A stretch of 64,000 nucleotides of DNA from an uncultured Gammaproteobacteria bacterium (GTDB lineage Bacteria; Pseudomonadota; Gammaproteobacteria; Arenicellales; Poriferihabitantaceae): positions 1-64,000 of the forward strand of contig CALKKV010000012.1 of the NCBI GenBank assembly GCA_937992195.1, written 5' to 3'. The notes beneath the pieces were generated by a model, which ran no database searches, was not told where the DNA came from, and saw nothing but the letters and a program-made list of their open reading frames with translations. The translations under genes and the position numbers were made by a program. Positions 1 through 64,000 of this stretch are shown piece by piece. Positions within the stretch are counted from its first letter, which is position 1, and the number at the start of each line of letters is the position of its first letter.

Positions 1-1080
1 TGCGAAGGTCATACCGGGTTCAAGCGTTAATATCATTCCTGCTTGAAGCGCAGTCCCATCGGTTCCGGTGTTCGAAGGTCTCTCGGTGAGTTCGATACCG
101 AGACCATGCCCAAGTCTGCCGACCTCATTTCCTAAACTTCCGCCTGCAACCATAACCTCGTTCATCGCTTGCCAGACGTCTGAGGTAGTAGCGCCAGGTC
201 TTGCCGCAGAAAAACCGGCTTCGGTTGCCTGCCACACAACTTCATAGGCTTTTAGCGATGCATCATCTGCTGTGATAAACCCCCAGTTTCGGTCGAAGTC
301 ACAAAAGTACCCGTCCCAGGTAGAGCCGGTATCAATAATCAGAATATCGCCCTGCTCAAGAATCCGATTGGTTGGGCCCATGATAATGCTGTCGTATCCA
401 CCCTTCCCTGAACCGGCAACCATATATCCGGCTGTATCGGCTCCAGAAGAAAGCAGATCAATTTGCATCTTCTTACAGACGTCTCTCTCACTCATCCCCG
501 CGCGGGCATAACTTTCCACATTGGCAAATGCATCAGATGCCAGCTGGCAGATATAACGTGTTTTCGCGATTTCGAGATCAGACTTCACCATCCTTTGGCC
601 GTGCATCAATGCGCCGACATCGATAACTTCACTGCTTAACTGCTCGCGCAACGTTGCAAAATTTCGTTGAGGCATGCGCAACATCGTTTCTGGACCAAGG
701 GTCATCCCGATCTTGCCGTGTCGCTTAGGCAAATCACTTAAACACTTAGACAATAAGGAGATGCCATCATCGTCCGGCCTTGGAGAGGGCCAGGTGCGTA
801 TATCTTCAATCCAGGTATCCGCCATGCCGGCAGTTCCGATCTCGGGAATAATGGCGATGGGTTTACCATCTAGTGGAATAACCAAAAACCAAGGTCTTGT
901 CGGGCTCTGCCAAAATTGTGTAAAAAAACCGCTGTAATATCTGACGTTCGGTTCTGTTGTTAAAACAACCGCGTCAACACCGATGTCGTGCATTTTATGC
1001 TGCAACTTCTCTGTTCGAGCGACGAATTCGTATTCCGGAAATCCGCGATCGGGACTACCCGACGTTTTGTTCTGTGTCAT
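1..1080 (-). CDS. M24 family metallopeptidase (Xaa-Pro aminopeptidase/creatinase-like), partial
   Basis: The gene begins at the ATG at 1080 and is open at the left edge, giving 360 residues without a stop. The first 160 or so residues are the creatinase-type N-terminal domain. The C-terminal part is the pita-bread catalytic domain. Four of the five expected metal ligands are visible: Asp250 (in IIDTG), Asp261 (FCDFD), His325 (GHGLG) and Glu354 (LEPGM). The last Glu lies beyond the window. The family cleaves Xaa-Pro or related amide bonds, or hydrolyses creatine-like compounds, using two metal ions in the cytoplasm. The substrate cannot be told from sequence. It lies downstream of slyD on the same strand, 6 bases away, so the two may be cotranscribed. 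Confidence 0.85.
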   Translation of the reverse strand, partial: MTQNKTSGSPDRGFPEYEFVARTEKLQHKMHDIGVDAVVLTTEPNVRYYSGFFTQFWQSPTRPWFLVIPLDGKPIAIIPEIGTAGMADTWIEDIRTWPSPRPDDDGISLLSKCLSDLPKRHGKIGMTLGPETMLRMPQRNFATLREQLSSEVIDVGALMHGQRMVKSDLEIAKTRYICQLASDAFANVESYARAGMSERDVCKKMQIDLLSSGADTAGYMVAGSGKGGYDSIIMGPTNRILEQGDILIIDTGSTWDGYFCDFDRNWGFITADDASLKAYEVVWQATEAGFSAARPGATTSDVWQAMNEVMVAGGSLGNEVGRLGHGLGIELTERPSNTGTDGTALQAGMILTLEPGMTFA

Positions 1081-1086
1081 AAATTT

Positions 1087-1569
1087 CTAGTGTTGATGTC
1101 CACCTGCCCCATGGGCATGGCCGTGACTTAATTCTTCTTCTGTAGGATCACGCACTTCGGTGATTTCAATATCGAACCATAGCGTTTTACCAGCTAAAGG
1201 ATGATTGGTGTCAACATCGACGTTAAACCTGCCAACTTTTAAGACCACCACTTCTTTCGGCCCATTTTGTGTATTGACGCGGACAATCTGATCTTTTTTT
1301 GGTTTCTTTTTTTCTAACAAATACTTTAACGGAATCCGTTCAACCGCATCCGGATTTCGAACGCCGTATGCTTGCTCGGCCGTCAGTGTAATATCCACTT
1401 TATCGCCAACCTGTTTGCCTGCCAATTCCCCTTCTAGCGCATCCAGAATCCCATTGTGGCCCTGCAGGTACAACACCGGTTGGCCGTCTTGGTAGGAGTC
1501 TTCTAACACCTCCCCTTCCTCATACAGGCGGTAATGAAACCCAACAACTTTGTCTTTTTCTATCAACAT
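1087..1569 (-). CDS. slyD: FKBP-type peptidyl-prolyl cis-trans isomerase SlyD
   Basis: This 160-residue protein has the SlyD layout: a short FKBP half (residues 1-70), an inserted IF chaperone flap around residues 70-125, the return of the FKBP strand (NHPLAGKTLWFDIEI), and a His-rich tail (HGHAHGAGGHQH). SlyD proteins catalyse proline isomerization, act as a folding chaperone, and bind nickel through the tail. The tail is short compared with that of E. coli SlyD but has five His. The ATG at 1569 fits the family start, although no good Shine-Dalgarno sequence precedes it. It is divergent from the hybrid kinase gene at 1697. Confidence 0.92.
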   Translation of the reverse strand: MLIEKDKVVGFHYRLYEEGEVLEDSYQDGQPVLYLQGHNGILDALEGELAGKQVGDKVDITLTAEQAYGVRNPDAVERIPLKYLLEKKKPKKDQIVRVNTQNGPKEVVVLKVGRFNVDVDTNHPLAGKTLWFDIEITEVRDPTEEELSHGHAHGAGGHQH

Positions 1570-1696
1570 TATCTATTTAAATTATGGTGTAAATCGGTCA
1601 TATCAGAAACCAGTGAGGGTTGCAAAGAAATTTGAATCCGCTGCTTCTCGACCGGCAATTATGGTATTTTTGCTCTCCAGCGGAGTTATCGACTGA

Positions 1697-4600
1697 ATGA
1701 GCATCGTATCAACACAAATACTGGCAATTGCGGGCATTTTATATATCTGCCTGCTGTTCTTTATTGCCTATCGCGGCGACAGGGGCTTTCCGAAGAAAAC
1801 TTCGGCGGTAGTCTATAGCTTATCTCTCGCTGTCTATTGCTCGTCATGGACCTTTTTTGGTGCGGTTGGGACAGCGGCAACGGGGGGCTGGGATTTTTTC
1901 GCGATCTACCTGGGTCCAATTCTGCTGTTTTTGTTTGGTTACCGAATGATCCAAAGAATCATCACGGTAAGCAAGCAACAAAACATTACATCAATCTCTG
2001 ACTTTATCTCGTCGCGTTATGGCAAAAGTCGACAGATCGCGATCCTCGTCACCTGTATTGCGGTTGTCGGTTCTCTTCCCTACATCTCATTGCAACTGCA
2101 AGCCATCGCAATGGCTTTCAATACGATCACAGCTTCTAACACTTCTGCTTCTGCGGAAGCCCCGAGTTTGTTCGGCGACACCGCATTGTATAGCGCGATC
2201 TTGCTTGCGATATTTACGATTTTATTTGGCACCAGACATTTAAACTCCACCGAGCACCATCTTGGATTAATCAAAGCGATCGCTTTTGAGTCAATTGTCA
2301 AGCTGTTTGCGATCTTGCTGGTCGGGTATTTCTCTTATCAAATACTTGTGAATACTACAGATGTATTCGCGCTAAGCTGGCTCGATCCTGCTGTCACTTC
2401 GAACGACTCAAGCGCAAGTCCGAATTCGACCATAGAGTTTTTTACCAAGATGATGCTCAGTATGTCAGCAATCTTGCTGCTGCCAAGACAGTTTCATGTC
2501 ACCGTGGTTGAGGCGAATAGTCCAAATCAGGTTAGCACGGCGCGCTGGCTGCTTCCTACTTATTTGCTACTGATCAGCATTGTTGTTTTGCCGATCGCCT
2601 TAGTAGGCAATACTTATATGCCGATCGGCAGTAACGCCGATCTCTATGTTCTCAGTGTGCCGCTGGCAAGAGGCGAAACTTTGCTCGCCACCCTTGCGTT
2701 TATTGGCGGGCTATCTGCTGCCACCGGCATGGTAATTGTTGCGGCAATCAGTATTAGCACTATGGTGTGCAATGACATCGTTATGCCAATTCTGATCAGC
2801 ATTAAGTCCTTACGTATCCTACAGCGACAAAATATCAATCGCATTATATTGACCGTTCGGCGCATTGTTATTGGTCTGATCATGCTGTTCTCATATGGCT
2901 ATTATCTGCTCTCCGATACCAGTCAAGGTCTGGCGAATATCGGCTTACTTTCTTTTGCAGCGATCGCGCAGTTTGCACCCGCCGTGGTCGCCGGCCTTTA
3001 TTGGCAGCGCGCGAACCGACGGGGTGCTATTGCCGGTCTCTCCATCGGGTTTGCGACCTGGGCATACTGTTTACTCATACCGAACTTCATAGACAGCGCC
3101 GAGCTAAATTTAATTTTCCAGACCGCCAGCTGGGCACATCCGGAACATTTATTTGGCATCGCTGCAATGCCGCCACTCACTCACGGTGTGTTCTGGAGCT
3201 TGTTTCTTAATACCAGCGCAATCGTCATTGGCTCGATCCGTTATAACCCTTCTTTAATCGATAAGATCCAGGCGAGCATCTTTTTACATTCGACACCGGT
3301 CGAGCAAGAGCTTGGGATACCGCGCAATCAACACAATGTTGCAACCATCAAGGACGCCCGTACGTTATGCGAAAGCATTGCCGGTGAACATAGCGCCGCT
3401 GAAATTTTTCGCAGACATGAAGAAAACGGCGATATTGTTGATCCGGAAGAGCCGGTTACCCCGCTTTTAGTGAGAGACATTGAGCGCTCGATAGCCAGTG
3501 TTATTGGCGCGTCATCCGCACGCCATGTAGTTGCGGAGACATTACTGGGAGAGAACATCAGCATAGAAGATCTGGTGTTATTAATGGATGAAACCTCCCA
3601 GGCGATCACCTTCAATCGAGAGCTACTGCAGGCCGGATTTGAAAATATTACGCAAGGAATTAGCGTAGTCGATAACGAACAAAAACTGGTAGCCTGGAAT
3701 AATCGTTATATTGAGCTGTTTGATTATCCCGCTGATTTTCTATATGTCGGCATGCCGATTGAAGATTTAATCCGTTATAACGCTGAGCGAGGGGAATGTG
3801 GGCCTGGCGATATTGAACAGCATGTAAGCAAACGGATGGAGCATTTGAAGACAGGTAACTCTCACAGTCACCAGAGGCAGCGTCCTAACGGTAGGTATAT
3901 CAAGTCTCAAGGCAACCCGATGCCCGGCGGTGGTTTTGTCACCAGTTACACAGACACGACGCAAACCGTGGCTTCAGAAGCATTGTTAAGAAAAGTGAAT
4001 GAAGAGCTTGAAATGCGGGTAGCAGATCGAACCCGCGATCTCGAGCAACTGAACAAGCGATTACAGCAAGTTACAGAAGGAAAAACACAGTTTTTGGCCG
4101 CAGCAAGTCATGATCTGTTGCAACCGATTAATGCCGCAAGATTGTTCAATCAGGGCATCCGAGAGCATCCTGCGCAGGACGATCAGGAAGTATTTGAACT
4201 TGCTGGCAAAGTTGATCATTCGTTAGTAAGCGCTGATAAGCTTCTGCGTGCACTACTTGACATCTCAAAGCTGGATTCAGGAACGCTAACTGCTGAGGTT
4301 TCGCAGTTTGATATCTACGAGCTGCTCTCTGAACTGGAAGTTGAAATGGCACCGCTTGCCGAACGCAGCGGACTTAAACTTACCGTTCGCAAGCGCCATA
4401 TCGGGGTACGTAGTGATCGCCGTTTACTGCGCTCGATGTTACAAAATTTCATTTCCAACGCGATTCGCTATACAGAGTCTGGAACCATTCTTGTTGGCTG
4501 TCGCAAACGGAAAACCAAGCTTGAAGTTCAGGTGATCGACACCGGAATTGGTATCGCCGAAGATGATTTAAATGTCATCTTTAAGGAGTTTTTCCAAATT

Positions 4601-5260
4601 GACCCCGGGCAGGAAAACCCTGAAGACCAGGGCCTTGGTCTCGGTCTGTCCATCACGCAAAGACTCTCTCAAATCCTCGCACATCCAGTGCAAGTTAGAT
4701 CGACACTCGGAAAAGGAAGTAACTTTAGCGTAACGTTGCCAATGCAAGAAGGAAACGTAGTGAGCTACCCTGTTCGCGAAAAGTGGGCACCAGTAGGCCG
4801 TATGGATGGACTTAGAGTCATATGCATTGAGGATATGACAGAAGTATTGGAAGCAACCAAAATATTACTGGAGCGCTGGGGATGTAAAGTGACTGCATGC
4901 GCAAATGCGGATGAGACGCTTGATGTATTTACCAAACACCAGTTCGATGTGATCGTTGCTGATTATAGTCTTGGCGATAAATTGACGGGAATGGATCTGA
5001 TTTTAAGGGCGCGGGAAGAGCATGACATAAACACGGGAATTATTGTATCAGCCGAACAAGACCCTGATGTGAGAAACACAGCGCGGGCTCACGGCCTTTA
5101 CTTTCTATCAAAACCGGTAGACCCTTCATCGTTGCGTACTTTACTAAAACGCGCCCATGCTGAAAAAAGCAACGCTGAAGAAATCGGTTCTACTGAACTC
5201 GGAGAAGATAACAAGCCCGCGAGAGTGGCTGATCAGGTGGTTGGTAAACTAAATTTCTGA
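1697..5260 (+). CDS. crbS: hybrid sensor histidine kinase with SLC5-like transporter domain (CrbS/MxtR type)
   Basis: The 1187-residue protein has, in order: an SLC5/SSS sodium-symporter-like membrane domain of about 13 helices (residues 1-510), a STAC-like linker (about 545-625), a PAS domain (about 635-760), a coiled coil, a HisKA domain with phospho-His805 in AAASHDLLQP, a HATPase_c domain (about 900-1020, with DTGIGIAEDD), and a receiver domain with phospho-Asp1089 in VADYSL. This is the architecture of CrbS of Vibrio and MxtR of Pseudomonas, which with CrbR/ErdR control acetyl-CoA synthetase and related carbon-use genes. A CrbR-like regulator is at 15323-15973, not adjacent. CbrA is related but lacks the receiver, which argues for CrbS. 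The ATG at 1697 has a CGGAG sequence 11 bases upstream. Confidence 0.82.
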   Translation: MSIVSTQILAIAGILYICLLFFIAYRGDRGFPKKTSAVVYSLSLAVYCSSWTFFGAVGTAATGGWDFFAIYLGPILLFLFGYRMIQRIITVSKQQNITSISDFISSRYGKSRQIAILVTCIAVVGSLPYISLQLQAIAMAFNTITASNTSASAEAPSLFGDTALYSAILLAIFTILFGTRHLNSTEHHLGLIKAIAFESIVKLFAILLVGYFSYQILVNTTDVFALSWLDPAVTSNDSSASPNSTIEFFTKMMLSMSAILLLPRQFHVTVVEANSPNQVSTARWLLPTYLLLISIVVLPIALVGNTYMPIGSNADLYVLSVPLARGETLLATLAFIGGLSAATGMVIVAAISISTMVCNDIVMPILISIKSLRILQRQNINRIILTVRRIVIGLIMLFSYGYYLLSDTSQGLANIGLLSFAAIAQFAPAVVAGLYWQRANRRGAIAGLSIGFATWAYCLLIPNFIDSAELNLIFQTASWAHPEHLFGIAAMPPLTHGVFWSLFLNTSAIVIGSIRYNPSLIDKIQASIFLHSTPVEQELGIPRNQHNVATIKDARTLCESIAGEHSAAEIFRRHEENGDIVDPEEPVTPLLVRDIERSIASVIGASSARHVVAETLLGENISIEDLVLLMDETSQAITFNRELLQAGFENITQGISVVDNEQKLVAWNNRYIELFDYPADFLYVGMPIEDLIRYNAERGECGPGDIEQHVSKRMEHLKTGNSHSHQRQRPNGRYIKSQGNPMPGGGFVTSYTDTTQTVASEALLRKVNEELEMRVADRTRDLEQLNKRLQQVTEGKTQFLAAASHDLLQPINAARLFNQGIREHPAQDDQEVFELAGKVDHSLVSADKLLRALLDISKLDSGTLTAEVSQFDIYELLSELEVEMAPLAERSGLKLTVRKRHIGVRSDRRLLRSMLQNFISNAIRYTESGTILVGCRKRKTKLEVQVIDTGIGIAEDDLNVIFKEFFQIDPGQENPEDQGLGLGLSITQRLSQILAHPVQVRSTLGKGSNFSVTLPMQEGNVVSYPVREKWAPVGRMDGLRVICIEDMTEVLEATKILLERWGCKVTACANADETLDVFTKHQFDVIVADYSLGDKLTGMDLILRAREEHDINTGIIVSAEQDPDVRNTARAHGLYFLSKPVDPSSLRTLLKRAHAEKSNAEEIGSTELGEDNKPARVADQVVGKLNF

Positions 5261-5414
5261 GCCAGCTGCGAAATGACTTTCATCACGAGAGAGAATATTA
5301 GATCAAGTGTATCTGTCGACTTTCTATTTAACAGCGGTTATCGCAATTCAATTCTTTTTTTGGAGATAGCTTTATTTCGATAAGTATTATGCGATAGCTC
5401 CATCAGAAAACAGC

Positions 5415-6617
5415 TTACGCTGAGCGCGCGCTTCTTACAAAGGGAAATGAAACAACAGCCGCCATTATTAACATTCCAGAAGATATCCACAGGCTCCCCT
5501 GGATACCAAGACTCTGGTAACTCCAGCCCGATAAGACAGTGCCAACTAAACGTCCGCCTGCATTCGCCATGTAATAGAAACCTACATTCATCGCTACTTT
5601 TTCCCTATCGGACCATGCGATCGCCAAAAAAGAGTGCAGCGCTGAATGTAATGCAAATACAATACCAAAAATCACCAATCCGATAATCAGTACTCTGGAG
5701 GGGTACACTGTTTGATTCATCGCGATCGCAATACCTCCGGGGATAAGTGCGAGAATGAAGACCAGCACAAACGCTGCACGTCCAGACCGGTAGGACCTCA
5801 ACAATTTCGGTGCAAGGCTCTGAACAACGCCATACGCAATCACCCAACACGCGAGAAAACCACTGACCTGGAGAAAAGACCAGTCAAGAATTCCTGCAAG
5901 AAAAACCGGCAACGCCACTACGAACCAAACGTCTCTGGATCCAAAAAGGAAAAATCTTGCCGCAGACAAAAGATTGATTGATCTAGTCGGTGAAAATATG
6001 CGTGAGAATTTCTGTTTGTTCTTGGTTTTTCCCAATTCTTTTGGAAGTAAAATCCATGTACCTCCGAGCACAACGAGTAGCAATAGCGCCAAAACCAGAA
6101 CGGAATACTGAAAGCCAAACGTATACAAGAGCGCGCCGCCAACGAAAAAGCCACAACCTTTCAAGCTGTTTTTGGATCCCGTCAAAATAGCCACCCACTT
6201 AAAAAGCCGGGCATTTTGATCAGCTCCGGGCAACAATAATTTTACACTGGCCTTGGCACTCATCTTATTCAGATCTTTGGCAATCCCGGACAGAGCTTGA
6301 GCGCACATTACGTAAACCACGGTGAGGAACTCGTGGTCTATTGTCAACATGGCAAGTGCTACTATTTGCATCGCCATCCCGATATGCATGGTCCTGTTCA
6401 GACCAATTCGCGTGCCCAGCCAACCCCCAATGAGATTGGTAACCACACCAAAGAACTCGTAAAAAAGAAACAGAGTAGCAATTTCAAATGGTGTATATCC
6501 GAGCTGGTGAAAGAACAGCACCACAAGCATACGAAGAGCGCCATCGGTAACGGTGAACGCCCAGTACCCTGCAGTTACAATCAGGTAGCTGCGCATATCC
6601 GTCTGCACTGTAGTCAT
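5415..6617 (-). CDS. arsJ: ArsJ, MFS efflux permease for 1-arseno-3-phosphoglycerate
   Basis: This is a 400-residue major facilitator with about 12 predicted helices. The N-terminal part (GYWAFTVTDGALRMLVVLFF) and the segment LNKMSAKASVK are characteristic of ArsJ. ArsJ exports 1-arseno-3-phosphoglycerate, the unstable organoarsenical made by the companion GAPDH, which gives arsenate resistance. The gene starts 18 bases after the GAPDH gene ends on the same strand, so they form an operon. No arsR, arsC or acr3 gene is near. The identification rests on both the motif and the gene pair. It converges with the hybrid kinase gene, with 154 bases between them. Confidence 0.9.
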   Translation of the reverse strand: MTTVQTDMRSYLIVTAGYWAFTVTDGALRMLVVLFFHQLGYTPFEIATLFLFYEFFGVVTNLIGGWLGTRIGLNRTMHIGMAMQIVALAMLTIDHEFLTVVYVMCAQALSGIAKDLNKMSAKASVKLLLPGADQNARLFKWVAILTGSKNSLKGCGFFVGGALLYTFGFQYSVLVLALLLLVVLGGTWILLPKELGKTKNKQKFSRIFSPTRSINLLSAARFFLFGSRDVWFVVALPVFLAGILDWSFLQVSGFLACWVIAYGVVQSLAPKLLRSYRSGRAAFVLVFILALIPGGIAIAMNQTVYPSRVLIIGLVIFGIVFALHSALHSFLAIAWSDREKVAMNVGFYYMANAGGRLVGTVLSGWSYQSLGIQGSLWISSGMLIMAAVVSFPFVRSARSA

Positions 6618-6635
6618 AGCCTCAGCAAAGCTGAA

Positions 6636-7643
6636 TCACATCTGCTTCGCCATCATTGACGCTATTTCCATCAGGCGATTCATATAACCCCATTCGTTGT
6701 CATACCAGGACAACACTTTAACCTGTCGCTTGTTGATCACCATAGTCGAGAGACTGTCAACAACAGAAGATCTAGGGTCATGCCGATAGTCCATCGAAAC
6801 CAAGGGTTCCTCCGAAACCCCAAGAACACCAGAAAGCTCACAGGAAGCTGCGCGACGAAACATTTCATTCACTTCTTCGATACTGGTATCTTTCTCCGAT
6901 TCAAAAACAAAATCTGTCAAAGAAGGATTCGACAGCGGTACCCGCACCGCCAAGCCATCCAGCCTTCCTTCAAGTTCTGGAAATATTTGAATGATCGCTT
7001 TGGCTGAACCAGTACTGGTGGGAATCAGAGACTCACCACATGCGCGCGCTCTTCTCAGATCTTTGTGCGGACTATCCAGAATAGTTTGCGTATTCGTGAT
7101 CGCATGAATCGTGGTAATAGAACCATGCCGTATTCCCAGATTTTCATGCATCACCTTCACCAACGGGGCTAGACAGTTGGTTGTGCACGAGGCCCCGGTG
7201 ACAACGTCGTGTTGGTCACCGTCATACAATGAGTCGTTCACCCCTTTTACTAAGTTAAGCGCTGGTGAAGGGCAAGGTGCTGACACCAAAACCTTCTTTA
7301 CCCCAGAATCAAAATGCGCCTTAAGCTGCTCTTCTGTTTTGAACTGTCCACTGCATTCCAGCACTAGATCAACGCCTAGCGCCCCCCAATCGATATTTTT
7401 TGGGTCTCGTTCAGAAGACAAAGTCACTTCCTGACCATTAACGCTGATTGACTGCTCATTCGCCACGATCTGTCTTGACCAACGGCCGTGAATCGAATCG
7501 TGTTCGAGCAGGTGTGCGTGACACCGCGGGTCACTGGCAGGTTCATTGATATGGACGATTTCATATTCATCACTATCCCATCCGATACGAAAGCCCAACT
7601 TGCCCATCCTTCCAAAGCCGTTTATACCTACTTTTATTCCCAC
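6636..7643 (-). CDS. ArsJ-associated glyceraldehyde-3-phosphate dehydrogenase
   Basis: The 335-residue protein has the GAPDH Rossmann fold (GINGFGRMGKLGF near the N-terminus) and the catalytic SCTTNCLAP motif with Cys153. In ArsJ operons this paralogue uses arsenate in place of phosphate and makes 1-arseno-3-phosphoglycerate for export. The open frame reaches a TTG at 7655. I prefer the GTG at 7643 because TTGAGG then sits 6 bases upstream as a ribosome binding site and the protein then starts MGIKVGINGFG, as in the family. It is divergent from phnY across about 325 bases. A housekeeping glycolytic role cannot be excluded from the protein alone, but linkage to arsJ is strong evidence. Confidence 0.9.
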   Translation of the reverse strand: MGIKVGINGFGRMGKLGFRIGWDSDEYEIVHINEPASDPRCHAHLLEHDSIHGRWSRQIVANEQSISVNGQEVTLSSERDPKNIDWGALGVDLVLECSGQFKTEEQLKAHFDSGVKKVLVSAPCPSPALNLVKGVNDSLYDGDQHDVVTGASCTTNCLAPLVKVMHENLGIRHGSITTIHAITNTQTILDSPHKDLRRARACGESLIPTSTGSAKAIIQIFPELEGRLDGLAVRVPLSNPSLTDFVFESEKDTSIEEVNEMFRRAASCELSGVLGVSEEPLVSMDYRHDPRSSVVDSLSTMVINKRQVKVLSWYDNEWGYMNRLMEIASMMAKQM

Positions 7644-7968
7644 GATATACCTCAAGTTTTTTCTGTATTAAATTCAGCAAACCAAACACTCATGTCTACA
7701 AAACTTCACTGCTCCCTGGTTTCGCGACCCGAGAACACAGTCGTTCTTTGACACTCTTTCGCTCAACATACCCATTTTATGACAGCAATATTACAAACAG
7801 TTTGCAAAAAAAGATCGATAAAATTCAGATTGGTGACTGCATTCACAGTATACCTGCGAGAATAAAACAGCTTAAAAAACACTTACCTAAGCGAATTGAA
7901 CATATCGTAGTCACCTCACAGGGTATTTTGTCATCAAAAATTCATAAACTCTGTGTATATCAGTACTT
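7644..7968. promoter_or_regulatory. divergent control region between gapdh-arsJ and phnYZ
   Basis: About 325 bases separate the two divergent operons and contain no convincing gene. On the minus strand, reading toward gapdh, 7785-7776 is CTGTCATAAA. This matches the first ten bases of the enterobacterial Pho box, but the next seven bases (7774-7768) match poorly (about 3 of 7). The region is A/T rich near 7795-7830. I saw no ArsR-type inverted repeat. The Pho box assignment is weak. Confidence 0.35.
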
Positions 7969-8751
7969 ATGAAACTCAAAAACTATTTACTAGACGAAGA
8001 CCAGAAATCTCGTTGGAAAGAAAATGGCTGGATTCATATCGAAGCAGCGATCGATACAAGGTCCTTAGCGCTAGCTCGAAGCGAAGTCGACCGTCTGGCT
8101 CGAACGCCGGCCATGGAAAAGGGTTTAACCCACTATTATGAAGAAACGCATTCGGGCAAAAAGCTTTGCCGAACCGAGCGGTTTATTGAACACAGTGAGC
8201 AACTTGAGGAACTCATCACGACTGGAGTTATTCCCGAAATAGCATCAGCCCTCTTCTCCCATGAAGCAGTTTTGTTCAAGGAAAAAATTAATTACAAAAT
8301 GCCCGGCGGCGCCGGATTTTCTGCTCACCAGGATGCAACAGCCTATGATTTTGTCAACCACCACATCACCTGCCTGGTGGCACTAGACAATATGACAAAA
8401 GAAAACGGCTGCCTTATATTTGCCCAGCGTCCGGGCGAAAAGGCGCTTCTAAAAACCAATAATGCAGGCTGCATTGATCAAAAAACAGCGAATGCGCTCG
8501 ACTGGTTTGCTGTTGAAGCGCGCGCAGGTGATATTGTTTACTTTGATTCTTACACCCCGCACAAAAGCGGCAGCAACGCGACAAATGCGCCAAGAACTGC
8601 GCTATACCTCACCTATAATGCTTTACAGGATGCGGATATGCGCGCTACGTATTATGACAATCGCGACCGCATCATAGCCAGCAATCAAGAAAGTAGAATC
8701 AGCACCATCGGACATTTTAAAGGTCAAAATATCTCTACTTCCTCGTCCTAA
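7969..8751 (+). CDS. phnY: PhnY-like 2-oxoglutarate/Fe(II) dioxygenase (PhyH family)
   Basis: This 260-residue protein belongs to the PhyH family of 2-oxoglutarate-dependent oxygenases. The facial triad is visible as His120 and Asp122 (HQDATAYDF) and His198 (YTPHKSGSN), with an Arg for 2-oxoglutarate about 11 residues later (APRTALYLTY). PhnY hydroxylates 2-aminoethylphosphonate at C1. The next gene, 27 bases downstream, is a PhnZ-like oxygenase that cleaves that product, so the pair forms the oxidative C-P cleavage route. Close relatives such as TmpA act on the trimethylated substrate, so the exact phosphonate is inferred. The ATG at 7969 lacks a clear Shine-Dalgarno sequence. Confidence 0.8.
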   Translation: MKLKNYLLDEDQKSRWKENGWIHIEAAIDTRSLALARSEVDRLARTPAMEKGLTHYYEETHSGKKLCRTERFIEHSEQLEELITTGVIPEIASALFSHEAVLFKEKINYKMPGGAGFSAHQDATAYDFVNHHITCLVALDNMTKENGCLIFAQRPGEKALLKTNNAGCIDQKTANALDWFAVEARAGDIVYFDSYTPHKSGSNATNAPRTALYLTYNALQDADMRATYYDNRDRIIASNQESRISTIGHFKGQNISTSSS

Positions 8752-8778
8752 AATTATTTTCGACGTATTTATCTGATC

Positions 8779-9354
8779 ATGAATCTTCCCCACGACGCTA
8801 CCAATCCAGAGAAATTTGTCGCTGACTTATGTGCATGGATCGAACAGGAGGGTGTTTCCTATTACGACGAAACCGTCACCCAGCTGGATCACGCTTTGCA
8901 ATCTGCCTGCCTGGCAAAACAGGAATCTGTTGGGAGTCACCAGGTTGTCGCTGCACTACTCCACGATATAGGGCATTTAATCATCGATGAACATAGCCGC
9001 CGAGAGGACTTTCTATCCCATGATGCGTTTCATGAAAAAGCAGGATGTCTTTGGGCAAATCGTTTTTTTGGCGATCAAATCTCAGAGCCTATACGTTTAC
9101 ACGTCCCTGCAAAACGCTGGCTTTGCACTTCAGATAGCGATTACTACGAAGGTCTCTCTGACTCGTCCAAACATAGTTTTCGTCTTCAGGGGGGTATGAT
9201 GTCCTCTAAGGAAGTGGCCGCATTTGAAGCCGAACCGTTTAGCAAGGAAGCAGTGAAGTTACGGCTGTGGGATGACCGGGCGAAGGTGACAAATAAAACG
9301 GTACCAGCGATTTCCGCATATCATTCAGATTTGCTTTCTTCTTTAATCCGCTAA
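8779..9354 (+). CDS. phnZ: PhnZ-like HD-domain mixed-valent diiron oxygenase
   Basis: The 191-residue HD-domain protein matches PhnZ across its length. The segment YYDETVTQLDHALQ (residues 28-41) aligns with the PhnZ segment that carries the gating Tyr and the Glu contacting the substrate amine (here Tyr28 and Glu31). His38 and the His62-Asp63 pair (AALLHDIGH) are expected iron ligands. HVPAKRWL, YYEGLSDSSK and LRLWDDRAK are also shared. PhnZ oxidatively splits 2-amino-1-hydroxyethylphosphonate into glycine and phosphate. The retained Glu favours an aminoethyl substrate over trimethyl analogues, but this needs testing. It ends 60 bases before the convergent phnE1 gene. Confidence 0.85.
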   Translation: MNLPHDATNPEKFVADLCAWIEQEGVSYYDETVTQLDHALQSACLAKQESVGSHQVVAALLHDIGHLIIDEHSRREDFLSHDAFHEKAGCLWANRFFGDQISEPIRLHVPAKRWLCTSDSDYYEGLSDSSKHSFRLQGGMMSSKEVAAFEAEPFSKEAVKLRLWDDRAKVTNKTVPAISAYHSDLLSSLIR

Positions 9355-9414
9355 GGCAACTGCAAGACGCTGTTCAATACGCGCGCTGGGTAAGCTGGAC
9401 CGCTGAATAAGGAA

Positions 9415-10740
9415 TCAGAGCAACCTGCGCCTTAACCGCCCTGAAACTACATCCATCATAATCACGACTATCAGCGTGAGAATAATTAAATAGAGCGTGT
9501 TTTCCCAGTCCTTTGAAGTTTGAATAGTTTGCACAAGCATTAATCCGATACCGCCCGCGCCGAGAGCACCGATCACCGTCGCTGAACGCGTGTTTGATTC
9601 CAGGTAATACAATGTTTGAGAAATGAAGACTGGCATAATTTGCGGTAACACACCAAAAGCGTAGTTCTGCGCGCTGCTCGCTCCGGTTGATTTCACTCCC
9701 TCTAATTGATGTTCATCGATGTTCTCTATAGCTTCTGAATAGAGCTTCCCGAGTTCTCCTACCATAGTAAATATGATGGCCATAATCCCAGTTAAAGGGC
9801 CGAGACCAAAAGCACGAATAAATATGAGTGACCAAATTAAAGTATCGATTCCTCGCAAAAAATCAAAGCACCGGCGAATCAACATTCTCGAAGCAAAGTT
9901 GCGGTTGAAATTTTCTGAAGCAAGAAAAGCAAGCGGTAGAGCAATCACCGATGCAACAACTGTACCCAACAACGCCATAATCACTGTTTCCAGCAACGCT
10001 CTAAATACATCCTTGTGCTGCCACTCCTTGTTATACCAAATGCCACGCCAGATAGATTGCCAGTTCGACAGATCCGGAATGACGCGCTCAGATGAAAATG
10101 CCGTTGAAACGACTTCGTGAAACGATTTCCCATTCAACGGATGATTAAAATCAAAGAAAAAATTCTCCCAGCCCGCGAAGTAGCGATGCACCTCAACTTT
10201 AGTTTTCGTCACCTGTATCCGCTTGAACAATGAAGGCCGTGCTTCAAACTTGCGCGGCGAGTACTTTGCCCATGCGGGAAGATCTCCGCGCAATAGTACG
10301 CCTTCCTCTGTGGCTTCCACAGTGAGCACCGGGTTGTCAGGAACAGAAAATTGAACCACGTTGCCCTTAACGGTTGCGGTAACGCCCTCACCCATATCGA
10401 CATCAAAACCTTGATCATTCACCTGCACCCATTCCGGATAGGAGCCTTCAAACTCCTGTCCTCTGGTACCCTCAAGACTCACCTCTACTTTGCCGGTTTT
10501 AAACCGTTTTACAATATGGTATTTGTGTGCGAAGGAATCAGTGGCCAATATCACCCCACGGTCTACTCGCAGGTTATCAATCAGCTTCGGTACTTCAAAC
10601 AAATAGGTTGCATACGCGATGTACGCGATCGCGGCAATGATCAGCGCTATGGGCAAAACCGACTGTCGACGGGAATGTCGGAAAACGTCGGCATAGCGCT
10701 CGCAAACGGCTGCATTATCAGCCATCGTAGTCGTAGTCAT
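9415..10740 (-). CDS. phnE: phosphonate ABC transporter permease PhnE, long form (phnE1)
   Basis: The 441-residue protein has one N-terminal membrane helix (about residues 28-50), a beta-rich periplasmic region (about 55-200), and then a standard BPD-type permease domain with about five helices and the EAA-type loop (GVKSTGASSAQNYAFGVLPQ). Ordinary PhnE proteins are 260-290 residues, but a 430-440 residue form with this inserted domain occurs with a second short PhnE in other proteobacteria. Its start overlaps the end of phnE2 by 4 bases (ATGA), so translation is probably coupled. It is the last gene of the phnCDEE operon and converges on phnZ. Confidence 0.9.
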   Translation of the reverse strand: MTTTTMADNAAVCERYADVFRHSRRQSVLPIALIIAAIAYIAYATYLFEVPKLIDNLRVDRGVILATDSFAHKYHIVKRFKTGKVEVSLEGTRGQEFEGSYPEWVQVNDQGFDVDMGEGVTATVKGNVVQFSVPDNPVLTVEATEEGVLLRGDLPAWAKYSPRKFEARPSLFKRIQVTKTKVEVHRYFAGWENFFFDFNHPLNGKSFHEVVSTAFSSERVIPDLSNWQSIWRGIWYNKEWQHKDVFRALLETVIMALLGTVVASVIALPLAFLASENFNRNFASRMLIRRCFDFLRGIDTLIWSLIFIRAFGLGPLTGIMAIIFTMVGELGKLYSEAIENIDEHQLEGVKSTGASSAQNYAFGVLPQIMPVFISQTLYYLESNTRSATVIGALGAGGIGLMLVQTIQTSKDWENTLYLIILTLIVVIMMDVVSGRLRRRLL

Positions 10741-11600
10741 GCCAATCTTCCCGGAGTCAGATCCTGCCCAATGACTTTGCGACGCAACACTGATGAAAGC
10801 TGATCAATCGCAACAATAGTAAGAAACAGCAGAACAAACAGGGCTGAGATGTCTGCGCCCTGACTCCAACCAATCGCTTTTCTCAGTTCAGTGCCAATAC
10901 CGCCAGCCCCTACAAAACCTAATATAGCGGATGCACGAATGTTGATTTCAAATCGAAGTAGTGCGTAACTTAAATAATTCGATGAGACCTGAGGCAACAC
11001 ACCAAACCGCATCCTTTTCAGCCAGTTTGCTCCGGTAGATTCCAGACCCTCGAGCGGCCCACGATCAATATTCTCATTCACCTCAGAAAACAGTTTTCCC
11101 AAGGCTCCAGTGGTGTGCAAAATAATTGCAACAATAGCAGGTACCGGGCTGGTGCCCAGCACAAAGATAAGAAACAGGGCGATGATCAGTTCCGGAAAAG
11201 CGCGCATAATATCCATCATCCTTCTTGCCACCGGAATCAATGGCGGCCATACATGGATATTTCTTGTTGATGCAAAGGCAAATAATATCGCGATGATTCC
11301 GCCGATTAATGTGCCAATCGCTGCCATATTAATCGTCTCAAGCATGGCAGGAATATAGCCTCGAAACTTGGCGAACCAATTTGCGTTGGGCGCTAAAGTA
11401 TCTTTCAATATATCTGCGGGATAGTCCAGGAACTGCGACATTCCCTTAGCGAAGCTCCCCGAGTTCATGTCCTCGGCAATGACAAATGCTTTGAACAACA
11501 GAAAAAGACATCCGGCTGCGATCAGTACACCATAAAATCGGCGCTTTTTTTCTTCTAGAGAAAGTTGAAGAGAAAAGGATTCTGCTGAATTCATAGTCAA
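10737..11600 (-). CDS. phnE: phosphonate ABC transporter permease PhnE, short form (phnE2)
   Basis: This is a 287-residue inner-membrane permease of the PhnE family with six predicted helices. The ATPase-contacting loop is visible as GLESTGANWLKRMRFGVLPQ, followed by FVGAGGIGTELR. It should pair with phnE1 to form the transmembrane channel of the phosphonate importer driven by PhnC and fed by PhnD. The ATG at 11600 is 106 bases after the end of phnD, and that gap holds a terminator-like hairpin. Confidence 0.92.
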   Translation of the reverse strand: MTMNSAESFSLQLSLEEKKRRFYGVLIAAGCLFLLFKAFVIAEDMNSGSFAKGMSQFLDYPADILKDTLAPNANWFAKFRGYIPAMLETINMAAIGTLIGGIIAILFAFASTRNIHVWPPLIPVARRMMDIMRAFPELIIALFLIFVLGTSPVPAIVAIILHTTGALGKLFSEVNENIDRGPLEGLESTGANWLKRMRFGVLPQVSSNYLSYALLRFEINIRASAILGFVGAGGIGTELRKAIGWSQGADISALFVLLFLTIVAIDQLSSVLRRKVIGQDLTPGRLA

Positions 11601-11603
11601 ACC

Positions 11604-11634
11604 AAAAAAGTGCCGCCGGCGTTTTGCCGACGGC
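11604..11634 (-). terminator. intercistronic terminator-like hairpin between phnD and phnE2
   Basis: On the minus strand GCCGTCGGC (11634-11626) can pair with GCCGGCGGC (11620-11612) around a 5-base loop, with one mismatch. It is followed by AC and six T residues. This is a factor-independent terminator shape inside the phn operon. It would let most transcripts stop after phnD, giving an excess of binding protein over permease, as in many ABC operons. Confidence 0.7.
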
Positions 11635-11706
11635 TTAAAGCACTGGGAGATTTACAAACTAACAATATGAACGCTGTTATTGGTTAACTTCATTCACTTT
11701 ATCGCG

Positions 11707-12624
11707 CTAGCCGCCAATTTTCTTTTTTCTTGCCGCTACTACAGAAGCATAAAAATCGTGATCAGTCGGCGCTGCACCTTGTACCTCACCTGAAAATAGT
11801 CCATATAGACACTCTTTGTCCGAATCCCCCATGTCCAGAATCATTGCGGAGATCTTTTCCTTTACATCGACAGGTAGATCCTTTCGGACAACGACCGGAC
11901 CATTTGGAATCACATTCGAACGCCAGATTTCTTTCATTTCAGTCATATCTACAAGCCCCGCGTCAACCGCTTTTCTTAGGGCGCCGTTGTTATAACCATC
12001 TTCCCACTCTCCCTGACCATCAGCCCAGGTAACGCCAGCGTTATAGTCGCCGTTGTATACACCCACAATAGTTTGCTCGTGCCCACCAGAAAACACGATT
12101 TCTTTAAAGTACTCTCCGTTTTCCATTGAATAACCTGCCTGTGGTATTTCGATGGAAGGAATCAGATATCCTGAAGTAGAATTCGGATCACCAAACGCAA
12201 ATACCTTGTCTCTCATCGCGTCGAGAGAATCGATGTTTGAGTCGACGCGCGCAAAACCAATAGAATAGTATCCTGTGGAACCATCTGGGTTTACCGGAAC
12301 GAGCACTGGCTCAATCGCATCAGGGTTTTCAATAAAAGCCTTCGCATAAGCCGAGGCACCAAGCCACGCCATATCCAGGTTGCCACCCAGCAAACCTTCT
12401 ATAACGCCGTTGTAGTCTGCTGGCGCAAACAACTCGGTCTTCACTCCCAGCTGTTTCTCTGCTGCATCTTTTATGCAAGCGTGCGATCGCAAGCGATCGT
12501 TTTGATTCTCTCCGCCCAAAATTCCAACGCGGAATTCACTAAGGGCATCAGCCGCATAAATGCTGCTACTGTTGAAGGTTAAGACAGCTGCGACTGCCGC
12601 GATAACTAACTTGGTCTGTTTCAT
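11707..12624 (-). CDS. phnD: phosphonate ABC transporter substrate-binding protein PhnD
   Basis: This 305-residue secreted protein has a signal peptide (about residues 1-24, cleavage after SIYA). It then shows the PhnD features FRVGILGGENQNDR, PADYNGVIEGLLGGNLDMAWLG, FGDPNSTSGYLIPS and HEQTIVGVYNGD, which form the phosphonate-binding cleft. PhnD captures phosphonates in the periplasm and delivers them to the PhnE permeases. The gene starts 8 bases after the end of the phnC reading frame. The product's specificity is probably for 2-aminoethylphosphonate given phnYZ nearby, but that is inference. Confidence 0.93.
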   Translation of the reverse strand: MKQTKLVIAAVAAVLTFNSSSIYAADALSEFRVGILGGENQNDRLRSHACIKDAAEKQLGVKTELFAPADYNGVIEGLLGGNLDMAWLGASAYAKAFIENPDAIEPVLVPVNPDGSTGYYSIGFARVDSNIDSLDAMRDKVFAFGDPNSTSGYLIPSIEIPQAGYSMENGEYFKEIVFSGGHEQTIVGVYNGDYNAGVTWADGQGEWEDGYNNGALRKAVDAGLVDMTEMKEIWRSNVIPNGPVVVRKDLPVDVKEKISAMILDMGDSDKECLYGLFSGEVQGAAPTDHDFYASVVAARKKKIGG

Positions 12625-12632
12625 AGTTTTCT

Positions 12633-13483
12633 CTAAGATGCTATTTGTGGAATAAAAGAAGAACGGTCGTTGTCTATTCGGTTTCTGTTTGAAAATGCTT
12701 CACTGCAACTGCGATTCAAATCTGTCGAGGTGGTGCGCTCATCGATTTCTGTTTCGGTACCGTATATCTGCTGGACCTTTGCGGAAGTCAGTGCTTCTGG
12801 TGACCCATCAAACACGATTTCACCGTCTCGCATACCGAGAATACGCTGGCAATATTTGCGCGCCGTATCTAGGGTATGTAGATTGGTTACCACGGTGATA
12901 TTTCTATCGCGATGAATATCTGCCAGCGCATCCATCACTCTTTGTGCGTTAAGTGGATCTAGCGAAGCGATAGGCTCGTCCGCAAGTATTAAGTCGGGCT
13001 GTTGATGCAGCGCCCTGCCGATCGCAACACGTTGTTGCTGCCCTCCAGATAATGTGCCTGCCTGCTGTCTCGCAGTTTCCGCAATCCCCAACCACTCAAG
13101 AGTGCGTATCGCATCGATACGATCTTGATCACTAAATAAACGCAACATACTTGGTATGTTGACATATGATGGAGTCGCCCTAGCATCACATTGGTGAGCA
13201 CATCCAAGCGACCAACCAAGTTAAACTGCTGAAAAATCATCGCACAGTCTGATCGCCACTGCTGCAACGCTTTGCCTTTGATCGCAGTTACTTTTCTGTC
13301 TCCAAACAGGATTGTTCCAGCGGATGGCTCCACCAAACGATTTATCATTCGAAGCAAGGTAGACTTACCGGCGCCAGATTTGCCGATAACACCGACAAAT
13401 TGGCCGGATTCGATCGTCAATTCAGCCGGACGTACTGCAACGACCTCACCGAATGTTTTAGTTATACCGTTTAATTGAAGCAT
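12633..13483 (-). pseudogene. phnC: phosphonate ABC transporter ATPase PhnC, frameshifted
   Basis: Two overlapping frames together make one PhnC. The first, from ATG 13483, carries Walker A (residues 34-42, GKSGAGKST) and the Q-loop (MIFQQFNLV), but runs out of frame after GRLHHMST near 13165-13155 and stops at 12989. The second, readable from about 13160 to 12633, carries the signature [15 protein letters not shown], Walker B (LILADEP) and the switch His. Restoring one missing base would give a protein of about 283 residues. The rest of the operon is intact, so this is either a recent inactivating mutation, a programmed or tolerated shift, or a sequencing error. The C-terminal 35 residues are extra relative to usual PhnC. 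Confidence 0.85.
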
Positions 13484-13964
13484 GGAATCTCTCGCTAAGT
13501 TAATTGGGCTAGTGCCTCAGATCAATTTCACGGTAGATTTTCCATGGGCTTTGTTACATGGATATGTCAACTAACCAGGAAATTAAAAACGAAAGATTTG
13601 TAAAATCGCGAAAGCGAACACTCATAGAGCTATAAATACCCAAACCAATGAATGTTTGATCAAACTAATCTATTTGAAACATATGATCGACCCTATCTAT
13701 CACCCCTACCGGAATGAACACTGTCGCGTGTGTTTACTGTTCTACTTTTTTCTATTTAAAATCTTTATTCCTATGACGCATTCATCGCAAACCAGCGCAG
13801 GCTTTTATTCCAAGTATGTTTGTTGTAATAAGCCGACACAAACCATGTGAAAAATTTTGCACATGAGGTTTTCAACGCCTCCACATGTTTTATTCATGAA
13901 TTTAAGGCAAGAGGAAAATAGTGAGAGATACCTGACGGAAGAATCAGGCTACATATCAGAATAT
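13484..13964. promoter_or_regulatory. upstream region of the phnCDEE operon
   Basis: This 481-base stretch has no convincing gene. It must hold the promoter of the minus-strand phn operon and the end of the DMT gene transcript. The one clear structure is the near-palindrome at 13844-13865. A nine-base direct repeat, CTGACGGAA, occurs at 13932-13940 and again beginning at 13968. I found no full Pho box. Confidence 0.4.
13844..13865. promoter_or_regulatory. 22-base near-palindrome, possible operator
   Basis: The arms CATGTG (13844-13849) and CACATG (13860-13865) are exact, and the A/T-rich centre extends the symmetry, leaving only one mismatched pair of positions. A third CACATG lies at 13882-13887. 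The element has no hairpin loop, so it looks like a dimeric regulator site and not a terminator. It is about 360 bases upstream of phnC and about 100 bases past the DMT gene stop. Confidence 0.4.
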
Positions 13965-14906
13965 TTACTGACGGAAAGAAATCACGCCAGCAAGAACAAT
14001 CAACGCAATTCCCGCTAAAGATATTGCGTCAGGAAAATCAGAGAAAAATATCACGCCCCACAAAACGGCAAAGCCAACGTAAGAAAAATCAAAAACACCG
14101 ACCACGGATGGTGGTCCGTTTTGATATGCAAAGGCGGCACCAATGCTTCCAATCAAAATCGCAACAGCCAGCAAGCTCATTGATAGCCATTGAGAAGGAC
14201 CCATCACTCTCCAGGGCGCCAGCAAAAAACCTTCCCTTGATTCACTGGGGAGCAAGGAGATTGCGATTACAGCAGCACCACCTACGATAAAAAATGCGAC
14301 ATTAAGCGCAAGCGCTAAAAATAATGGATGCGCCGATTGACACTTGGTCCGAGTTAAAACCATTGCGAGCGCATAGAGAATGGCGGATAGTAGGGGAAGT
14401 AACGCGTAAACATTAAAGTCTGTAGCATTTGGCTTGATCACTAAAAGAACGCCCAAAAACCCAAGTATTGCCGCAACCCAACCTCCAGCTTTGATTTTGT
14501 CTCCAGTAACCAAAGCAGAAAATATGGTGATAAAGATTGGTAATGTGTAATACGCTGCTGCGGCGATGGATATCGGTAAAAAGACAAGCGAGAAGTAGTA
14601 GCTTACCCACATTATGACCAACAGTAGACTCCGAAAAATAGTCCAGCCCAGGCTATGGGGCATTCGCAGCGCCCCTCTTGCGAAAATAAGGGTAAAAACA
14701 ATCAAGCAGGGTACGGCAATAACCGAGCGCATAAGGAAAATCTGCCATAACACGAACTGATTGCTGGCCGATTTAACGAGGGCATCTCCCAAAGACAAAG
14801 CAAAGCCAGTGATGACAATGACGCTAATCGCTAGCAATACGTGATCGCTTCTACCTGTATCCTGGTCTGGAGAATTCAACGGGCCTTGGGAATGGCAAAT
14901 TGCCAT
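13965..14906 (-). CDS. DMT superfamily transporter (EamA domains)
   Basis: The 313-residue protein has about ten membrane helices in two EamA repeats (about residues 25-155 and 165-310). Motifs include the helix 3-4 segment AAAAYYTLPIFITIFSALV with a following basic loop, and WVAAILGFLGVLLVIKP. Such proteins export small metabolites such as amino acids or nucleosides across the inner membrane. No substrate can be assigned. It is a single gene on the minus strand between the phn region and a small secreted protein. Confidence 0.88.
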   Translation of the reverse strand: MAICHSQGPLNSPDQDTGRSDHVLLAISVIVITGFALSLGDALVKSASNQFVLWQIFLMRSVIAVPCLIVFTLIFARGALRMPHSLGWTIFRSLLLVIMWVSYYFSLVFLPISIAAAAYYTLPIFITIFSALVTGDKIKAGGWVAAILGFLGVLLVIKPNATDFNVYALLPLLSAILYALAMVLTRTKCQSAHPLFLALALNVAFFIVGGAAVIAISLLPSESREGFLLAPWRVMGPSQWLSMSLLAVAILIGSIGAAFAYQNGPPSVVGVFDFSYVGFAVLWGVIFFSDFPDAISLAGIALIVLAGVISFRQ

Positions 14907-14986
14907 TTAGAATGCAAAGTAAAAGTCATCGGATTCGCCAGCATATCCAGCCTTCAAACACCGCTGATGGTTGCAAGCGCAAAAAC

Positions 14987-15289
14987 CTAATTAGTTATGC
15001 CTGACCCAACAAGAAAAGGATAGAATTTGTTGAGATCGAATTCGCGATCGCGCTGCAGCGCCTCGGTTCGAATCTCCGGCGAGATTTTCTTAGTAGTCAG
15101 CTGCTTTCGCTTATATTCTTTATGACTTTTACAGTCTTTGGAATCCTGATGGAGATTTGTTTGGTCACACTGCACAGCTTCCGTCGCTTTCTCTTGCGCC
15201 CATGTGTTCGATATACATATCGTTAGAAATAAGGCGAACGATATCGATTTGATACCTGAAATTTGGGAATGTGCTCGCGCTTCTTTCAT
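14987..15289 (-). CDS. small secreted protein of unknown function
   Basis: A 100-residue reading frame begins with an N-terminal hydrophobic segment (ISFALFLTICISNTWA, about residues 16-31) that looks like a signal peptide with cleavage before QEK. The mature part is short and charged with two Cys (CDQTNLHQDSKDC), which could form a disulfide in the periplasm. I do not recognise a family. It lies 33 bases downstream of the crbR-like gene on the same strand, so it may be cotranscribed with it. Confidence 0.5.
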   Translation of the reverse strand: MKEARAHSQISGIKSISFALFLTICISNTWAQEKATEAVQCDQTNLHQDSKDCKSHKEYKRKQLTTKKISPEIRTEALQRDREFDLNKFYPFLVGSGITN

Positions 15290-15322
15290 ATTGACAGCAT
15301 ATCAGAATGTAACGATTAGTTG

Positions 15323-15973
15323 TTAGCCTTGATCTGAAAGCACCACTTCTAGCTGCTTAGCAAGCACCACAGCCTGGGTTCGGGTTCTCACTCTTAGTTT
15401 TTTGAAAATAGCGGTGACATGGGATTTCACCGTCGCTTCCGATATATCCATATAGAAGGCAATCTGTTTATTCAGCATGCCTTCGGTCATTTTAACGAGC
15501 ACCTTGAGCTGGGTTGGCGTCAACAAACTGATATTTTCAATCGCCTCTAGTTCCTGTCGCTCGTTATCCGACACGCCGGAGCGTGCAACATCCGGAATTG
15601 CGACTTCTCCCTGGGCAACCAGCTGAATCGACTCTCGAATTTGCTCGGGAGAAGCTGATTTGGAAATATAGCCAGAAGCGCCAGCTTGGATGGCAGATCG
15701 AATCGTCTCAGCTCCTTCTGAAGCAGAGACAATAATCACAGGGATTTCCGGATAGCTTCCCTTAATAATCATCAAACCAACCAAGCCTTTGCTATCGCTC
15801 ATCCGTAAATCCAGAAGCAGGAGGTCGACCGATCTATTGCTAAGCTCTGTTTGCGTTTCCCCCAATGTTTCAACTTCAACAATATTTGCGTCGGAAAACA
15901 ACGGCATTATCGCTGTGCGCAAAGCCTGTCTAAACAAAGGATGGTCATCAGAAATGATGATAGTTTTACTCAT
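15323..15973 (-). CDS. crbR: LuxR-family response regulator (CrbR/ErdR type)
   Basis: The 216-residue protein has a receiver domain (residues 1-120, DDH at 9-11, phospho-Asp55 in LLLLDLRMS, and a Lys in GYISKSA) and a C-terminal LuxR helix-turn-helix (about 150-210, LTPTQLKVLVKMTEGMLNKQ and SEATVKSHVTAIFKKLRV). This matches CrbR/ErdR/AgmR proteins, the partners of CrbS/MxtR kinases that switch on acetyl-CoA synthetase genes. A kinase of exactly that type lies at 1697-5260. Pairing is inferred because the genes are 10 kb apart. No kinase gene is adjacent. Confidence 0.8.
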   Translation of the reverse strand: MSKTIIISDDHPLFRQALRTAIMPLFSDANIVEVETLGETQTELSNRSVDLLLLDLRMSDSKGLVGLMIIKGSYPEIPVIIVSASEGAETIRSAIQAGASGYISKSASPEQIRESIQLVAQGEVAIPDVARSGVSDNERQELEAIENISLLTPTQLKVLVKMTEGMLNKQIAFYMDISEATVKSHVTAIFKKLRVRTRTQAVVLAKQLEVVLSDQG

Positions 15974-16053
15974 GTTTTCTCAAGCCACTGGGGTTCTAGT
16001 TACGCGTGATAATATTGTCTCTCGATCAGACAGTCCAGCTTCGCCTTTTCCTC

Positions 16054-16827
16054 ATGTTTTATCCCACCTCACTTCCCGACCAATACTCGCCAGCCCCCAA
16101 CATATTATCGGGCAAAAAGATCGTCTTGACTGGAGGCGCCACAGATCTTGGTCACGCCGTTGCAATATGCTGCGCTCAGCATGGAGCAGAACTTATCTTC
16201 ATTGAGCGAAAGGAAAGGTCAGTCAATGCTTTATATGACCAGATCGTCGGCATCGGCGCTCCAGAACCGCTTACGGTCGCATTTGATATCACCCAGGCCG
16301 AAACATACCACTTGAACCAGCTAAACGACAGTCTTGCCACAGAATTTGACGCAATCGACGGCGTTATTCATCTGACAACCAGCGCTGCGCCGCTCACTCC
16401 ACTGGCTCTCTGCAAACCAGATATCTGGCAGTCATTTTATCAAACTGCAGTTTTGCAACCTTTAGCGCTTACCAGCGCACTGCTGCCGTTGCTACAAAAA
16501 GCAGAAACCCCCTCGGTTATATTCTCCAGTCTAAGCGCGGGCCAAACAGGCAGAGCATACTGGGGACCGGTCGGTGCCGCATTTTCAGCTGGTAGAAACG
16601 TATGCGAAACTTTTTCAGCCGAGCACGACGAAATCCGATTTAACACCTTAGCCCCCGGAAAAGTCGCAACCGCTGTGAGGCATAAATATTATCCTGCGGA
16701 AGCAAAATCAACGCTGAGAGCGTGTAACGACCCGCTACTTCTCAATCACTTTTTATATCTATTGGATCCTGAAACAACATTATCTGCACAACACTTACGC
16801 GTCCCTGATTTAGACCAATCTAGCTGA
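16054..16827 (+). CDS. SDR-fold protein lacking the catalytic Tyr-Lys pair (YciK-like)
   Basis: From the ATG at 16054 the protein has 257 residues. An upstream in-frame GTG at 16006 gives a longer N-terminus with no homology signal. A Rossmann cofactor site is visible (VLTGGATDLGHAVA) and the Ser region is kept (FSSLSAGQTGRAYWG). Aligned with YciK-type dehydrogenases, the catalytic Tyr and Lys of YxxxK fall on Val173 and Phe177 (WGPVGAAFS). The NNAG motif is also replaced (HLTTSAAP). It may bind a nucleotide but is unlikely to be a normal oxidoreductase. It is divergent from the crbR-like gene. Confidence 0.72.
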   Translation: MFYPTSLPDQYSPAPNILSGKKIVLTGGATDLGHAVAICCAQHGAELIFIERKERSVNALYDQIVGIGAPEPLTVAFDITQAETYHLNQLNDSLATEFDAIDGVIHLTTSAAPLTPLALCKPDIWQSFYQTAVLQPLALTSALLPLLQKAETPSVIFSSLSAGQTGRAYWGPVGAAFSAGRNVCETFSAEHDEIRFNTLAPGKVATAVRHKYYPAEAKSTLRACNDPLLLNHFLYLLDPETTLSAQHLRVPDLDQSS

Positions 16828-16853
16828 AAACCGTACGAGCGTCCTAGATAGAA

Positions 16854-17711
16854 CTAATTTGATACTTCTTCCAATGGCACAAGTCCCTCTGCACAACACA
16901 CCGAATACCATAAGGCAGAGGCGGGATTCCTCTTCCATTGAACCAAACCATCCATACCAAAATGATAAGATGACTCATCCAGAAGTCCGCCAGAGAGCAT
17001 TAACTCCTTCGCTCCCACCATGACGCCAATAAGGTTGTCCGCCACTGCTTCGAACGTTTCATTCCCAGCACACCCGCCAAAAAACACGGATGAATTCCTG
17101 ATGGAATTTAACCCAGCTTCTCGAAGCAAAAAAACCAATCGGCGCCCGATAAAAGGATCATTGCCAAGTCGCTGGTATGAACCAATATAAGCCTGCCAGA
17201 GCGCTTGAAAACCTGCTGGTTCTGGCCAAGGGTGAAAATAATCATGGTCATCATCGGCTAGAAACACCCTTCCTCCCGGGCGAACAGCCTTAATCATCTG
17301 CGAAATCGCGATTACAGGATTTTGAAGATGTTCAAGCAAAAACCGGCAGTAGGCAACATCAAAAGTGCCCCACTCGCAATCATCAAGCGGCAGTTGCAAA
17401 GCATCTCCTTGACGAAACTCTGGCAAGTTTCTCTCTTTGGCTTCAGCGGCCAATTTTTTTGCTTGCAGGTACTGCTGCGTATCTCGCTCAATTCCAAGAA
17501 CGAATCCATCTGCACCAACAGAACATGCAACGACTCTACTCAGCTGACCGAGTCCGCATCCTACATCTAATACTCTATTTCCGGAATCAGGATTCAAGAC
17601 CCGAAGGCATTCTTGATTGAGAAGGTCATTGAGCATCGACAATCTTGCCTGCTCTTCGGGCGAGCTGCCATGAAGATAGGTGGAAGTTTTGTCGGCTGCC
17701 TGATTACTCAT
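16854..17711 (-). CDS. class I SAM-dependent methyltransferase
   Basis: The 285-residue protein has the Rossmann-type methyltransferase core: motif I VLDVGCGLGQLSRV (about residues 48-61), an acidic residue after strand 2 (GIERD), a motif III-like GTFDVAYCRFLLEHLQNP, and a C-terminal helical region. It resembles UbiE/Methyltransf_11 enzymes acting on small molecules. The substrate is unknown. It sits next to an orphan betaine-type binding protein, and another methyltransferase lies at 19196-20026, but no pathway can be claimed. Confidence 0.85.
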   Translation of the reverse strand: MSNQAADKTSTYLHGSSPEEQARLSMLNDLLNQECLRVLNPDSGNRVLDVGCGLGQLSRVVACSVGADGFVLGIERDTQQYLQAKKLAAEAKERNLPEFRQGDALQLPLDDCEWGTFDVAYCRFLLEHLQNPVIAISQMIKAVRPGGRVFLADDDHDYFHPWPEPAGFQALWQAYIGSYQRLGNDPFIGRRLVFLLREAGLNSIRNSSVFFGGCAGNETFEAVADNLIGVMVGAKELMLSGGLLDESSYHFGMDGLVQWKRNPASALWYSVCCAEGLVPLEEVSN

Positions 17712-17823
17712 TGAATTGCTGCCCTTAAAAATACTTACCCTGCATCCAGGAAATCTCTACAAAATCCCCAAAGGGAATGTATTTCTGAATCGATTTCTTC
17801 AGATACGAAAAAATAAGGATGAT

Positions 17824-17884
17824 AAAAAGCGGAGGGACTAAACTTTCAGCAGATCTAAGCTACTTAACTTTTATTCCCTCTGCT
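17824..17884 (-). terminator. possible terminator of the betaine-type binding protein gene
   Basis: On the minus strand AGCAGAGGGA (17884-17875) can pair with TCCCTCCGCT (17837-17828), with one G-T pair. The loop is long (37 bases) and five T residues follow. It lies 28 bases past the stop of the gene at 17913-18875. The long loop lowers confidence. Confidence 0.5.
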
Positions 17885-17912
17885 CCTTTGGCATTCAATT
17901 TACGTCTCGTAC

Positions 17913-18875
17913 TTATTTCGTCCAGGGCGTCCAAACATCAACGTTATCCGCCAGCCACTTTTTAGCTGCATCTTCGTGGGTCATACCCTCGACATCAACC
18001 AGTGCAGCCATAGAACCGATCTGAGGAGTGGTAAATAAAAGTTTTGAAAATGCGGTATATGCTTTTGGGTGAGTTTTTGGAAACTTGTAGTTAGCACCCT
18101 TTTTCAACCACCCTGGAGGAGATCCACAGCCTGTTGTTTCTAAAGATCCGCCGTCAATCATTCTGCAACCTTCGTAATATGGAGGGAATTCAATAAATGT
18201 AAATCCCGAGGCATCGGTAAAATTGGGAGACCAATTAAATATGATCGTTCCCCTGCCCTCTTTTTCTGCGGCTTTTAGCTCGGTCCAGAGTGCATCTGCA
18301 CCACCCGCAAATTTCACCGTCCAGTTTTCATCCAAACCCAAACCCTTCAATCGGTTTGGCATTACGTCCCCATGCCAGCTTTGCGGACCTTCAAGCCATC
18401 TTCCTTTGCCATCTGAATCCGCAGTTGCAAAAACTTCATGACAGTCTTTCAATGCCTCCCAGTTTGGCAGTCCAGGACATAGATCTTTCTCAATCACCCA
18501 GGTAGGGACGCCCATTTCTTCCAAGGTTGCTGCGGCGTGGGTACCTGCGTCGATTAAGCCGCCTTTTTGCATCGCATTGAAGTAGGCATTTTGCATTGTT
18601 GACTGCCACACCTCGTGAACAAGAGTAAGATCGCCGTTACGAACAGCTTCAAAACTTGACTGATTTTCCGTAGGGACATATTCAACATTGTTACCCATAC
18701 TTTCGAACATTCCTCCGATCACATGGGCCATGACAAGTTGACTGGACCAATTTTTTAATGGGATCTTTATTGGCGAAGTGCTGTCTGCAGCTTGGAGTGA
18801 CCCAGAAACAGTAAACAGAGTTGCTAGCAATACGGCCGATATAGATCCGGTAAAACGATTTTTATATAGTTTCAT
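17913..18875 (-). CDS. glycine betaine/choline-type ABC transporter substrate-binding protein (OpuAC domain), orphan
   Basis: From the ATG at 18875 the protein has 320 residues, with a GAGG ribosome binding site just upstream. An ATG at 18938 would add 21 residues with no signal value. A signal peptide covers about residues 1-30 (ends SLQAADS). The OpuAC fold shows conserved Trp residues in LKNWSSQLVMAHVIG, LVHEVWQST, QSWHGD and FNWSPN, of the kind that build an aromatic cage for quaternary amines. Two Cys pairs may form disulfides. No permease or ATPase gene is adjacent, so it must serve a transporter encoded elsewhere. The ligand is inferred as betaine, choline or a related amine. Confidence 0.85.
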   Translation of the reverse strand: MKLYKNRFTGSISAVLLATLFTVSGSLQAADSTSPIKIPLKNWSSQLVMAHVIGGMFESMGNNVEYVPTENQSSFEAVRNGDLTLVHEVWQSTMQNAYFNAMQKGGLIDAGTHAAATLEEMGVPTWVIEKDLCPGLPNWEALKDCHEVFATADSDGKGRWLEGPQSWHGDVMPNRLKGLGLDENWTVKFAGGADALWTELKAAEKEGRGTIIFNWSPNFTDASGFTFIEFPPYYEGCRMIDGGSLETTGCGSPPGWLKKGANYKFPKTHPKAYTAFSKLLFTTPQIGSMAALVDVEGMTHEDAAKKWLADNVDVWTPWTK

Positions 18876-19195
18876 ACCTTTTTCCTCAGTTGTCTGGGTA
18901 ATCAATTTACCCTTTTGTATAACAAAACAGCTTTCCATATTTATTGCATCAACGTATCCGTTACGACGATATGTTCTAGTTCATCACCACCCAGAATCAG
19001 GTAACTATGAAAACGAAAGTCGCCAAAGATGCACATCCCATGTTACACCATAGTCAATGCTTGAAAAGCACATAAAGTGGTATAAAGAAAAAACGAAACA
19101 GATCTATTGGTTCGGCTCAGCCACAATATATGCATCCCGACTGGTTTTAAAAGCGGGTTTGAGATTTTTCCGACATATGCAACTGGATAAGAAAC
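18876..19195. other. intergenic region without a recognised gene
   Basis: About 320 bases between the divergent binding-protein and methyltransferase genes. It should hold both promoters. Short frames in it overlap shadows of the neighbours and have no family features. Confidence 0.5.
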
Positions 19196-20026
19196 ATGAA
19201 TGGAGAACACTACCCGTTTCAGAGTACCCCAGACGAAAGACAAAGACTGGTGCGGCAAGCCGAACTCGTAGCCCCCTTAACCGAGCAGCTATTTGAGAAA
19301 GCTGGTATCACGTCTGGTTGGCGGGTGCTCGACATAGGCTCAGGATCAGGGGATGTAGCACTACTGGTGGCTCGATTGGTTGGACCAACGGGAACAGTTA
19401 TCGGGATTGATCGCGACCCGGATCAAATCAATTTTGCAAAGCAGCGGGCGATGGAACATGGCGTGTCGAACGTGCAGTTCATGTCGGAGGATTTTAGAAA
19501 TATAGAACTTCGCTCACCAGTAGACGCGATCGTTGGCAGACTTGTTTTGATGTATACAGCCGAACCACTTGAAGCATTGCGCAGTGTTTTGCGTAATCTT
19601 AAGCCAGGCGGAGTCATCGCTCTGCAGGAGTCCGTGGTTGACTACGACGGTCCACCATGCATTGAACCTCGCGATTGTCTTGCCGCCAAAGCCGTACAGT
19701 GGTTTCGCGCAGGCTTTAAGTATTCTGGTGTGCAACCGCGAATGGGAATGAGACTGTTCGGATTAATGCGAGAAGCGGGTTTAAATCCATCGACCGATAT
19801 CGTAACGCTAGCGCCGATACTGCAAGGCCCGGAAGGGCCACTCTTCAAACTAATTACTGCTGTAGTCGCTTCACAGTTACCGGCAATACTCTCTAGCGGT
19901 ATTGCAACTGAAGCCGAGATAGATATCGATACACTGGAGCAGAGAATGATCGAAGATGCCCCGCCCTGCGGCGTCGTCGGCTACTTCAACTCAGGCCATG
20001 TAGGAGTCTGGGCAAAGAACCCTTAA
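19196..20026 (+). CDS. class I SAM-dependent methyltransferase
   Basis: This 276-residue methyltransferase has motif I VLDIGSGSGDVALLVARLVG (about residues 44-63), an acidic ribose-binding segment (VIGIDRDPDQINFAKQ), motif II/III around FRNIELRSPVDAIVGRLVL, and a Pro-Gly turn (LKPGG). It belongs to the UbiE/Methyltransf_31-like group. Residues 200-276 form a family-specific C-terminal part. The target is unknown. The ATG at 19196 is the natural start because homology begins close to it (QSTPDERQRLVRQAELV). Confidence 0.85.
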   Translation: MNGEHYPFQSTPDERQRLVRQAELVAPLTEQLFEKAGITSGWRVLDIGSGSGDVALLVARLVGPTGTVIGIDRDPDQINFAKQRAMEHGVSNVQFMSEDFRNIELRSPVDAIVGRLVLMYTAEPLEALRSVLRNLKPGGVIALQESVVDYDGPPCIEPRDCLAAKAVQWFRAGFKYSGVQPRMGMRLFGLMREAGLNPSTDIVTLAPILQGPEGPLFKLITAVVASQLPAILSSGIATEAEIDIDTLEQRMIEDAPPCGVVGYFNSGHVGVWAKNP

Positions 20027-20171
20027 CGTTCGATATCGGCGCCGGTGTTTTTACAACTGTAAGGATGGAACGGAGAGAGCAATAGTAGTTATTCGCTTGG
20101 TAATACCTTGCGTCATTGAAGGAATCAGATCTACTTAACTGAAAAAAATAGCCCAGACTCTTGTATTTGCT

Positions 20172-21446
20172 TTATCGCAATCCTTGCCGGCGATCCAGCC
20201 ATTCGCCATAGAGAATGCGGCCGGTTACTCCTAGTCTGTAAAACGCATAAAACTTATTTTTCTCGAGAGATTCGACTGGCAATAACGTAGATTTTCCAGC
20301 TAATGCTCGGGTCAACTGTCGCCCCATCGCGGTAGCCATTGTAATTCCCCGACCGTTATATCCCAGGCCTGCGTAAGCATTTTCTCCCAGCCGCAACAAG
20401 AGTGGTTTTTGGTGCAGCGTGACGCCAACGTATCCCGCCCAATTAAACGTCCAACGCGCAATTTCTAACTGAGGAAATAATTTGATCGCAGCGCGATGTA
20501 GATGCCTTGGGTCCATTGACCCAACTCCTCCAGATCGTGTGCCCCGCCCTCCCATTATAAATCGATTTTGTTCGTCCAGACGATAATAGAAGGGCAGACC
20601 AGCATACTCTGCAACCGACTGTTTCGCGGGCAAAATACTACTGAAAGCATCATCAGCGAGTGGCTCGGTTGCCGAAATCATGCTGGCAACTGGATAGAGA
20701 TTTTGCCGTAGCCCTGGCCACAACCTTCCCGTATAGCCATTGGTTGCAATAACAAGACTGTTGCACGAAATTAATCCAAATTCAGTCTTAACCAACCACC
20801 CGTTTCCTCTGGCTGTGACAGTTTGCGCTCTGGTATCACCGTATATGTCTACTGACTGACTTTGACAGGCGCTGACCAAACCACGGGTAAACGCAAGTGG
20901 TTGAAGGCTACCTCCCTCCTCTAATAAAAGACTGTTGTCGTATACCTTGGTACCGATGGCCTCAGTCGTTTCCGATTTTCCCAGTAGCTGAACTCTTGCG
21001 CCATAATCCTTCCAATAGCTTGCCCACTCCTGCAAATATCGACGCGAGTCAGTTCCCCTACCCGGGATCAACGCACCGCTTCTCAACCCCTGACAATCAA
21101 TATTATGCTGTTCAATCAGGCTGAATACGTTTTGAGCTGATGTGTTCAGCAATTTTATAAAGTCATCAAATTCATTTTGAGAATACTGCGACTTTAAATG
21201 CGAGAGAGAAGATTTCCACTGTGGGTTGATCTGCCCTCCATTCCTGCCAGAACATCCCCAACCTGGCTGCGCTTGATCTATTATTACGATGCTTGAAAAC
21301 ATCGACCCACCATGTAACGCCGTAGACAGTCCCGTATATCCTCCTCCGATAATAAGCAAATCCGTATGAATATCTTCTTTTAACGAAGGCAGACGATCCA
21401 CTGATGGTGTTGTCGAACCCCATAGACTATCGGGCCATGGATACAT
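20172..21446 (-). CDS. FAD-dependent amine oxidoreductase (DAO family, PuuB-like)
   Basis: From the ATG at 21446 the protein has 424 residues and starts MYPWPDSLWGST, as family members do. The frame extends upstream to a TTG at 21482, which I reject. The FAD-binding motif LLIIGGGYTGLSTALHG follows at about residues 31-47, with GWGCSGRNGGQINP typical of gamma-glutamylputrescine oxidase and glycine or sarcosine oxidase relatives. The C-terminal GYNGRGITMATAMGR closes the FAD site. The enzyme oxidises a C-N bond with oxygen, in the cytoplasm. It stands alone, so the amine substrate is not known. Confidence 0.85.
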   Translation of the reverse strand: MYPWPDSLWGSTTPSVDRLPSLKEDIHTDLLIIGGGYTGLSTALHGGSMFSSIVIIDQAQPGWGCSGRNGGQINPQWKSSLSHLKSQYSQNEFDDFIKLLNTSAQNVFSLIEQHNIDCQGLRSGALIPGRGTDSRRYLQEWASYWKDYGARVQLLGKSETTEAIGTKVYDNSLLLEEGGSLQPLAFTRGLVSACQSQSVDIYGDTRAQTVTARGNGWLVKTEFGLISCNSLVIATNGYTGRLWPGLRQNLYPVASMISATEPLADDAFSSILPAKQSVAEYAGLPFYYRLDEQNRFIMGGRGTRSGGVGSMDPRHLHRAAIKLFPQLEIARWTFNWAGYVGVTLHQKPLLLRLGENAYAGLGYNGRGITMATAMGRQLTRALAGKSTLLPVESLEKNKFYAFYRLGVTGRILYGEWLDRRQGLR

Positions 21447-21755
21447 TTGTTTTGATTTTATTGATAAATAATTCAGTCTCAATACTAAATGATAGGGTCA
21501 AAGCTATCGACACCAATTAATGCCTGGAGTGGCTTCTAAAAGTTAGAGTCATCGTGAACCGAAGGTTTTTCCTCTCGTGAATTCATAATCCTTTTAGCAG
21601 ATTTTAAGAACTATTTAGTAATACTCAACCACGTAAATTTGTTCCAACAAGTTTTTCAACCATAATGAATATTCAATTCCGAAAATAGCCAGCTGCGTTC
21701 AGCAATTCATCATAACATGTGATTCCCTTATCAAAATCTGGTTAGGATGAATTCT
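21447..21755. other. intergenic region without a recognised gene
   Basis: About 310 bases between the divergent FAD oxidoreductase and GST genes. It is A/T rich and should hold both promoters. I see no gene or clear repeat. Confidence 0.5.
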
Positions 21756-22394
21756 ATGATCACACTTTACGATTATTTGCCGTCGCAAAATGCGTATAAA
21801 ATTCGCTTGCTGCTCAATCACTTGAAACAGCCTTACAAAACACAATACATCAGTATTTTCGAAAAAGAAGGCCAAACCAAAGAGTATCTTTCAATAAGCC
21901 CAACAGGAACTGTTCCGGCGATAAAAACTAAAAAAGGAGAATTTCTAGCGGAATCGAACGCGATACTTATTTATCTCGCCGAAGGTACTGATTATCTCCC
22001 ACGCGATCGTTTACTCCGTGCACGAGTGTATCAATGGCTATTTTATGAAGCAGAAGTTATCCAAGCTGGAATTGCTACGCTACGACATTGGATTCAAACA
22101 GATAAAGCTAAAAACAGATCTGAAGAGACTCTAAAAGCCAAGCACGATCTATGCATAAAAACCTTAGACACGGTGGATAACAGCCTCAAAGGAAGTTTAT
22201 TCATCTGCGGCGATCAATATACCATTGCTGATATTTCGATGTTTGCATACACCCATCTTGCAGAAGAGGCAAACTTGTCACTTCAGAACTACCGAAACAT
22301 TGTTTCCTGGATCGATCGGATTAGATCTCAAGAGGGGTTCTTGTCAGAGGTACATCCTTATTCCATGGATCCGTTTTCAACCAGAGAGTTATGA
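21756..22394 (+). CDS. glutathione S-transferase family protein
   Basis: A 212-residue GST from the ATG at 21756, which has AGGA 8 bases upstream. An ATG at 21747 adds three residues and has no properly spaced site. The thioredoxin-like N-terminal domain (residues 1-75) contains TVPAIK with the cis-Pro and ESNAILIYLAE, which binds glutathione. The all-helical C-terminal domain has the N-capping motif TIADISMFAY. Such proteins conjugate or remove glutathione on small electrophiles. The substrate is not known. Confidence 0.88.
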   Translation: MITLYDYLPSQNAYKIRLLLNHLKQPYKTQYISIFEKEGQTKEYLSISPTGTVPAIKTKKGEFLAESNAILIYLAEGTDYLPRDRLLRARVYQWLFYEAEVIQAGIATLRHWIQTDKAKNRSEETLKAKHDLCIKTLDTVDNSLKGSLFICGDQYTIADISMFAYTHLAEEANLSLQNYRNIVSWIDRIRSQEGFLSEVHPYSMDPFSTREL

Positions 22395-22461
22395 ATCAAT
22401 ACCAGGTATTCTTCTGCGTCGTCTATCAGGAGCATGATAAAAATGAAGGCTCCTGACCGTT

Positions 22462-23220
22462 CTATCTCCCGGTAGCGCGATGACTTTCGGCTCGATTAGA
22501 CATCGCTTCGATCAGAGATGATTTTGCAACGCAATTTTCGTCAAAGTTATCGGGACTCAACCAAGCACCAATAATTGATCTCACCTCTGGCCACTCGTCA
22601 TCCAGAATGGAATACCAGGCAGTGTCTCGGTTCTTCCCTTTGAAAATCAAGTGATTGTAGAAGATTCCTTCAAAGCGAAAACCCAACCGCCTTGCCGCAT
22701 TTCTCGACCTTTCATTGAGTGCATTGCAGCGCCACTGCATTCGCCGATACCCTAAATCATCCATCGCCGCGCAAAGCATTAAGAACAATGCTTCTGTGCC
22801 TCCCGCAGTTTTCTGTAGCGTTGGTCCCAGCCAAATATGTCCAATTTCAATCACACCATTTTGTGCATTGATATCCAAAAAACTTGCCTGGCCGCAAGCC
22901 TTACCAGTTTCATTTGATCTTATGGTATAAAAAATAGGATCGAAGCTGGATGACTGAGAGCGCAGCGTTGATTTAAAACTATCTAAATCAGGCCAAGGAC
23001 CATACGTCAGGTAATCCCATATTCGTAATGCTTCCTCTGTGGAATGTCCTGCTTCATAAAGCTCAGCGGCATGATCGTCTGCATTTTGCGGCTCCAAACA
23101 GACGAACCTGCCCTTCATGGGTGTACGGCCAGGTATCAATGCAGGTGGCAGCGTGGGAACTATTGCTTCGGATAGTGGCCTGAGGAAAATGCTTTCTAGT
23201 TCTGACACGGGAATTTTCAT
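22462..23220 (-). CDS. GNAT family N-acetyltransferase (RimJ/Acetyltransf_3 type)
   Basis: The 252-residue protein has the RimJ/RimL-type GNAT fold. Visible parts are GRFVCLEPQNADDHAAELYEAG at the start of the domain, the strand 4 to acetyl-CoA loop region IEIGHIWLGPTLQKTAGGTEA, and RMQWRCNALNERSRNAARRL with the usual Asn. This family acetylates protein N-termini or small amines. The first 35 residues and the last 40 lie outside the core domain. It lies 45 bases downstream of the SDR gene at 23266-24042 on the same strand, so the two may be cotranscribed. Confidence 0.85.
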   Translation of the reverse strand: MKIPVSELESIFLRPLSEAIVPTLPPALIPGRTPMKGRFVCLEPQNADDHAAELYEAGHSTEEALRIWDYLTYGPWPDLDSFKSTLRSQSSSFDPIFYTIRSNETGKACGQASFLDINAQNGVIEIGHIWLGPTLQKTAGGTEALFLMLCAAMDDLGYRRMQWRCNALNERSRNAARRLGFRFEGIFYNHLIFKGKNRDTAWYSILDDEWPEVRSIIGAWLSPDNFDENCVAKSSLIEAMSNRAESHRATGR

Positions 23221-23265
23221 TTTTAATAAGTAATAGTATTGAAAGCTGTCGTAACTTTGGAGCTC

Positions 23266-24042
23266 TCAAGTTCTTAGGTTATTAAAACCACCGTCGATCA
23301 AATAGTCAGCTCCAGTAATAAACGCAGCCTCGTCTGAAGCCAAATACAATGCCAGCGACGCTATTTCATCAGGCTGCCCCATTCTGCCGATAGGCTGGGT
23401 CTTCGATAACTTTTCAAACATTTCTTTCTCCTGACCAGGATAGGTATTTGCCAGATAACCATCGACGAATGGTGTATGCACTCTTGCAGGAGAAATACAG
23501 TTACAACGAATATTATCGCCAAGATAATCTACCGCTACAGATTTAGTCATCATAGCAACAGCTCCTTTACTTGTGCTGTAAGCAAAGCGGTCCGGAATAC
23601 CAACGGTAGATGCGATTGACGCCATATTAATGATCGCCCCGCCCCCGCTGTTTAAGAACAGCTTTACGCCACTGTGTAAACAGTTATAGACGCCTTTAAT
23701 ATTTACATTGTAAATTCTATCAAGATCCTCTGGCTCGGTTTCATGGACTTTACCAATATGCGCAATGCCAGCGTTATTAACCAACGTCGTTACGCCAGAA
23801 AAAGTCTTTTCGACTTCGGCAAAGATATCTTTGACAGAATTACTATCAGCAACATCACATAGAAACGCGCTCGCTTTACCGCCAGCGGCTTCGATCTCAG
23901 ACGCAACTTTTGTTGCATTTTCCAAATTCAGGTCAAGAACGGCCACGGAAGCGCCTTCCTCTGCAAACCTTAAAGATATGGCTTCACCAATACCGGAGCC
24001 ACCTCCGGTCACAATCACAGATTTTCCGCTTAGACGGTTCAT
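23266..24042 (-). CDS. SDR family NAD(P)-dependent oxidoreductase
   Basis: From the ATG at 24042, which has AGGAG 7 bases upstream, the protein has 258 residues. The frame extends to 24108, but that part has no homology. It is a classical SDR: TGGGSGIG at about residues 12-19, an acidic residue after strand 2 (LDLN) suggesting NAD preference, NNAG, a catalytic Ser in NMASIAS and YSTSK with Tyr and Lys. The C-terminal ITGADYLIDGGF is typical. It resembles sugar-acid or 3-oxoacyl reductases such as 2-keto-3-deoxy-L-fuconate dehydrogenase, but the substrate is not known. Confidence 0.87.
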   Translation of the reverse strand: MNRLSGKSVIVTGGGSGIGEAISLRFAEEGASVAVLDLNLENATKVASEIEAAGGKASAFLCDVADSNSVKDIFAEVEKTFSGVTTLVNNAGIAHIGKVHETEPEDLDRIYNVNIKGVYNCLHSGVKLFLNSGGGAIINMASIASTVGIPDRFAYSTSKGAVAMMTKSVAVDYLGDNIRCNCISPARVHTPFVDGYLANTYPGQEKEMFEKLSKTQPIGRMGQPDEIASLALYLASDEAAFITGADYLIDGGFNNLRT

Positions 24043-24433
24043 AAAAATTCTCCTTAGGATATTTATAAGTGAATATCTAGATACTAGCGCGTCTTGCACT
24101 GATATCACTAGATTTTATCTTACTTGAAGTTTCAGTCGCTATTTATTATCGATACTGGAAAAGATATTTCGAACAATGTCTCTAGTCAGAATGGATCGGA
24201 ACGCGGCGGCGGTGGAGGTGGGTGGGCAAAGACAGTTTTATCGAGACTCTAACGTAGTTTCGTAAACCGGTTTTATGGTGAATATCTTTATCTCAATATG
24301 TGTTTCGATTAACCTTCTCTTCTTTCTGACTGCCCTTGCTCTACAAATCGATTTTGGTTGAGCAGATCACTGAATATTTCGGTAATATCCAGCAAGCTAT
24401 TTTTCAATATACGCAAAACTAGAATTCCTTTAG
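24043..24433. other. intergenic region without a recognised gene
   Basis: About 390 bases between divergent SDR and PhyH genes. A short purine-rich, G-rich stretch lies at 24201-24233 (GGCGGCGGTGGAGGTGGGTG). I see no gene, terminator or repeat that I can defend. It should hold both promoters. Confidence 0.5.
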
Positions 24434-25294
24434 ATGCAACTCGAATTATCTCCTGCTCAAACAACCAGTTTTCACGACAATGGCTTTGTCGTTGTCGACC
24501 AATTGATCGAAGCTGCACAATTGCCTGTCCTTCGAAACGCTTTTGACGATTTATTTAATGGTGTCTTTGAAACGGGAGTACGTCCCGATGAAGTGAACTG
24601 GCAACGGGGAGAAAGCGACCCCAGCCTGTCGCGACAAATTTGCAATGGCTGGAAAGCCAATCGTAATATTGCCCGAGTCGTGCTCGATCAGAATATTGGC
24701 AAAACTATCGCAGCCCTGGCCGGTTGGACGGGCGCGCGAATTATGATCGACAATGTAATTTGGAAAGCGCCTGCAACCAAATCGCTGGGCTTCCATCAGG
24801 ATAATGCGTATCTGTCCTGGTTTGATCCTGGAGAAATTCTAACCTGCTGGATAGCGCTTGATGATACCACTGCAGAAGGTGGAACAATTGAGTTTGCGCG
24901 AGCTTCTCATCGATGGCAATTGGGAACACCAGAAGGAGAATTTCATGCCCCTGATGACTACCGGAAGCCCGTAAACAATGCCGCACATAAAGCTGGGGTC
25001 AAACCAGATATCTACCATGTAGAAGTCAAAGCCGGGGGCGGCTCATTCCATCACGGGAAAACCTGGCACGGCTCTGGAGCAAACCCAACAGCCAATCCAC
25101 GACGCTCGCTGGTGTTACATGCCATGCCAAGTGAAGTGCAATACCTCCCGGAAAATTTTGACCAAGGAATCGGTCCGATTTACAGCCGTTACAAGCGATT
25201 AAACGACAATGTACTCGACGAAAACTATTTCCCTATTCTGTGGCGCGAAGATGGTTATCGTACACCGCAAATCGATGACTATTTAAATAGCTAG
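24434..25294 (+). CDS. phytanoyl-CoA dioxygenase family protein
   Basis: The 286-residue protein is a PhyH-type Fe(II)/2-oxoglutarate oxygenase, distinct from the PhnY-like protein at 7969. The iron ligands are His121 and Asp123 (GFHQDNAYLSWF) and His212 (TWHGSGANP), with an Arg for 2-oxoglutarate in PRRSLVLHAMP. The segment HHGKTWHGSG and the C-terminal ENYFPILWREDGYR are shared with a common bacterial PhyH group of unknown substrate. No partner gene is adjacent. The gene to its left is a divergent SDR, so a joint oxidation pathway is possible but unproven. Confidence 0.85.
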   Translation: MQLELSPAQTTSFHDNGFVVVDQLIEAAQLPVLRNAFDDLFNGVFETGVRPDEVNWQRGESDPSLSRQICNGWKANRNIARVVLDQNIGKTIAALAGWTGARIMIDNVIWKAPATKSLGFHQDNAYLSWFDPGEILTCWIALDDTTAEGGTIEFARASHRWQLGTPEGEFHAPDDYRKPVNNAAHKAGVKPDIYHVEVKAGGGSFHHGKTWHGSGANPTANPRRSLVLHAMPSEVQYLPENFDQGIGPIYSRYKRLNDNVLDENYFPILWREDGYRTPQIDDYLNS

Positions 25295-25489
25295 CCAACA
25301 GTCGTAAAAGACAGCATCGACGCTGGCGTTCTCAGGCGAATTTGTGCAGATCTGGATGCACGTCCATTGTTCTGGACAGAGTCAGATTGGACATATTGAA
25401 CTAGCAGTGATAGAAATCCAACAATGCTGGATAAGTATGACTAACGCTGTTTTCAGCTGACAAAGTTCGACCACAGACATTTCTGACCG

Positions 25490-26419
25490 CTATTTTTCGG
25501 CCAATCTCTGCGTTTGTTCCATCGTAAGAATGACACTCAATATGGTCTTGTTAACCGGTGTCGGTATATTGTGTTTTTTTCCCAACTCAATAACCACAGG
25601 AGCGAACATCTCAACTTCGGTTTTACGGCCGGCTTCAATGTCCTGCAACATAGAAGTTTTACCATCTTCAGCGATGATATCTAAGGTTTTGTAGAAACTC
25701 ATGGCGTCTTCATCCTTCAGATCGACACCCTCCGCTTGCGCGACAGCAATCACTTCACGCATTAGGCTTTCCTTAAGCCACCGAAGTTCCGGTTCCGATT
25801 TATATCGTCCAAAGGTTGTACCGCACACAGCTGAGGATTGATTCATACCTACATTCACCATGAATTTCCACCAGATCATACGTCGCATATTTTCAGGAGT
25901 TTGAAAACTAATGCCGACTTTCTCTAGAACCTCCTGTACCGCAAGTACGTTTGGGCTTAGCACCAGGTTACTCGCCTCACCAAAGATTAACAGCGGCGGC
26001 CTTGAGTGAAAAATCTGATTACCCTCTCGGCGTGCATCCAGATTCATCGCGATAGAAAGCAGAACGTTCTCCTTTCCGTACATTTCACCAATCGTGTTCT
26101 CACTTGTAAGTCCATTTAAAAGGGAAATATAAATAGTACCTGGGCCGACGAAATTCGCCAGATCGGGTAGCGCAGAAGCCAGCTGATGATACTTCGTGGC
26201 AACAATGATGAGATCAGCGGTGAAGTCGATATCGGATTTGGCAGCGTCTAGAACCGGTACGCGATATTGCGTTTTATTAATATAAAAACCATCACGCTGG
26301 AGTCTTTCAAAGCGCTCTCCTTTTGCGATAAGTCTTGTCGCAATACCTGCCTGGTGAAAAATATTGGCATAGACAGCACCCAGGCTGCCTGCACCCAAAA
26401 TCGCGACACGTTCAATCAT
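25490..26419 (-). CDS. ketopantoate reductase-like oxidoreductase (ApbA/PanE family)
   Basis: The 309-residue protein has an N-terminal Rossmann domain (ILGAGSLGAVYANIF, residues 7-21) and the helical ApbA C-terminal domain, with the catalytic-type Lys in WWKFMVNVGMNQSSAVCG. The family reduces 2-ketopantoate with NADPH in pantothenate synthesis, but many paralogues act on other 2-keto acids. The spacing of KYHQLASALPDL and LLNGLTSENTIGEM fits the family. It is a single gene with no pantothenate gene nearby, so the call stays at family level. Confidence 0.83.
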   Translation of the reverse strand: MIERVAILGAGSLGAVYANIFHQAGIATRLIAKGERFERLQRDGFYINKTQYRVPVLDAAKSDIDFTADLIIVATKYHQLASALPDLANFVGPGTIYISLLNGLTSENTIGEMYGKENVLLSIAMNLDARREGNQIFHSRPPLLIFGEASNLVLSPNVLAVQEVLEKVGISFQTPENMRRMIWWKFMVNVGMNQSSAVCGTTFGRYKSEPELRWLKESLMREVIAVAQAEGVDLKDEDAMSFYKTLDIIAEDGKTSMLQDIEAGRKTEVEMFAPVVIELGKKHNIPTPVNKTILSVILTMEQTQRLAEK

Positions 26420-26596
26420 TTATTTCGCTGCCATTTCAGGAGAAGTAAACAGAGACAAAGCGCAGTGAGTGACAGACCGCCTTCTCGAATGTCCGCTGAA
26501 ATACTCACCGAGCGTCATTTCCACCCAAGAAAGCGACAGGGCGGAATAGTTGCTGCTTGAACGTCAAGAATCCTACTCACAGAGCTTCTTGAATCT

Positions 26597-27016
26597 CTAA
26601 ACATTGAAATCGATCATTCTTTGATGGTCAACAAGAATTAAGGCAACACCCTTTCCTTTATACTTTTTAAAATCACGCCTGCCTTTCTCACTATTCTCCA
26701 TATCGTATTCACGATACGCTATGTCGTTGTCCTCAAAATAGCGTTTGGCCTCCTTACAAACCCCGCACCAGGTTGCAGAATACATCACAACTTTCTTACT
26801 TTGTGATTTGCTGTATTTTCCAGCTGTATACGAATTGATATTAACTTCGAGTTGTTCGGCCGTTGAGTCTGTGGGAGATTGATCTGAAAAATGCGTTTTC
26901 CCTGAGTCGTCAGTCCACTTATAGATCTCTGAATGCGCTTCTGACGCCATCAAGATCAAGAAGCCACCAAAAAGCGTGATTAGTACAATCCGAATTTGCT
27001 CCACCTTTTCTTGCAT
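26597..27016 (-). CDS. DUF4124-glutaredoxin fusion, C-terminal end cut by a TAG codon
   Basis: The 139-residue exported protein has a membrane or signal segment at residues 8-28, a DUF4124 domain (IYKWTDDSGKTHFSDQSP), and a glutaredoxin domain with the CxxC active site at Cys84 and Cys87 (SATWCGVC). Relatives end with a further short helix. Here, after IDFNV, a TAG stop at 26597 is followed in frame by RFKKLCE and then TAG at 26573. This fits a family tail of the form NVERFKKL in which a GAG codon became TAG. The thioredoxin fold core is present, so the protein may still work. It is probably a periplasmic or envelope redox protein. Confidence 0.8.
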   Translation of the reverse strand: MQEKVEQIRIVLITLFGGFLILMASEAHSEIYKWTDDSGKTHFSDQSPTDSTAEQLEVNINSYTAGKYSKSQSKKVVMYSATWCGVCKEAKRYFEDNDIAYREYDMENSEKGRRDFKKYKGKGVALILVDHQRMIDFNV

Positions 27017-27241
27017 TGAAATATTCCTAATTATTCATTTACCCGAACTTTCCAATTGAGTTCCAACAGCGAGTTCGTACCAAAGAATCCTACTGAAAGC
27101 AGAAACACCACGCGTTAGTTGTCGACGTTTACTATTTGGTTTTTTTAAAAGCAATAGTTTGGTACAAGGTTATCTATAACGTCGGGTTTAGCAATTTTAC
27201 AGAACGCTTCACAGAAACTCCATTAGCTCATATCTGATTTA

Positions 27242-27664
27242 CTATTTTTCGACGTTGGCAAAACTCGCTTGCATAATAGCAACAATCTTATAAGACTCAT
27301 TCACTTCATTGAATGCGCGCACCTCACCAGTACAGACAGTGAGTAGTCTGCCAGCTTTCACTACCTTTCCAATTGCCAAAAAATCAACCCCAACCGCCGG
27401 ACGAAGTAGATTAACCTTAAATTCTGCCGTGACGATTTCAAACTCTTCCGGTGCCTTGGTTAACGCAGCATAACCACAGGCACTATCAACAACCGCTGTA
27501 ATCGCCCCGGCATGAACAAACCCTTGTTGCTGCGACAGTGATGTCGAGAAAGGGAGCTTTATTTGCACCTCCCCATCTTTCACCTGATAAAGACTCGCGC
27601 CGATCGTCTTCATCAAGCCTTGAGATTCAAAACTCTCGGTAATACGTTGTTGAATAGTAGTCAT
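27242..27664 (-). CDS. PaaI family hotdog-fold thioesterase
   Basis: The 140-residue protein has the hotdog fold of the PaaI/4HBT thioesterases. The conserved segment QGFVHAGAITAVVDSACGYAA (about residues 47-67) holds the HxG motif and the catalytic acidic residue, followed by TAEFKVNLLRPA. Such enzymes hydrolyse acyl-CoA or aryl-acyl-CoA thioesters in the cytoplasm as tetramers. The substrate is unknown. It is an isolated gene on the minus strand. Confidence 0.88.
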   Translation of the reverse strand: MTTIQQRITESFESQGLMKTIGASLYQVKDGEVQIKLPFSTSLSQQQGFVHAGAITAVVDSACGYAALTKAPEEFEIVTAEFKVNLLRPAVGVDFLAIGKVVKAGRLLTVCTGEVRAFNEVNESYKIVAIMQASFANVEK

Positions 27665-27866
27665 AACAATAAAATTATTGGGAGCGTCAGTAAAAATAAT
27701 TCCACCAGTAAATTTCGAAAACGATTATCGATTTATTACCAAACTCTTACGTCTAGCATAGTTTTCCTGGAATCGTGTACGTAGAAAATCAGAAAACACA
27801 ACTGGTCCAATGCCTGCCAGGTTGGCTGCACTTGCACAACATGAAAATGGCGCAACAGTGTTAACA

Positions 27867-27901
27867 GAGACAGAGGGATAAACACTTAACCCCTCCATCT
27901 C
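27867..27901. terminator. imperfect hairpin past the DUF1554 remnant
   Basis: GAGACAGAGGG (27867-27877) can pair with CCCTCCATCTC (27891-27901) apart from a two-base internal mismatch. There is no T run on either strand. Its loop begins ATAAACAC. It resembles the hairpins at 28386 and 30249 and lies just past the end of the DUF1554 fragment. Confidence 0.35.
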
Positions 27902-27924
27902 CTATTGCCTAAAATAAAGCAAGA

Positions 27925-28343
27925 TTACTGTTCTACGCAATATAAACGAGAATAATTCATACACGAAACTGTAGAGTAATCTGTCCAAAAGGAATTCGAA
28001 GCCCTAAAATTACCATGATGCCCAGTTCCAATGGCACGATCATCAATCCAGCCACTACAGCCGCTGAAGTTCGGCATATTTAGGTCTAAGCTTTCTGAAG
28101 TTCCATTTAATCGGTCAAATCTTCCCAATTCCCTGCAAGTGTCTGACCCTGCATATTCATATAGGGTAGTGAATGCGTAATAAAAGAGCGATCAGGAGAA
28201 TAGCGTGAGATCGAACCACCAGTAGAAAGCCTGGCACGAAACGCTCCTTGTAGACCAGCGTTGTCAGCAAGTGCTTGGCAGAAAGTATTAGCGCCAAACA
28301 CACCACCTAAATTGCCATTATGTAGACTGGATGACACGAACAC
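27925..28343 (-). pseudogene. DUF1554 domain gene remnant, frameshifted
   Basis: Two frames together give one DUF1554 domain. The first (28343-28107) reads VFVSSSLHNGNLGG, FCQALADNAGLQG, THSLPYMNMQGQTLAGNWEDLTD and then stops. The second (readable from about 28115 to 27925) continues LNGTSESLDLNMPNFSG, GNFRASNSFWTDYSTVSC and SRLYCVEQ. One missing base near 28112 explains the break. The domain occurs in secreted bacterial proteins of unknown function. No ATG or signal peptide precedes it, and an in-frame TAG lies about 20 codons upstream of the first Val, so the 5' end is also lost. Confidence 0.7.
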
Positions 28344-28385
28344 GCGCTTGGGTTCAGGTTGTATCTCAGGCGCTGACTTGTTAAA

Positions 28386-28418
28386 GGGGATGGGATAAAA
28401 CTTTATCTATTCCTCCCC
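28386..28418. terminator. hairpin upstream of the DUF1554 remnant
   Basis: GGGGA (28386-28390) with GATAA (28394-28398) can pair with TTATC (28403-28407) and TCCCC (28414-28418), leaving a bulge. The stem-loop sequence GGGATAAAAC recurs in the hairpin at 30249-30291. The role is uncertain. Confidence 0.35.
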
Positions 28419-28510
28419 TATTTGGAGTATTCTAATGCCATTTTAGATTGTCAATGAAAGCTACGTGTTCCAAGCAGTCATTGCAACAAAACCTGCCAAT
28501 TTTCATCGCT

Positions 28511-29398
28511 TCAACTTGGCGCGTCTTTAGACCTTTCATTGTTTGTTTTTTTGTGAGGTATCCCCCACAGCTTTAACTGTGATTTTGTTTCTACTATCTT
28601 CCGCCTACTCACGGGAACTTCCAAATTTCCTTGAATAATCAGCTTCCCCTGCCTTCCTACCTGGACGTAGCGCTCAATATAATTCCTATTTACCCACCAG
28701 GATCGATGTGGACTTATTCCCTCCACAGAAGATAGATAATTTACAGCATCTTTTAAATTGAAAAGTTCGAGACTTTGAGTATCGATCGTAGTAATTTGAA
28801 GGTAATGCAATTCTGCTTTCAAGCAGACCACATCATTTAAATTGTCCGGGAAGACAGACAGGTAGTCAGGATGTAGCTCTGACGCGTTGTCTCCGACAAT
28901 GTTTGATGCAGGTGTGGTTTCATGAGATTGAGCTGAGGCTGGGGTGATTGTTGGAGGTTGTTGCTCAAAACGATATCCGAGTAACCAGGGAGCGTTCATC
29001 GCCAACCACCCAATCAAGATTGGCGGACCTACTGCTGCAAATTCTTCAATGAGCTCTCGAGCGAAATAGATGCTCTGAACATCAATCGACTCCATATCGA
29101 ATATGGCATCAAGCCAAAGTGCCACTGGTAAATAAAGAATGATGCCGGCCAACCCTGAAACAGAGAGCTTCCAAATGTTGGGTAATTGATTAAACCAAGT
29201 CAGATTTGCCAGAAGCAAATGCACAATTAATATAATACTCAGGGGAATCAGCGTTTGACTTAGCCAGAACAGCAGTTCCTCTAGCATAGACCTGGGGGAG
29301 TCTGGTGAAATAAACATAAACAGCACACCAAGAACGGTCGTGACCAGATAAAAATATGGAAGCGGTTTTACTACACCAAAATGAAAACGTTCTTGCAT
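28511..29398 (-). CDS. membrane-bound LytTR DNA-binding regulator
   Basis: The 295-residue protein has four N-terminal membrane helices (about residues 15-150, for example YFYLVTTVLGVLFMFI and LSVSGLAGIILYLPVALWL), a cytoplasmic linker, and a C-terminal LytTR DNA-binding domain (about 185-280) with LKAELHYLQITT, INYLSSVEGISPHRSWWVNR-type core residues and VPVSRRK. Such proteins bind DNA from the membrane without a receiver domain. It is divergent from the outer-membrane barrel gene at 29523, with 124 bases between them, so that gene is the obvious candidate target. What it senses is unknown. Confidence 0.83.
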   Translation of the reverse strand: MQERFHFGVVKPLPYFYLVTTVLGVLFMFISPDSPRSMLEELLFWLSQTLIPLSIILIVHLLLANLTWFNQLPNIWKLSVSGLAGIILYLPVALWLDAIFDMESIDVQSIYFARELIEEFAAVGPPILIGWLAMNAPWLLGYRFEQQPPTITPASAQSHETTPASNIVGDNASELHPDYLSVFPDNLNDVVCLKAELHYLQITTIDTQSLELFNLKDAVNYLSSVEGISPHRSWWVNRNYIERYVQVGRQGKLIIQGNLEVPVSRRKIVETKSQLKLWGIPHKKTNNERSKDAPS

Positions 29399-29522
29399 GC
29401 TTGTTTAATATACCCGTTCGTACAATTTTTGGCCCGTTCGTGCAAATCACTGATTTCTCAACGAAAAATTCACATGTTGAATTCGTACACTCACTGCTTC
29501 TCAAATCAACAGGAGTATACCG

Positions 29523-30173
29523 ATGAAGCACACCAAGCTATTTTTTGTTGCCGTACTAGTCGCGCTTTCGACTACTACCCTAGTTTCCCATGCCGAAGGT
29601 CAGTTTTATCTGAAACCTTATCTTGGCGTTAGCTCGCTTTCTGATAAAACCGCTACAACGACGGGGATTGGTGAAACTGATGGGGTAGCCGATATTCAGA
29701 TTAACAGCGGTTTTGTTAGCGGTCTTGGATTTGGATACAAATACAACCAAAAATTCGCAGCAGAAATTGCATGGGAATACAGAACCAACGATAGCGAGAC
29801 TACGCTAGCCGATGGTTCACTCTTTTCCGAGGGAAATTATGCGTCCAATACCTTGTATTTGAACGGGTATTACTTCATCACTCAGACTACCAGGTGGTCG
29901 CCATATGTAGGGGCAGGCATTGGCTGGATCCAAGAAATTGATCTGGATTTTGAATCTGATGGTGTAGAGCAATCGTTTAGTGGGGACGGAGAGATTGCGC
30001 TGCAATTTCTGGCTGGCATGGAATACAGTCTTAGCAACAATGTAGAATTAAATGCTGAACTCAAGTATTCGCAAGCGTCTGCAGATCTGGAGGGCGAGAA
30101 TGCAGTAGGAAGCATTACTGAATTAGATTATGACCCTTTGACGTTTCAGTTAGGTGTATCTTTCCTCTTTTAA
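29523..30173 (+). CDS. outer-membrane beta-barrel protein (OmpW/opacity-like)
   Basis: The 216-residue protein has a signal peptide (residues 1-23, LVSHAEGQ) and an eight-strand beta-barrel pattern with alternating aromatic residues. It opens with FYLKPYLGVSSLSD and closes with the C-terminal Phe signature LTFQLGVSFLF recognised by the BAM machine. Segments such as SGLGFGYKYNQKFAAEIAWEY and WSPYVGAGIGWI are typical of Omp_b-brl proteins. A GGAG site lies just upstream of the ATG (AACAGGAGTATACCG). The pore role is unknown. It faces the LytTR gene and ends before a strong hairpin. Confidence 0.88.
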   Translation: MKHTKLFFVAVLVALSTTTLVSHAEGQFYLKPYLGVSSLSDKTATTTGIGETDGVADIQINSGFVSGLGFGYKYNQKFAAEIAWEYRTNDSETTLADGSLFSEGNYASNTLYLNGYYFITQTTRWSPYVGAGIGWIQEIDLDFESDGVEQSFSGDGEIALQFLAGMEYSLSNNVELNAELKYSQASADLEGENAVGSITELDYDPLTFQLGVSFLF

Positions 30174-30248
30174 TCTATCTACTCGAATTAAGTTTAGGTG
30201 AATTTTTCTTAGGATGAGCGATTTTTGCCCGAAAGGAGATAAGTATTC

Positions 30249-30291
30249 TAAGGTAACGAAGGGATAAAACTCTAATCCCTCCGTTACCTTA
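30249..30291. terminator. strong bidirectional hairpin after the outer-membrane protein gene
   Basis: TAAGGTAACGAAGGGAT (30249-30265) pairs with ATCCCTCCGTTACCTTA (30275-30291) apart from one mismatch, giving a stem of about 16 pairs around a 9-base loop. A short run of T follows on the plus strand. It lies 75 bases past the barrel gene stop, so it probably ends that transcript. It also abuts the end of the truncated GFA copy on the other strand. Confidence 0.65.
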
Positions 30292-30342
30292 TACTTTTCC
30301 ACAGAGACAGCCACCAGAGGCATTTTGTTTTTCTTGCGCCAT
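30289..30342 (-). pseudogene. truncated GFA gene 5' end
   Basis: From an ATG at 30342 the frame reads MAQEKQNASGGCLCGKV and stops. The intact GFA gene at 32088-32489 begins MAQEKQNTSGGCLCGAI, so this is the start of a second GFA gene. The GKV ending is itself typical of GFA proteins, which suggests the break lies just after it. The stop codon and following bases are part of the strong hairpin at 30249-30291. The piece is too short to be an enzyme. Confidence 0.7.
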
Positions 30343-30377
30343 AACTCGTTATTGATCGAATGACTGTAACGAGTATG
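30307..30377. repeat. 71-base direct repeat, copy 1 (GFA start plus upstream DNA)
   Basis: This segment matches 32454-32524 at all but about four of 71 positions. It covers the first 12 GFA codons, the ATG and about 35 bases upstream, including the block TGACTG, five bases, AGTATG. Confidence 0.85.
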
Positions 30378-30468
30378 TTTTTGCCTGTTTAAAAAGTCAA
30401 TGGGCACGACCCAAAGCGAACATTCCAAAGGAATATCTAGGACGCTTCAGTTGACCAATTGAGACACC

Positions 30469-30502
30469 CCAACTTATAAAGGGGTCCAACTTATAAAGGG
30501 GT
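30469..30502. repeat. perfect tandem duplication of a 17-base unit
   Basis: CCAACTTATAAAGGGGT occurs twice in direct contact (30469-30485 and 30486-30502). It lies in a 406-base gene-free stretch (30174-30579) that otherwise holds the hairpin and the GFA fragment. Confidence 0.9.
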
Positions 30503-30579
30503 CGGTGATATATACTTCTTATTCTTAACTAATGAATGATTCTCGATTGTTACCGAACCTCTTTCTGCTTCCTCGGCTT

Positions 30580-31824
30580 TCAAAGACAATTCACCACCAC
30601 ATTTCCATTGGCTGCTTTAATCGGGAAACAAATTTCGTTCTCTGGCACGCTGCCTAGGTCAAGCCTACCATTTGATCTCAGGCGTGCTAAATGAGGCTTA
30701 TTTACGTTACCTATATTAGCGAAAAAACCTCCTATCAAAACCTTGCCATCTAATTGCGATAACAAAGAAGAAATGCTGTCATCCGGCCCAGCTCCCAGAT
30801 CGAAAGTGACATCGACCGAGCTATCAGTATTGAGGCGCGCAATCCGATTTCTGGTATTACCACGCACCACCGTAAATAGTCCACCAATCACTATCTTACC
30901 GTTGGGCTGCAACGCCATTTTAGTGATCGTTGAATTCGCACCTGAGCCAGTTGAGAATCCGGTATCAAGCTCACCATTCGCGATTATACGCGCAATGCGA
31001 TTCCGCACTAAAAAGCCAGTTTGAGTAAACTCTCCACTTATTAGAATCCGGCCATCGTTCTGTACGGTCACGTCATGAACCGGCGCATTAGCGCGGGCTA
31101 TTACACCTACTCCACTGTCCAAACTTCCGTCGGTGTTCAAGCGAGCGAAGTATCCACGTGCTGATTGATTCACCGTTGTAAACTCTCCGCCAATCACTAT
31201 TTTTCCATCACTCTGCAAAGTGACCGCTCTTACGCGCGCATTCGCTCCTTGACCTGGATCAAAGTCTTGATCAACCGAGCTGTCGGTATTCAAACGTGCT
31301 ATGCGATTAAGAGGATTAGCGCGAACCATGTCAAAATCACCGCCAGCAACTATTTTTCCATCGGTCTGAACGGCTAAAGCAAGGACCGTGTCATTAAAAC
31401 CACTACCACCCGCGAAACTTGAATCAACTGAACCATTAGTGTTCAAGCGCGCAATTCTGACTCGCTGAATGTTGTTAAACTCTTCGAATTCTCCTCCAAT
31501 CAGAATTTTGCCATCTGCTTGCAATGCAATTGCAAAGATTGTTCCGTTTGCGCCTGATCCTATTTCAAAACTGTCATCCAGGCTGCCATCCAAGTTCAAG
31601 CGAACAAGCCTATTTCGAAGCGCAACGCTATCAGCGCCAAAGGTTACACCTGTGAAAGCACCCGCTAACAGCAACTTACCGTCGGTCTGTTGAGCCATTG
31701 CAAACACACGGCTGTTGGTTGTGGTGTCAAAAGCCCAGGTCTTGGTCGGACCGATCAGCAATACAACACATAAACCGATTGTCGCAAATAACATTAACGA
31801 TATTCGAATCCGCTGATTGCTCAT
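30580..31824 (-). CDS. secreted seven-repeat delta-60 (DUF5122) beta-propeller protein
   Basis: The 414-residue protein has an N-terminal signal peptide (about residues 1-32, ending KTWAF). It is followed by seven copies of a repeat of about 50 residues with the pattern ALQxDGKILIGGEF and then RIARLNTDGSVD. Seven copies fit a seven-bladed beta-propeller. Delta-60 proteins are exported and of unknown function, and often carry long repeat numbers. Here the C-terminal 25 residues (PENEICFPIKAANGNVVVNCL) hold two Cys that may form a disulfide. No sorting signal is visible, so it may be periplasmic or released. Confidence 0.85.
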   Translation of the reverse strand: MSNQRIRISLMLFATIGLCVVLLIGPTKTWAFDTTTNSRVFAMAQQTDGKLLLAGAFTGVTFGADSVALRNRLVRLNLDGSLDDSFEIGSGANGTIFAIALQADGKILIGGEFEEFNNIQRVRIARLNTNGSVDSSFAGGSGFNDTVLALAVQTDGKIVAGGDFDMVRANPLNRIARLNTDSSVDQDFDPGQGANARVRAVTLQSDGKIVIGGEFTTVNQSARGYFARLNTDGSLDSGVGVIARANAPVHDVTVQNDGRILISGEFTQTGFLVRNRIARIIANGELDTGFSTGSGANSTITKMALQPNGKIVIGGLFTVVRGNTRNRIARLNTDSSVDVTFDLGAGPDDSISSLLSQLDGKVLIGGFFANIGNVNKPHLARLRSNGRLDLGSVPENEICFPIKAANGNVVVNCL

Positions 31825-32087
31825 CTCAAAAAAAATCTGAAAATTTGCTTCTAGGAACCACTGACAATCAGTGTGCTCCGGGGTCGTCTAGCCAAGTATG
31901 GAACAACTGAATACACAATTCAATTGGACATGATTGGCAATCAGCAAGTGATATTAAAAACCGCAGCTAGCTACGCTATATGAGATCACTTTGCTTCACG
32001 CTCGAGGTTTTCAACATGGTTAAAACTTGCCCATATATAAAATTGTAGTACGCGGTAGTGTATTGTTGGCTTTGAGTATTTTAAAGC

Positions 32088-32489
32088 CTATTCGATACTA
32101 CCGTGATACCTGGGTAAACTGTCAGCTAATTCGAACCAGCTGATCTTGTCTACATAGTGCGTGTGTTCATTCGGTAGATAATTATTTGGACTATCCAATG
32201 TGCTGATATGAAATTCAATCAACTCATCGTCTTCGAAAGTCAATGATGTACCACAATTATTACAAAAGGCTCGAAATTTCCCCCGTGACGATTCGTATCG
32301 CCTTCGATGGCCTGTTAGCCAGCTAACTTGCTCCGCAGAAAACACCACGAAAGCTACAACTGGTGCGCCAGTATGGTGCCTACAGGTTTGACAGTGACAA
32401 TATCCGCTCCCTTTCGGTTCACCAGCCGCTGTATAGCGTATTGCGCCACACAAACAGCCACCAGAGGTATTTTGTTTTTCTTGCGCCAT
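32088..32489 (-). CDS. GFA family (glutathione-dependent formaldehyde-activating enzyme-like) protein
   Basis: This 133-residue zinc protein has the Mss4-like GFA fold. The expected Cys ligands are all visible: Cys12 and Cys14 (GGCLCG), Cys31, Cys33 and Cys36 (YCHCQTC), and Cys76 and Cys79 (FCNNCGTS). The name comes from Gfa of Paracoccus, but most family members have no proven reaction. The start codon and upstream 35 bases are duplicated as a fragment at 30307-30377. It carries the block TGACCG, five bases, AGTATGGCAG 19 bases upstream of its ATG, shared with neighbouring genes. Confidence 0.87.
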   Translation of the reverse strand: MAQEKQNTSGGCLCGAIRYTAAGEPKGSGYCHCQTCRHHTGAPVVAFVVFSAEQVSWLTGHRRRYESSRGKFRAFCNNCGTSLTFEDDELIEFHISTLDSPNNYLPNEHTHYVDKISWFELADSLPRYHGSIE

Positions 32490-32524
32490 AACTCGTTATT
32501 GATCGAATGACCGTATTGAGTATG
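32454..32524. repeat. 71-base direct repeat, copy 2 (intact GFA gene start)
   Basis: The partner of 30307-30377. It covers the GFA start codon (32487-32489), the first 12 codons and 35 bases of upstream DNA. Similarity to the repeats at 33839 and 34835 continues to about 32545. Confidence 0.85.
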
Positions 32525-32649
32525 GCAGGGACAGTCGACGAATTCCAGAAACAACATTTTTCTCAAAGTTACCCTATACGGGTGTCTTGGAAATCGCTAT
32601 TTCAATATCATTTCTCATGTCAGAGTATATGAACTAGGCCATTGCTCAT

Positions 32650-33747
32650 TTAAGACGAACCTACAAAAAAACCATATTGCTCAGCAAGAACGTGTCGAGT
32701 CTCGGTTCTCAGTGTCTTAGCAGCATTAAAAGCCCAGTGGGGATCACGCATCATCTCTCTTCCCAGTAGCACTAAATCTGCTTTAGAGGATTCAATCAAA
32801 TTTTCTGCTTGGTGCGGATCAGTAATCCCACCAACCGCCATTACAGCTAAGCCAGTTGCTTCACGAATCACTCCAGCCATATCTGGTTGCTCAGCGGTTC
32901 TATTGCCAATGGCTCCACGAGCTTCTGGAACTGCACCACCGCCGGAGCAATCAAGAAAGTCAACACCGAGATCCTTCAACCAGAAGCCAACTTGTATGGA
33001 GTCCTCCAGGGTAAGTCCTTTCTCCACAAAATCATGCACTGAGAGGCGTACGGATAACACTCGCTGTTCTGGCCAAACTTCTCGCACCATTGCTACGGTT
33101 TCAAGTAAAAACCTGGCCCGACCCCTCAGATCACCTCCGTATTCATCATCGCGACTATTAACAAGAGGAGTTAAAAATGAGTGTAATAAATAGCCATGTG
33201 CACAATGTACTTCTAATACGTCGTAACCGACTTCGCGAGCGAGCACCGCTGAGTGAACAAACTGCTGTTGAATCTCTTTAATTTCCTTTACTGGTAAGGC
33301 CTTAGGTGTCTTCCAAAGGCGCGTACCATCAGGATCGAATGCAGTATTTGTTGGTCCTACCGTGTCCCAACTATCTTTGTCATTAATATCCAAATGACTG
33401 CCGCCTTCTAATGCAGTTTCCGCACTACCCTTTCGGCCGGAGTGGGAAATTTGAATACCCGTTACAGTGCCGTATGACTTTTGAAAGTCAACTATTGGTT
33501 TAAGTGCATTGGCATGTTTCTGATCCCAAAGACCTGCGCAACCTTGTGAAATTCGACCACTAGGAGAAACCGCTGTGCACTCTGTCATAATAAATCCGAC
33601 ACCACCAACGGCTTTTGAACCTAGATGGACCAAGTGCCAGTTTGACGCTACACCATCTTCAGAGCTGTACTGGCACATTGGTGACATACCAATGCGATTC
33701 TTAAAGCTGACTTCGTTTATCGTAAGTGGTGTAAATAGTTTTGACAT
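32650..33747 (-). CDS. NADH:flavin oxidoreductase, YqjM-type old yellow enzyme
   Basis: The 365-residue TIM-barrel flavoprotein has the marks of the YqjM (thermophilic-like) class of old yellow enzymes: Cys25 and Tyr27 in SPMCQYSS, the His pair in EVHCAHGYLLHSFL, and SHSGRKGSA. The phosphate-binding end of the barrel is AVGGITDPHQAE and LVLLGREMMRDP. These FMN enzymes reduce activated C=C bonds with NAD(P)H. The natural substrate is unknown. A copy of the upstream repeat lies about 93 bases before its ATG, farther than for its neighbours. Confidence 0.9.
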   Translation of the reverse strand: MSKLFTPLTINEVSFKNRIGMSPMCQYSSEDGVASNWHLVHLGSKAVGGVGFIMTECTAVSPSGRISQGCAGLWDQKHANALKPIVDFQKSYGTVTGIQISHSGRKGSAETALEGGSHLDINDKDSWDTVGPTNTAFDPDGTRLWKTPKALPVKEIKEIQQQFVHSAVLAREVGYDVLEVHCAHGYLLHSFLTPLVNSRDDEYGGDLRGRARFLLETVAMVREVWPEQRVLSVRLSVHDFVEKGLTLEDSIQVGFWLKDLGVDFLDCSGGGAVPEARGAIGNRTAEQPDMAGVIREATGLAVMAVGGITDPHQAENLIESSKADLVLLGREMMRDPHWAFNAAKTLRTETRHVLAEQYGFFVGSS

Positions 33748-33838
33748 TAGATCAATATTTGGTTGATTGGTGGAGATTGATAAGTCGAATCCTTGACACT
33801 ATCAACCGCTATTGGTGTTGATGCGTTGCGTTCTTTGG

Positions 33839-33896
33839 CTGACCGAAAGTAGTATGGCAGAGCCAGTCGCCAAATTCTAATTTGTATCTAATTTGC
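33839..33896. repeat. 58-base upstream repeat, copy A
   Basis: CTGACCG, five variable bases, then AGTATGGCAGAGCCAGTCGC and a further A/T-rich stretch ending ATTTGC. The last 46 bases match copy B (34847-34892) with one difference. It lies upstream of the YqjM-type gene on the minus strand. Confidence 0.88.
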
Positions 33897-33967
33897 CCTT
33901 TTGAGACAGACGATTAGCACTAAGATTTTGCAATTTCAAAGTGTTTGATTCCGCTAACTTCTGCTAT

Positions 33968-33997
33968 GCGTTGCACAAGCCATAGGTTTTGCAACGC
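33968..33997 (-). terminator. inverted repeat after the membrane protein gene
   Basis: GCGTTGCA (33968-33975) and TGCAACGC (33990-33997) are exact complements around a 14-base loop, starting 10 bases past the stop of the gene at 34007. No T run follows on the minus strand, so termination is only possible, not shown. Confidence 0.4.
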
Positions 33998-34006
33998 GAT
34001 GATGAT

Positions 34007-34825
34007 TTAACATGGAGATATTGAGCCGACTGATCCAACCATGTCTAAACTCACATTAAGAAATTTGGTTGTTACTCTTCCTCTATTGAGAGCAATATCA
34101 CACAGAAATAGAAATACTATCAACACGTACAATAGAAATACTAATCCCATGTAGTCACTGTAAATTATTGTCAAAAACCAATTTTGTTCGAATACATAAA
34201 AATACGAACAAACCAGTGTTGATATAGTCAATAATGCGGCGGGCACTGCTAAATGAGTAATTGCTTTTGGCTTCATAAACGAAAGCAATAGTAAAAGTAG
34301 AAACACAAAAAGGTTGCTTCCTGCAAATATACGAAGGTCTTTTTTCAACTCAATAGACACTTCCATATATTTGGTTCTCATGAAGTCTTTTAGTTTCTCG
34401 TCAGTTAGTTGCAGTGCTCCAATCTTGAACTCAAACCCGCTTTCGTACATGTCCGCGTGCTTTTGTCTACACTCGCAGTCCAAATCCCTCATTTCTGCGA
34501 CTACGCTAGCCATCTGTTCATGTACTTTATCTTTTATCTTCCTCTTTAAAGTATCAATTTCCTCTTGGTTGCCTTGATAGAGCTTTTCAGCGAGTTTTAT
34601 TAGGTCATTATCTTTACTGGCGGTAGTGAAATTTTCTATTCTTTGGTTCGTTTCTTTCTCAATCTGATTTTTAATAAATTCTTTTCCAATCTCTTCGACG
34701 TATCCAGGAACACTAAAGGTGAAATAGAGAAGCATGCCAAATACTAGGCTTCCTAAAATTCCGATTGATCTCAACCCTATTTTCACTATCAAGTTCCTGT
34801 CTGGTTCGAATTTCGCCATTTTCAA
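34007..34825 (-). CDS. membrane protein of unknown function with internal coiled coil
   Basis: The 272-residue protein has one N-terminal helix (about residues 14-36, GILGSLVFGMLLYFTF), a long charged and probably coiled-coil region (about 40-165, rich in Lys, Glu and Gln, with one CxC in DLDCECRQKH), and three C-terminal helices (about 168-250). I do not recognise a family. The order suggests a cytoplasmic or periplasmic coiled domain held between membrane segments. The upstream repeat lies 11 bases before its ATG. Its A/T richness is higher than that of most neighbours, which would fit acquisition by transfer. Confidence 0.65.
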   Translation of the reverse strand: MKMAKFEPDRNLIVKIGLRSIGILGSLVFGMLLYFTFSVPGYVEEIGKEFIKNQIEKETNQRIENFTTASKDNDLIKLAEKLYQGNQEEIDTLKRKIKDKVHEQMASVVAEMRDLDCECRQKHADMYESGFEFKIGALQLTDEKLKDFMRTKYMEVSIELKKDLRIFAGSNLFVFLLLLLLSFMKPKAITHLAVPAALLTISTLVCSYFYVFEQNWFLTIIYSDYMGLVFLLYVLIVFLFLCDIALNRGRVTTKFLNVSLDMVGSVGSISPC

Positions 34826-34834
34826 CCTTCCTTA

Positions 34835-34892
34835 CTGACCGCTTCGAGTATGGCAGAGCCAGTCGCCAAATTCTAATTTGTCTCTAATTTGC
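34835..34892. repeat. 58-base upstream repeat, copy B
   Basis: The partner of 33839-33896. The 46-base block starting AGTATGGCAGAGCC differs at one base (A in copy A, C in copy B, within TTTGTNTCTAATTTGC). It lies 10 bases upstream of the membrane protein ATG. Confidence 0.88.
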
Positions 34893-34959
34893 ATTACAGC
34901 CAGGGTTAAGCTTTCCAACTCACTTGTTCGAGGGCGTCATACTGAGCGAAGTTACAGAC

Positions 34960-36222
34960 TCAATCTTCAAGGTCTTCAGATAGCTCAAGTAGTGGTACTT
35001 TTCCAATCGCCTCACCAGCAATACCTTGAATAGAGCCATACATCGACGTTGTACTCGAAATGACTTTGTTTATTTGCTTTTCTCGCTTTGTCCAGATTTT
35101 CTGCATCGCCCTTTTTTCTGAGGCTAAATCTGACTCCATTTGCGTGAAGCCTTCTACAATCGTTTCTACTTGCTGACGAAATTCTCCGCCGGTGAGAAAG
35201 TCGTATAACATTCCCATTTTGTCGCCTTTGTTTTCCTGCGCAATCAATGTGTCACTGATCCGAATTGCGGCTTCACGTAGTACCAGAGACAAGCCGCGGA
35301 ACTCTTCGAAAGTACATATCCAAATCCCCTCTCGAATTCCCATTTGCGGCATATCTGTTGGCATTGATTGCGTTACCAGCACACCAACATCTGCGTTTCT
35401 TTCGCGAATATCTTGCTTAAACTTTTCTATCCATCCAGGCGAAAATGCTTTTGTGCGTTTGCTTTCATAATAAATTGTTCCGCAGTTTTGGCGCGTGCGG
35501 GTGTGGATGGTTTGTAGACAATCAGCGCCGCTGGCACCTTTTTTGATTTCTTCAATCGTATCTAACGGAAACTGTGTGGCGAGCCACTGCTCTATCACTA
35601 CCTCCAACACCTCGCCCTGCAATTGTACAGAGCCTTGTTCGGCTTTTCGCTGCGCGTCTTTGAGCTGTTGATTAAGATCTGAAATCACCTTGTTTCTTTC
35701 CGCCAGATCCAGCATGCTTTTTTCTTCAACGGTTTTACGAATCTTCTCTTTCTCGGCATTCAGCGCCTGGTTGAGCTTTTGCTGGTTTTCTACCTCCATG
35801 GCATCACGCATTTCCTCTTTCTCGCGCTTTAGTTTTTCTATTTCTGATTTCGCGCGGTGAAATTCTTTGAGTTGTGATGATTTTGCGCTGAGCTCTTTAT
35901 TCATCGCCGCAAGCTGCTCGGCCTGCTCTTCTTCCAGCTTCTGCTTTATCGACCCGGTTAACGCTTGCTCTCGCTGCTTTATTCCTTCTGCAATCGCTTT
36001 TTGTGTTTGCGCTTCTTGTGCCTCCATTGAAGAAGCTAAAGACTGTTTTTGCTGTTCGATCTCTTCAAGCTGCCGTTTGATCTTTTTTTCTTCACTGACC
36101 CGTTGGGCAGCAAACTGTTTTTTTAGCTCGCCCTCAAGTTGATGGTGCAGTGCATCGTGAACATCAATCCCGTGGCCACACGAAGGGCATTTAATTTGAT
36201 TGCCAGAACCTGATTCAGCCAT
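34960..36222 (-). CDS. DUF2130 domain protein
   Basis: The 420-residue protein starts with a CxxC pair (Cys12 and Cys15, KCPSCGHGIDVHDA) that may be half of a small zinc site. A long coiled coil rich in Glu, Gln and Lys follows (about residues 28-205). The C-terminal DUF2130 domain (about 210-400) contains YYESKRTKAFSPGWIEKFKQ, a segment like the core of PD-(D/E)xK nucleases. The function is not established. The gene starts 2 bases after the adenine deaminase gene ends, so the two are almost certainly one operon. Confidence 0.85.
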   Translation of the reverse strand: MAESGSGNQIKCPSCGHGIDVHDALHHQLEGELKKQFAAQRVSEEKKIKRQLEEIEQQKQSLASSMEAQEAQTQKAIAEGIKQREQALTGSIKQKLEEEQAEQLAAMNKELSAKSSQLKEFHRAKSEIEKLKREKEEMRDAMEVENQQKLNQALNAEKEKIRKTVEEKSMLDLAERNKVISDLNQQLKDAQRKAEQGSVQLQGEVLEVVIEQWLATQFPLDTIEEIKKGASGADCLQTIHTRTRQNCGTIYYESKRTKAFSPGWIEKFKQDIRERNADVGVLVTQSMPTDMPQMGIREGIWICTFEEFRGLSLVLREAAIRISDTLIAQENKGDKMGMLYDFLTGGEFRQQVETIVEGFTQMESDLASEKRAMQKIWTKREKQINKVISSTTSMYGSIQGIAGEAIGKVPLLELSEDLED

Positions 36223-36224
36223 TG

Positions 36225-37226
36225 TTAACCCGATACCGATTGCATGTAAGAAGATAGCTCATTCGTTAATGCCGACTTGCGATCAGCATCGGCAAAGCTT
36301 GCATCGATTGCATTTTGTGCAAGCGCACCAATAGCGGACACCGAGAGAGAGAGTGCTTCCTTTACCGCATAGTAGTTTTCATTCATATATCCACCAAAAT
36401 ACGCAGGATCATCGGAATTCACCGTCACTTTCAGTCCTTTATCAAGCATGGTCTTTAGCGGATGGTTTTTCATGTCATCGACAACACACAATCGTGTATT
36501 GGATAGCGGGCATACCGTAAGCGGCATCTGCCTTTCTACCAGCCTCTGTACTAACTGCGGATTTTCTAAACAGCTATTCCCGTGGTCTATACGGTGTACT
36601 TTTAAGGTATCTACTGCGGTCTCAATATAAGCAGGAGGCCCCTCTTCTCCGGCGTGTGCAACGCGTAAATATCCCTGCTCACTGGCGGCCGCATACACCG
36701 CAGCAAACTTTTCTGGAGGATGATCCCGCTCACTAGAATCCAATCCAACTCCGGCAATTAAATGCTTGAATTGTTTTGCTTGTTCGAGGGTCTGAAACGC
36801 ACTCTCCTGGTCGAGATGCCGCAAAAAGCACATGATTAGCTTCGAGCTCAACCCGTATTTTGATTCCCCATCCGCCAACGCATTTGAAATACCATTGACT
36901 GCCACTGCAAATCCGACCCCTCGATCAGTATGTCCCTGGGGGTCAAAAAATATTTCCGTATGCCGAACGTTCTGCTTATGGATACGTTCCAGATACGCCA
37001 TGGTCAAATCATAAAAGTCTGCTTCTGTTTGCAAGACGTTCATTCCTTGATAGTAGATATCAAGAAAATCTTGTAAACGTTTGAACTGATAGGCTTCGTG
37101 CAAAGCCTCGACCGAGGGGTAAGGCAACTCAATACCGTTTCTCTCGGCCAGGGAAAACATCAGCTCAGGTTCAAATGTTCCTTCAATGTGACAGTGCAGT
37201 TCAACTTTAGGTAGTAGTTCTATCAA
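36225..37226 (-). CDS. adenine deaminase (adenosine deaminase family, PA0148 type)
   Basis: The 333-residue amidohydrolase has all expected zinc and catalytic residues: His11 and His13 (ELHCHIEG), His in VAHAGEEGP with Glu, HRIDHGN, and the Asp pair in NSDDPAYFGG. The sequence follows the Pseudomonas PA0148-type enzymes closely (YQGMNVLQTEADFYDL, FFDPQGHTDRG, GLDSSERDHPP, CPLSNTRLCVVDDM), which were shown to deaminate adenine to hypoxanthine rather than adenosine. It therefore belongs to purine salvage in the cytoplasm. It shares an operon with the DUF2130 gene. No purine gene is adjacent. Confidence 0.88.
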   Translation of the reverse strand: MIELLPKVELHCHIEGTFEPELMFSLAERNGIELPYPSVEALHEAYQFKRLQDFLDIYYQGMNVLQTEADFYDLTMAYLERIHKQNVRHTEIFFDPQGHTDRGVGFAVAVNGISNALADGESKYGLSSKLIMCFLRHLDQESAFQTLEQAKQFKHLIAGVGLDSSERDHPPEKFAAVYAAASEQGYLRVAHAGEEGPPAYIETAVDTLKVHRIDHGNSCLENPQLVQRLVERQMPLTVCPLSNTRLCVVDDMKNHPLKTMLDKGLKVTVNSDDPAYFGGYMNENYYAVKEALSLSVSAIGALAQNAIDASFADADRKSALTNELSSYMQSVSG

Positions 37227-37703
37227 GACTAATTTTTCCAGATGTAAATGATGCTGCGTAAAATATCATGCACGAAAAGAAATAAGCTATCCGCACAAAC
37301 AAAAGCGCCCCTCAGATGCTTGAGTATCTCTACTTAAGAATCTGAGGGGCGCAAACTCCTTATGGTGTTTATTGGTATTATTCTAGCGATGCTAGGCACC
37401 ACTCCGCAAAATATACCCAGATCAGGCTCAAGGTGCAACGTATAGGATAAAGTTTGGCAATCAACTTGCGAATCGTATTGGGAAATCACCGAACTTCTCC
37501 ATCGCGCAATTTTGCTGTCACTTACCTAGACCAGGGAGCTGTATCCCAGTGTTTCAGGCGTATTTGCCTCACCAAACCGCTATTGTCGGCAATTCAGATT
37601 TTGTTTTATATCGCTGAAAATGCCATTCGATTAATGATCGTTATAAAATAGATAAAACCAGTAGATATTATTTAATTAATAGCCAAAGACAATTCAAAAC
37701 GTA
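37227..37703. other. gene-free region between adenine deaminase and putA
   Basis: A 477-base stretch on which I find no gene. It holds the hairpin at 37305-37352 and otherwise A/T-rich sequence. It must also hold the promoter of the adenine deaminase operon. Confidence 0.55.
37305..37352 (-). terminator. strong terminator hairpin, probably for putA
   Basis: GCGCCCCTCAGAT (37305-37317) and ATCTGAGGGGCGC (37340-37352) are exact complements over 13 bases, and the loop can pair further (CTTGAGTA with TACTTAAG, one mismatch). On the minus strand the stem is followed by TTTTGTTTG. It is about 350 bases past the putA stop. Confidence 0.75.
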
Positions 37704-40700
37704 TTAAGCCATTTCAGCAAGCAAGGCCGCATTGCCGCCCGCGGCTGTGGTGTCGATGCAAATCGCGCGTTCGATTCCGTATGCCGAAGGAGAGATCGCT
37801 TCGGAAATTATTCTGATCACTGGTCCATCTCTCTCCGATAACACCTGACGAATTGCGCGCCGCTCCACAGTGGCATCCATTGCCACGGCGTTGAAATCTG
37901 CTTCTTTTAACCAAGCAATTGGCAGATCACCATTCAATATCTGTAAAGAATCATTTGAGCTCAATGCTGACAGCGTCTTGGAAGCGCCATCACCAATGGC
38001 AATAACATGATTCCCCAGTCGCAATGCCTGCACACACATCAATAACAGCGAATCAGGTGAATGTGAAAGACAAATCACCGTACCCACAGGATAAATCGAA
38101 ATCTGATTAGACTCACCCGTTGGTCCAGGCAAATCGATTGGTCCGCAATCTAACGCAGCACAGGCAGCAACTGCTTCTGCTGCGCGCCCACGCAACACTC
38201 TCCGCAACCACAATAACTGCTCCTCAGGTTTTGCGTAGTCAAGCTTATTCGCTTTTTCAATGGATTGATAAAAAATACTCGCGTCGTTTATTAACTTCTT
38301 CTCGCCGTTCAGCGGTTTATTTAGTTCTCCATAAACCCGTTGTCTAAAGCGCCGTAGGTAGTGCGGTCCACCCGCCTTTGGTCCAGTGCCAGACAGCCCC
38401 TCTCCCCCAAATGGTTGCGAGCCGACCACTGCGCCTATTTGATTTCGGTTGACATATAAATTGCCAACGTTGATACGCTCAACCAGGCGCTGAACGCGAA
38501 TATCGATTCGCGTGTGCAAGCCAAAGGTCAAGCCATAACCGGACTGGTTTACCGCATCCACAACCGCGTCAATCTCTGAAGCAGCAAAGGACGCCAAGTG
38601 CAAAACAGGGCCAAAGATTTCTTCTTTCATCTGCTCAATCCCTTCCACCTCAATCACCGTGGGCGCGACAAAGCCTGTAGACTGATCAATGGCGGTTTGA
38701 TGCAATACGCGCCCCTGCTGTGCCATCTGATCGCAATAGTCCTGAATTTTTTGGCAGGCATCTTGATCGATAATTGGTCCCACATCAGTACTGATTTTGA
38801 TCGGATCATCCACCTCCAGCTCGTCCATCGCACCGCTCAGCATGGTCAATAACTTATCTCGCACATCTTCTTGTACATAAGCAATTCGTAGTGCGGAGCA
38901 TCTTTGACCCGCACTCTGAAAAGCACCTTGTACGATATCCAAAACCGCCTGCTCCAGGAGCGCTGTGGAGTCAACGATCATAGCGTTTAATCCACCCGTC
39001 TCCGCAAGCAGCATTGCGTCCACGGGAGCACTCACCGCCAGCTGCTGGTTTATTCCTTTTGCGACCTGAGTTGAACCGGTAAAGCAAACGCCGGCAATAT
39101 CTGGCGAAGCAACTAGCGCTGCACCAATGGTTTCTCCAAGACCGGGCAACAGCTGTAAAACTGCTGGATCAATCCCTGCTTGATGCATAAGCTGCACTGC
39201 TCTAAGGGCAACAATCGAGGTTTGTTCCGCGGGTTTAGCGATGACAGTATTGCCGGTTACCAGCGCGCCGGCAATTTGCCCAGTAAAGATCGCGAAAGGA
39301 AAATTCCAGGGAGAAACACAAATAATACATCCGCGAGCCTGTGTATTATGTTCCACATCACCTGCCCGAGCTGCGTAATATCTTAAAAAATCAACCGCCT
39401 CTCTCACCTCAGAAATTGCATCAGCTCTTGTCTTTCCGGCTTCCCTTATCAATAGCGCAAAAATCTCTTCCGCATTCTGCTCATACAGCGCAGCGATCTG
39501 CAGTAGCACCGCCGAACGATTGGACACAGACTGACCAGACCAGCCTTGAAACGCCGCATTGCTAACACTTAACGCTTGTTCAACATCTTTTATTGAAGCC
39601 TGTTTAACGCTTCCGACTATGTCTTCGGGGTTAGCCGGGTTGATAATCGACAGCATTTTTCCGGTTAATTTACTATTTGCAGAACCATCCCAATGCCACT
39701 GATTTGGCATCAGAAAGTTTGCCATATTCTGTTCAAGCGCCGCCAAACAGACCGGATCTGTCAGCTCCCATCCCATTGAATTGACCCTTTCAGGGGCAAA
39801 AATTTCTTGCGGCATAGGTAGCGCTGAGCTTTTTTCATTTTGTAAGGACTCCGATGCGGTCACCGGATTTTTAGCAATCGCAAGCGGTGTGATTCTCTCG
39901 TCGACAATCTGATTAACAAAGCTCGAGTTGGCACCGTTTTCCAGCAACCGCCTAACCAGATAGGCGAGGAGATCTTCATGGGTGCCAACCGGTGCATAGA
40001 TTCGGCAACGGGTTTCATTTTCCAGCTTAACAATATCGTGCAGTGCATCTCCCATGCCATGTAATCGCTGAAACTCGAAATCCATTTTGTTTTCTCCCGC
40101 CATAGACAACACGCTGGCGACAGTATGGGCATTGTGGGTAGCAAACTGCGGGTAGATTCGGTCTGTACGTTTTAACAAATGTTGCGCACAGGTAATGTAA
40201 CTCAGATCGGTCACACATTTGGCGGTAAACACAGGATAGCCTGCGAGCCCTTCAACCTGCGCATGCTTAATTTCAGAATCCCAATACGCCCCTTTCACCA
40301 ACCGCACCATTATCTTTCGATCCAGTCGAACGGCCGTTTCGTATAACCAGTCAATGACTGGCACGGCGCGGGGGCCATAAGCCTGCACAACAACGCCAAA
40401 ACCATCCCAGCCGGCTAATGAAGAATCCGCTAGCACTGCTTGTATGATATCCAAAGAGATATCCAGTCGGTCGGCTTCTTCCGCATCAATGTTAAGTCCG
40501 ATGCACGCTTTTTTAGCTTTTTGCGCAAGCAACAATAATCTCTGCTGCATTTCTGGCAGCATACGTTCTTGATGGGTTGAGATATACCTTGGATGTAAGG
40601 CCGATAACTTGACTGATATACCCGGGTTTTCTCTCAAATCTTCAGAATGTGCGCGAGCCGCCAATGCATCGATCGCCTCACCATATGCATCAAGATACTT

Positions 40701-41321
40701 TTTTGCATCAGCGTCGGTAACCGCAGCCTCTCCAAGCATGTCATAAGAGTAGGTATAGCCGCGTGATACCAGGGCATTGCCGTTGGTTGTCGCTTCGGAA
40801 ATATCTTGACCCAGTACAAACTGTTCGCCCATCTCTCGCATCGCGTGTTCGACCGCTAAACGAATCACCGGCTCTCCCATTCGCTTCACCACCGCACGCA
40901 ACGCACCCACAACGCCATCTGACTCATCCTCCAGAACATGACCGGTTAGCATCAATGCCCAGGTCGAAGCATTCACTAGAATAGAGCCGGAATCTCCAAT
41001 ATGAGAAGCCCAGTCATGGGGAACGATTTTGTCCTGAATGAGTTGATCAATGGTTTCGTCATCCGGAACCCGCAGCAACGCTTCAGCCAGACACATCAGG
41101 GCTACGCCCTCATCAGTCGAAAGACCGTATTCACCAAGAAACGACTGCATCACACCCGGTTCGTCTCTGGACCGAACCGCCTCTACCAAAGAAATTGTGT
41201 GTCTCTCAATATCTGAGAATTGCACTTTAGATAACGATAGAGACTTCAACAAGCGAGCAATCGAAGATCGTTGGGGTTCCAGATAAAGGCTCCTGATTTC
41301 GGCCCGTTTTTCTGCCGCCAT
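37704..41321 (-). CDS. putA: bifunctional proline dehydrogenase / L-glutamate gamma-semialdehyde dehydrogenase PutA
   Basis: The 1205-residue protein oxidises proline to glutamate in two steps. The proline dehydrogenase barrel spans about residues 170-480 ([46 protein letters not shown]). The aldehyde dehydrogenase domain spans about 560-1010 with catalytic Cys808 ([12 protein letters not shown]) and [15 protein letters not shown]. About 190 residues follow as a C-terminal domain. There is no N-terminal ribbon-helix-helix, so unlike E. coli PutA it should not bind DNA. This length and layout fit the long form without repressor activity. The divergent Lrp-type gene at 41453 is the likely regulator. 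Confidence 0.95.
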
Positions 41322-41352
41322 AATAAATCTCGGTTTAGAAAGATACGTTCAA

Positions 41353-41372
41353 TTTACCAAGAGATTGGTAAA
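41353..41372. promoter_or_regulatory. perfect palindrome between putA and the Lrp-type regulator
   Basis: TTTACCAA (41353-41360), GAGA, TTGGTAAA (41365-41372) is an exact 8-base inverted repeat in the 131-base divergent gap. Lrp/AsnC dimers bind A/T-rich dyads of about this size. It lies 32 bases upstream of the putA ATG. Confidence 0.6.
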
Positions 41373-41452
41373 TAATTAGCCCTAATTCATTTATTTTTAT
41401 AATCTATATGAACTATTATTTCGCTACATTTTAGAAAAAATTGACTATTTAA

Positions 41453-41902
41453 ATGAATAACATAGACCAAATAGATATAAAGCTGCTTCGTGCACTGCAA
41501 TTTAACGCCAGATTATCCATGCGAGCGCTCTCAGAGAAGGTGGGATTATCGAAAACCCCGGTCGTTAACCGGCTAAAGAATCTGGAGTCACGGGGTGTCA
41601 TTAAGGGATATAGCGCGAGGATTGACCACGCGGTTCTAGGGCTAGAGCATATTGCCTTTGTACAGGTCACGCTCGAAGACACGCGATCCGGTGCACTAAA
41701 ACAATTTAATGATGCGGTACTTTTGGTGCCCGAAGTCGAGCAGTGTCATATGACTGCAGCGGGGTTCGACTATCTGTTGAAGGTTCGCACCAGTGATATC
41801 ACCCACTATCGCAAAGTATTGGGAGAGTCTATTTCGGCATTGCCTTATGTTTCAAATACTTCCACCTTCGTTGTAATGGAAACAGTGAAAGAGCCGAATT
41901 AG
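41453..41902 (+). CDS. Lrp/AsnC family transcriptional regulator (PutR-like)
   Basis: The 149-residue protein has an N-terminal helix-turn-helix (residues 4-60, IDIKLLRALQFNARLSMRALSEKVGLSKTPV-type pattern) and the C-terminal RAM effector domain (about 65-145, with VEQCHMTAAGFDYLLKV). It is transcribed away from putA. In several proteobacteria a regulator of this type, PutR, activates putA in response to proline. The same role is inferred here from position and from the palindrome between the genes. Confidence 0.87.
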   Translation: MNNIDQIDIKLLRALQFNARLSMRALSEKVGLSKTPVVNRLKNLESRGVIKGYSARIDHAVLGLEHIAFVQVTLEDTRSGALKQFNDAVLLVPEVEQCHMTAAGFDYLLKVRTSDITHYRKVLGESISALPYVSNTSTFVVMETVKEPN

Positions 41903-41910
41903 CTGAGCGT

Positions 41911-42117
41911 CTAATAGACCGGAGAAACCACCAAACCGACGGCACCTTCACCACTGGTAGAACCGTTGTCCAGCATTCTGACAAATACACGTTTACCATC
42001 TAATTCGATCTGCGCATGAACTAGCCAGCTAGGAATACTGCAGTTAGCGGGAAGCTTTACCATATGAACCTGTCCAAATTTTCCTGACATGCTGCTGTAT
42101 GAAGTAAGTCGATGCAT
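41911..42117 (-). CDS. small conserved-looking protein of unknown function
   Basis: From the ATG at 42117 the protein has 68 residues. A purine-rich site (GAGGGCAGGAC) directly precedes it, while the longer frame to 42219 lacks one. The sequence (KFGQVHMVKLPANCSIPSWL, then ELDGKRVFVRMLDNG) looks like a small beta-rich domain and not random, but I do not recognise the family. It converges with the Lrp-type gene, 8 bases away. Confidence 0.5.
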   Translation of the reverse strand: MHRLTSYSSMSGKFGQVHMVKLPANCSIPSWLVHAQIELDGKRVFVRMLDNGSTSGEGAVGLVVSPVY

Positions 42118-42335
42118 TGTCCTGCCCTCTTTGCTATTTGAATGTGTAACTTTAGTTTCACTCCTCAGGATAGTTTTGGATGTGATCTCGGTCACCAGCG
42201 CGTTGTGATCTGTTACCAACCCAAATCATCAGCGTCTATTTTTAGGACTCCTGGGGGATGTATTAGTTCGAAGAGTTTCAGTACCGTATTTCATTCGACA
42301 CACTTATCTTGTTCACTCTGCGTTAACATTGCTGC

Positions 42336-43241
42336 ATGTCAAAAGCACGCCTGATTGGTCTATTCGTACCGCTACTTTTTGTACTGCTTTGGAGCACAGG
42401 ATTTATTGGTGCGAAATACGGTTTAATTGCAGCTGAGCCATTTACTTTCCTTATGGTCAGACATGGTATCGCAGCGGTGATTCTTGTTGCAGCGATTCCT
42501 TTTTTTACGGTTAAATGGCCTCGCCAAATAAAAGACTATGTCCATATAAGCGTAGTTGGTGTGCTTATGCATAGTTTGTATTTAGGCGGTGTATTCGCGG
42601 CAATTTATAAAGGCGTGGACAGCGGCCTTACCGCAATCATCGTCGGGTTACAGCCAGTTCTTACCGTAGTTTTTTCGGCCATTTGGCTGGGAGAAAGACT
42701 CAGCAATATAAAAGTTATTGGCACCCTACTCGGGTTCATTGGAATAACGGTGATTATTGCTGAACGTGGTGTTGGCGTTGACGGCTTGTCTACTACCGGT
42801 CTTTTACTTTGCCTGGTATCGCTAATTGGAATTTCCGTTGGCACGATTTATCAAAAAAAGTTCTGCACGCAATACGATCTATTACCCAGCGTTTGCATAC
42901 AGTATATTGCCAGCGCTTTGTTTCTTTTGGTGCTGTCTTCTCTGTTCGAATATAGAGATATCTATTGGAGCACGCGTTTCATTTTGGCGATGATCTGGTT
43001 AATTGGCGTACTGTCCCTTGGCGCAGTGGTATTATTGATGTGGTTGATTCGTATGGGCGAAGCCGGCAAAGTGGCTAGTCTCTTCTATTTGGTCCCACCA
43101 GTGGTTGCGCTAGAGGCCTGGATTTTGTTTGACGAACAATTGAGCTATATCGCTATTGCAGGCATGTTGATATGTGTTCTAGGGGTTGCCTTGGTCATTA
43201 ATTCCCCCGCCACTAAATCAAACCTGGAAAAATCTGAATAG
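42336..43241 (+). CDS. DMT superfamily transporter (EamA domains)
   Basis: The 301-residue inner-membrane protein has ten predicted helices in two EamA repeats. It starts FVPLLFVLLWSTGFIGAKYG and contains LTAIIVGLQPVLTVVFSAIWLGERL in the first repeat and KVASLFYLVPPVVALEAWIL in the second. The two-repeat layout is that of metabolite exporters. The substrate is not known. It is the first gene of a tight plus-strand series: the methyltransferase starts 15 bases downstream, then come the response regulator, kinase, alcohol dehydrogenase and FkbM genes. Confidence 0.88.
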   Translation: MSKARLIGLFVPLLFVLLWSTGFIGAKYGLIAAEPFTFLMVRHGIAAVILVAAIPFFTVKWPRQIKDYVHISVVGVLMHSLYLGGVFAAIYKGVDSGLTAIIVGLQPVLTVVFSAIWLGERLSNIKVIGTLLGFIGITVIIAERGVGVDGLSTTGLLLCLVSLIGISVGTIYQKKFCTQYDLLPSVCIQYIASALFLLVLSSLFEYRDIYWSTRFILAMIWLIGVLSLGAVVLLMWLIRMGEAGKVASLFYLVPPVVALEAWILFDEQLSYIAIAGMLICVLGVALVINSPATKSNLEKSE

Positions 43242-43256
43242 ATTAGAGCCAGTTTC

Positions 43257-43898
43257 ATGAAAAACAAAAACTCGATGAGCGGAAAAGAATTTGTTGCAGA
43301 GGCCTATGCATTAACGGATAGCGAAAGCGCTATCCAGTTTTATCAAAAATGGGCCGCTGATTACGACAAGAATATGCAATCGCTAGGCTATCTTTCCCCC
43401 AAAAAAATTGCGGTATTACTTGCTGAGTCTTTGAGCACACCGAATCCGGTTGTATTAGACATCGGCTGCGGCACCGGCCTTACCGGTGCTGAACTTTGCA
43501 AAAAACTGCCTTGCGAAATTGATGGCATCGATATTTCTGACGAGATGATCGAAGTCGCCAGGAGTAGAGGAATATATCGAAATTTTGTTATCGGCGATCT
43601 AAACTTGCCATTGCAGTTTGAAGACAATTTATTTGATGCGGCAATTTCTTCAGGCACCTTTACCCATGGTCATGTGGGGTCACAGCCTCTCCATGAGATT
43701 ACCCGAATATTAAAGCCCGGCGGTCTGTTAGCCTGCACGGTGCATTTCGACCTGTGGTATCAGCAAGAATTTGATGACACCTTCGCCAACCTGGTCAGCG
43801 CTGGCTTATTATCTTGCCTGTCGTTCACGGAAGGAAATTACTATAAAGATGCGCCTAATGAAGGATGGTTCTGCATCTATCAAAAATCTTTGGATTAA
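43257..43898 (+). CDS. class I SAM-dependent methyltransferase
   Basis: The 213-residue methyltransferase has motif I VLDIGCGTGLTGAELC (about residues 63-78), GIDISDEMIEVARSRG, GDLNLPLQFEDNLFDAAISSG and LKPGG. The N-terminal YQKWAADYDKNMQSLGY resembles the METTL27-like group. The substrate is unknown. It lies between the DMT gene and the response regulator, only 4 bases from the latter, so it is part of the same operon and its product may be made under the control of the two-component genes. Confidence 0.85.
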   Translation: MKNKNSMSGKEFVAEAYALTDSESAIQFYQKWAADYDKNMQSLGYLSPKKIAVLLAESLSTPNPVVLDIGCGTGLTGAELCKKLPCEIDGIDISDEMIEVARSRGIYRNFVIGDLNLPLQFEDNLFDAAISSGTFTHGHVGSQPLHEITRILKPGGLLACTVHFDLWYQQEFDDTFANLVSAGLLSCLSFTEGNYYKDAPNEGWFCIYQKSLD

Positions 43899-43902
43899 CC
43901 CA

Positions 43903-44598
43903 ATGAGTAAGATATTAATAATTGACGACGATGAGCGCTTAGCCGCACCTTTGTCCGACTATTTCGCAAGGTTTGATTTAACCCTTGTTAGCGCAACTCA
44001 TCCGGATGAAGGCAAAAAACTACTGCATGAACAAGAGTTTGATCTCATCATACTCGACGTAATGCTGCCCGAGATTGATGGTTTCTCGCTGTGCGAGCAG
44101 ATCAAAAAGCAATGGAAAATTCCGATTGTCATGCTTTCAGCAAGAGGAGATGTAGACGACCGTTTAATTGGATTGGAGCTTGGCGCCGACGACTATGTGG
44201 CAAAACCATTTGAACCAAAAGAACTGGTAATGCGAATTCAAAATATTTTGAAACGGAATGACAGTCGCACCTCAAACACCATATTCTCCTTTAAAGATCT
44301 CAATATAGACTTGAGCCAAGAGTTAATCCATGTTTGTGGCAAAGAAGTCAACCTAACTTCCAATGAATACCGTTTACTTACCACTTTTTGCAAATCCCCC
44401 GGGCGTGATTTTAGTCGCGACGAAATACTCAATATCTTGAAAGGCACAGAGGTTGAAATGCTGACGCGCGCCGTTGATATACTCGTTAGTCGACTGCGAC
44501 AAAAGCTCAAACCAACAGACTATATTAAGACCGTATGGGGGGCAGGATATCGTTTTGTCGCGCCAGAAAGCGACTCTTCGGAAAACGCTGGAACCTAG
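43903..44598 (+). CDS. OmpR-family response regulator
   Basis: From the ATG at 43903 the protein has 231 residues. A longer frame from 43771 overlaps the methyltransferase and is rejected. The receiver domain (residues 1-118) has Asp8-Asp10, phospho-Asp52 (LIILDVMLPEIDG), Ser or Thr in MLSARG and Lys in VAKPF. The winged-helix output domain (about 125-225) has LTSNEYRLLTTF, RAVDILVSRLRQKL and VWGAGYRF. It looks like CpxR/RstA-type regulators. The cognate kinase starts 6 bases downstream. Confidence 0.9.
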   Translation: MSKILIIDDDERLAAPLSDYFARFDLTLVSATHPDEGKKLLHEQEFDLIILDVMLPEIDGFSLCEQIKKQWKIPIVMLSARGDVDDRLIGLELGADDYVAKPFEPKELVMRIQNILKRNDSRTSNTIFSFKDLNIDLSQELIHVCGKEVNLTSNEYRLLTTFCKSPGRDFSRDEILNILKGTEVEMLTRAVDILVSRLRQKLKPTDYIKTVWGAGYRFVAPESDSSENAGT

Positions 44599-44604
44599 TA
44601 CCGC

Positions 44605-45927
44605 ATGTTTAGCAAGTTCTCACACTCACTTTCAGCCAAACTGCTTCTGCTTTTTATTTGTGCGGGAGTAGTATTGCTGCTGCTGGTGGGAGCGATCGTT
44701 GGAAAAGGATTTGCTACCCATCTTAAAACCAGCACGCAACCTTTCATGCAGCATTATGTAGAACTGATGCAAACACAGCTTGGGTCTCCACCAAGTCGCG
44801 AGAGCGCCCGCGCAATTACCGAAAACAGCCCGGTAGAGATCCATGTCTTCGGTCCAGAAGAGTGGAGTACATCTCTGACACCGATGGACTACCAGGAGTT
44901 ACAGCAAATGTTTCATAGCGGTGAGCGCAACCGCATTGCGAACGACGGTAGCGAAGCACCTGCCAATTTCTTTCGAAACTATAGAAACAGACTGTTGCTT
45001 CATGCAGAAAGCGACGGATACGACATTTATTATGAAATCCTGCAGTCCAACGAGCTTTTCTCGACACCGCCATATAACAAATCTCTTTTACTTACAATTC
45101 TTGGCATATTGGTTCTCATTTACTACGCAACTAAAACGCTATTTCGTCCGATAGATGAAATCCAGTCTGGAGTAAAACTCATAGGCAGTGGAAACCTTAA
45201 CCATCGAATTAGTAAACGTCGAGATGATCAGCTTGGTGATCTCGCTGATGATGTAAACGCTATGGCAGACGATATCAAAGATATGCTTGAAGCCAAGCGG
45301 CAATTATTGTTGGGAATCAGCCATGAATTGCGTTCTCCGTTAACACGCAGCAGAGTTAATCTGGCACTCATGGATGAATCAAGATCGAAAAGCGAAGTTG
45401 AAAAAGACATTGCGTCAATGGAACAGATGATTACTGAGCTCCTTGAAAGCGAAAGACTGAACAGTCGCCATGTTAGCTTAAACCTTGAAACCGCCCGTCT
45501 TGATCAGGTAATACGTGATCAGGTTCAAGCGGAATTTCGAGGATATATTAAAGTAATGCAAATGGACTCTGTAGAAGCCTCGATAGACGTCGCCAGAATA
45601 AAATTACTAATGCGTAATTTGTTGAGCAATGCGGTAAAACATAGTGTCGATCCGCAACGCAGAGCAACGGTTTCTGTTCTACGCGAAGCAGAATTAAATT
45701 GCATCTACGTCACTGACAGTGGAGAAGGAATTGACCCGGAGCAAATTCCGCATTTAACCGAGCCGTTTTTTCGAGCTGACCCATCACGTCAACGAAAGAC
45801 TGGAGGCTATGGACTTGGGCTACACTTGTGCAAAGTAATCGTCGAAGCTCATGGTGGCAAGCTTTCCATTACAAGCGAAGCTGACATTGGCACCAAAATT
45901 CGCTGTGCCTTCCCAACTAAAACTTAA
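44605..45927 (+). CDS. sensor histidine kinase (HAMP, HisKA, HATPase)
   Basis: The 440-residue kinase has a first membrane helix (about residues 10-33), a periplasmic sensor region of about 120 residues, a second helix (about 160-178, LLLTILGILVLIYYATK), a HAMP linker, HisKA with phospho-His240 (LLGISHELRSPLTRSR), and HATPase_c (DSGEGIDPEQIPHL, KTGGYGLGLHLCKVI). It should phosphorylate the response regulator next door. The layout resembles CpxA/RstB kinases. The signal is unknown. Its neighbours (an exporter-like DMT protein and an alcohol dehydrogenase) hint at a small-molecule stress. Confidence 0.9.
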   Translation: MFSKFSHSLSAKLLLLFICAGVVLLLLVGAIVGKGFATHLKTSTQPFMQHYVELMQTQLGSPPSRESARAITENSPVEIHVFGPEEWSTSLTPMDYQELQQMFHSGERNRIANDGSEAPANFFRNYRNRLLLHAESDGYDIYYEILQSNELFSTPPYNKSLLLTILGILVLIYYATKTLFRPIDEIQSGVKLIGSGNLNHRISKRRDDQLGDLADDVNAMADDIKDMLEAKRQLLLGISHELRSPLTRSRVNLALMDESRSKSEVEKDIASMEQMITELLESERLNSRHVSLNLETARLDQVIRDQVQAEFRGYIKVMQMDSVEASIDVARIKLLMRNLLSNAVKHSVDPQRRATVSVLREAELNCIYVTDSGEGIDPEQIPHLTEPFFRADPSRQRKTGGYGLGLHLCKVIVEAHGGKLSITSEADIGTKIRCAFPTKT

Positions 45928-45940
45928 CCTTGATAACTTA

Positions 45941-47095
45941 ATGAACATCAATTGGAACTATCCAACCGCCATGCGTACCGGTGAAGGTCGCGCCCAGGAA
46001 ATCGCCGATATCTGTAAGGAATTTAACGTCCAAGCACCTTTGATCGTCACCGACCCAGGTTTGGCAACATTGGATATGACAAAAAACATAATGACTTGCT
46101 GCACTGACGCCGGCATTCGTGCGGCACTTTTTAGTGATATTAAACCCAATCCAACCGGTAGCAATGTAGAAGCAGGTATCAAAGTCTATCTGGAAGGCAA
46201 ACATGATGGTGTTATCGCATTGGGTGGCGGAAGTGGCCTTGACGCTGGCAAAGCCATTGCAGTTGCCGCCAATCAAACATGTAGCTTGTGGGATCTCGAA
46301 GACATTGGCGATAACTGGCTGAATGCCGATGCAGATAAAATACCGCCGATTATTGCGATACCAACTACAGCCGGCACCGGTTCTGAGGTAGGCCGCGCAT
46401 CTGTCATCGTCAATGAATCAGAAGAAAAGAAAGCCATTATCTTCCACCCTAAAATGTTACCTGGGTGCGTGATTTTGGATGCTGAACTCACCACTGGACT
46501 ACCCGCTGGCCTGACCGCGGCAACAGGAATGGATGCGCTATCCCACAGTCTTGAGGCTTTTTGTTCACCCGTCTACCACCCGATGGCGGAAGGGATTGCG
46601 ATCGAAGGTATTCGGCTGGTTCAGGAAAATCTGCCACTGGCAGTGAAAGACGGCAGCAATATTGACGCACGTCGACAGATGCTTGTTGCCTCAACTATGG
46701 GGGCTACCGCCTTTCAACGAGGACTAGGGGCCATGCATGCACTGGCGCACCCACTAGGCGCCATCTATGATGCCCACCATGGCATGTTAAACGCGATATT
46801 GATGCCTTATGTGCTGGTAGCGAATCGCAGCGCTATTGGTCCGGAGATTGAGCGATTGGCGAGATACCTGAAACTTTCTCCTGATTTTGATTCTTTTCTG
46901 CAGTGGGTGGTGGATTTACGTGCAGAAATTGGCATCCATGAGAATCTTGCCGCGATCAATATCGATGAAAAACGGGTCGATGAGTTGGGGCAAATGGCGG
47001 TAGCTGACCCATCAGCGTCAACCAATCCTATTCAACATTCTGCCGAGGCATACACCCGAATCGTATCCAACGCGATTCAAGGCAACCTTGAGTAA
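45941..47095 (+). CDS. iron-containing alcohol dehydrogenase
   Basis: From the ATG at 45941, 13 bases after the kinase gene, the protein has 384 residues. A longer frame from 45851 overlaps the kinase gene and is rejected. The NAD-binding part has ALGGGSGLDAGKAIAV and IPTTAGTGSEVG. The metal ligands are the Asp and His in GMDALSHSLEAF, a His in MHALAHPLGA and a His in YDAHHGMLNA. The family reduces aldehydes or oxidises alcohols with an Fe or Zn centre in the cytoplasm. Substrate class cannot be read. It is the fifth gene of the operon that carries a two-component system. Confidence 0.9.
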   Translation: MNINWNYPTAMRTGEGRAQEIADICKEFNVQAPLIVTDPGLATLDMTKNIMTCCTDAGIRAALFSDIKPNPTGSNVEAGIKVYLEGKHDGVIALGGGSGLDAGKAIAVAANQTCSLWDLEDIGDNWLNADADKIPPIIAIPTTAGTGSEVGRASVIVNESEEKKAIIFHPKMLPGCVILDAELTTGLPAGLTAATGMDALSHSLEAFCSPVYHPMAEGIAIEGIRLVQENLPLAVKDGSNIDARRQMLVASTMGATAFQRGLGAMHALAHPLGAIYDAHHGMLNAILMPYVLVANRSAIGPEIERLARYLKLSPDFDSFLQWVVDLRAEIGIHENLAAINIDEKRVDELGQMAVADPSASTNPIQHSAEAYTRIVSNAIQGNLE

Positions 47096-47101
47096 ACCAC
47101 C

Positions 47102-47794
47102 ATGCAACAAATCGTCTACGACACAATTGGTGGAGCGCGGCTGGCGCTAAGAAAAGGCACACCAGATAGACACGTCGCCAAGTCTTGCCTGGAAGCAGGT
47201 GAATTCGCTATTTGCAAATCAACCCTGCCGACGCTGAATCATAACTTCATCATCGATGCTGGAGGCTACATTGGAACAGCGGCAATCTGGTTTGCACAAA
47301 ATTACCCCGAGGCCAAAATACTTACGATTGAACCCTCACAAGCTAACTATGAAATTTTATTGGAGAATATTGAGCCGTATTCAAATATTGTTCCATTGAA
47401 TAAAGCAGTAGTCGCGCGTTCGCGACCTGTTAACTTGATGGATAGAGGCACTGGAGACTGGGGTTTCTCGATTGTCGAAAAACCTAGAGACAACCCAAAC
47501 CCAACTTCTCTCCACCATATTGAAGGGGTCACGCTTGATGAGTTAATTTACGACTCGAAAGTAAATGGGGTCGATATATTAAAGCTCGATATCGAAGGAG
47601 GTGAGAAGGAAGTATTCGACTTTCCTGGCTATTGGGCAAGAAACACGGTTTTACTTGTGGCTGAATTGCATAACCGAATTGTCCAGGGGTGCGGGGCTTC
47701 TTATCGAGCGGCCTGCGCACATATGGACGAGCTGCCGGCATCAGGGGGAGAGAAAGTGTTTACCGTGAACACAGACTTAATTCAGGCTAAATAA
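47102..47794 (+). CDS. FkbM family methyltransferase
   Basis: The 230-residue protein has the FkbM layout: FIIDAGGYIGTAAIWFAQNYP as motif I (about residues 50-70), ILTIEPSQANYEILLENI, and VDILKLDIEGGEKEVF, which is the typical FkbM acidic segment. FkbM enzymes O-methylate sugars or polyketides. It starts 6 bases after the alcohol dehydrogenase gene and closes the operon. It converges with the glycosyltransferase gene at 47831, which may point to modification of the same glycan, but they are on opposite strands. Confidence 0.83.
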   Translation: MQQIVYDTIGGARLALRKGTPDRHVAKSCLEAGEFAICKSTLPTLNHNFIIDAGGYIGTAAIWFAQNYPEAKILTIEPSQANYEILLENIEPYSNIVPLNKAVVARSRPVNLMDRGTGDWGFSIVEKPRDNPNPTSLHHIEGVTLDELIYDSKVNGVDILKLDIEGGEKEVFDFPGYWARNTVLLVAELHNRIVQGCGASYRAACAHMDELPASGGEKVFTVNTDLIQAK

Positions 47795-47830
47795 AATCAA
47801 CTGCTGCAAGTAATCTTTACCTTAAAACAT

Positions 47831-48787
47831 CTATAGCAGTAAAAATTTGGAAAGCTGGAATCGCCTAAGCAAACCAGCTTCGAGCAGTCGTTCGATTTCG
47901 GGCGACTGCATCATGACTCTTTGCTGATAAAGCTCTCTGGCGAGCGCCAGATTTCCACTCGCATAGGCGTCTCGCGCGTCGAGATCTAAAGTTGCTCCAT
48001 TTTTTCGCATATCCTTTTGCATTCTCACGTCACTAAAATTACCGCGATGACGATATTTTTGCTCGAAGTGCTGATATCCACATACAGAGAAGTGCAAGAT
48101 GGACGGGTTATAAAAAATAATCTTATCTAGCGGCCCATTTTCATGAATCCAACGGTGCGCCCCGAGTGGAAAAATACCGGGCAGCACCTTTGTCATCGCC
48201 TTTCCATTGTTATAGAAATTAAAGTAGCGCCTGCCCGAGGGCCAAATACCCTGTCGTTCAATCTTTTGATACTTCAATAGCGGTATCGGCTTCTTAAACG
48301 TATCCACAGATTCAAAATAGTTCTCGATTTCAAAAGAATGTGGAACGGCTTCATAGTTGTGATATACACCCGATTGCTTACCAGCTTCTTCAAGGGAGCG
48401 AATATGAGATTGGCCATCGCCATTTTTGAGATAAAACAACTCATCGATATCGATATGGAGCAACCAATCAACACCCATTTTCAAGGCAAGATTAAAACCA
48501 TATTCAATATTCAAAAGCTGGCGCGCACCCACCGTATCATCTAGATAGTCTTTGCATTGATCGTAATGTCGAAGCTGTCGCCATTCCTCCCGAACTTTTT
48601 GATCAACAGGCACAGCTGTCACACCTTCTAAAGAGGCAGCCAGCTCTATATCTGGATCTTCGGGATCATCGAACAAAATAATGAAATCGGTGAAACCAAT
48701 GTTACGGTGATAGCGAACGAAGGTTTTTAGAACCTCGCCCGGATCACGCATCATGCTGACAATACCTAATCTCATCGCATCCGCCAT
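47831..48787 (-). CDS. glycosyltransferase family 2-like protein
   Basis: The 318-residue protein has the GT-A pattern of the Glyco_tranf_2_4/GT92-like group: VSMMRDPGEVLKTFVRYH at the N-terminus, a metal-binding DxD in LLHIDIDELFYL, and a HFSVCGYQHFEQKY segment. It should transfer a sugar from a nucleotide sugar in the cytoplasm or at the inner membrane. Donor and acceptor are unknown. It starts 2 bases after the preceding gene (48790-50004) and is the last of a five-gene operon. Confidence 0.8.
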   Translation of the reverse strand: MADAMRLGIVSMMRDPGEVLKTFVRYHRNIGFTDFIILFDDPEDPDIELAASLEGVTAVPVDQKVREEWRQLRHYDQCKDYLDDTVGARQLLNIEYGFNLALKMGVDWLLHIDIDELFYLKNGDGQSHIRSLEEAGKQSGVYHNYEAVPHSFEIENYFESVDTFKKPIPLLKYQKIERQGIWPSGRRYFNFYNNGKAMTKVLPGIFPLGAHRWIHENGPLDKIIFYNPSILHFSVCGYQHFEQKYRHRGNFSDVRMQKDMRKNGATLDLDARDAYASGNLALARELYQQRVMMQSPEIERLLEAGLLRRFQLSKFLLL

Positions 48788-48789
48788 AC

Positions 48790-50004
48790 CTAGACAAGCG
48801 CTTTCTTTAAAAATCCCACAATATCCTTCTCCTGTAGACTATCCCATATTGGTCTTACGCTATCTCTCGCAGCCTGATCTCCAACAGAGAGTTCATCCGA
48901 CACATCATTTCGCACAGCTTTAGGCATATGCACTTTAACCGAGGGTAACAGCCTCGCAGACGCCAAATCAGAACCGACAGTTGGAATAAGAAGCGTTGGG
49001 ATGCCCAAACTACCAGAAATTTGATAGGTAAATGAGCCAGCGGTAATCACCGCGTCTGAGGCAGCAATCAAATTGATATGATCATTGATATCGTGAGAAA
49101 CATCTCCCATGTTTACAATCCGCGGGTCAATCGACGCCATGGTTACTACTGTAACTACAAGAAGGTTCCTCTGCCAGAGCAAGTATTCTATCAATTGATT
49201 CGCCACCTCTACCGGCATGCTTTTCAAGGCCGTACCAGCTAAAGGATGAAAAAAAACAATTCTTCGATCACCGATACAACCGCGGGCATAAACTTCATCT
49301 CGCAACCTGTTGATTTTATCTGGATGAGTAATCTTCAACTTGGTTCGCTTATTACGCTTCAAGATGACTTTCTTGTGCATCGATAGCGCCTGAAGGAAGA
49401 AATCAAATAACGGTATTTTTCCATAGCTATCGAAAGAAACTAAATCCGCAATATCGACGTAGGCGTTGTAATGATAGAACTGGGTTACTGTAATAGGCAG
49501 CTGCCTCGTTTCATTTACTTGCTCATACTCCTCATAAAGAATCCCTTGAGTCGATTGCTCACGCTGCAGCAGATCAATTTTCACGCTGGAAAATTTAGTC
49601 TTGAGGAAGGCGTAAAAATGCTGCAAAGCACCGAGGCCAACTATGTTTTCATCATACCCCCTGCCCATCCCATTGACGATTGCAATTTCGATACTTAGAC
49701 TTTTATCCAGGCCGCTAGTGCTCAGTATGGAAGCAAGCCCCTCTTTTTTAAATCCTAAATTCACCGGGCAACGCTGATGAGAAAGAATATCCTCCTCACC
49801 ATCAGCACCGACAATAAAAATCCGATGATCCCTGTTCACCGCATCGCAGAAGTGCCTAAGCTGGCTTGGTGATGTGAGATAAATATGACTGAACGGGATA
49901 TACCCTATAGCGCTTGTCCTGGCGCTACCTTTCAAATAGGTCTTTGGATACTGGTCCGTTTTGCTTAAGCTCAGCGGGTTTGGAGCGTGAAAAAACCTCA
50001 ACAT
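48790..50004 (-). CDS. GT-B fold glycosyltransferase-like protein (GT9-like)
   Basis: The 404-residue protein lacks a clear named family match to my eye. Its C-terminal half has features of GT-B enzymes: RRIVFFHPLAGTALKSMP, LIAASDAVITAGSFTYQISGSLGIPTLLI, much like the donor-binding half of heptosyltransferases (GT9). It lies between DUF2797 and a family 2 glycosyltransferase gene, which fits a role in glycan assembly. The donor is unknown, and it may not be catalytic. Confidence 0.65.
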   Translation of the reverse strand: MLRFFHAPNPLSLSKTDQYPKTYLKGSARTSAIGYIPFSHIYLTSPSQLRHFCDAVNRDHRIFIVGADGEEDILSHQRCPVNLGFKKEGLASILSTSGLDKSLSIEIAIVNGMGRGYDENIVGLGALQHFYAFLKTKFSSVKIDLLQREQSTQGILYEEYEQVNETRQLPITVTQFYHYNAYVDIADLVSFDSYGKIPLFDFFLQALSMHKKVILKRNKRTKLKITHPDKINRLRDEVYARGCIGDRRIVFFHPLAGTALKSMPVEVANQLIEYLLWQRNLLVVTVVTMASIDPRIVNMGDVSHDINDHINLIAASDAVITAGSFTYQISGSLGIPTLLIPTVGSDLASARLLPSVKVHMPKAVRNDVSDELSVGDQAARDSVRPIWDSLQEKDIVGFLKKALV

Positions 50005-50032
50005 TTAGATAACAAAATTCAAACAGAAGCTT

Positions 50033-50863
50033 CTATACCAGCGCAAGCGCAACGGTATAGCCTGTGAATTTCCGCATGTTGATGACACCGCCATCCAGTA
50101 TCAGATACTGCCCTTTAATACCGCGTAACACGCCGTTCACTTCAGGTGTTTTATCAAAGTTAAAACTACTCACTTTTGTCGGGTATTGTTCTACCGGGTA
50201 GTCTATCTCAACCACCGGCTCATCAAGGGCCTGCCACTCAAGATCAGGTTGACGTATGGACAGTTCAGCAAGATCACTTTTCGCTTGATTAACAATATCG
50301 TTAGCACGGGCTTTTAAATCAACCGATTCGGCGCCACCTTTCAACATCTTTCGCCAATCGGTTCGATCACTTACATATTGTTTTATCGTTGTCTCCAGCA
50401 GTCCAGAATGAAATCTGTTCTTGACTCGAAACATCGGCACCGCTTGGTTTGCGCCTTGGTCTATCCAACGAGTTGGTAATTGATCACCGCGAGTAATTCC
50501 CACTTTTAAACCTGAAGAGTTCGCGATATAGACATAATGGTCTTGCATGCAGTGACCGTCTGCCCATTTTTCGTCACGACATGTTCCTTCGGAATAGTGG
50601 CAGGTCTCCGGACGCATGATACACATATCGCACTCGGCGAGAGATTTAAAACAGGGATAGCAATAGCCTTGGCTAAAGCTCTTGTTGGTTTTACGATCGC
50701 AGTTAATACAGTGAATCTCACCGCTGTAAGTCAATTTGATTTCCTTACCAATCAGCGGATTCATCTCTACCAGGGTATCACCAAGCGGCAGCTGATAGCT
50801 GGCAGGCGGTCCTAGCTCAACTTTCATTTTTCTTACCTGCCCGGAACCTAGTATGTTCGTCAT
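50033..50863 (-). CDS. DUF2797 protein
   Basis: The 276-residue protein matches DUF2797. The N-terminal half has a run of Cys and His that must bind zinc (CINCDRKTNKSFSQGYCYPC, CDMCIMRPETCHY, CRDEKW, GHCMQDHYVYIANSSG). The segment VYIANSSGLKVGITRGDQLPTRW resembles a GIY-YIG nuclease core. The function is not known. It lies 12 bases after the trans-sulfuration gene in a minus-strand operon. Confidence 0.85.
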   Translation of the reverse strand: MTNILGSGQVRKMKVELGPPASYQLPLGDTLVEMNPLIGKEIKLTYSGEIHCINCDRKTNKSFSQGYCYPCFKSLAECDMCIMRPETCHYSEGTCRDEKWADGHCMQDHYVYIANSSGLKVGITRGDQLPTRWIDQGANQAVPMFRVKNRFHSGLLETTIKQYVSDRTDWRKMLKGGAESVDLKARANDIVNQAKSDLAELSIRQPDLEWQALDEPVVEIDYPVEQYPTKVSSFNFDKTPEVNGVLRGIKGQYLILDGGVINMRKFTGYTVALALV

Positions 50864-50875
50864 CGTCTTTACTCC

Positions 50876-52018
50876 CTATCCATCAAGCGCTTGCGCAAAA
50901 TCTTCAAGTAAATCTTGCTCACCTTCAATACCAACTGCAACACGAACTAATCCATCTCCAATTCCAATAGTTTCACGGTCCGATTTAGAAACACCAGCAT
51001 GGGATGATTCGGCGGGCAGAGTAACCAAGGTTTCGGTGCCGCCTAAACTAACCGCTTCGGTAACCAGCCGAAGCCGATCAATCATTGCATGAGCGCCTTC
51101 GCCCCCACCAACATGATCAAAACTTAACAAGCCACCGAAGCCATTGAAAAGATTTTTTGCGCGATGATGATCAGTATGACTGGACAAACCCGCATAGTTT
51201 ACCTGACTAACATTCTCGTGTTTTTCTAAAAAATCGGCCACAGCAAACGCATTGGTGTTTTGTTTATTCACCCGTAAAGAAAGCGTCTTTATTCCTCTCT
51301 GTAACAGGAAACAAGCGTGTGGATCCAGTGTTGCCCCAAAATGGTCGAGCTTGATCTTTATTTTGGAAACCAGAGCGTCCATTCCAAGTATCGCACCGGC
51401 GACAATATCTGAATGACCGTTTAAGTATTTCGTGCAGCTATGAACAATCAAGTCAAAACCGATATTTGCAGGCTGAAAATTAATCGGGGAAGCTAGTGTG
51501 TTATCAATCATGGACACCAAATTATTTGATCGACAAAACCCAACAACCGCCGGCAAATCACCAACTCTTAGCAGAGGATTGGTCATGCTTTCCGCATAAA
51601 AAGCCCGCGTATTGGGTTTTACTTTTTCCTGCCATTCAGCAGGGTCATTCAAATCAACGAAATCATAGGAAACGCCCAAAGCAGGTAGATCATGAGTAAT
51701 AAAGGAATGCGTGCCACCATACAATCCATTCTGGGCCAGTATGTGATCTCCCGACTTCACCACTCCCATCAATGCAGTGGTAATTGCTGCCATACCGCTG
51801 GATGTCACCAGTGCAGCTTCCGTTTGCTCAAGATCTGCAAGCTTGGCATGCAATGCCAGATGATTAGGAGAATTGTTTAATCGCAGATAAGGAATTGCGT
51901 GGTAGTCAGACTCACGGGTTGACTCAAAAGTTGAACTTTGGAAAATTGGCAGTGTAATAGCGCCGCCAATTCGTGGGGATGGCTCTCCAGCATGTATCGC
52001 TCGGGTTTCTAACGACAT
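50876..52018 (-). CDS. PLP-dependent trans-sulfuration enzyme (cystathionine gamma-synthase/lyase family)
   Basis: From the ATG at 52018 (preceded by GAGAGGAGA) the protein has 380 residues. A GTG at 52045, directly after the YjgR stop, would add 9. It is a Cys/Met metabolism PLP enzyme: SSGMAAITTAL for phosphate binding, IDNTLASPINFQP with the PLP Asp, and Lys197 in HSCTKYLNGHSD forming the aldimine. Known reactions are cystathionine synthesis or cleavage, or O-acetylhomoserine sulfhydrylation. The subtype is not certain. It is the second gene of the yjgR operon. Confidence 0.87.
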   Translation of the reverse strand: MSLETRAIHAGEPSPRIGGAITLPIFQSSTFESTRESDYHAIPYLRLNNSPNHLALHAKLADLEQTEAALVTSSGMAAITTALMGVVKSGDHILAQNGLYGGTHSFITHDLPALGVSYDFVDLNDPAEWQEKVKPNTRAFYAESMTNPLLRVGDLPAVVGFCRSNNLVSMIDNTLASPINFQPANIGFDLIVHSCTKYLNGHSDIVAGAILGMDALVSKIKIKLDHFGATLDPHACFLLQRGIKTLSLRVNKQNTNAFAVADFLEKHENVSQVNYAGLSSHTDHHRAKNLFNGFGGLLSFDHVGGGEGAHAMIDRLRLVTEAVSLGGTETLVTLPAESSHAGVSKSDRETIGIGDGLVRVAVGIEGEQDLLEDFAQALDG

Positions 52019-52045
52019 TCTCCTCTCAGAAGTTTTATCCGTCAC

Positions 52046-53611
52046 CTATCTACCACCAAAGAGCGATCCGAGTACGCCGCGTATCACCTTACGGCCAATC
52101 TGGGTACCCACAGAGCGGGCAATACTTTTCATCATCGCTTCACTCGCAGTTTGTCTGCCGCTACCTCCGGTCTTTCTCTTCGCTTCTCGAGCGGCTTCAC
52201 GTTCTAATTTTTTTCGCGCTTTCTCTGCTTCACGGGCTTCTCGCTCGGCAATCTTTTCCGCTTCCTTTGCATCTTTCTCAGCCTGAATACGCTCCTCTTC
52301 TTCTTCCGCTTTTTTCAGCTGCTCTTCAGCTCGCGCGTTCAATTTCTCCATCGCAGATTCGCGATTCTCTGATTCATCATAGCGATTGCCAATCGGAGAG
52401 CGCTTTATCTGTTCCGCTCGCTCTTCATCGGTCGCTGGTCCAATCCGAGATTGTGGTGGCCGAATAAGAATTTGTTCCACTGGCGTTGGCACGCCATCCC
52501 CGTCCAGAACAGAGACTAATGCTTCACCAACACCAAGCTCGGTAATCACCTTCTCAGTATCGATCGCTTCATTCGCGCGGAAGTTTTCCGCTACAACTTT
52601 CACTGCTTTTTGTTCTTTGGGAGTAAAAGCTCTGAGCGCATGTTGGACTTTCATACCAAGCTGCCCCAAAACATCTTCTGGAATATCCAATGGACTCTGG
52701 CTCACAAAATACACGCCAACCCCCTTCGAACGAATCAAGCGGACAACCTGTTCGATCTTGTCAACAAGCGCTTTTGGTGCATCATCAAATAATAAGTGCG
52801 CCTCGTCGAAGAACATTACAAACTTTGGCTTATCCGCATCACCAACTTCCGGCATATTCTCGAATAACTCAGCCATCAGCCAAAGCAGAAAGGTGGCATA
52901 TAGCTTTGGCCCACGGGAAATGATGGTGGTCACATCGAGTACGTTGATAATGCCCCGCCCAGAGAAATCTTCTCGCATTAGATCATCGAGTTGCAAGACA
53001 GGTTCGCCAAGGAATACCTCTGCATCCTGCTCTTCAAGCACCAATAGATCACGCTGAATCGCACCGATACTGGCGCTGGTAAAATTTCCGTAGTCACCGC
53101 GTAGCTCTGACGCATTCTCTGACATAAAACCAAGCAGCGCTTGGAGATCTTCCAAATCCAGCAACAGCATTCCATTGTCATCCGCAATTTTAAATGCGGC
53201 ATATAAAACCCCGGTTTGGGTTTCATTCAAATCAAGAAGATTAGAGATTAACAGCGGACCAAGTTCGCTAACCGTTGCTCTTACCGGATGGCCTTTCTTA
53301 CCAAACAAATCCCAGAACACAACAGGATTCGCAGTCATTTGGTAGTCAGTAATACCAATCGCTTCAATACGTTCATCAATCTTCGGGTGTGCAGTTGCCG
53401 CACACATAAGCCCCGAAACATCCCCTTTCACGTCCGCCATTAAAACCGGCACCCCGGCTTTGGAAAACTCTTCAGCCAAAATCTGCATGGTGACAGTTTT
53501 ACCAGTTCCGGTAGCGCCGGCGATCATTCCATGGCGATTTGCCATTTTCGGATTCATTACCACCTGATTTTGATCAACCCCACCGATCAGAATGCCATTT
53601 TCTATGCTCAT
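52046..53611 (-). CDS. yjgR: YjgR-type HerA-like ATPase (DUF853)
   Basis: The 521-residue protein belongs to the HerA/FtsK superfamily group DUF853. Walker A is GATGTGKTVTMQ (about residues 33-44), Walker B is KFVMFFDEAHLLF, and an Arg-rich sensor region follows (VRLIRSKGVGVYFVSQSP). A strongly charged Glu/Lys/Arg coiled segment spans about residues 405-490, and the C-terminus is Gly-rich. Its role in E. coli is not settled. It is the first gene of a five-gene minus-strand operon and is divergent from folE. Confidence 0.9.
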   Translation of the reverse strand: MSIENGILIGGVDQNQVVMNPKMANRHGMIAGATGTGKTVTMQILAEEFSKAGVPVLMADVKGDVSGLMCAATAHPKIDERIEAIGITDYQMTANPVVFWDLFGKKGHPVRATVSELGPLLISNLLDLNETQTGVLYAAFKIADDNGMLLLDLEDLQALLGFMSENASELRGDYGNFTSASIGAIQRDLLVLEEQDAEVFLGEPVLQLDDLMREDFSGRGIINVLDVTTIISRGPKLYATFLLWLMAELFENMPEVGDADKPKFVMFFDEAHLLFDDAPKALVDKIEQVVRLIRSKGVGVYFVSQSPLDIPEDVLGQLGMKVQHALRAFTPKEQKAVKVVAENFRANEAIDTEKVITELGVGEALVSVLDGDGVPTPVEQILIRPPQSRIGPATDEERAEQIKRSPIGNRYDESENRESAMEKLNARAEEQLKKAEEEEERIQAEKDAKEAEKIAEREAREAEKARKKLEREAAREAKRKTGGSGRQTASEAMMKSIARSVGTQIGRKVIRGVLGSLFGGR

Positions 53612-53785
53612 GTTTATATATGAATTAGATGCTTAGGAAGATTATTAGAAAAAATACCTCTATAGGAGCTGAATCATAACCCGTTCACAAGATGCAAAAA
53701 AGCGCTAGAAACGGCGTTTGGGAAAAGCAAACATAAGGATTGCCAGTGCTACAATCCGACTAAAACGAGTCACTGACCCAAAACC

Positions 53786-54346
53786 ATGAAAGATCTAGAG
53801 AAAATAGCTGATCATTACAAATCAATGCTGGAACTAATTGGAGAGGATGTAAAGAGAGACGGCCTCCTTGATACACCAATGCGCGCGGCGAAAGCGCTAC
53901 AGTATCTCACCCACGGCTATGACCAGAGCCTGGAGCAAGTGGTGAACAATGCCATCTTCGAATCCAATAACGATCAAATGGTGATTGTAAAAGATATAGA
54001 GCTGTACTCTATGTGTGAACACCATATGCTACCGTTTGTTGGGGTCGCGCATATCGCTTATCTGCCCGCAGGAAAGGTTATCGGCCTGTCAAAACTGGCG
54101 CGGATAACGGATATGTACGCTCGTCGTCTGCAAATACAGGAAAATCTAACCGAACAAATTGCAAATGCGGTGGAATCTATGACCGGTGCGCGCGGCGTTG
54201 GGGTTGTGGTTGAAGCCAAACACTTTTGCATGATGATGCGTGGGGTAGAAAAACAAAATTCGGTAATGAAAACATCTATGATGCTGGGGACCTTTAGAAC
54301 CGATCATCGAACCCGCACTGAATTTCTCAACTTGATTCGTGATTGA
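53786..54346 (+). CDS. folE: GTP cyclohydrolase I
   Basis: The 186-residue enzyme opens GTP to form 7,8-dihydroneopterin triphosphate, the first step of folate synthesis. Zinc ligands are Cys77 and His80 ([13 protein letters not shown]) and a later Cys in [11 protein letters not shown]. The conserved [19 protein letters not shown] and [14 protein letters not shown] are present. The length is that of short FolE enzymes. No other folate gene is adjacent. Confidence 0.95.
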
Positions 54347-54395
54347 TGAATACCCTGCAATCCGGATCTAGTGGCGGTTAAAACTGACGACACGG

Positions 54396-55190
54396 ATGAA
54401 AGCGCTTTTAGTAGATGGTTTTAATCTAATACGCCGTATCTACGCTGCTGTGCCGCAGCCAGCCGACGATGCACCACCGCTCGCCAAAGAAGCGCATATA
54501 CATGGCGTGATCAACTCGATGAGCGCCTCGCTCCAACGCGCTTTACGGGCGCATTCACCAAGCCATTGCGTGGTGGTATTTGAACAATCCGGGCGGACCT
54601 GGCGACATCGATTACATCCGGAGTACAAGATCAAACGCAGCGTAATGCCAGAACCTCTGGCAAGAAACATGGATGCAATCAAAAAGAGTTTTGCTGATAT
54701 TGGCGTCAATAGCTTCGAGTTTGTAGGTTACGAAGCCGACGATGTCATCGCAACCATGGCCACGAAAATAGCAGGCAATAACGGTAACGTTGTTATACTG
54801 TCGACAGACCGAAATCATTGCCAATTACTCGGTGAGCATATTCGCGTTTACGATCATTTTGGACAACGTGATCTCGACCGAGAAATCATCTTCAAACGAT
54901 TCGGTGTGGAGCCACATCAGCTACCGCTTTTACTTGCTTTAGCCGGTGATTCCGGGCTCTCCATTCCCGGAATTGTTGGCGTAGGCGTAAGGACCGCGGC
55001 GCGCCTGGTGAATGAGCATCACACTTTGGACAAACTGATGGAGGCTTCTGTCGAGATGAAAGGAAAGATTGGTGCGAAAATCTTCAGTGGAAAAGAAGCC
55101 GCCGAGCTCGGTCTAAAATTGTTCACTTTAAAAACCGATATCGAACTCGGCATAAACCTGACTCAGTTCAGGCTGAACTTTGATGAATAA
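54396..55190 (+). CDS. 5'-3' exonuclease/flap endonuclease (Xni-like)
   Basis: The 264-residue protein matches the small PolA-type 5' nuclease family (Xni/ExoIX). Acidic metal ligands appear in LLVDGFNLI, VVVFEQSGRTWRHRLHPEYK, GYEADDVIATMA and ILSTDRNHCQLL. The H3TH DNA-binding motif is SGLSIPGIVGVGVRTAARLV. Xni acts on flap or branched DNA in E. coli. It follows folE by 49 bases and probably shares its transcript. Confidence 0.87.
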   Translation: MKALLVDGFNLIRRIYAAVPQPADDAPPLAKEAHIHGVINSMSASLQRALRAHSPSHCVVVFEQSGRTWRHRLHPEYKIKRSVMPEPLARNMDAIKKSFADIGVNSFEFVGYEADDVIATMATKIAGNNGNVVILSTDRNHCQLLGEHIRVYDHFGQRDLDREIIFKRFGVEPHQLPLLLALAGDSGLSIPGIVGVGVRTAARLVNEHHTLDKLMEASVEMKGKIGAKIFSGKEAAELGLKLFTLKTDIELGINLTQFRLNFDE

Positions 55191-55238
55191 CAGCGAGTCA
55201 GCGGTATACTTATCTATCTGTAATCAAGGGTAAAAATT

Positions 55239-55418
55239 ATGCAAACATGGGAACAAATCGCGCTAGGCGCCGTTATTGTGGTCGTCTTATTTTTGGGTTT
55301 GCCGCGAATAAAAGCATCGATGCAAGCAGCTGAAGGAAAGCCAAAAGATTGGGCGGGCGTAATTGTTCCGATTGTTATTGTGGTCTTGTTTGTATTTTTG
55401 CTGGTTCAGTTGGCCTGA
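55239..55418 (+). CDS. 59-residue membrane protein with two helices
   Basis: A short frame from the ATG at 55239, with AAGGG about 9 bases upstream, gives 59 residues: a first helix (IALGAVIVVVLFLGLP), a basic linker with KASMQAAEGKPKDW, and a second helix (AGVIVPIVIVVLFVFLLVQL). The Trp at position 4 and the KDW linker look selected. Such two-helix proteins occur in related bacteria without known function. It lies 48 bases after the Xni-like gene and ends before the convergent gene at 55449. Confidence 0.65.
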   Translation: MQTWEQIALGAVIVVVLFLGLPRIKASMQAAEGKPKDWAGVIVPIVIVVLFVFLLVQLA

Positions 55419-55448
55419 AACAACAAACATCATTACGACATGCAACAA

Positions 55449-56279
55449 CTATAATTTGTTTCTGGGAACCAGCGTCACCTGGCTTTGACATCCCCCTAGC
55501 CACCACGCCATCTCCGTAAAGGTACTCAAGGAAGAGCCGATCAGATGATCTGTTTTAGACAAGATATTGAGGTTAATGAATGCCACTTGCGATAGATCAT
55601 AGCGATCTGGTGGCGAATAATACCGAACTCGATTTCCAAACCGATCAACCAGCTTTTGCAAATACGATGCGTTGTCGGCAGAAACAAACACTTGCCCGTG
55701 TTCTTCCACAAGAGCCTCGTAATACGCAAAATTAAAGTAGTGGCGATGGCGATTCGGTGCATCATCCCAGTCATCGGTCATCCATGTGCGCATATGCACC
55801 GATACGTTTATATCTGAAAGAAGCCGATCGGATGCCTCATTGATCTCATTCAAAAGATCAGAAGCAACGGGTAATTGCGCAATCACCCGCTGATAAATTT
55901 CCTGCATGGTAGAAGGAATTCGATGAAATTCGTGATCAATATTGCGTGCATTCTCATCGGCATCACTAAATCCTTGAGATTCTCGCGCATTCGAAAACCC
56001 GGCTTCAATCGGGTCATCATCAAATACAATCAGGCGCCAGTCTTTATGTGTATTTGCTTCAGATGGAATCGCCGATTTCGAAATGTGTGTGAAATCGGGA
56101 TAAATTTTCACAAGGTCCGGGCTGCTATTAAAAGCTTCACCGCCATGCCTGTCCGCCAGTCGTATCGTCGACAGCAGACATTTCAGGTTATTGCATAATC
56201 CGCCACGCTGTAAAGCCACCCACATATCACACGGGTTCGCGCTTTTAACCTGTGTCACCGCGACCAATCGCCTGGGCAT
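55449..56279 (-). CDS. fucosyltransferase-like glycosyltransferase (putative)
   Basis: The 276-residue protein shows features of GT-B fucosyltransferase-like enzymes: VALQRGGLCNNLKCLLS at the start (like the GLGNRLR-type loop), SVHMRTWMTDD in the middle, and SSLSTFTEMAWWLGGC near the C-terminus. A nucleotide-sugar site is likely but not proven. The ATG lies inside the end of the upstream gene, a 35-base overlap. The pair with the methyltransferase-like gene suggests glycan modification. Confidence 0.6.
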   Translation of the reverse strand: MPRRLVAVTQVKSANPCDMWVALQRGGLCNNLKCLLSTIRLADRHGGEAFNSSPDLVKIYPDFTHISKSAIPSEANTHKDWRLIVFDDDPIEAGFSNARESQGFSDADENARNIDHEFHRIPSTMQEIYQRVIAQLPVASDLLNEINEASDRLLSDINVSVHMRTWMTDDWDDAPNRHRHYFNFAYYEALVEEHGQVFVSADNASYLQKLVDRFGNRVRYYSPPDRYDLSQVAFINLNILSKTDHLIGSSLSTFTEMAWWLGGCQSQVTLVPRNKL

Positions 56280-56865
56280 GCTTGCGCGCCCAAATTCTCA
56301 AACAGTTCTTTATAGATGCTTGCTGGGGCGCCATAAAAATAGTGTCGTGAAATATTTCCACAAAGTAATGCGGCAGGTGCTCACCAAGTGATAATGCAAT
56401 ATCAAACACATTCGGCCATTGATCTGCATCAAATGGCATTGGTGGCGCAGCGAGGAATAATCTGGCGTCATCAATCATAATGACGTCATTTCTTCGATGC
56501 TTTATCGCATCTAACTCTTCGATAATCGGGCATTCATCCAGTTCACCAGCGGTTACTCCTCCAGACCAATGACCGTCAAGCCAAAACATCGCAGGTTGAT
56601 CACCAATTTTTTCCACCACCCGCGGGAGATGCTCTCTTGAATCACCAAAGTGCGGTTCAATATTTCCCAGGGCTTTTAGCTCAGCATGATAACGATCGTA
56701 AAAAGGTTGCGCTGCTTCTATGGTATGAACAAAGTCAAATTCTTCGGCGGCCCAACGGGTCGTTTTACCTTTATAAGTACCGGTTTCAACAAATACTTTA
56801 GCGCCGATTAGCGTTGCCAATTCCAGCGTTGCCTCGCGGTGAGGCCCCATTGTGTAAATTCCCAT
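56245..56865 (-). CDS. class I methyltransferase-like protein
   Basis: The 206-residue protein has a Rossmann-type start with FVETGTYKGKTTRWAAEEF (about residues 30-48), an acidic residue in VHTIEAAQPFYDRY, FWLDGHWSGG and VIMIDDARLF. This fits the FkbM/Methyltransf_24-like group, with the conserved DGHWSGG metal or substrate loop. It overlaps the next gene by 35 bases, and the two are probably translated together. The substrate is unknown, but a sugar O-methylation is plausible in this neighbourhood. Confidence 0.68.
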   Translation of the reverse strand: MGIYTMGPHREATLELATLIGAKVFVETGTYKGKTTRWAAEEFDFVHTIEAAQPFYDRYHAELKALGNIEPHFGDSREHLPRVVEKIGDQPAMFWLDGHWSGGVTAGELDECPIIEELDAIKHRRNDVIMIDDARLFLAAPPMPFDADQWPNVFDIALSLGEHLPHYFVEIFHDTIFMAPQQASIKNCLRIWARKHAQAIGRGDTG

Positions 56866-57044
56866 AAGTACTTTTCTTAAAGCTTATATAAAGCGCTGAA
56901 CACTATCGTTACAGCAAAGTTTTTCGAGCAGATGAAGCTCTCAGCGAACCCATCACATTGTAGTACAATCCTTCTGCTTCAACCATCCAAGAAAAGCAAC
57001 CCGTGATCCATCATTTTCCAAAAAGGTTTTGCACGAGAAATTAA

Positions 57045-57836
57045 ATGACAAGCCAGGACAAATCTATCCCCGCGAGGATGAATACCAGCATAACCGATAA
57101 TCAGGTATACCCTCAGGTTTGTTTGCAAGCCGCTTATGATTATCGTTATTTTCTTAACTTCCGCAGAGAAAAAGACTATGTCGGTGCCTTAGAGCATGTG
57201 CCAGAACGAATAGGACGAATATGTTATGACATGATCAAGGATGACGCGTCGGTTGCGGTGTTAATGGACCAGTTTCGCCAGAACGATTTATATGGAAACC
57301 CAATCACTTTCAACCACGAAGATCTGGGAGATGTTTCTGCAACCACGCTTCGCTACGTCCGCATACTGATTGCCTTGAAACATTTTTTTGGCAGCCTGGA
57401 CGGTATGAATATTTGTGAAATCGGTGTGGGTTATGGTGGACAATGCCGGGTCGCCAACGTCATGTGGGAACCCAGACGGTACCGATTGGTAGATATTCAG
57501 CCCGCCTTGGCACTAGCACAACGGTTTCTCGACCATTTTATATTGCCCTCGGTAATGAGCTACCAAACAATGAACCAGCTTAACTATGAGAATTATGACC
57601 TGGTCATCAGTAACTATGCTTTCACCGAATTACCTCGAACGATACAAGACGTCTATCTTAAGAAAGTCATTTTACGTGCCAAGAAAGGCTATATTTTATA
57701 CAACGAAATTACACCCGCTTCGTTTCGTTCGTACAAAGCTGCGGAATTGAAAGAAATGATCGATGGAGCTGAAATCTCTGAAGAGTATCCGCTAACCCAT
57801 AAGCGCAACTGCGTTATCACCTGGGGGCATCAGTAA
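57045..57836 (+). CDS. putative sugar O-methyltransferase
   Basis: The 263-residue protein matches the bacterial putative sugar O-methyltransferase family. A typical N-terminal segment (NFRREKDYVGALEHVP) is followed by NPITFNHEDLGDVSATTLRYV, motif I NICEIGVGYGGQCRV, RYRLVDIQPALALAQRFL and YDLVISNYAFTELPRTIQDVY. The last part gives a Pro- and Tyr-rich loop. It stands alone on the plus strand between minus-strand glycan genes. The acceptor is unknown. Confidence 0.72.
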   Translation: MTSQDKSIPARMNTSITDNQVYPQVCLQAAYDYRYFLNFRREKDYVGALEHVPERIGRICYDMIKDDASVAVLMDQFRQNDLYGNPITFNHEDLGDVSATTLRYVRILIALKHFFGSLDGMNICEIGVGYGGQCRVANVMWEPRRYRLVDIQPALALAQRFLDHFILPSVMSYQTMNQLNYENYDLVISNYAFTELPRTIQDVYLKKVILRAKKGYILYNEITPASFRSYKAAELKEMIDGAEISEEYPLTHKRNCVITWGHQ

Positions 57837-57879
57837 ATCACAATATAAAAGCATCCCGAAAAGAAACAACGCGGGCGAC

Positions 57880-58695
57880 TTATAGATCTTCATGCGGCAT
57901 AGACACCGGGTGAAAAATTCGAGGCCCGTCCTCTTCAGCAAGTGCGGTTTGAATTGACTGCTTCGACACTTCTTGCAGCAAAGGAGCTAACACCTTCTTC
58001 TCCGCTCGCCAGTTTTTCATTTCAGGATCACCAGGCCACCAAGGTAGAAAATTATGTTGCTGACAAAATGTAAGACCAAACGCTTTAGCGAGACTCGGAA
58101 TTTTGTATTCAAGGAATCCGACTCTGGGATGATTAATCTCAACGTACTTATCAAGAAAAATCCGCGGAAAGCAAACAACGATAAATAAACAAGCCATCAA
58201 ATCCGGCTCTTCCATGCCGTATTGTTTTTGCATCAGTTGCTTGAACGCCAGAAAATTAGGATTGTCGGGTCGAGTCCAGTTCCACCAGTCTCCCATATTC
58301 GCAACCGGCCTCAAGCCTGAAAGCAATATTTCACCAGGCTGCAGTGACGAAAATAATGAAGCTTGCGGAGCGGTGACCAACATATCCCACTGACAGACAA
58401 AAATGCTCTGCCACTTCAAATATTGCCCGCGATCTTTATGCCATTCTGCAATTAATTGATCACCGTGCTTCCATTTCCACTTCGCTTCTCTATCATGCGG
58501 ATAGACGTAAAAATCATCGAGCAAGTCTGCAGTCTTCTTCGCGGCTTCAAAGGAAAGAGAAGCCGGTCCTCCATACAGTCCATAGATATTTATATCGGGA
58601 TTTAATCGACGAAGTCGAATCAGCCGAACTCGACACAAATCAAATTCCTTGTAAAACCAAAACAAAATATCTGGCTGCATACTAATGTTGTTCAT
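57880..58695 (-). CDS. glycosyltransferase-like protein of unknown function
   Basis: The 271-residue protein has no family I can name. It starts with MQPDILFWFYKEFDLCRVRL and holds NPDINIYGLYGGPAS, SIFVCQWDMLVTAP and GFLEYKIPSLAKAFGL. The pattern of a Rossmann-like first half with a WDML acidic segment recalls nucleotide-sugar transferases that act near the membrane. It is Trp-rich. The context is one of sugar-modifying genes. The call is tentative. Confidence 0.5.
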   Translation of the reverse strand: MNNISMQPDILFWFYKEFDLCRVRLIRLRRLNPDINIYGLYGGPASLSFEAAKKTADLLDDFYVYPHDREAKWKWKHGDQLIAEWHKDRGQYLKWQSIFVCQWDMLVTAPQASLFSSLQPGEILLSGLRPVANMGDWWNWTRPDNPNFLAFKQLMQKQYGMEEPDLMACLFIVVCFPRIFLDKYVEINHPRVGFLEYKIPSLAKAFGLTFCQQHNFLPWWPGDPEMKNWRAEKKVLAPLLQEVSKQSIQTALAEEDGPRIFHPVSMPHEDL

Positions 58696-58841
58696 AAACT
58701 TGCATGACCCAAGGATACTGCTTTATCGAACAGTTAGCACTGCTGAAAATTGTCGTGCTGACTTTGGTTTTGGAATCAAGTGTCAGTTATAGTTAACGAT
58801 CAAATCTCCCCACTCACACACCCCTTACCGCCGTTAATCTT

Positions 58842-59942
58842 ATGAGCAAATCCCAGGCTGACAATATCACGATGTCCGAAGGCGGACTGTATTCACTCGC
58901 AACCATAGGCGCAAAGGATGTGATTGATCTCGCCGCCGATCGCGCTTGCGATGCCATCCAGCAGCTTGATCTCTCCCAAAATGCTAACCGCTTTACGATG
59001 GCGGACATGGGATGTGCTGATGGCGGTACTTCCCTAGGGCTGGTGGATAGAATTTTATCTGAGCTCAATGATACGAACCCCGACATAACATCTTCCATTA
59101 TTTATGCCGATCAGCCCGCAAATGATTTCAACGCACTGGTCAGTATTGTCCACGGACGAAGTTCATTTGATACCTGGATGAATAGGCATAAAAACGCCTT
59201 TCCCTTGTTTTCAGGCGCTTCGTTCTACACCCAGGCTGCTCCTGAGAACTCACTCGACTTTGTTTTTTCCGCCACCGCAATGCACTGGCTGTCACAAAAG
59301 CCCTGCAATCTTTCTAATCATGTCCATATGGTGGGCGCAACAGGAGACGAGTACGCGCAGTTTTCTGAACAAGCGAGGAATGACTGGGAAACAATATTGC
59401 TACATCGCTCGCGTGAGTTAAGAGCTGGCGGCAAGGCAGTATTTGCCAACTTTTGTCGCGATGAAAATGGACGTTATTTGGGTAACACCGAGGGTATCAA
59501 TATGTTTGATACCTTTAACGAAATATGGCTCGAATTTCTAAGTGAAGGGGCAATTAGCGAAAGCGAATATCACAGCATGACCTTGCCGCAGTATTACAAC
59601 ACCGTAGAACAATTTAGCGCCCCATTCGATAACCCGGAAAGCCCCGTCTATCAAGCAGGCATGCGCCTGGATAGCATTGAAACAGGTATTGTGCGTTGTC
59701 CATTTGCGCGAAAATTCGAACAAGACGGCGATGTCAAAAAATTTGCGGACGGCTTGATCCCCACCGTCCGCAGCTGGAATCAAAGCATCTTTGCCGCCGG
59801 ACTGGACCCACAGCGTAATCAAGACGACCGGCGGACTCTAATTGAAGATTACTATGGCCGCTATCATCAACGCGTGCTGGACGCACCAGCTGGACATGGA
59901 ATGGACTATGTACACGCCTACATGACAATCTCTCAATCCTAA
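58842..59942 (+). CDS. SABATH-type SAM-dependent carboxyl methyltransferase
   Basis: The 366-residue protein has the SABATH (Methyltransf_7) layout: SEGGLYSLATIGAKDVIDLA at the N-terminus, motif I MADMGCADGGTSLGLVDRIL, IIYADQPANDFNALVSIV with the acidic residue and the Gln-Pro-Asn-Asp-Phe block, and the diagnostic FVFSATAMHWLSQKP. The cap domain shows VFANFCRDENGRYLGNTEG and LPQYYNTVEQF. Plant members methylate carboxylates such as salicylate, jasmonate or indole acetate, and bacterial members are much less studied. The substrate here is unknown. It stands alone between a minus-strand glycan gene and the TRAP genes. Confidence 0.85.
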   Translation: MSKSQADNITMSEGGLYSLATIGAKDVIDLAADRACDAIQQLDLSQNANRFTMADMGCADGGTSLGLVDRILSELNDTNPDITSSIIYADQPANDFNALVSIVHGRSSFDTWMNRHKNAFPLFSGASFYTQAAPENSLDFVFSATAMHWLSQKPCNLSNHVHMVGATGDEYAQFSEQARNDWETILLHRSRELRAGGKAVFANFCRDENGRYLGNTEGINMFDTFNEIWLEFLSEGAISESEYHSMTLPQYYNTVEQFSAPFDNPESPVYQAGMRLDSIETGIVRCPFARKFEQDGDVKKFADGLIPTVRSWNQSIFAAGLDPQRNQDDRRTLIEDYYGRYHQRVLDAPAGHGMDYVHAYMTISQS

Positions 59943-60151
59943 GCTGGAAGCCGCTTTCCTAGCAATACAATGTAATTTTAATACACATGCCTGATTCTTC
60001 TGCAACCTTGTCTGACTATGGAAAATGGGTAATACTATCGCCAGCGTTCAGCCTGCTCAGCACGGTATTACCCCAGCTGGAGCACGGTTAGATTCTAAAT
60101 AATAGATCAGTGATCCTGATCAATTCATTCACCAATCGAGGATAAGAAAAT

Positions 60152-61243
60152 ATGAAACGTCGTGACCTATTAAAAGGTGGCGTAGCTACGGCTGCAGCTG
60201 CTGGTGCATCGACTCTCGCCGCTCCGGCGATCGCCCAAGAAAGAATTGAAATCGCAATGGTTGCGACCTGGCCGCGTGACTTCCCGGGCCTGGGAACAGG
60301 TGCGCAGCGCTTCGCGCAAAGATTGACAGACATCAGTGACGGCCGTTTTCAGGTTGAATACTTCGCAGCCGGCGAACGTGTAGGCGCATTTGATTCATTC
60401 GATGAGGTTGCTTCAGGTAATGCTCAGATGTATCACGCCGCTGACTATTATTGGAAAGGCAAGCACCCAGGTTGGGCATACTTCACCGCGGTTCCATTTG
60501 GACTGACTTATACTGAAATGAATGCTTGGATTCGTTTTGCCGGTGGACAAGAACTCTGGGACGAATTAGCAGCCGAGTCAGGCCTTAAGAACATGATGTG
60601 CGGCAGTACAGGTGTGCAAATGGGAGGTTGGTTCCGCAAGGAAATGAACTCTGCGGATGACTTCAAAGGCTTAAAGATGCGTATCCCAGGTTTAGGGGGT
60701 GACGTATTAGCAAAGCTTGGTGCTTCTCCTGTTTCATTACCTGGTGGCCAAATTTACGAAAACCTGATTTCTGGCGCGATTGACGCAACCGAGTGGGTTG
60801 GCCCTTGGAATGATGCGGCCATGAAGTTCTACGAAGCCGCCAAATACTACTACTTCCCTGGCATGCATGAGCCAGGCGCAATGTTAGCTGCTGGGGTCAA
60901 CAAAGACTTCTGGGAAGGTCTTTCAAAGTCTGACCAAATCATGATTGAAGCCGCTTCTTCCATGGAAAATGATGTCATGATGGCGGAATACAATGCGAAG
61001 AATGGTTCAGCATTAGCCAAGTTAATCGCCGAGCAAGGCGTTGAGCTACGTGAGTTCAACGACGATATCTATGATTCATTTGGTGAGGCTGCCGACGAGG
61101 TCTTCGCCGAAACTGTAGAGCATAGTGATCTGGCAAGACGCATTCACGAGAGCTTTATCAAAGCGCGTGCGGACATTGGTGGCTGGCAGAAAGTGGCTGA
61201 CGCTTCTTATCTGCGCCAACGAAACCGCGTAATCGGCCTGTAA
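60152..61243 (+). CDS. dctP: TRAP transporter substrate-binding protein
   Basis: The 363-residue protein has a twin-arginine signal peptide (KRRDLLKGG at residues 2-10, cleavage after APAIAQ near residue 29), so it is folded before export. The mature part is a DctP-type binding protein: MVATWPRDFPGLGTGAQRF, GLKMRIPGLGGDVLAKLGASP with the Arg that grips a carboxylate, and GAIDATEWVGPWND. It binds an organic acid in the periplasm and passes it to the permeases below. The Arg supports a carboxylate ligand, but which one is not known. Confidence 0.9.
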   Translation: MKRRDLLKGGVATAAAAGASTLAAPAIAQERIEIAMVATWPRDFPGLGTGAQRFAQRLTDISDGRFQVEYFAAGERVGAFDSFDEVASGNAQMYHAADYYWKGKHPGWAYFTAVPFGLTYTEMNAWIRFAGGQELWDELAAESGLKNMMCGSTGVQMGGWFRKEMNSADDFKGLKMRIPGLGGDVLAKLGASPVSLPGGQIYENLISGAIDATEWVGPWNDAAMKFYEAAKYYYFPGMHEPGAMLAAGVNKDFWEGLSKSDQIMIEAASSMENDVMMAEYNAKNGSALAKLIAEQGVELREFNDDIYDSFGEAADEVFAETVEHSDLARRIHESFIKARADIGGWQKVADASYLRQRNRVIGL

Positions 61244-61286
61244 GCCCCGCTTACACCGATTGTCGCCTTTGAATTGGCAATAGCTC

Positions 61287-61314
61287 AAATACCCCGGCTC
61301 TATGCCGGGGTATT
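61287..61314 (+). terminator. hairpin after dctP
   Basis: AAATACCCCGGC (61287-61298) pairs exactly with GCCGGGGTATTT (61303-61314) around TCTA, followed by a T-rich stretch (GTTTG). It sits between dctP and dctQM, so it probably limits read-through and gives more binding protein than permease. Confidence 0.8.
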
Positions 61315-61522
61315 TGTTTGCGCTGACAACAAAAACAGCTAGACGCTTTGTAAACAACCTCTAAACCATAGCGGTGTTCAATGCACTTTTTGTCTGTGAA
61401 TGGGGTCTACAAAGTAATATTTGTCAGTACCCGACGCTATTCTTAAAAAACCTCGCGCTGGGAAAATCCGCCGATTGCGTGATTCTCCTAACGAAAAAAA
61501 TGATAAATAATTAGAAAGAACA

Positions 61523-62542
61523 GTGATTCGTCTTCTCGAAAAAATAGCCACTTACCCTCGATTATTAAGGGTCCTTGCCGCGGTCGCCTCAACTATGCTG
61601 GCCATATTCTTAATCGACAATATTTTGATTTATGCCGCTGATTGGCCCGGGCTGCGCAAGTTATTTGCCGATATTGGACTTGCCTCTGCCGGTAAAAATT
61701 TCAAGGGTCTTGAAGGTGCTGCCGTCGCCCAGGCATGGGGACAGCTTATCGTCAGCTGCGCTGTTATAGGGGCTGTCGTTTTTTGGGTACTTCGCAGTCA
61801 TACCAGGGCTCTATCTTCTGATGCCAATATGTATTCAAGCATCTCGGCATTCGTTATTCGCGCTGCGTTTTGGGCTGTTTTGTTAATCGGCGCTGCAGAT
61901 ATGTTGATTTCATTTTTGCGAGTAGAGGGACTCTTAAGTGCGGTGGTTGGTGAACACCTAACCACTCAACTAGGCCGCTCTATTTTTCGCGGTGTTTATG
62001 TTCACTACCCCCTAATGGTCGTTGGCATCATCATTGCCTGCTTTTCGCGATCTCTCGGGTTTGTCTGGCTTTCACTAATGATCGTTGGTGCCGAATTCTT
62101 AATTGTTATCACCCGATTTGTCTTTTCTTACGAGCAAGCTTTTATGGGTGATCTCGTGCGCTTTTGGTATGCCGCACTATTTTTATTTGCCAGCGCTTAT
62201 ACATTGCTGCACGACGGCCACGTCCGCGTGGATGTATTATATGCGGGCTTCAGCGAGCGCGGAAAAGCGGTCACCAATAGTCTCGGCGCGGTGTTACTCG
62301 GCCTCCCCATTTGCTGGACGATTCTTATCCTGGGCACATCAAGTAAAGGCAGCGTCATCAACAGCCCGCTTCTTAGTTTTGAAATTTCGCAAAGTGGATT
62401 CGGGATGTACACCAAATATCTGATGGCAGCTTACCTACTCATCTTTGCCGTCAGCATGGCAATTCAATTTGTCAGTTTTTTCCTCGGCAACATGGCAAAG
62501 TTTGTTTCGCCTGTTGAATCGACCGGCAACGGAGGAGCATAA
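61523..62542 (+). CDS. dctQ: TRAP transporter small permease, long form
   Basis: The 339-residue protein starts at a GTG at 61523. It has about eight hydrophobic helices. The C-terminal half (about residues 170-330) is the DctQ four-helix part, with VITRFVFSYEQAFMGDLVRFWYA and HDGHVRVDVLYAGFSERGK. The first half carries additional helices and is longer than usual for DctQ (150-200 residues). Such long forms occur with the 600-residue DctM type, which has extra loops. The job is to support DctM. It ends 2 bases before dctM begins. Confidence 0.82.
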   Translation: MIRLLEKIATYPRLLRVLAAVASTMLAIFLIDNILIYAADWPGLRKLFADIGLASAGKNFKGLEGAAVAQAWGQLIVSCAVIGAVVFWVLRSHTRALSSDANMYSSISAFVIRAAFWAVLLIGAADMLISFLRVEGLLSAVVGEHLTTQLGRSIFRGVYVHYPLMVVGIIIACFSRSLGFVWLSLMIVGAEFLIVITRFVFSYEQAFMGDLVRFWYAALFLFASAYTLLHDGHVRVDVLYAGFSERGKAVTNSLGAVLLGLPICWTILILGTSSKGSVINSPLLSFEISQSGFGMYTKYLMAAYLLIFAVSMAIQFVSFFLGNMAKFVSPVESTGNGGA

Positions 62543-62544
62543 CC

Positions 62545-64000
62545 ATGGAAATAGTCTTTCTATGTACCTTGGTCGGCCTGATGATTATTGCCCTAACTTC
62601 AGGGTTTCCAGTTGCCTTTGCACTACCAGGGTCTGCGATTGCAACGATCTCTCTAGCGGCACTATGCGGCTATCTCTTCGCCGGTGATGTTGATGCTTAC
62701 TTCGCCCAGGATGGGCCGACCGAATGGCTTACTGCAGGTATTACTAACTTTCGAAGTTTATATTGGGAAGTTGAACGCGACACATTAATAGCTATCCCCC
62801 TTTTCGTTTTCATGGGGATTATGCTGGAAAGATCTCGCATTGCGGAAGATCTGCTGGTTTCCATGGCACGTTTGTTTGGCCCTGTCCCAGGTGGATTAGG
62901 CATCTCGGTGGTATTTGTTGGTGCACTGCTTGCTGCGACCACGGGTATTTTAGGTGCCACGGTCATTGCCATGGGCTTGATTTCCCTGCCCGCGATGTTG
63001 CGCAATAACTATTCAAAACCGCTAGCAACAGGAACAATTTGCGCCTCGGGGACACTCGGCCAAATTATTCCGCCGTCCATTGTTCTGATCATCCTGGCCG
63101 ATCAACTTGCCAATGCTGCCGATCAGGCGAGCACCCTTCGCAAAGCAAACTACAAAGAGATAACCGGTGAGTTTTCTTTACCATCCGAGCTGGATATAAC
63201 CTCCGCCAGTGCCGGAGACATGTTTATGGGTGCGCTGATCCCGGGCTTGATTCTGGTTGGCTTGTACATGCTGTACATACTGATCGTGGCAATTGTTAAA
63301 CCCGGCACTGCACCACCGGTGCCCTATGAAGGTAAGTACGACCGAAAATTTGCCATCTCCGTAGCGCTTTCTTTAGTGCCTCCACTCAGTCTTATCTTCG
63401 TTGTTCTCGGTTCGATTATTCTAGGTATCGCCACCGTGAACCAAGCAGGCGCGATAGGCGCTGTCGGAGCCATCATTATGGGCGGCTACCGACTAACCGA
63501 AGGCAAACGCCTACAGTATCTACCAACCATCTTGGCGGTCGGTTCTATCGCCGTGATTCTGATACTGCTGCAAAACTTCAACCTGAATATTAAAAACATC
63601 CATAGCGGTCACGATCAGCTCGGGATAGTTCTGGCGCTTATTGCCGTTTCGGTGTTTGTATTTGCTCTGGTGTGGAGCTGCTGGCGCACATACAAAATAG
63701 AAAACACGTTAAGCAGTGTAATGGTAGACACCGCTAAAACCACTTCCATGGTTTTCATCATTTTAATCGGCGCTGCGATGCTGACTTCTGCATTTCGCGC
63801 GTTTGGCGGTGAAGAGCTGGTTAAAGAATTTTTGACCGGATTACCTGGCGGGTTTTGGACACAGTTTCTTGTCGTCATGATCGTCATATTCCTGCTGGGA
63901 TTCTTCCTCGATTTTATTGAAATCGCGGTTGTGGTTGTGCCCATTGTCGCGCCAATACTTTTGTCTGATCCGTCGGCCAATATCACGGCGGTATGGCTTG
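62545..64000 (+). CDS. dctM: TRAP transporter large permease, partial at right edge
   Basis: The gene starts at the ATG at 62545 with GGAGGAG upstream and is open at the right edge, giving 485 codons. Motifs of DctM are ERDTLIAIPLFVFMGIMLERS, GALLAATTGILGATVIAMGL and GTLGQIIPPSIVLIILADQL. A polar insert of about 45 residues follows (LRKANYKEITGEFSLPSELD), as in the long DctM subgroup. The end of the fragment has GGFWTQFLVVMIVIFLLGFFLDFIEIA. It is the transport subunit, moving the solute with sodium, in the inner membrane. Confidence 0.92.
   Translation, partial: MEIVFLCTLVGLMIIALTSGFPVAFALPGSAIATISLAALCGYLFAGDVDAYFAQDGPTEWLTAGITNFRSLYWEVERDTLIAIPLFVFMGIMLERSRIAEDLLVSMARLFGPVPGGLGISVVFVGALLAATTGILGATVIAMGLISLPAMLRNNYSKPLATGTICASGTLGQIIPPSIVLIILADQLANAADQASTLRKANYKEITGEFSLPSELDITSASAGDMFMGALIPGLILVGLYMLYILIVAIVKPGTAPPVPYEGKYDRKFAISVALSLVPPLSLIFVVLGSIILGIATVNQAGAIGAVGAIIMGGYRLTEGKRLQYLPTILAVGSIAVILILLQNFNLNIKNIHSGHDQLGIVLALIAVSVFVFALVWSCWRTYKIENTLSSVMVDTAKTTSMVFIILIGAAMLTSAFRAFGGEELVKEFLTGLPGGFWTQFLVVMIVIFLLGFFLDFIEIAVVVVPIVAPILLSDPSANITAVWL

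Follow-up and report, generated by a model that had tools for sequence, protein, structure and literature searches.

A bacterial branch of SABATH-fold methyltransferases that lacks the carboxylate-holding glutamine and recurs beside TakP-type TRAP transporters

The 64,000-nucleotide stretch of DNA analyzed here (the window) encodes a SABATH-fold, SAM-dependent methyltransferase of a distinct bacterial branch, in which the glutamine that holds the substrate carboxylate in carboxyl methyltransferases is replaced by alanine and which is recurrently encoded beside a TRAP transporter. We propose, with a probability of roughly one in two, that the protein is a small-molecule methyltransferase, most likely acting on a small polar acid tied to the cargo of this TakP-type transporter. 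Plants owe scent, hormone inactivation, and caffeine to SABATH enzymes. A branch that lacks the presumed acid-gripping residue yet travels with one kind of importer narrows the candidate substrates to a limited set and provides a natural test of how the SABATH fold switches acceptor.

A SABATH-fold methyltransferase encoded in the window

The methyltransferase gene (58842-59942, + strand) is an intact open reading frame of 366 codons and is present in a single copy in its genome. It contains all four motifs quoted in the original prediction, which had described a bacterial SABATH carboxyl methyltransferase. PF03492 (SABATH) is the sole Pfam family detected in the 366-amino-acid product; the match covers residues 38-261 (E = 4e-37) and reaches 128.6 bits, passing the Pfam gathering score of 29.8. 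A search of NCBIfam returned no specific name for the protein, only BioC at 0.023. Relative to three homologues, the fraction of differing sites is 0.26-0.30, 0.16-0.22, and 0.59-0.63 at the first, second, and third codon positions, respectively, a pattern of protein-coding constraint that we used in place of dN/dS, as dS was saturated.

The best sequence match in the Protein Data Bank is the fatty acid O-methyltransferase (FAMT) of Mycobacterium marinum (5f2k, E = 4e-21), followed by plant SABATH enzymes, and a profile built from 58 relatives improves the PDB match to E = 8e-43. An AlphaFold2 model generated from these relatives has a mean pLDDT of 89.9, and its residues 9-366 align to 5f2k over 343 residues, including the helical cap, with a Z score of 36.9. 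Each of the 13 PDB entries for SABATH enzymes scores between 29.3 and 36.9 against the model over 311-343 residues, while the next family reaches 19.9. With PF03492 the sole Pfam family and all 13 SABATH structures ranking ahead of every other fold family, we regard membership in the SABATH fold, as judged from sequence and the predicted structure, as settled.

A separate bacterial branch

A carefully built, unrooted tree of 25 proteins contains three groupings: the plant enzymes, the bacterial proteins of FAMT type (three), and the window's branch, represented by 19 members. Support for the branch is 98/98, and it lies apart from both the plant enzymes and those bacterial SABATH proteins that retain the glutamine discussed below (Gln-type). 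The phylogenetic placement called for by the original prediction thus puts the protein within the SABATH family, in agreement with Pfam and fold, and does so in a bacterial branch of its own. Among further residues invariant in the branch, C286 and H358 are absent from the Gln-type bacterial proteins, whereas H352 is found in one of those proteins. Together these three branch-typical residues were considered as a candidate metal site. The protein shares with FAMT a full-length fold, sequence similarity, a bacterial host, the SAM site, and the clamp tryptophan. It differs in its separate branch, in showing only 24% identity over the model, and at two active-site positions, where Gln31 and Gln154 of FAMT correspond to Ala24 and His148, respectively. 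A bacterial SABATH enzyme is already known, and the branch is a new variant thereof. A search of the open-access literature found no study of this branch.

The family had been described as known mainly from plants, which understates its bacterial side: a bacterial member has been crystallized (5f2k), and a pattern scan that took one genome from each species matched 342 stretches encoding the branch. The best 80 of these 342, which we kept for analysis, come mostly from metagenome-assembled genomes and are labeled Gammaproteobacteria, Granulosicoccaceae, Chromatiales, SAR324, Alphaproteobacteria, and Acidimicrobiales. The SABATH gene is found in 25 of 60 genomes at the order level, its own included. 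PF03492 matches above the cut-off occur in five of 369 genomes in the class sample and four of 398 in the phylum sample, each count again including the window's own genome.

Mobile origins were considered and rejected. Thirteen pattern matches were found among viral contigs and none was confirmed as a relative, arguing against a viral origin; spread by plasmids was discarded given that matches came from only three of 72,556 plasmid records, a single one lying within the branch (Rhizobium sp. CB3171, 39.7%). That branch member is carried on the conjugative plasmid pCB3171_3 (L138:7968-10363) and is followed by a gene of the FAD amino-acid-oxidase type. Elsewhere, decayed-looking SABATH copies, with an internal stop or as short remnants, lie beside TRAP genes (L009 in genome G013 and L158 in genome G042), and for this reason the gene may be undergoing loss in some lineages.

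Active-site residues and the acceptor atom

In the plant carboxyl methyltransferases, the substrate carboxylate is positioned by K10, Q25, and W151 of SAMT and by Q38, H162, and W163 of LAMT, according to a report that also assigns SAM-site roles to the Asp of the DxG motif, the Asp of the DxxxND motif, and the Phe of the SF motif (PMC13376665). The SAM site is intact in the window's protein: D55, D90, N94-D95, and F128 are invariant across the 58 sequences of our alignment (A2). The carboxylate clamp is not. The column occupied by glutamine in SAMT (Q25), LAMT (Q38), IAMT (Q36), and FAMT (Q31) holds Ala24 (codon 58911-58913, + strand), as it does in all 58 A2 sequences and in four of four further branch members (62/62). 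Glutamine occupies this column in all seven comparators: three are plant enzymes, and the other four are bacterial proteins (one of them fragmentary) from outside the branch. The SEGGLYS motif named in the original prediction does belong to the N-terminal motif region; the glutamine that is diagnostic there, however, is this alanine.

The substrate-contacting His-Trp pair of the family is retained as His148-Trp149 (codons 59283-59288, + strand); the histidine is present in 58/58 A2 sequences, and at the second position 49 sequences have Trp and nine have Tyr. Studies of plant SABATH enzymes describe a role for this pair (PMC11709435, PMC13376665) and report that it touches the substrate in caffeine-forming N-methyltransferases as well (PMC11709435). 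Plant SAMT (1m6e), IAMT (3b5i), and LAMT (6c8r) resemble the window's protein in fold and SAM motif, and LAMT and IAMT also in the His-Trp pair, but have the clamp glutamine and belong to a separate branch.

A closer match to this combination is provided by the tea N-methyltransferases CkTcS (6lyh) and CkTbS (6lyi), which share the fold, retain the His-Trp pair, and lack the clamp glutamine. Read from the alignment, the pattern of a kept His-Trp and a lost Gln therefore resembles N-methylating rather than esterifying enzymes. The tea enzymes differ in having Thr in place of Ala, in their purine substrates, and in a fold score below that of FAMT. A possible but doubtful alternative is that the protein is an N-methyltransferase, or a hydroxyl O-methyltransferase, whose substrate is a small acid containing nitrogen, a functional counterpart of the plant xanthine N-methyltransferases. 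Amino-acid-type neighbors in several lineages (gamma-glutamyltranspeptidase, amidase, aminotransferases, and a FAD amino-acid oxidase type) would fit such a role, but no single one of them recurs across lineages as the TRAP genes do, and the acceptor atom cannot be named from sequence alone.

We consider it unlikely that the protein is an ordinary FAMT-like carboxyl methyltransferase that makes fatty or aromatic methyl esters, for detoxification or as volatiles, beside an incidental TRAP neighbor. FAMT is the nearest solved structure, and both His148 and Trp149 remain, but the clamp glutamine of FAMT and the Gln-type bacterial proteins is alanine in all 62 branch members compared, the branch is separate from these proteins, and the TRAP linkage recurs.

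The replacement of Gln by Ala is in itself no proof of a different acceptor; rather, it takes away the ground for assuming a carboxyl one. Of the name carboxyl methyltransferase, then, the SABATH fold and the His-Trp pair stand, while the carboxyl acceptor is not secured because its holding residue is alanine throughout the branch. We file the protein in the SABATH fold family and not as a SABATH carboxyl methyltransferase.

A neighboring TakP-type TRAP transporter

Downstream of the methyltransferase gene, after a gap of 209 bp between its stop and the next start, lie the three genes of a TRAP transporter, all on the + strand and at the positions previously noted. The first encodes a TakP-type solute-binding protein, DctP, with a TAT-like signal (60152-61243; PF03480, 3e-52). 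It is followed by the 339-amino-acid small permease DctQ (61523-62542; PF04290, 1e-9), whose homologues adjoining other copies measure 331-351 amino acids, and by the large permease DctM (PF06808), which begins at 62545 and runs past the window end at 64000; in the contig it extends to 65205 (62545-65205, 887 amino acids).

DctP matches TakP of Rhodobacter sphaeroides (2hzk, 2hzl) with E = 3e-73 for 2hzk. According to the structural report, TakP holds pyruvate through R177 and Y100 together with a cation on Q156, E214, W215, and E240 (PMC1839085). All six of these residues are identical in the window's DctP and carry the same numbering, in line with the earlier description of a carboxylate-type binding protein. 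This likeness, drawn from sequence, covers DctP only; DctM here is the 887-residue protein. The transported substrate would accordingly be a 2-oxo acid or a similar cation-chelating acid of two to five carbons.

Sulfoacetate is also conceivable as a cargo of this transporter type, because the same TRAP adjoins sauS-type genes at two loci. There (L048:10509-19438 and L051), the TakP-type TRAP is followed by sauS, an AMP-forming acyl-CoA ligase, and a phosphotransacylase; sauS, encoding an acylating sulfoacetaldehyde dehydrogenase, scores 736 bits in L048 against a cut-off of 600. The arrangement suggests sulfoacetate as the cargo at these loci and hence a possible TRAP route for this compound. 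A study of sponge symbionts, by contrast, links the sulfoacetate clusters described there to TTT, another type of transporter (PMC12625764). As a clue to cargo, sauS was judged not decisive: it exceeds the cut-off in 43 of 60 relatives and occurs elsewhere in the window's own genome. Gamma-glutamyltranspeptidase family genes lie beside the same TRAP at two loci where the transporter is not linked to a SABATH gene (L150:12280-14007 and L151:5874-7487).

Recurrent linkage of the methyltransferase and TRAP genes

We mapped gene neighborhoods onto a quick tree of 92 rows, 85 of them labeled: 33 linked, with this kind of TRAP no more than 6.5 kb away, 23 without TRAP nearby, and 29 with flanks too short to decide. 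Labels were set by hand for seven loci (none for L016, L017, L020, and L022; divergent for L018 and L021; downstream for L006), and copies with stops or shorter than 300 amino acids (e.g., L062, L090, and L120) were excluded. L102, L104, and L107 were scored as linked despite no DctP match there, whereas DctM matches at 32% (L094 and L127) were not scored as linkage, and L047, near which another sort of TRAP lies, was scored as unlinked. Linkage thus holds in 33 of the 56 judgeable rows. Counted by locus, a DctM match lies within 8 kb of the SABATH gene in 33 of 82, two of these being weak matches to other TRAPs.

Gene order varies among the linked rows: DctPQM lies just upstream on the same strand in 16, downstream in 15, and divergently in two. 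The upstream cases belong to SAR324 and to Gammaproteobacteria, Granulosicoccaceae among them. The methyltransferase begins 15-115 bp past dctM in all 16, with a gap of 35 bp in SAR324, a spacing such as a single operon would show; the order is reversed in the window. In nine of the 15 downstream cases, about 1.9-2.6 kb intervene, mostly two genes. At least eight changes between linked and unlinked states are required on the tree, or ten when gene order is counted. Linked loci lie in different contexts, beside lpxB, pntAB, or pyrBC genes, and a Rhodospirillaceae copy (L129) adjoins a diverged TRAP, which shares with that of the window 55% identity in DctP and 46% in DctM. From the several gene orders, the occurrence in both SAR324 and proteobacterial hosts, and the diverged TRAP in L129, we conclude that the linkage is recurrent and not one inherited block. 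The TRAP neighbor is hence more than a chance observation, and it looks like a true partner of the methyltransferase.

The transporter is not bound to the enzyme: the TRAP is commonly present without the methyltransferase. Orthologous DctP (at least 66% identity) occurs in 21 of 35 relatives with no SABATH match, one as a fragment, and a genome of the same genus (L139) retains the exonuclease, YdbH-like, TRAP order without the enzyme. Among the 16 genomes that have both, the window's own included, the two are adjacent in ten, not adjacent in five, and at contig ends in one. This frequency of TRAP without enzyme, and the constant TRAP position in the window's family with or without it (L139, L140, and L141), would suit the improbable account in which the linkage reflects inherited synteny or joint transfer of neighbors with no shared function; the several orders and contexts (upstream, downstream, and divergent; lpxB, pntAB, or pyrBC) and the diverged TRAP in L129 argue against it.

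Proposed function

In the favored reading, a SAM-dependent methyltransferase acting on a small polar acid, the enzyme would bind SAM at the usual SABATH site and accept its substrate beneath the helical cap, close to His148 and Trp149, as the alignment suggests. Given the linkage, the acceptor may be an acid imported by the transporter or metabolized together with its substrate, so that either the TRAP cargo or its product would receive the methyl group. With Ala in place of the canonical Gln but His148 and Trp149 retained, that group could go to a carboxylate bound by other means or to a different atom (N or a hydroxyl O), options that appear about equally likely from the residues. Neighboring genes that fit the metabolism of 2-oxo, 2-amino, or 2-hydroxy acids (aminotransferases, Ldh_2-type dehydrogenases, and a D-amino acid dehydrogenase-type oxidase) support a role in acid metabolism. 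To our knowledge, the acceptors of SABATH enzymes in solved structures are larger molecules, which weighs against a small acid. If the TRAP link is functional, it would indicate that uncultured bacteria, most of them marine, include a methylation step when they process small organic acids.

More speculatively, the branch as a whole, across Proteobacteria, SAR324, and Acidimicrobiales, might have given up the carboxylate clamp and methylate a small acid (2-oxo, amino, or sulfo) at a different atom, with a dedicated TRAP importer supplying that acid. We hold this only tentatively; if true, marine bacteria would couple import to methylation by a route so far undescribed.

Other neighboring genes

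In Alphaproteobacteria and Acidimicrobiales, the SABATH gene is found mostly in other, non-TRAP contexts. A 2OG-Fe(II) oxygenase gene lies directly upstream in five of 82 loci (L115, L118, L119, L121, and L128) at gaps of 10-148 bp. It is a second recurrent partner across phyla, found in Acidimicrobiales (with a 10-bp gap in three) and Alphaproteobacteria; its coordinates are 9026-9991 in each of L115, L118, and L119 and 8915-9955 in L121. Gamma-glutamyltranspeptidase is encoded nearby in five of 82 loci, one a weak case (L098), and adjoins the SABATH gene in L125, L132, and L134. An ETHE1/glyoxalase II-like hydrolase occurs in 15 of 82, comprising 14 lpxB-linked gammaproteobacterial loci, where it may reflect plain synteny, and one weak match at 29% (L072). 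Amidase genes are found near the SABATH gene in three of 82 loci, and L131 and L133 have Ldh_2-type dehydrogenase genes nearby. We rejected a conserved pathway extending past the TRAP, as oxygenase, gamma-glutamyltranspeptidase, hydrolase, and amidase each fail to span the branch across the 82 loci.

In the window itself, four genes of glycan or methyltransferase type (55449-58695) lie between a 5'-3' exonuclease gene and the SABATH gene, outside the conserved unit. They encode a NanM-type sugar methyltransferase, another methyltransferase-like protein, and two products of glycan type or unknown function. These genes occupy the site held by YdbH-like and DUF1318 genes in other members of the family, and thus represent a local replacement. 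Farther away, the window also encodes a DUF5122 beta-propeller protein (30580-31824) and a DUF2130 protein (34960-36222).
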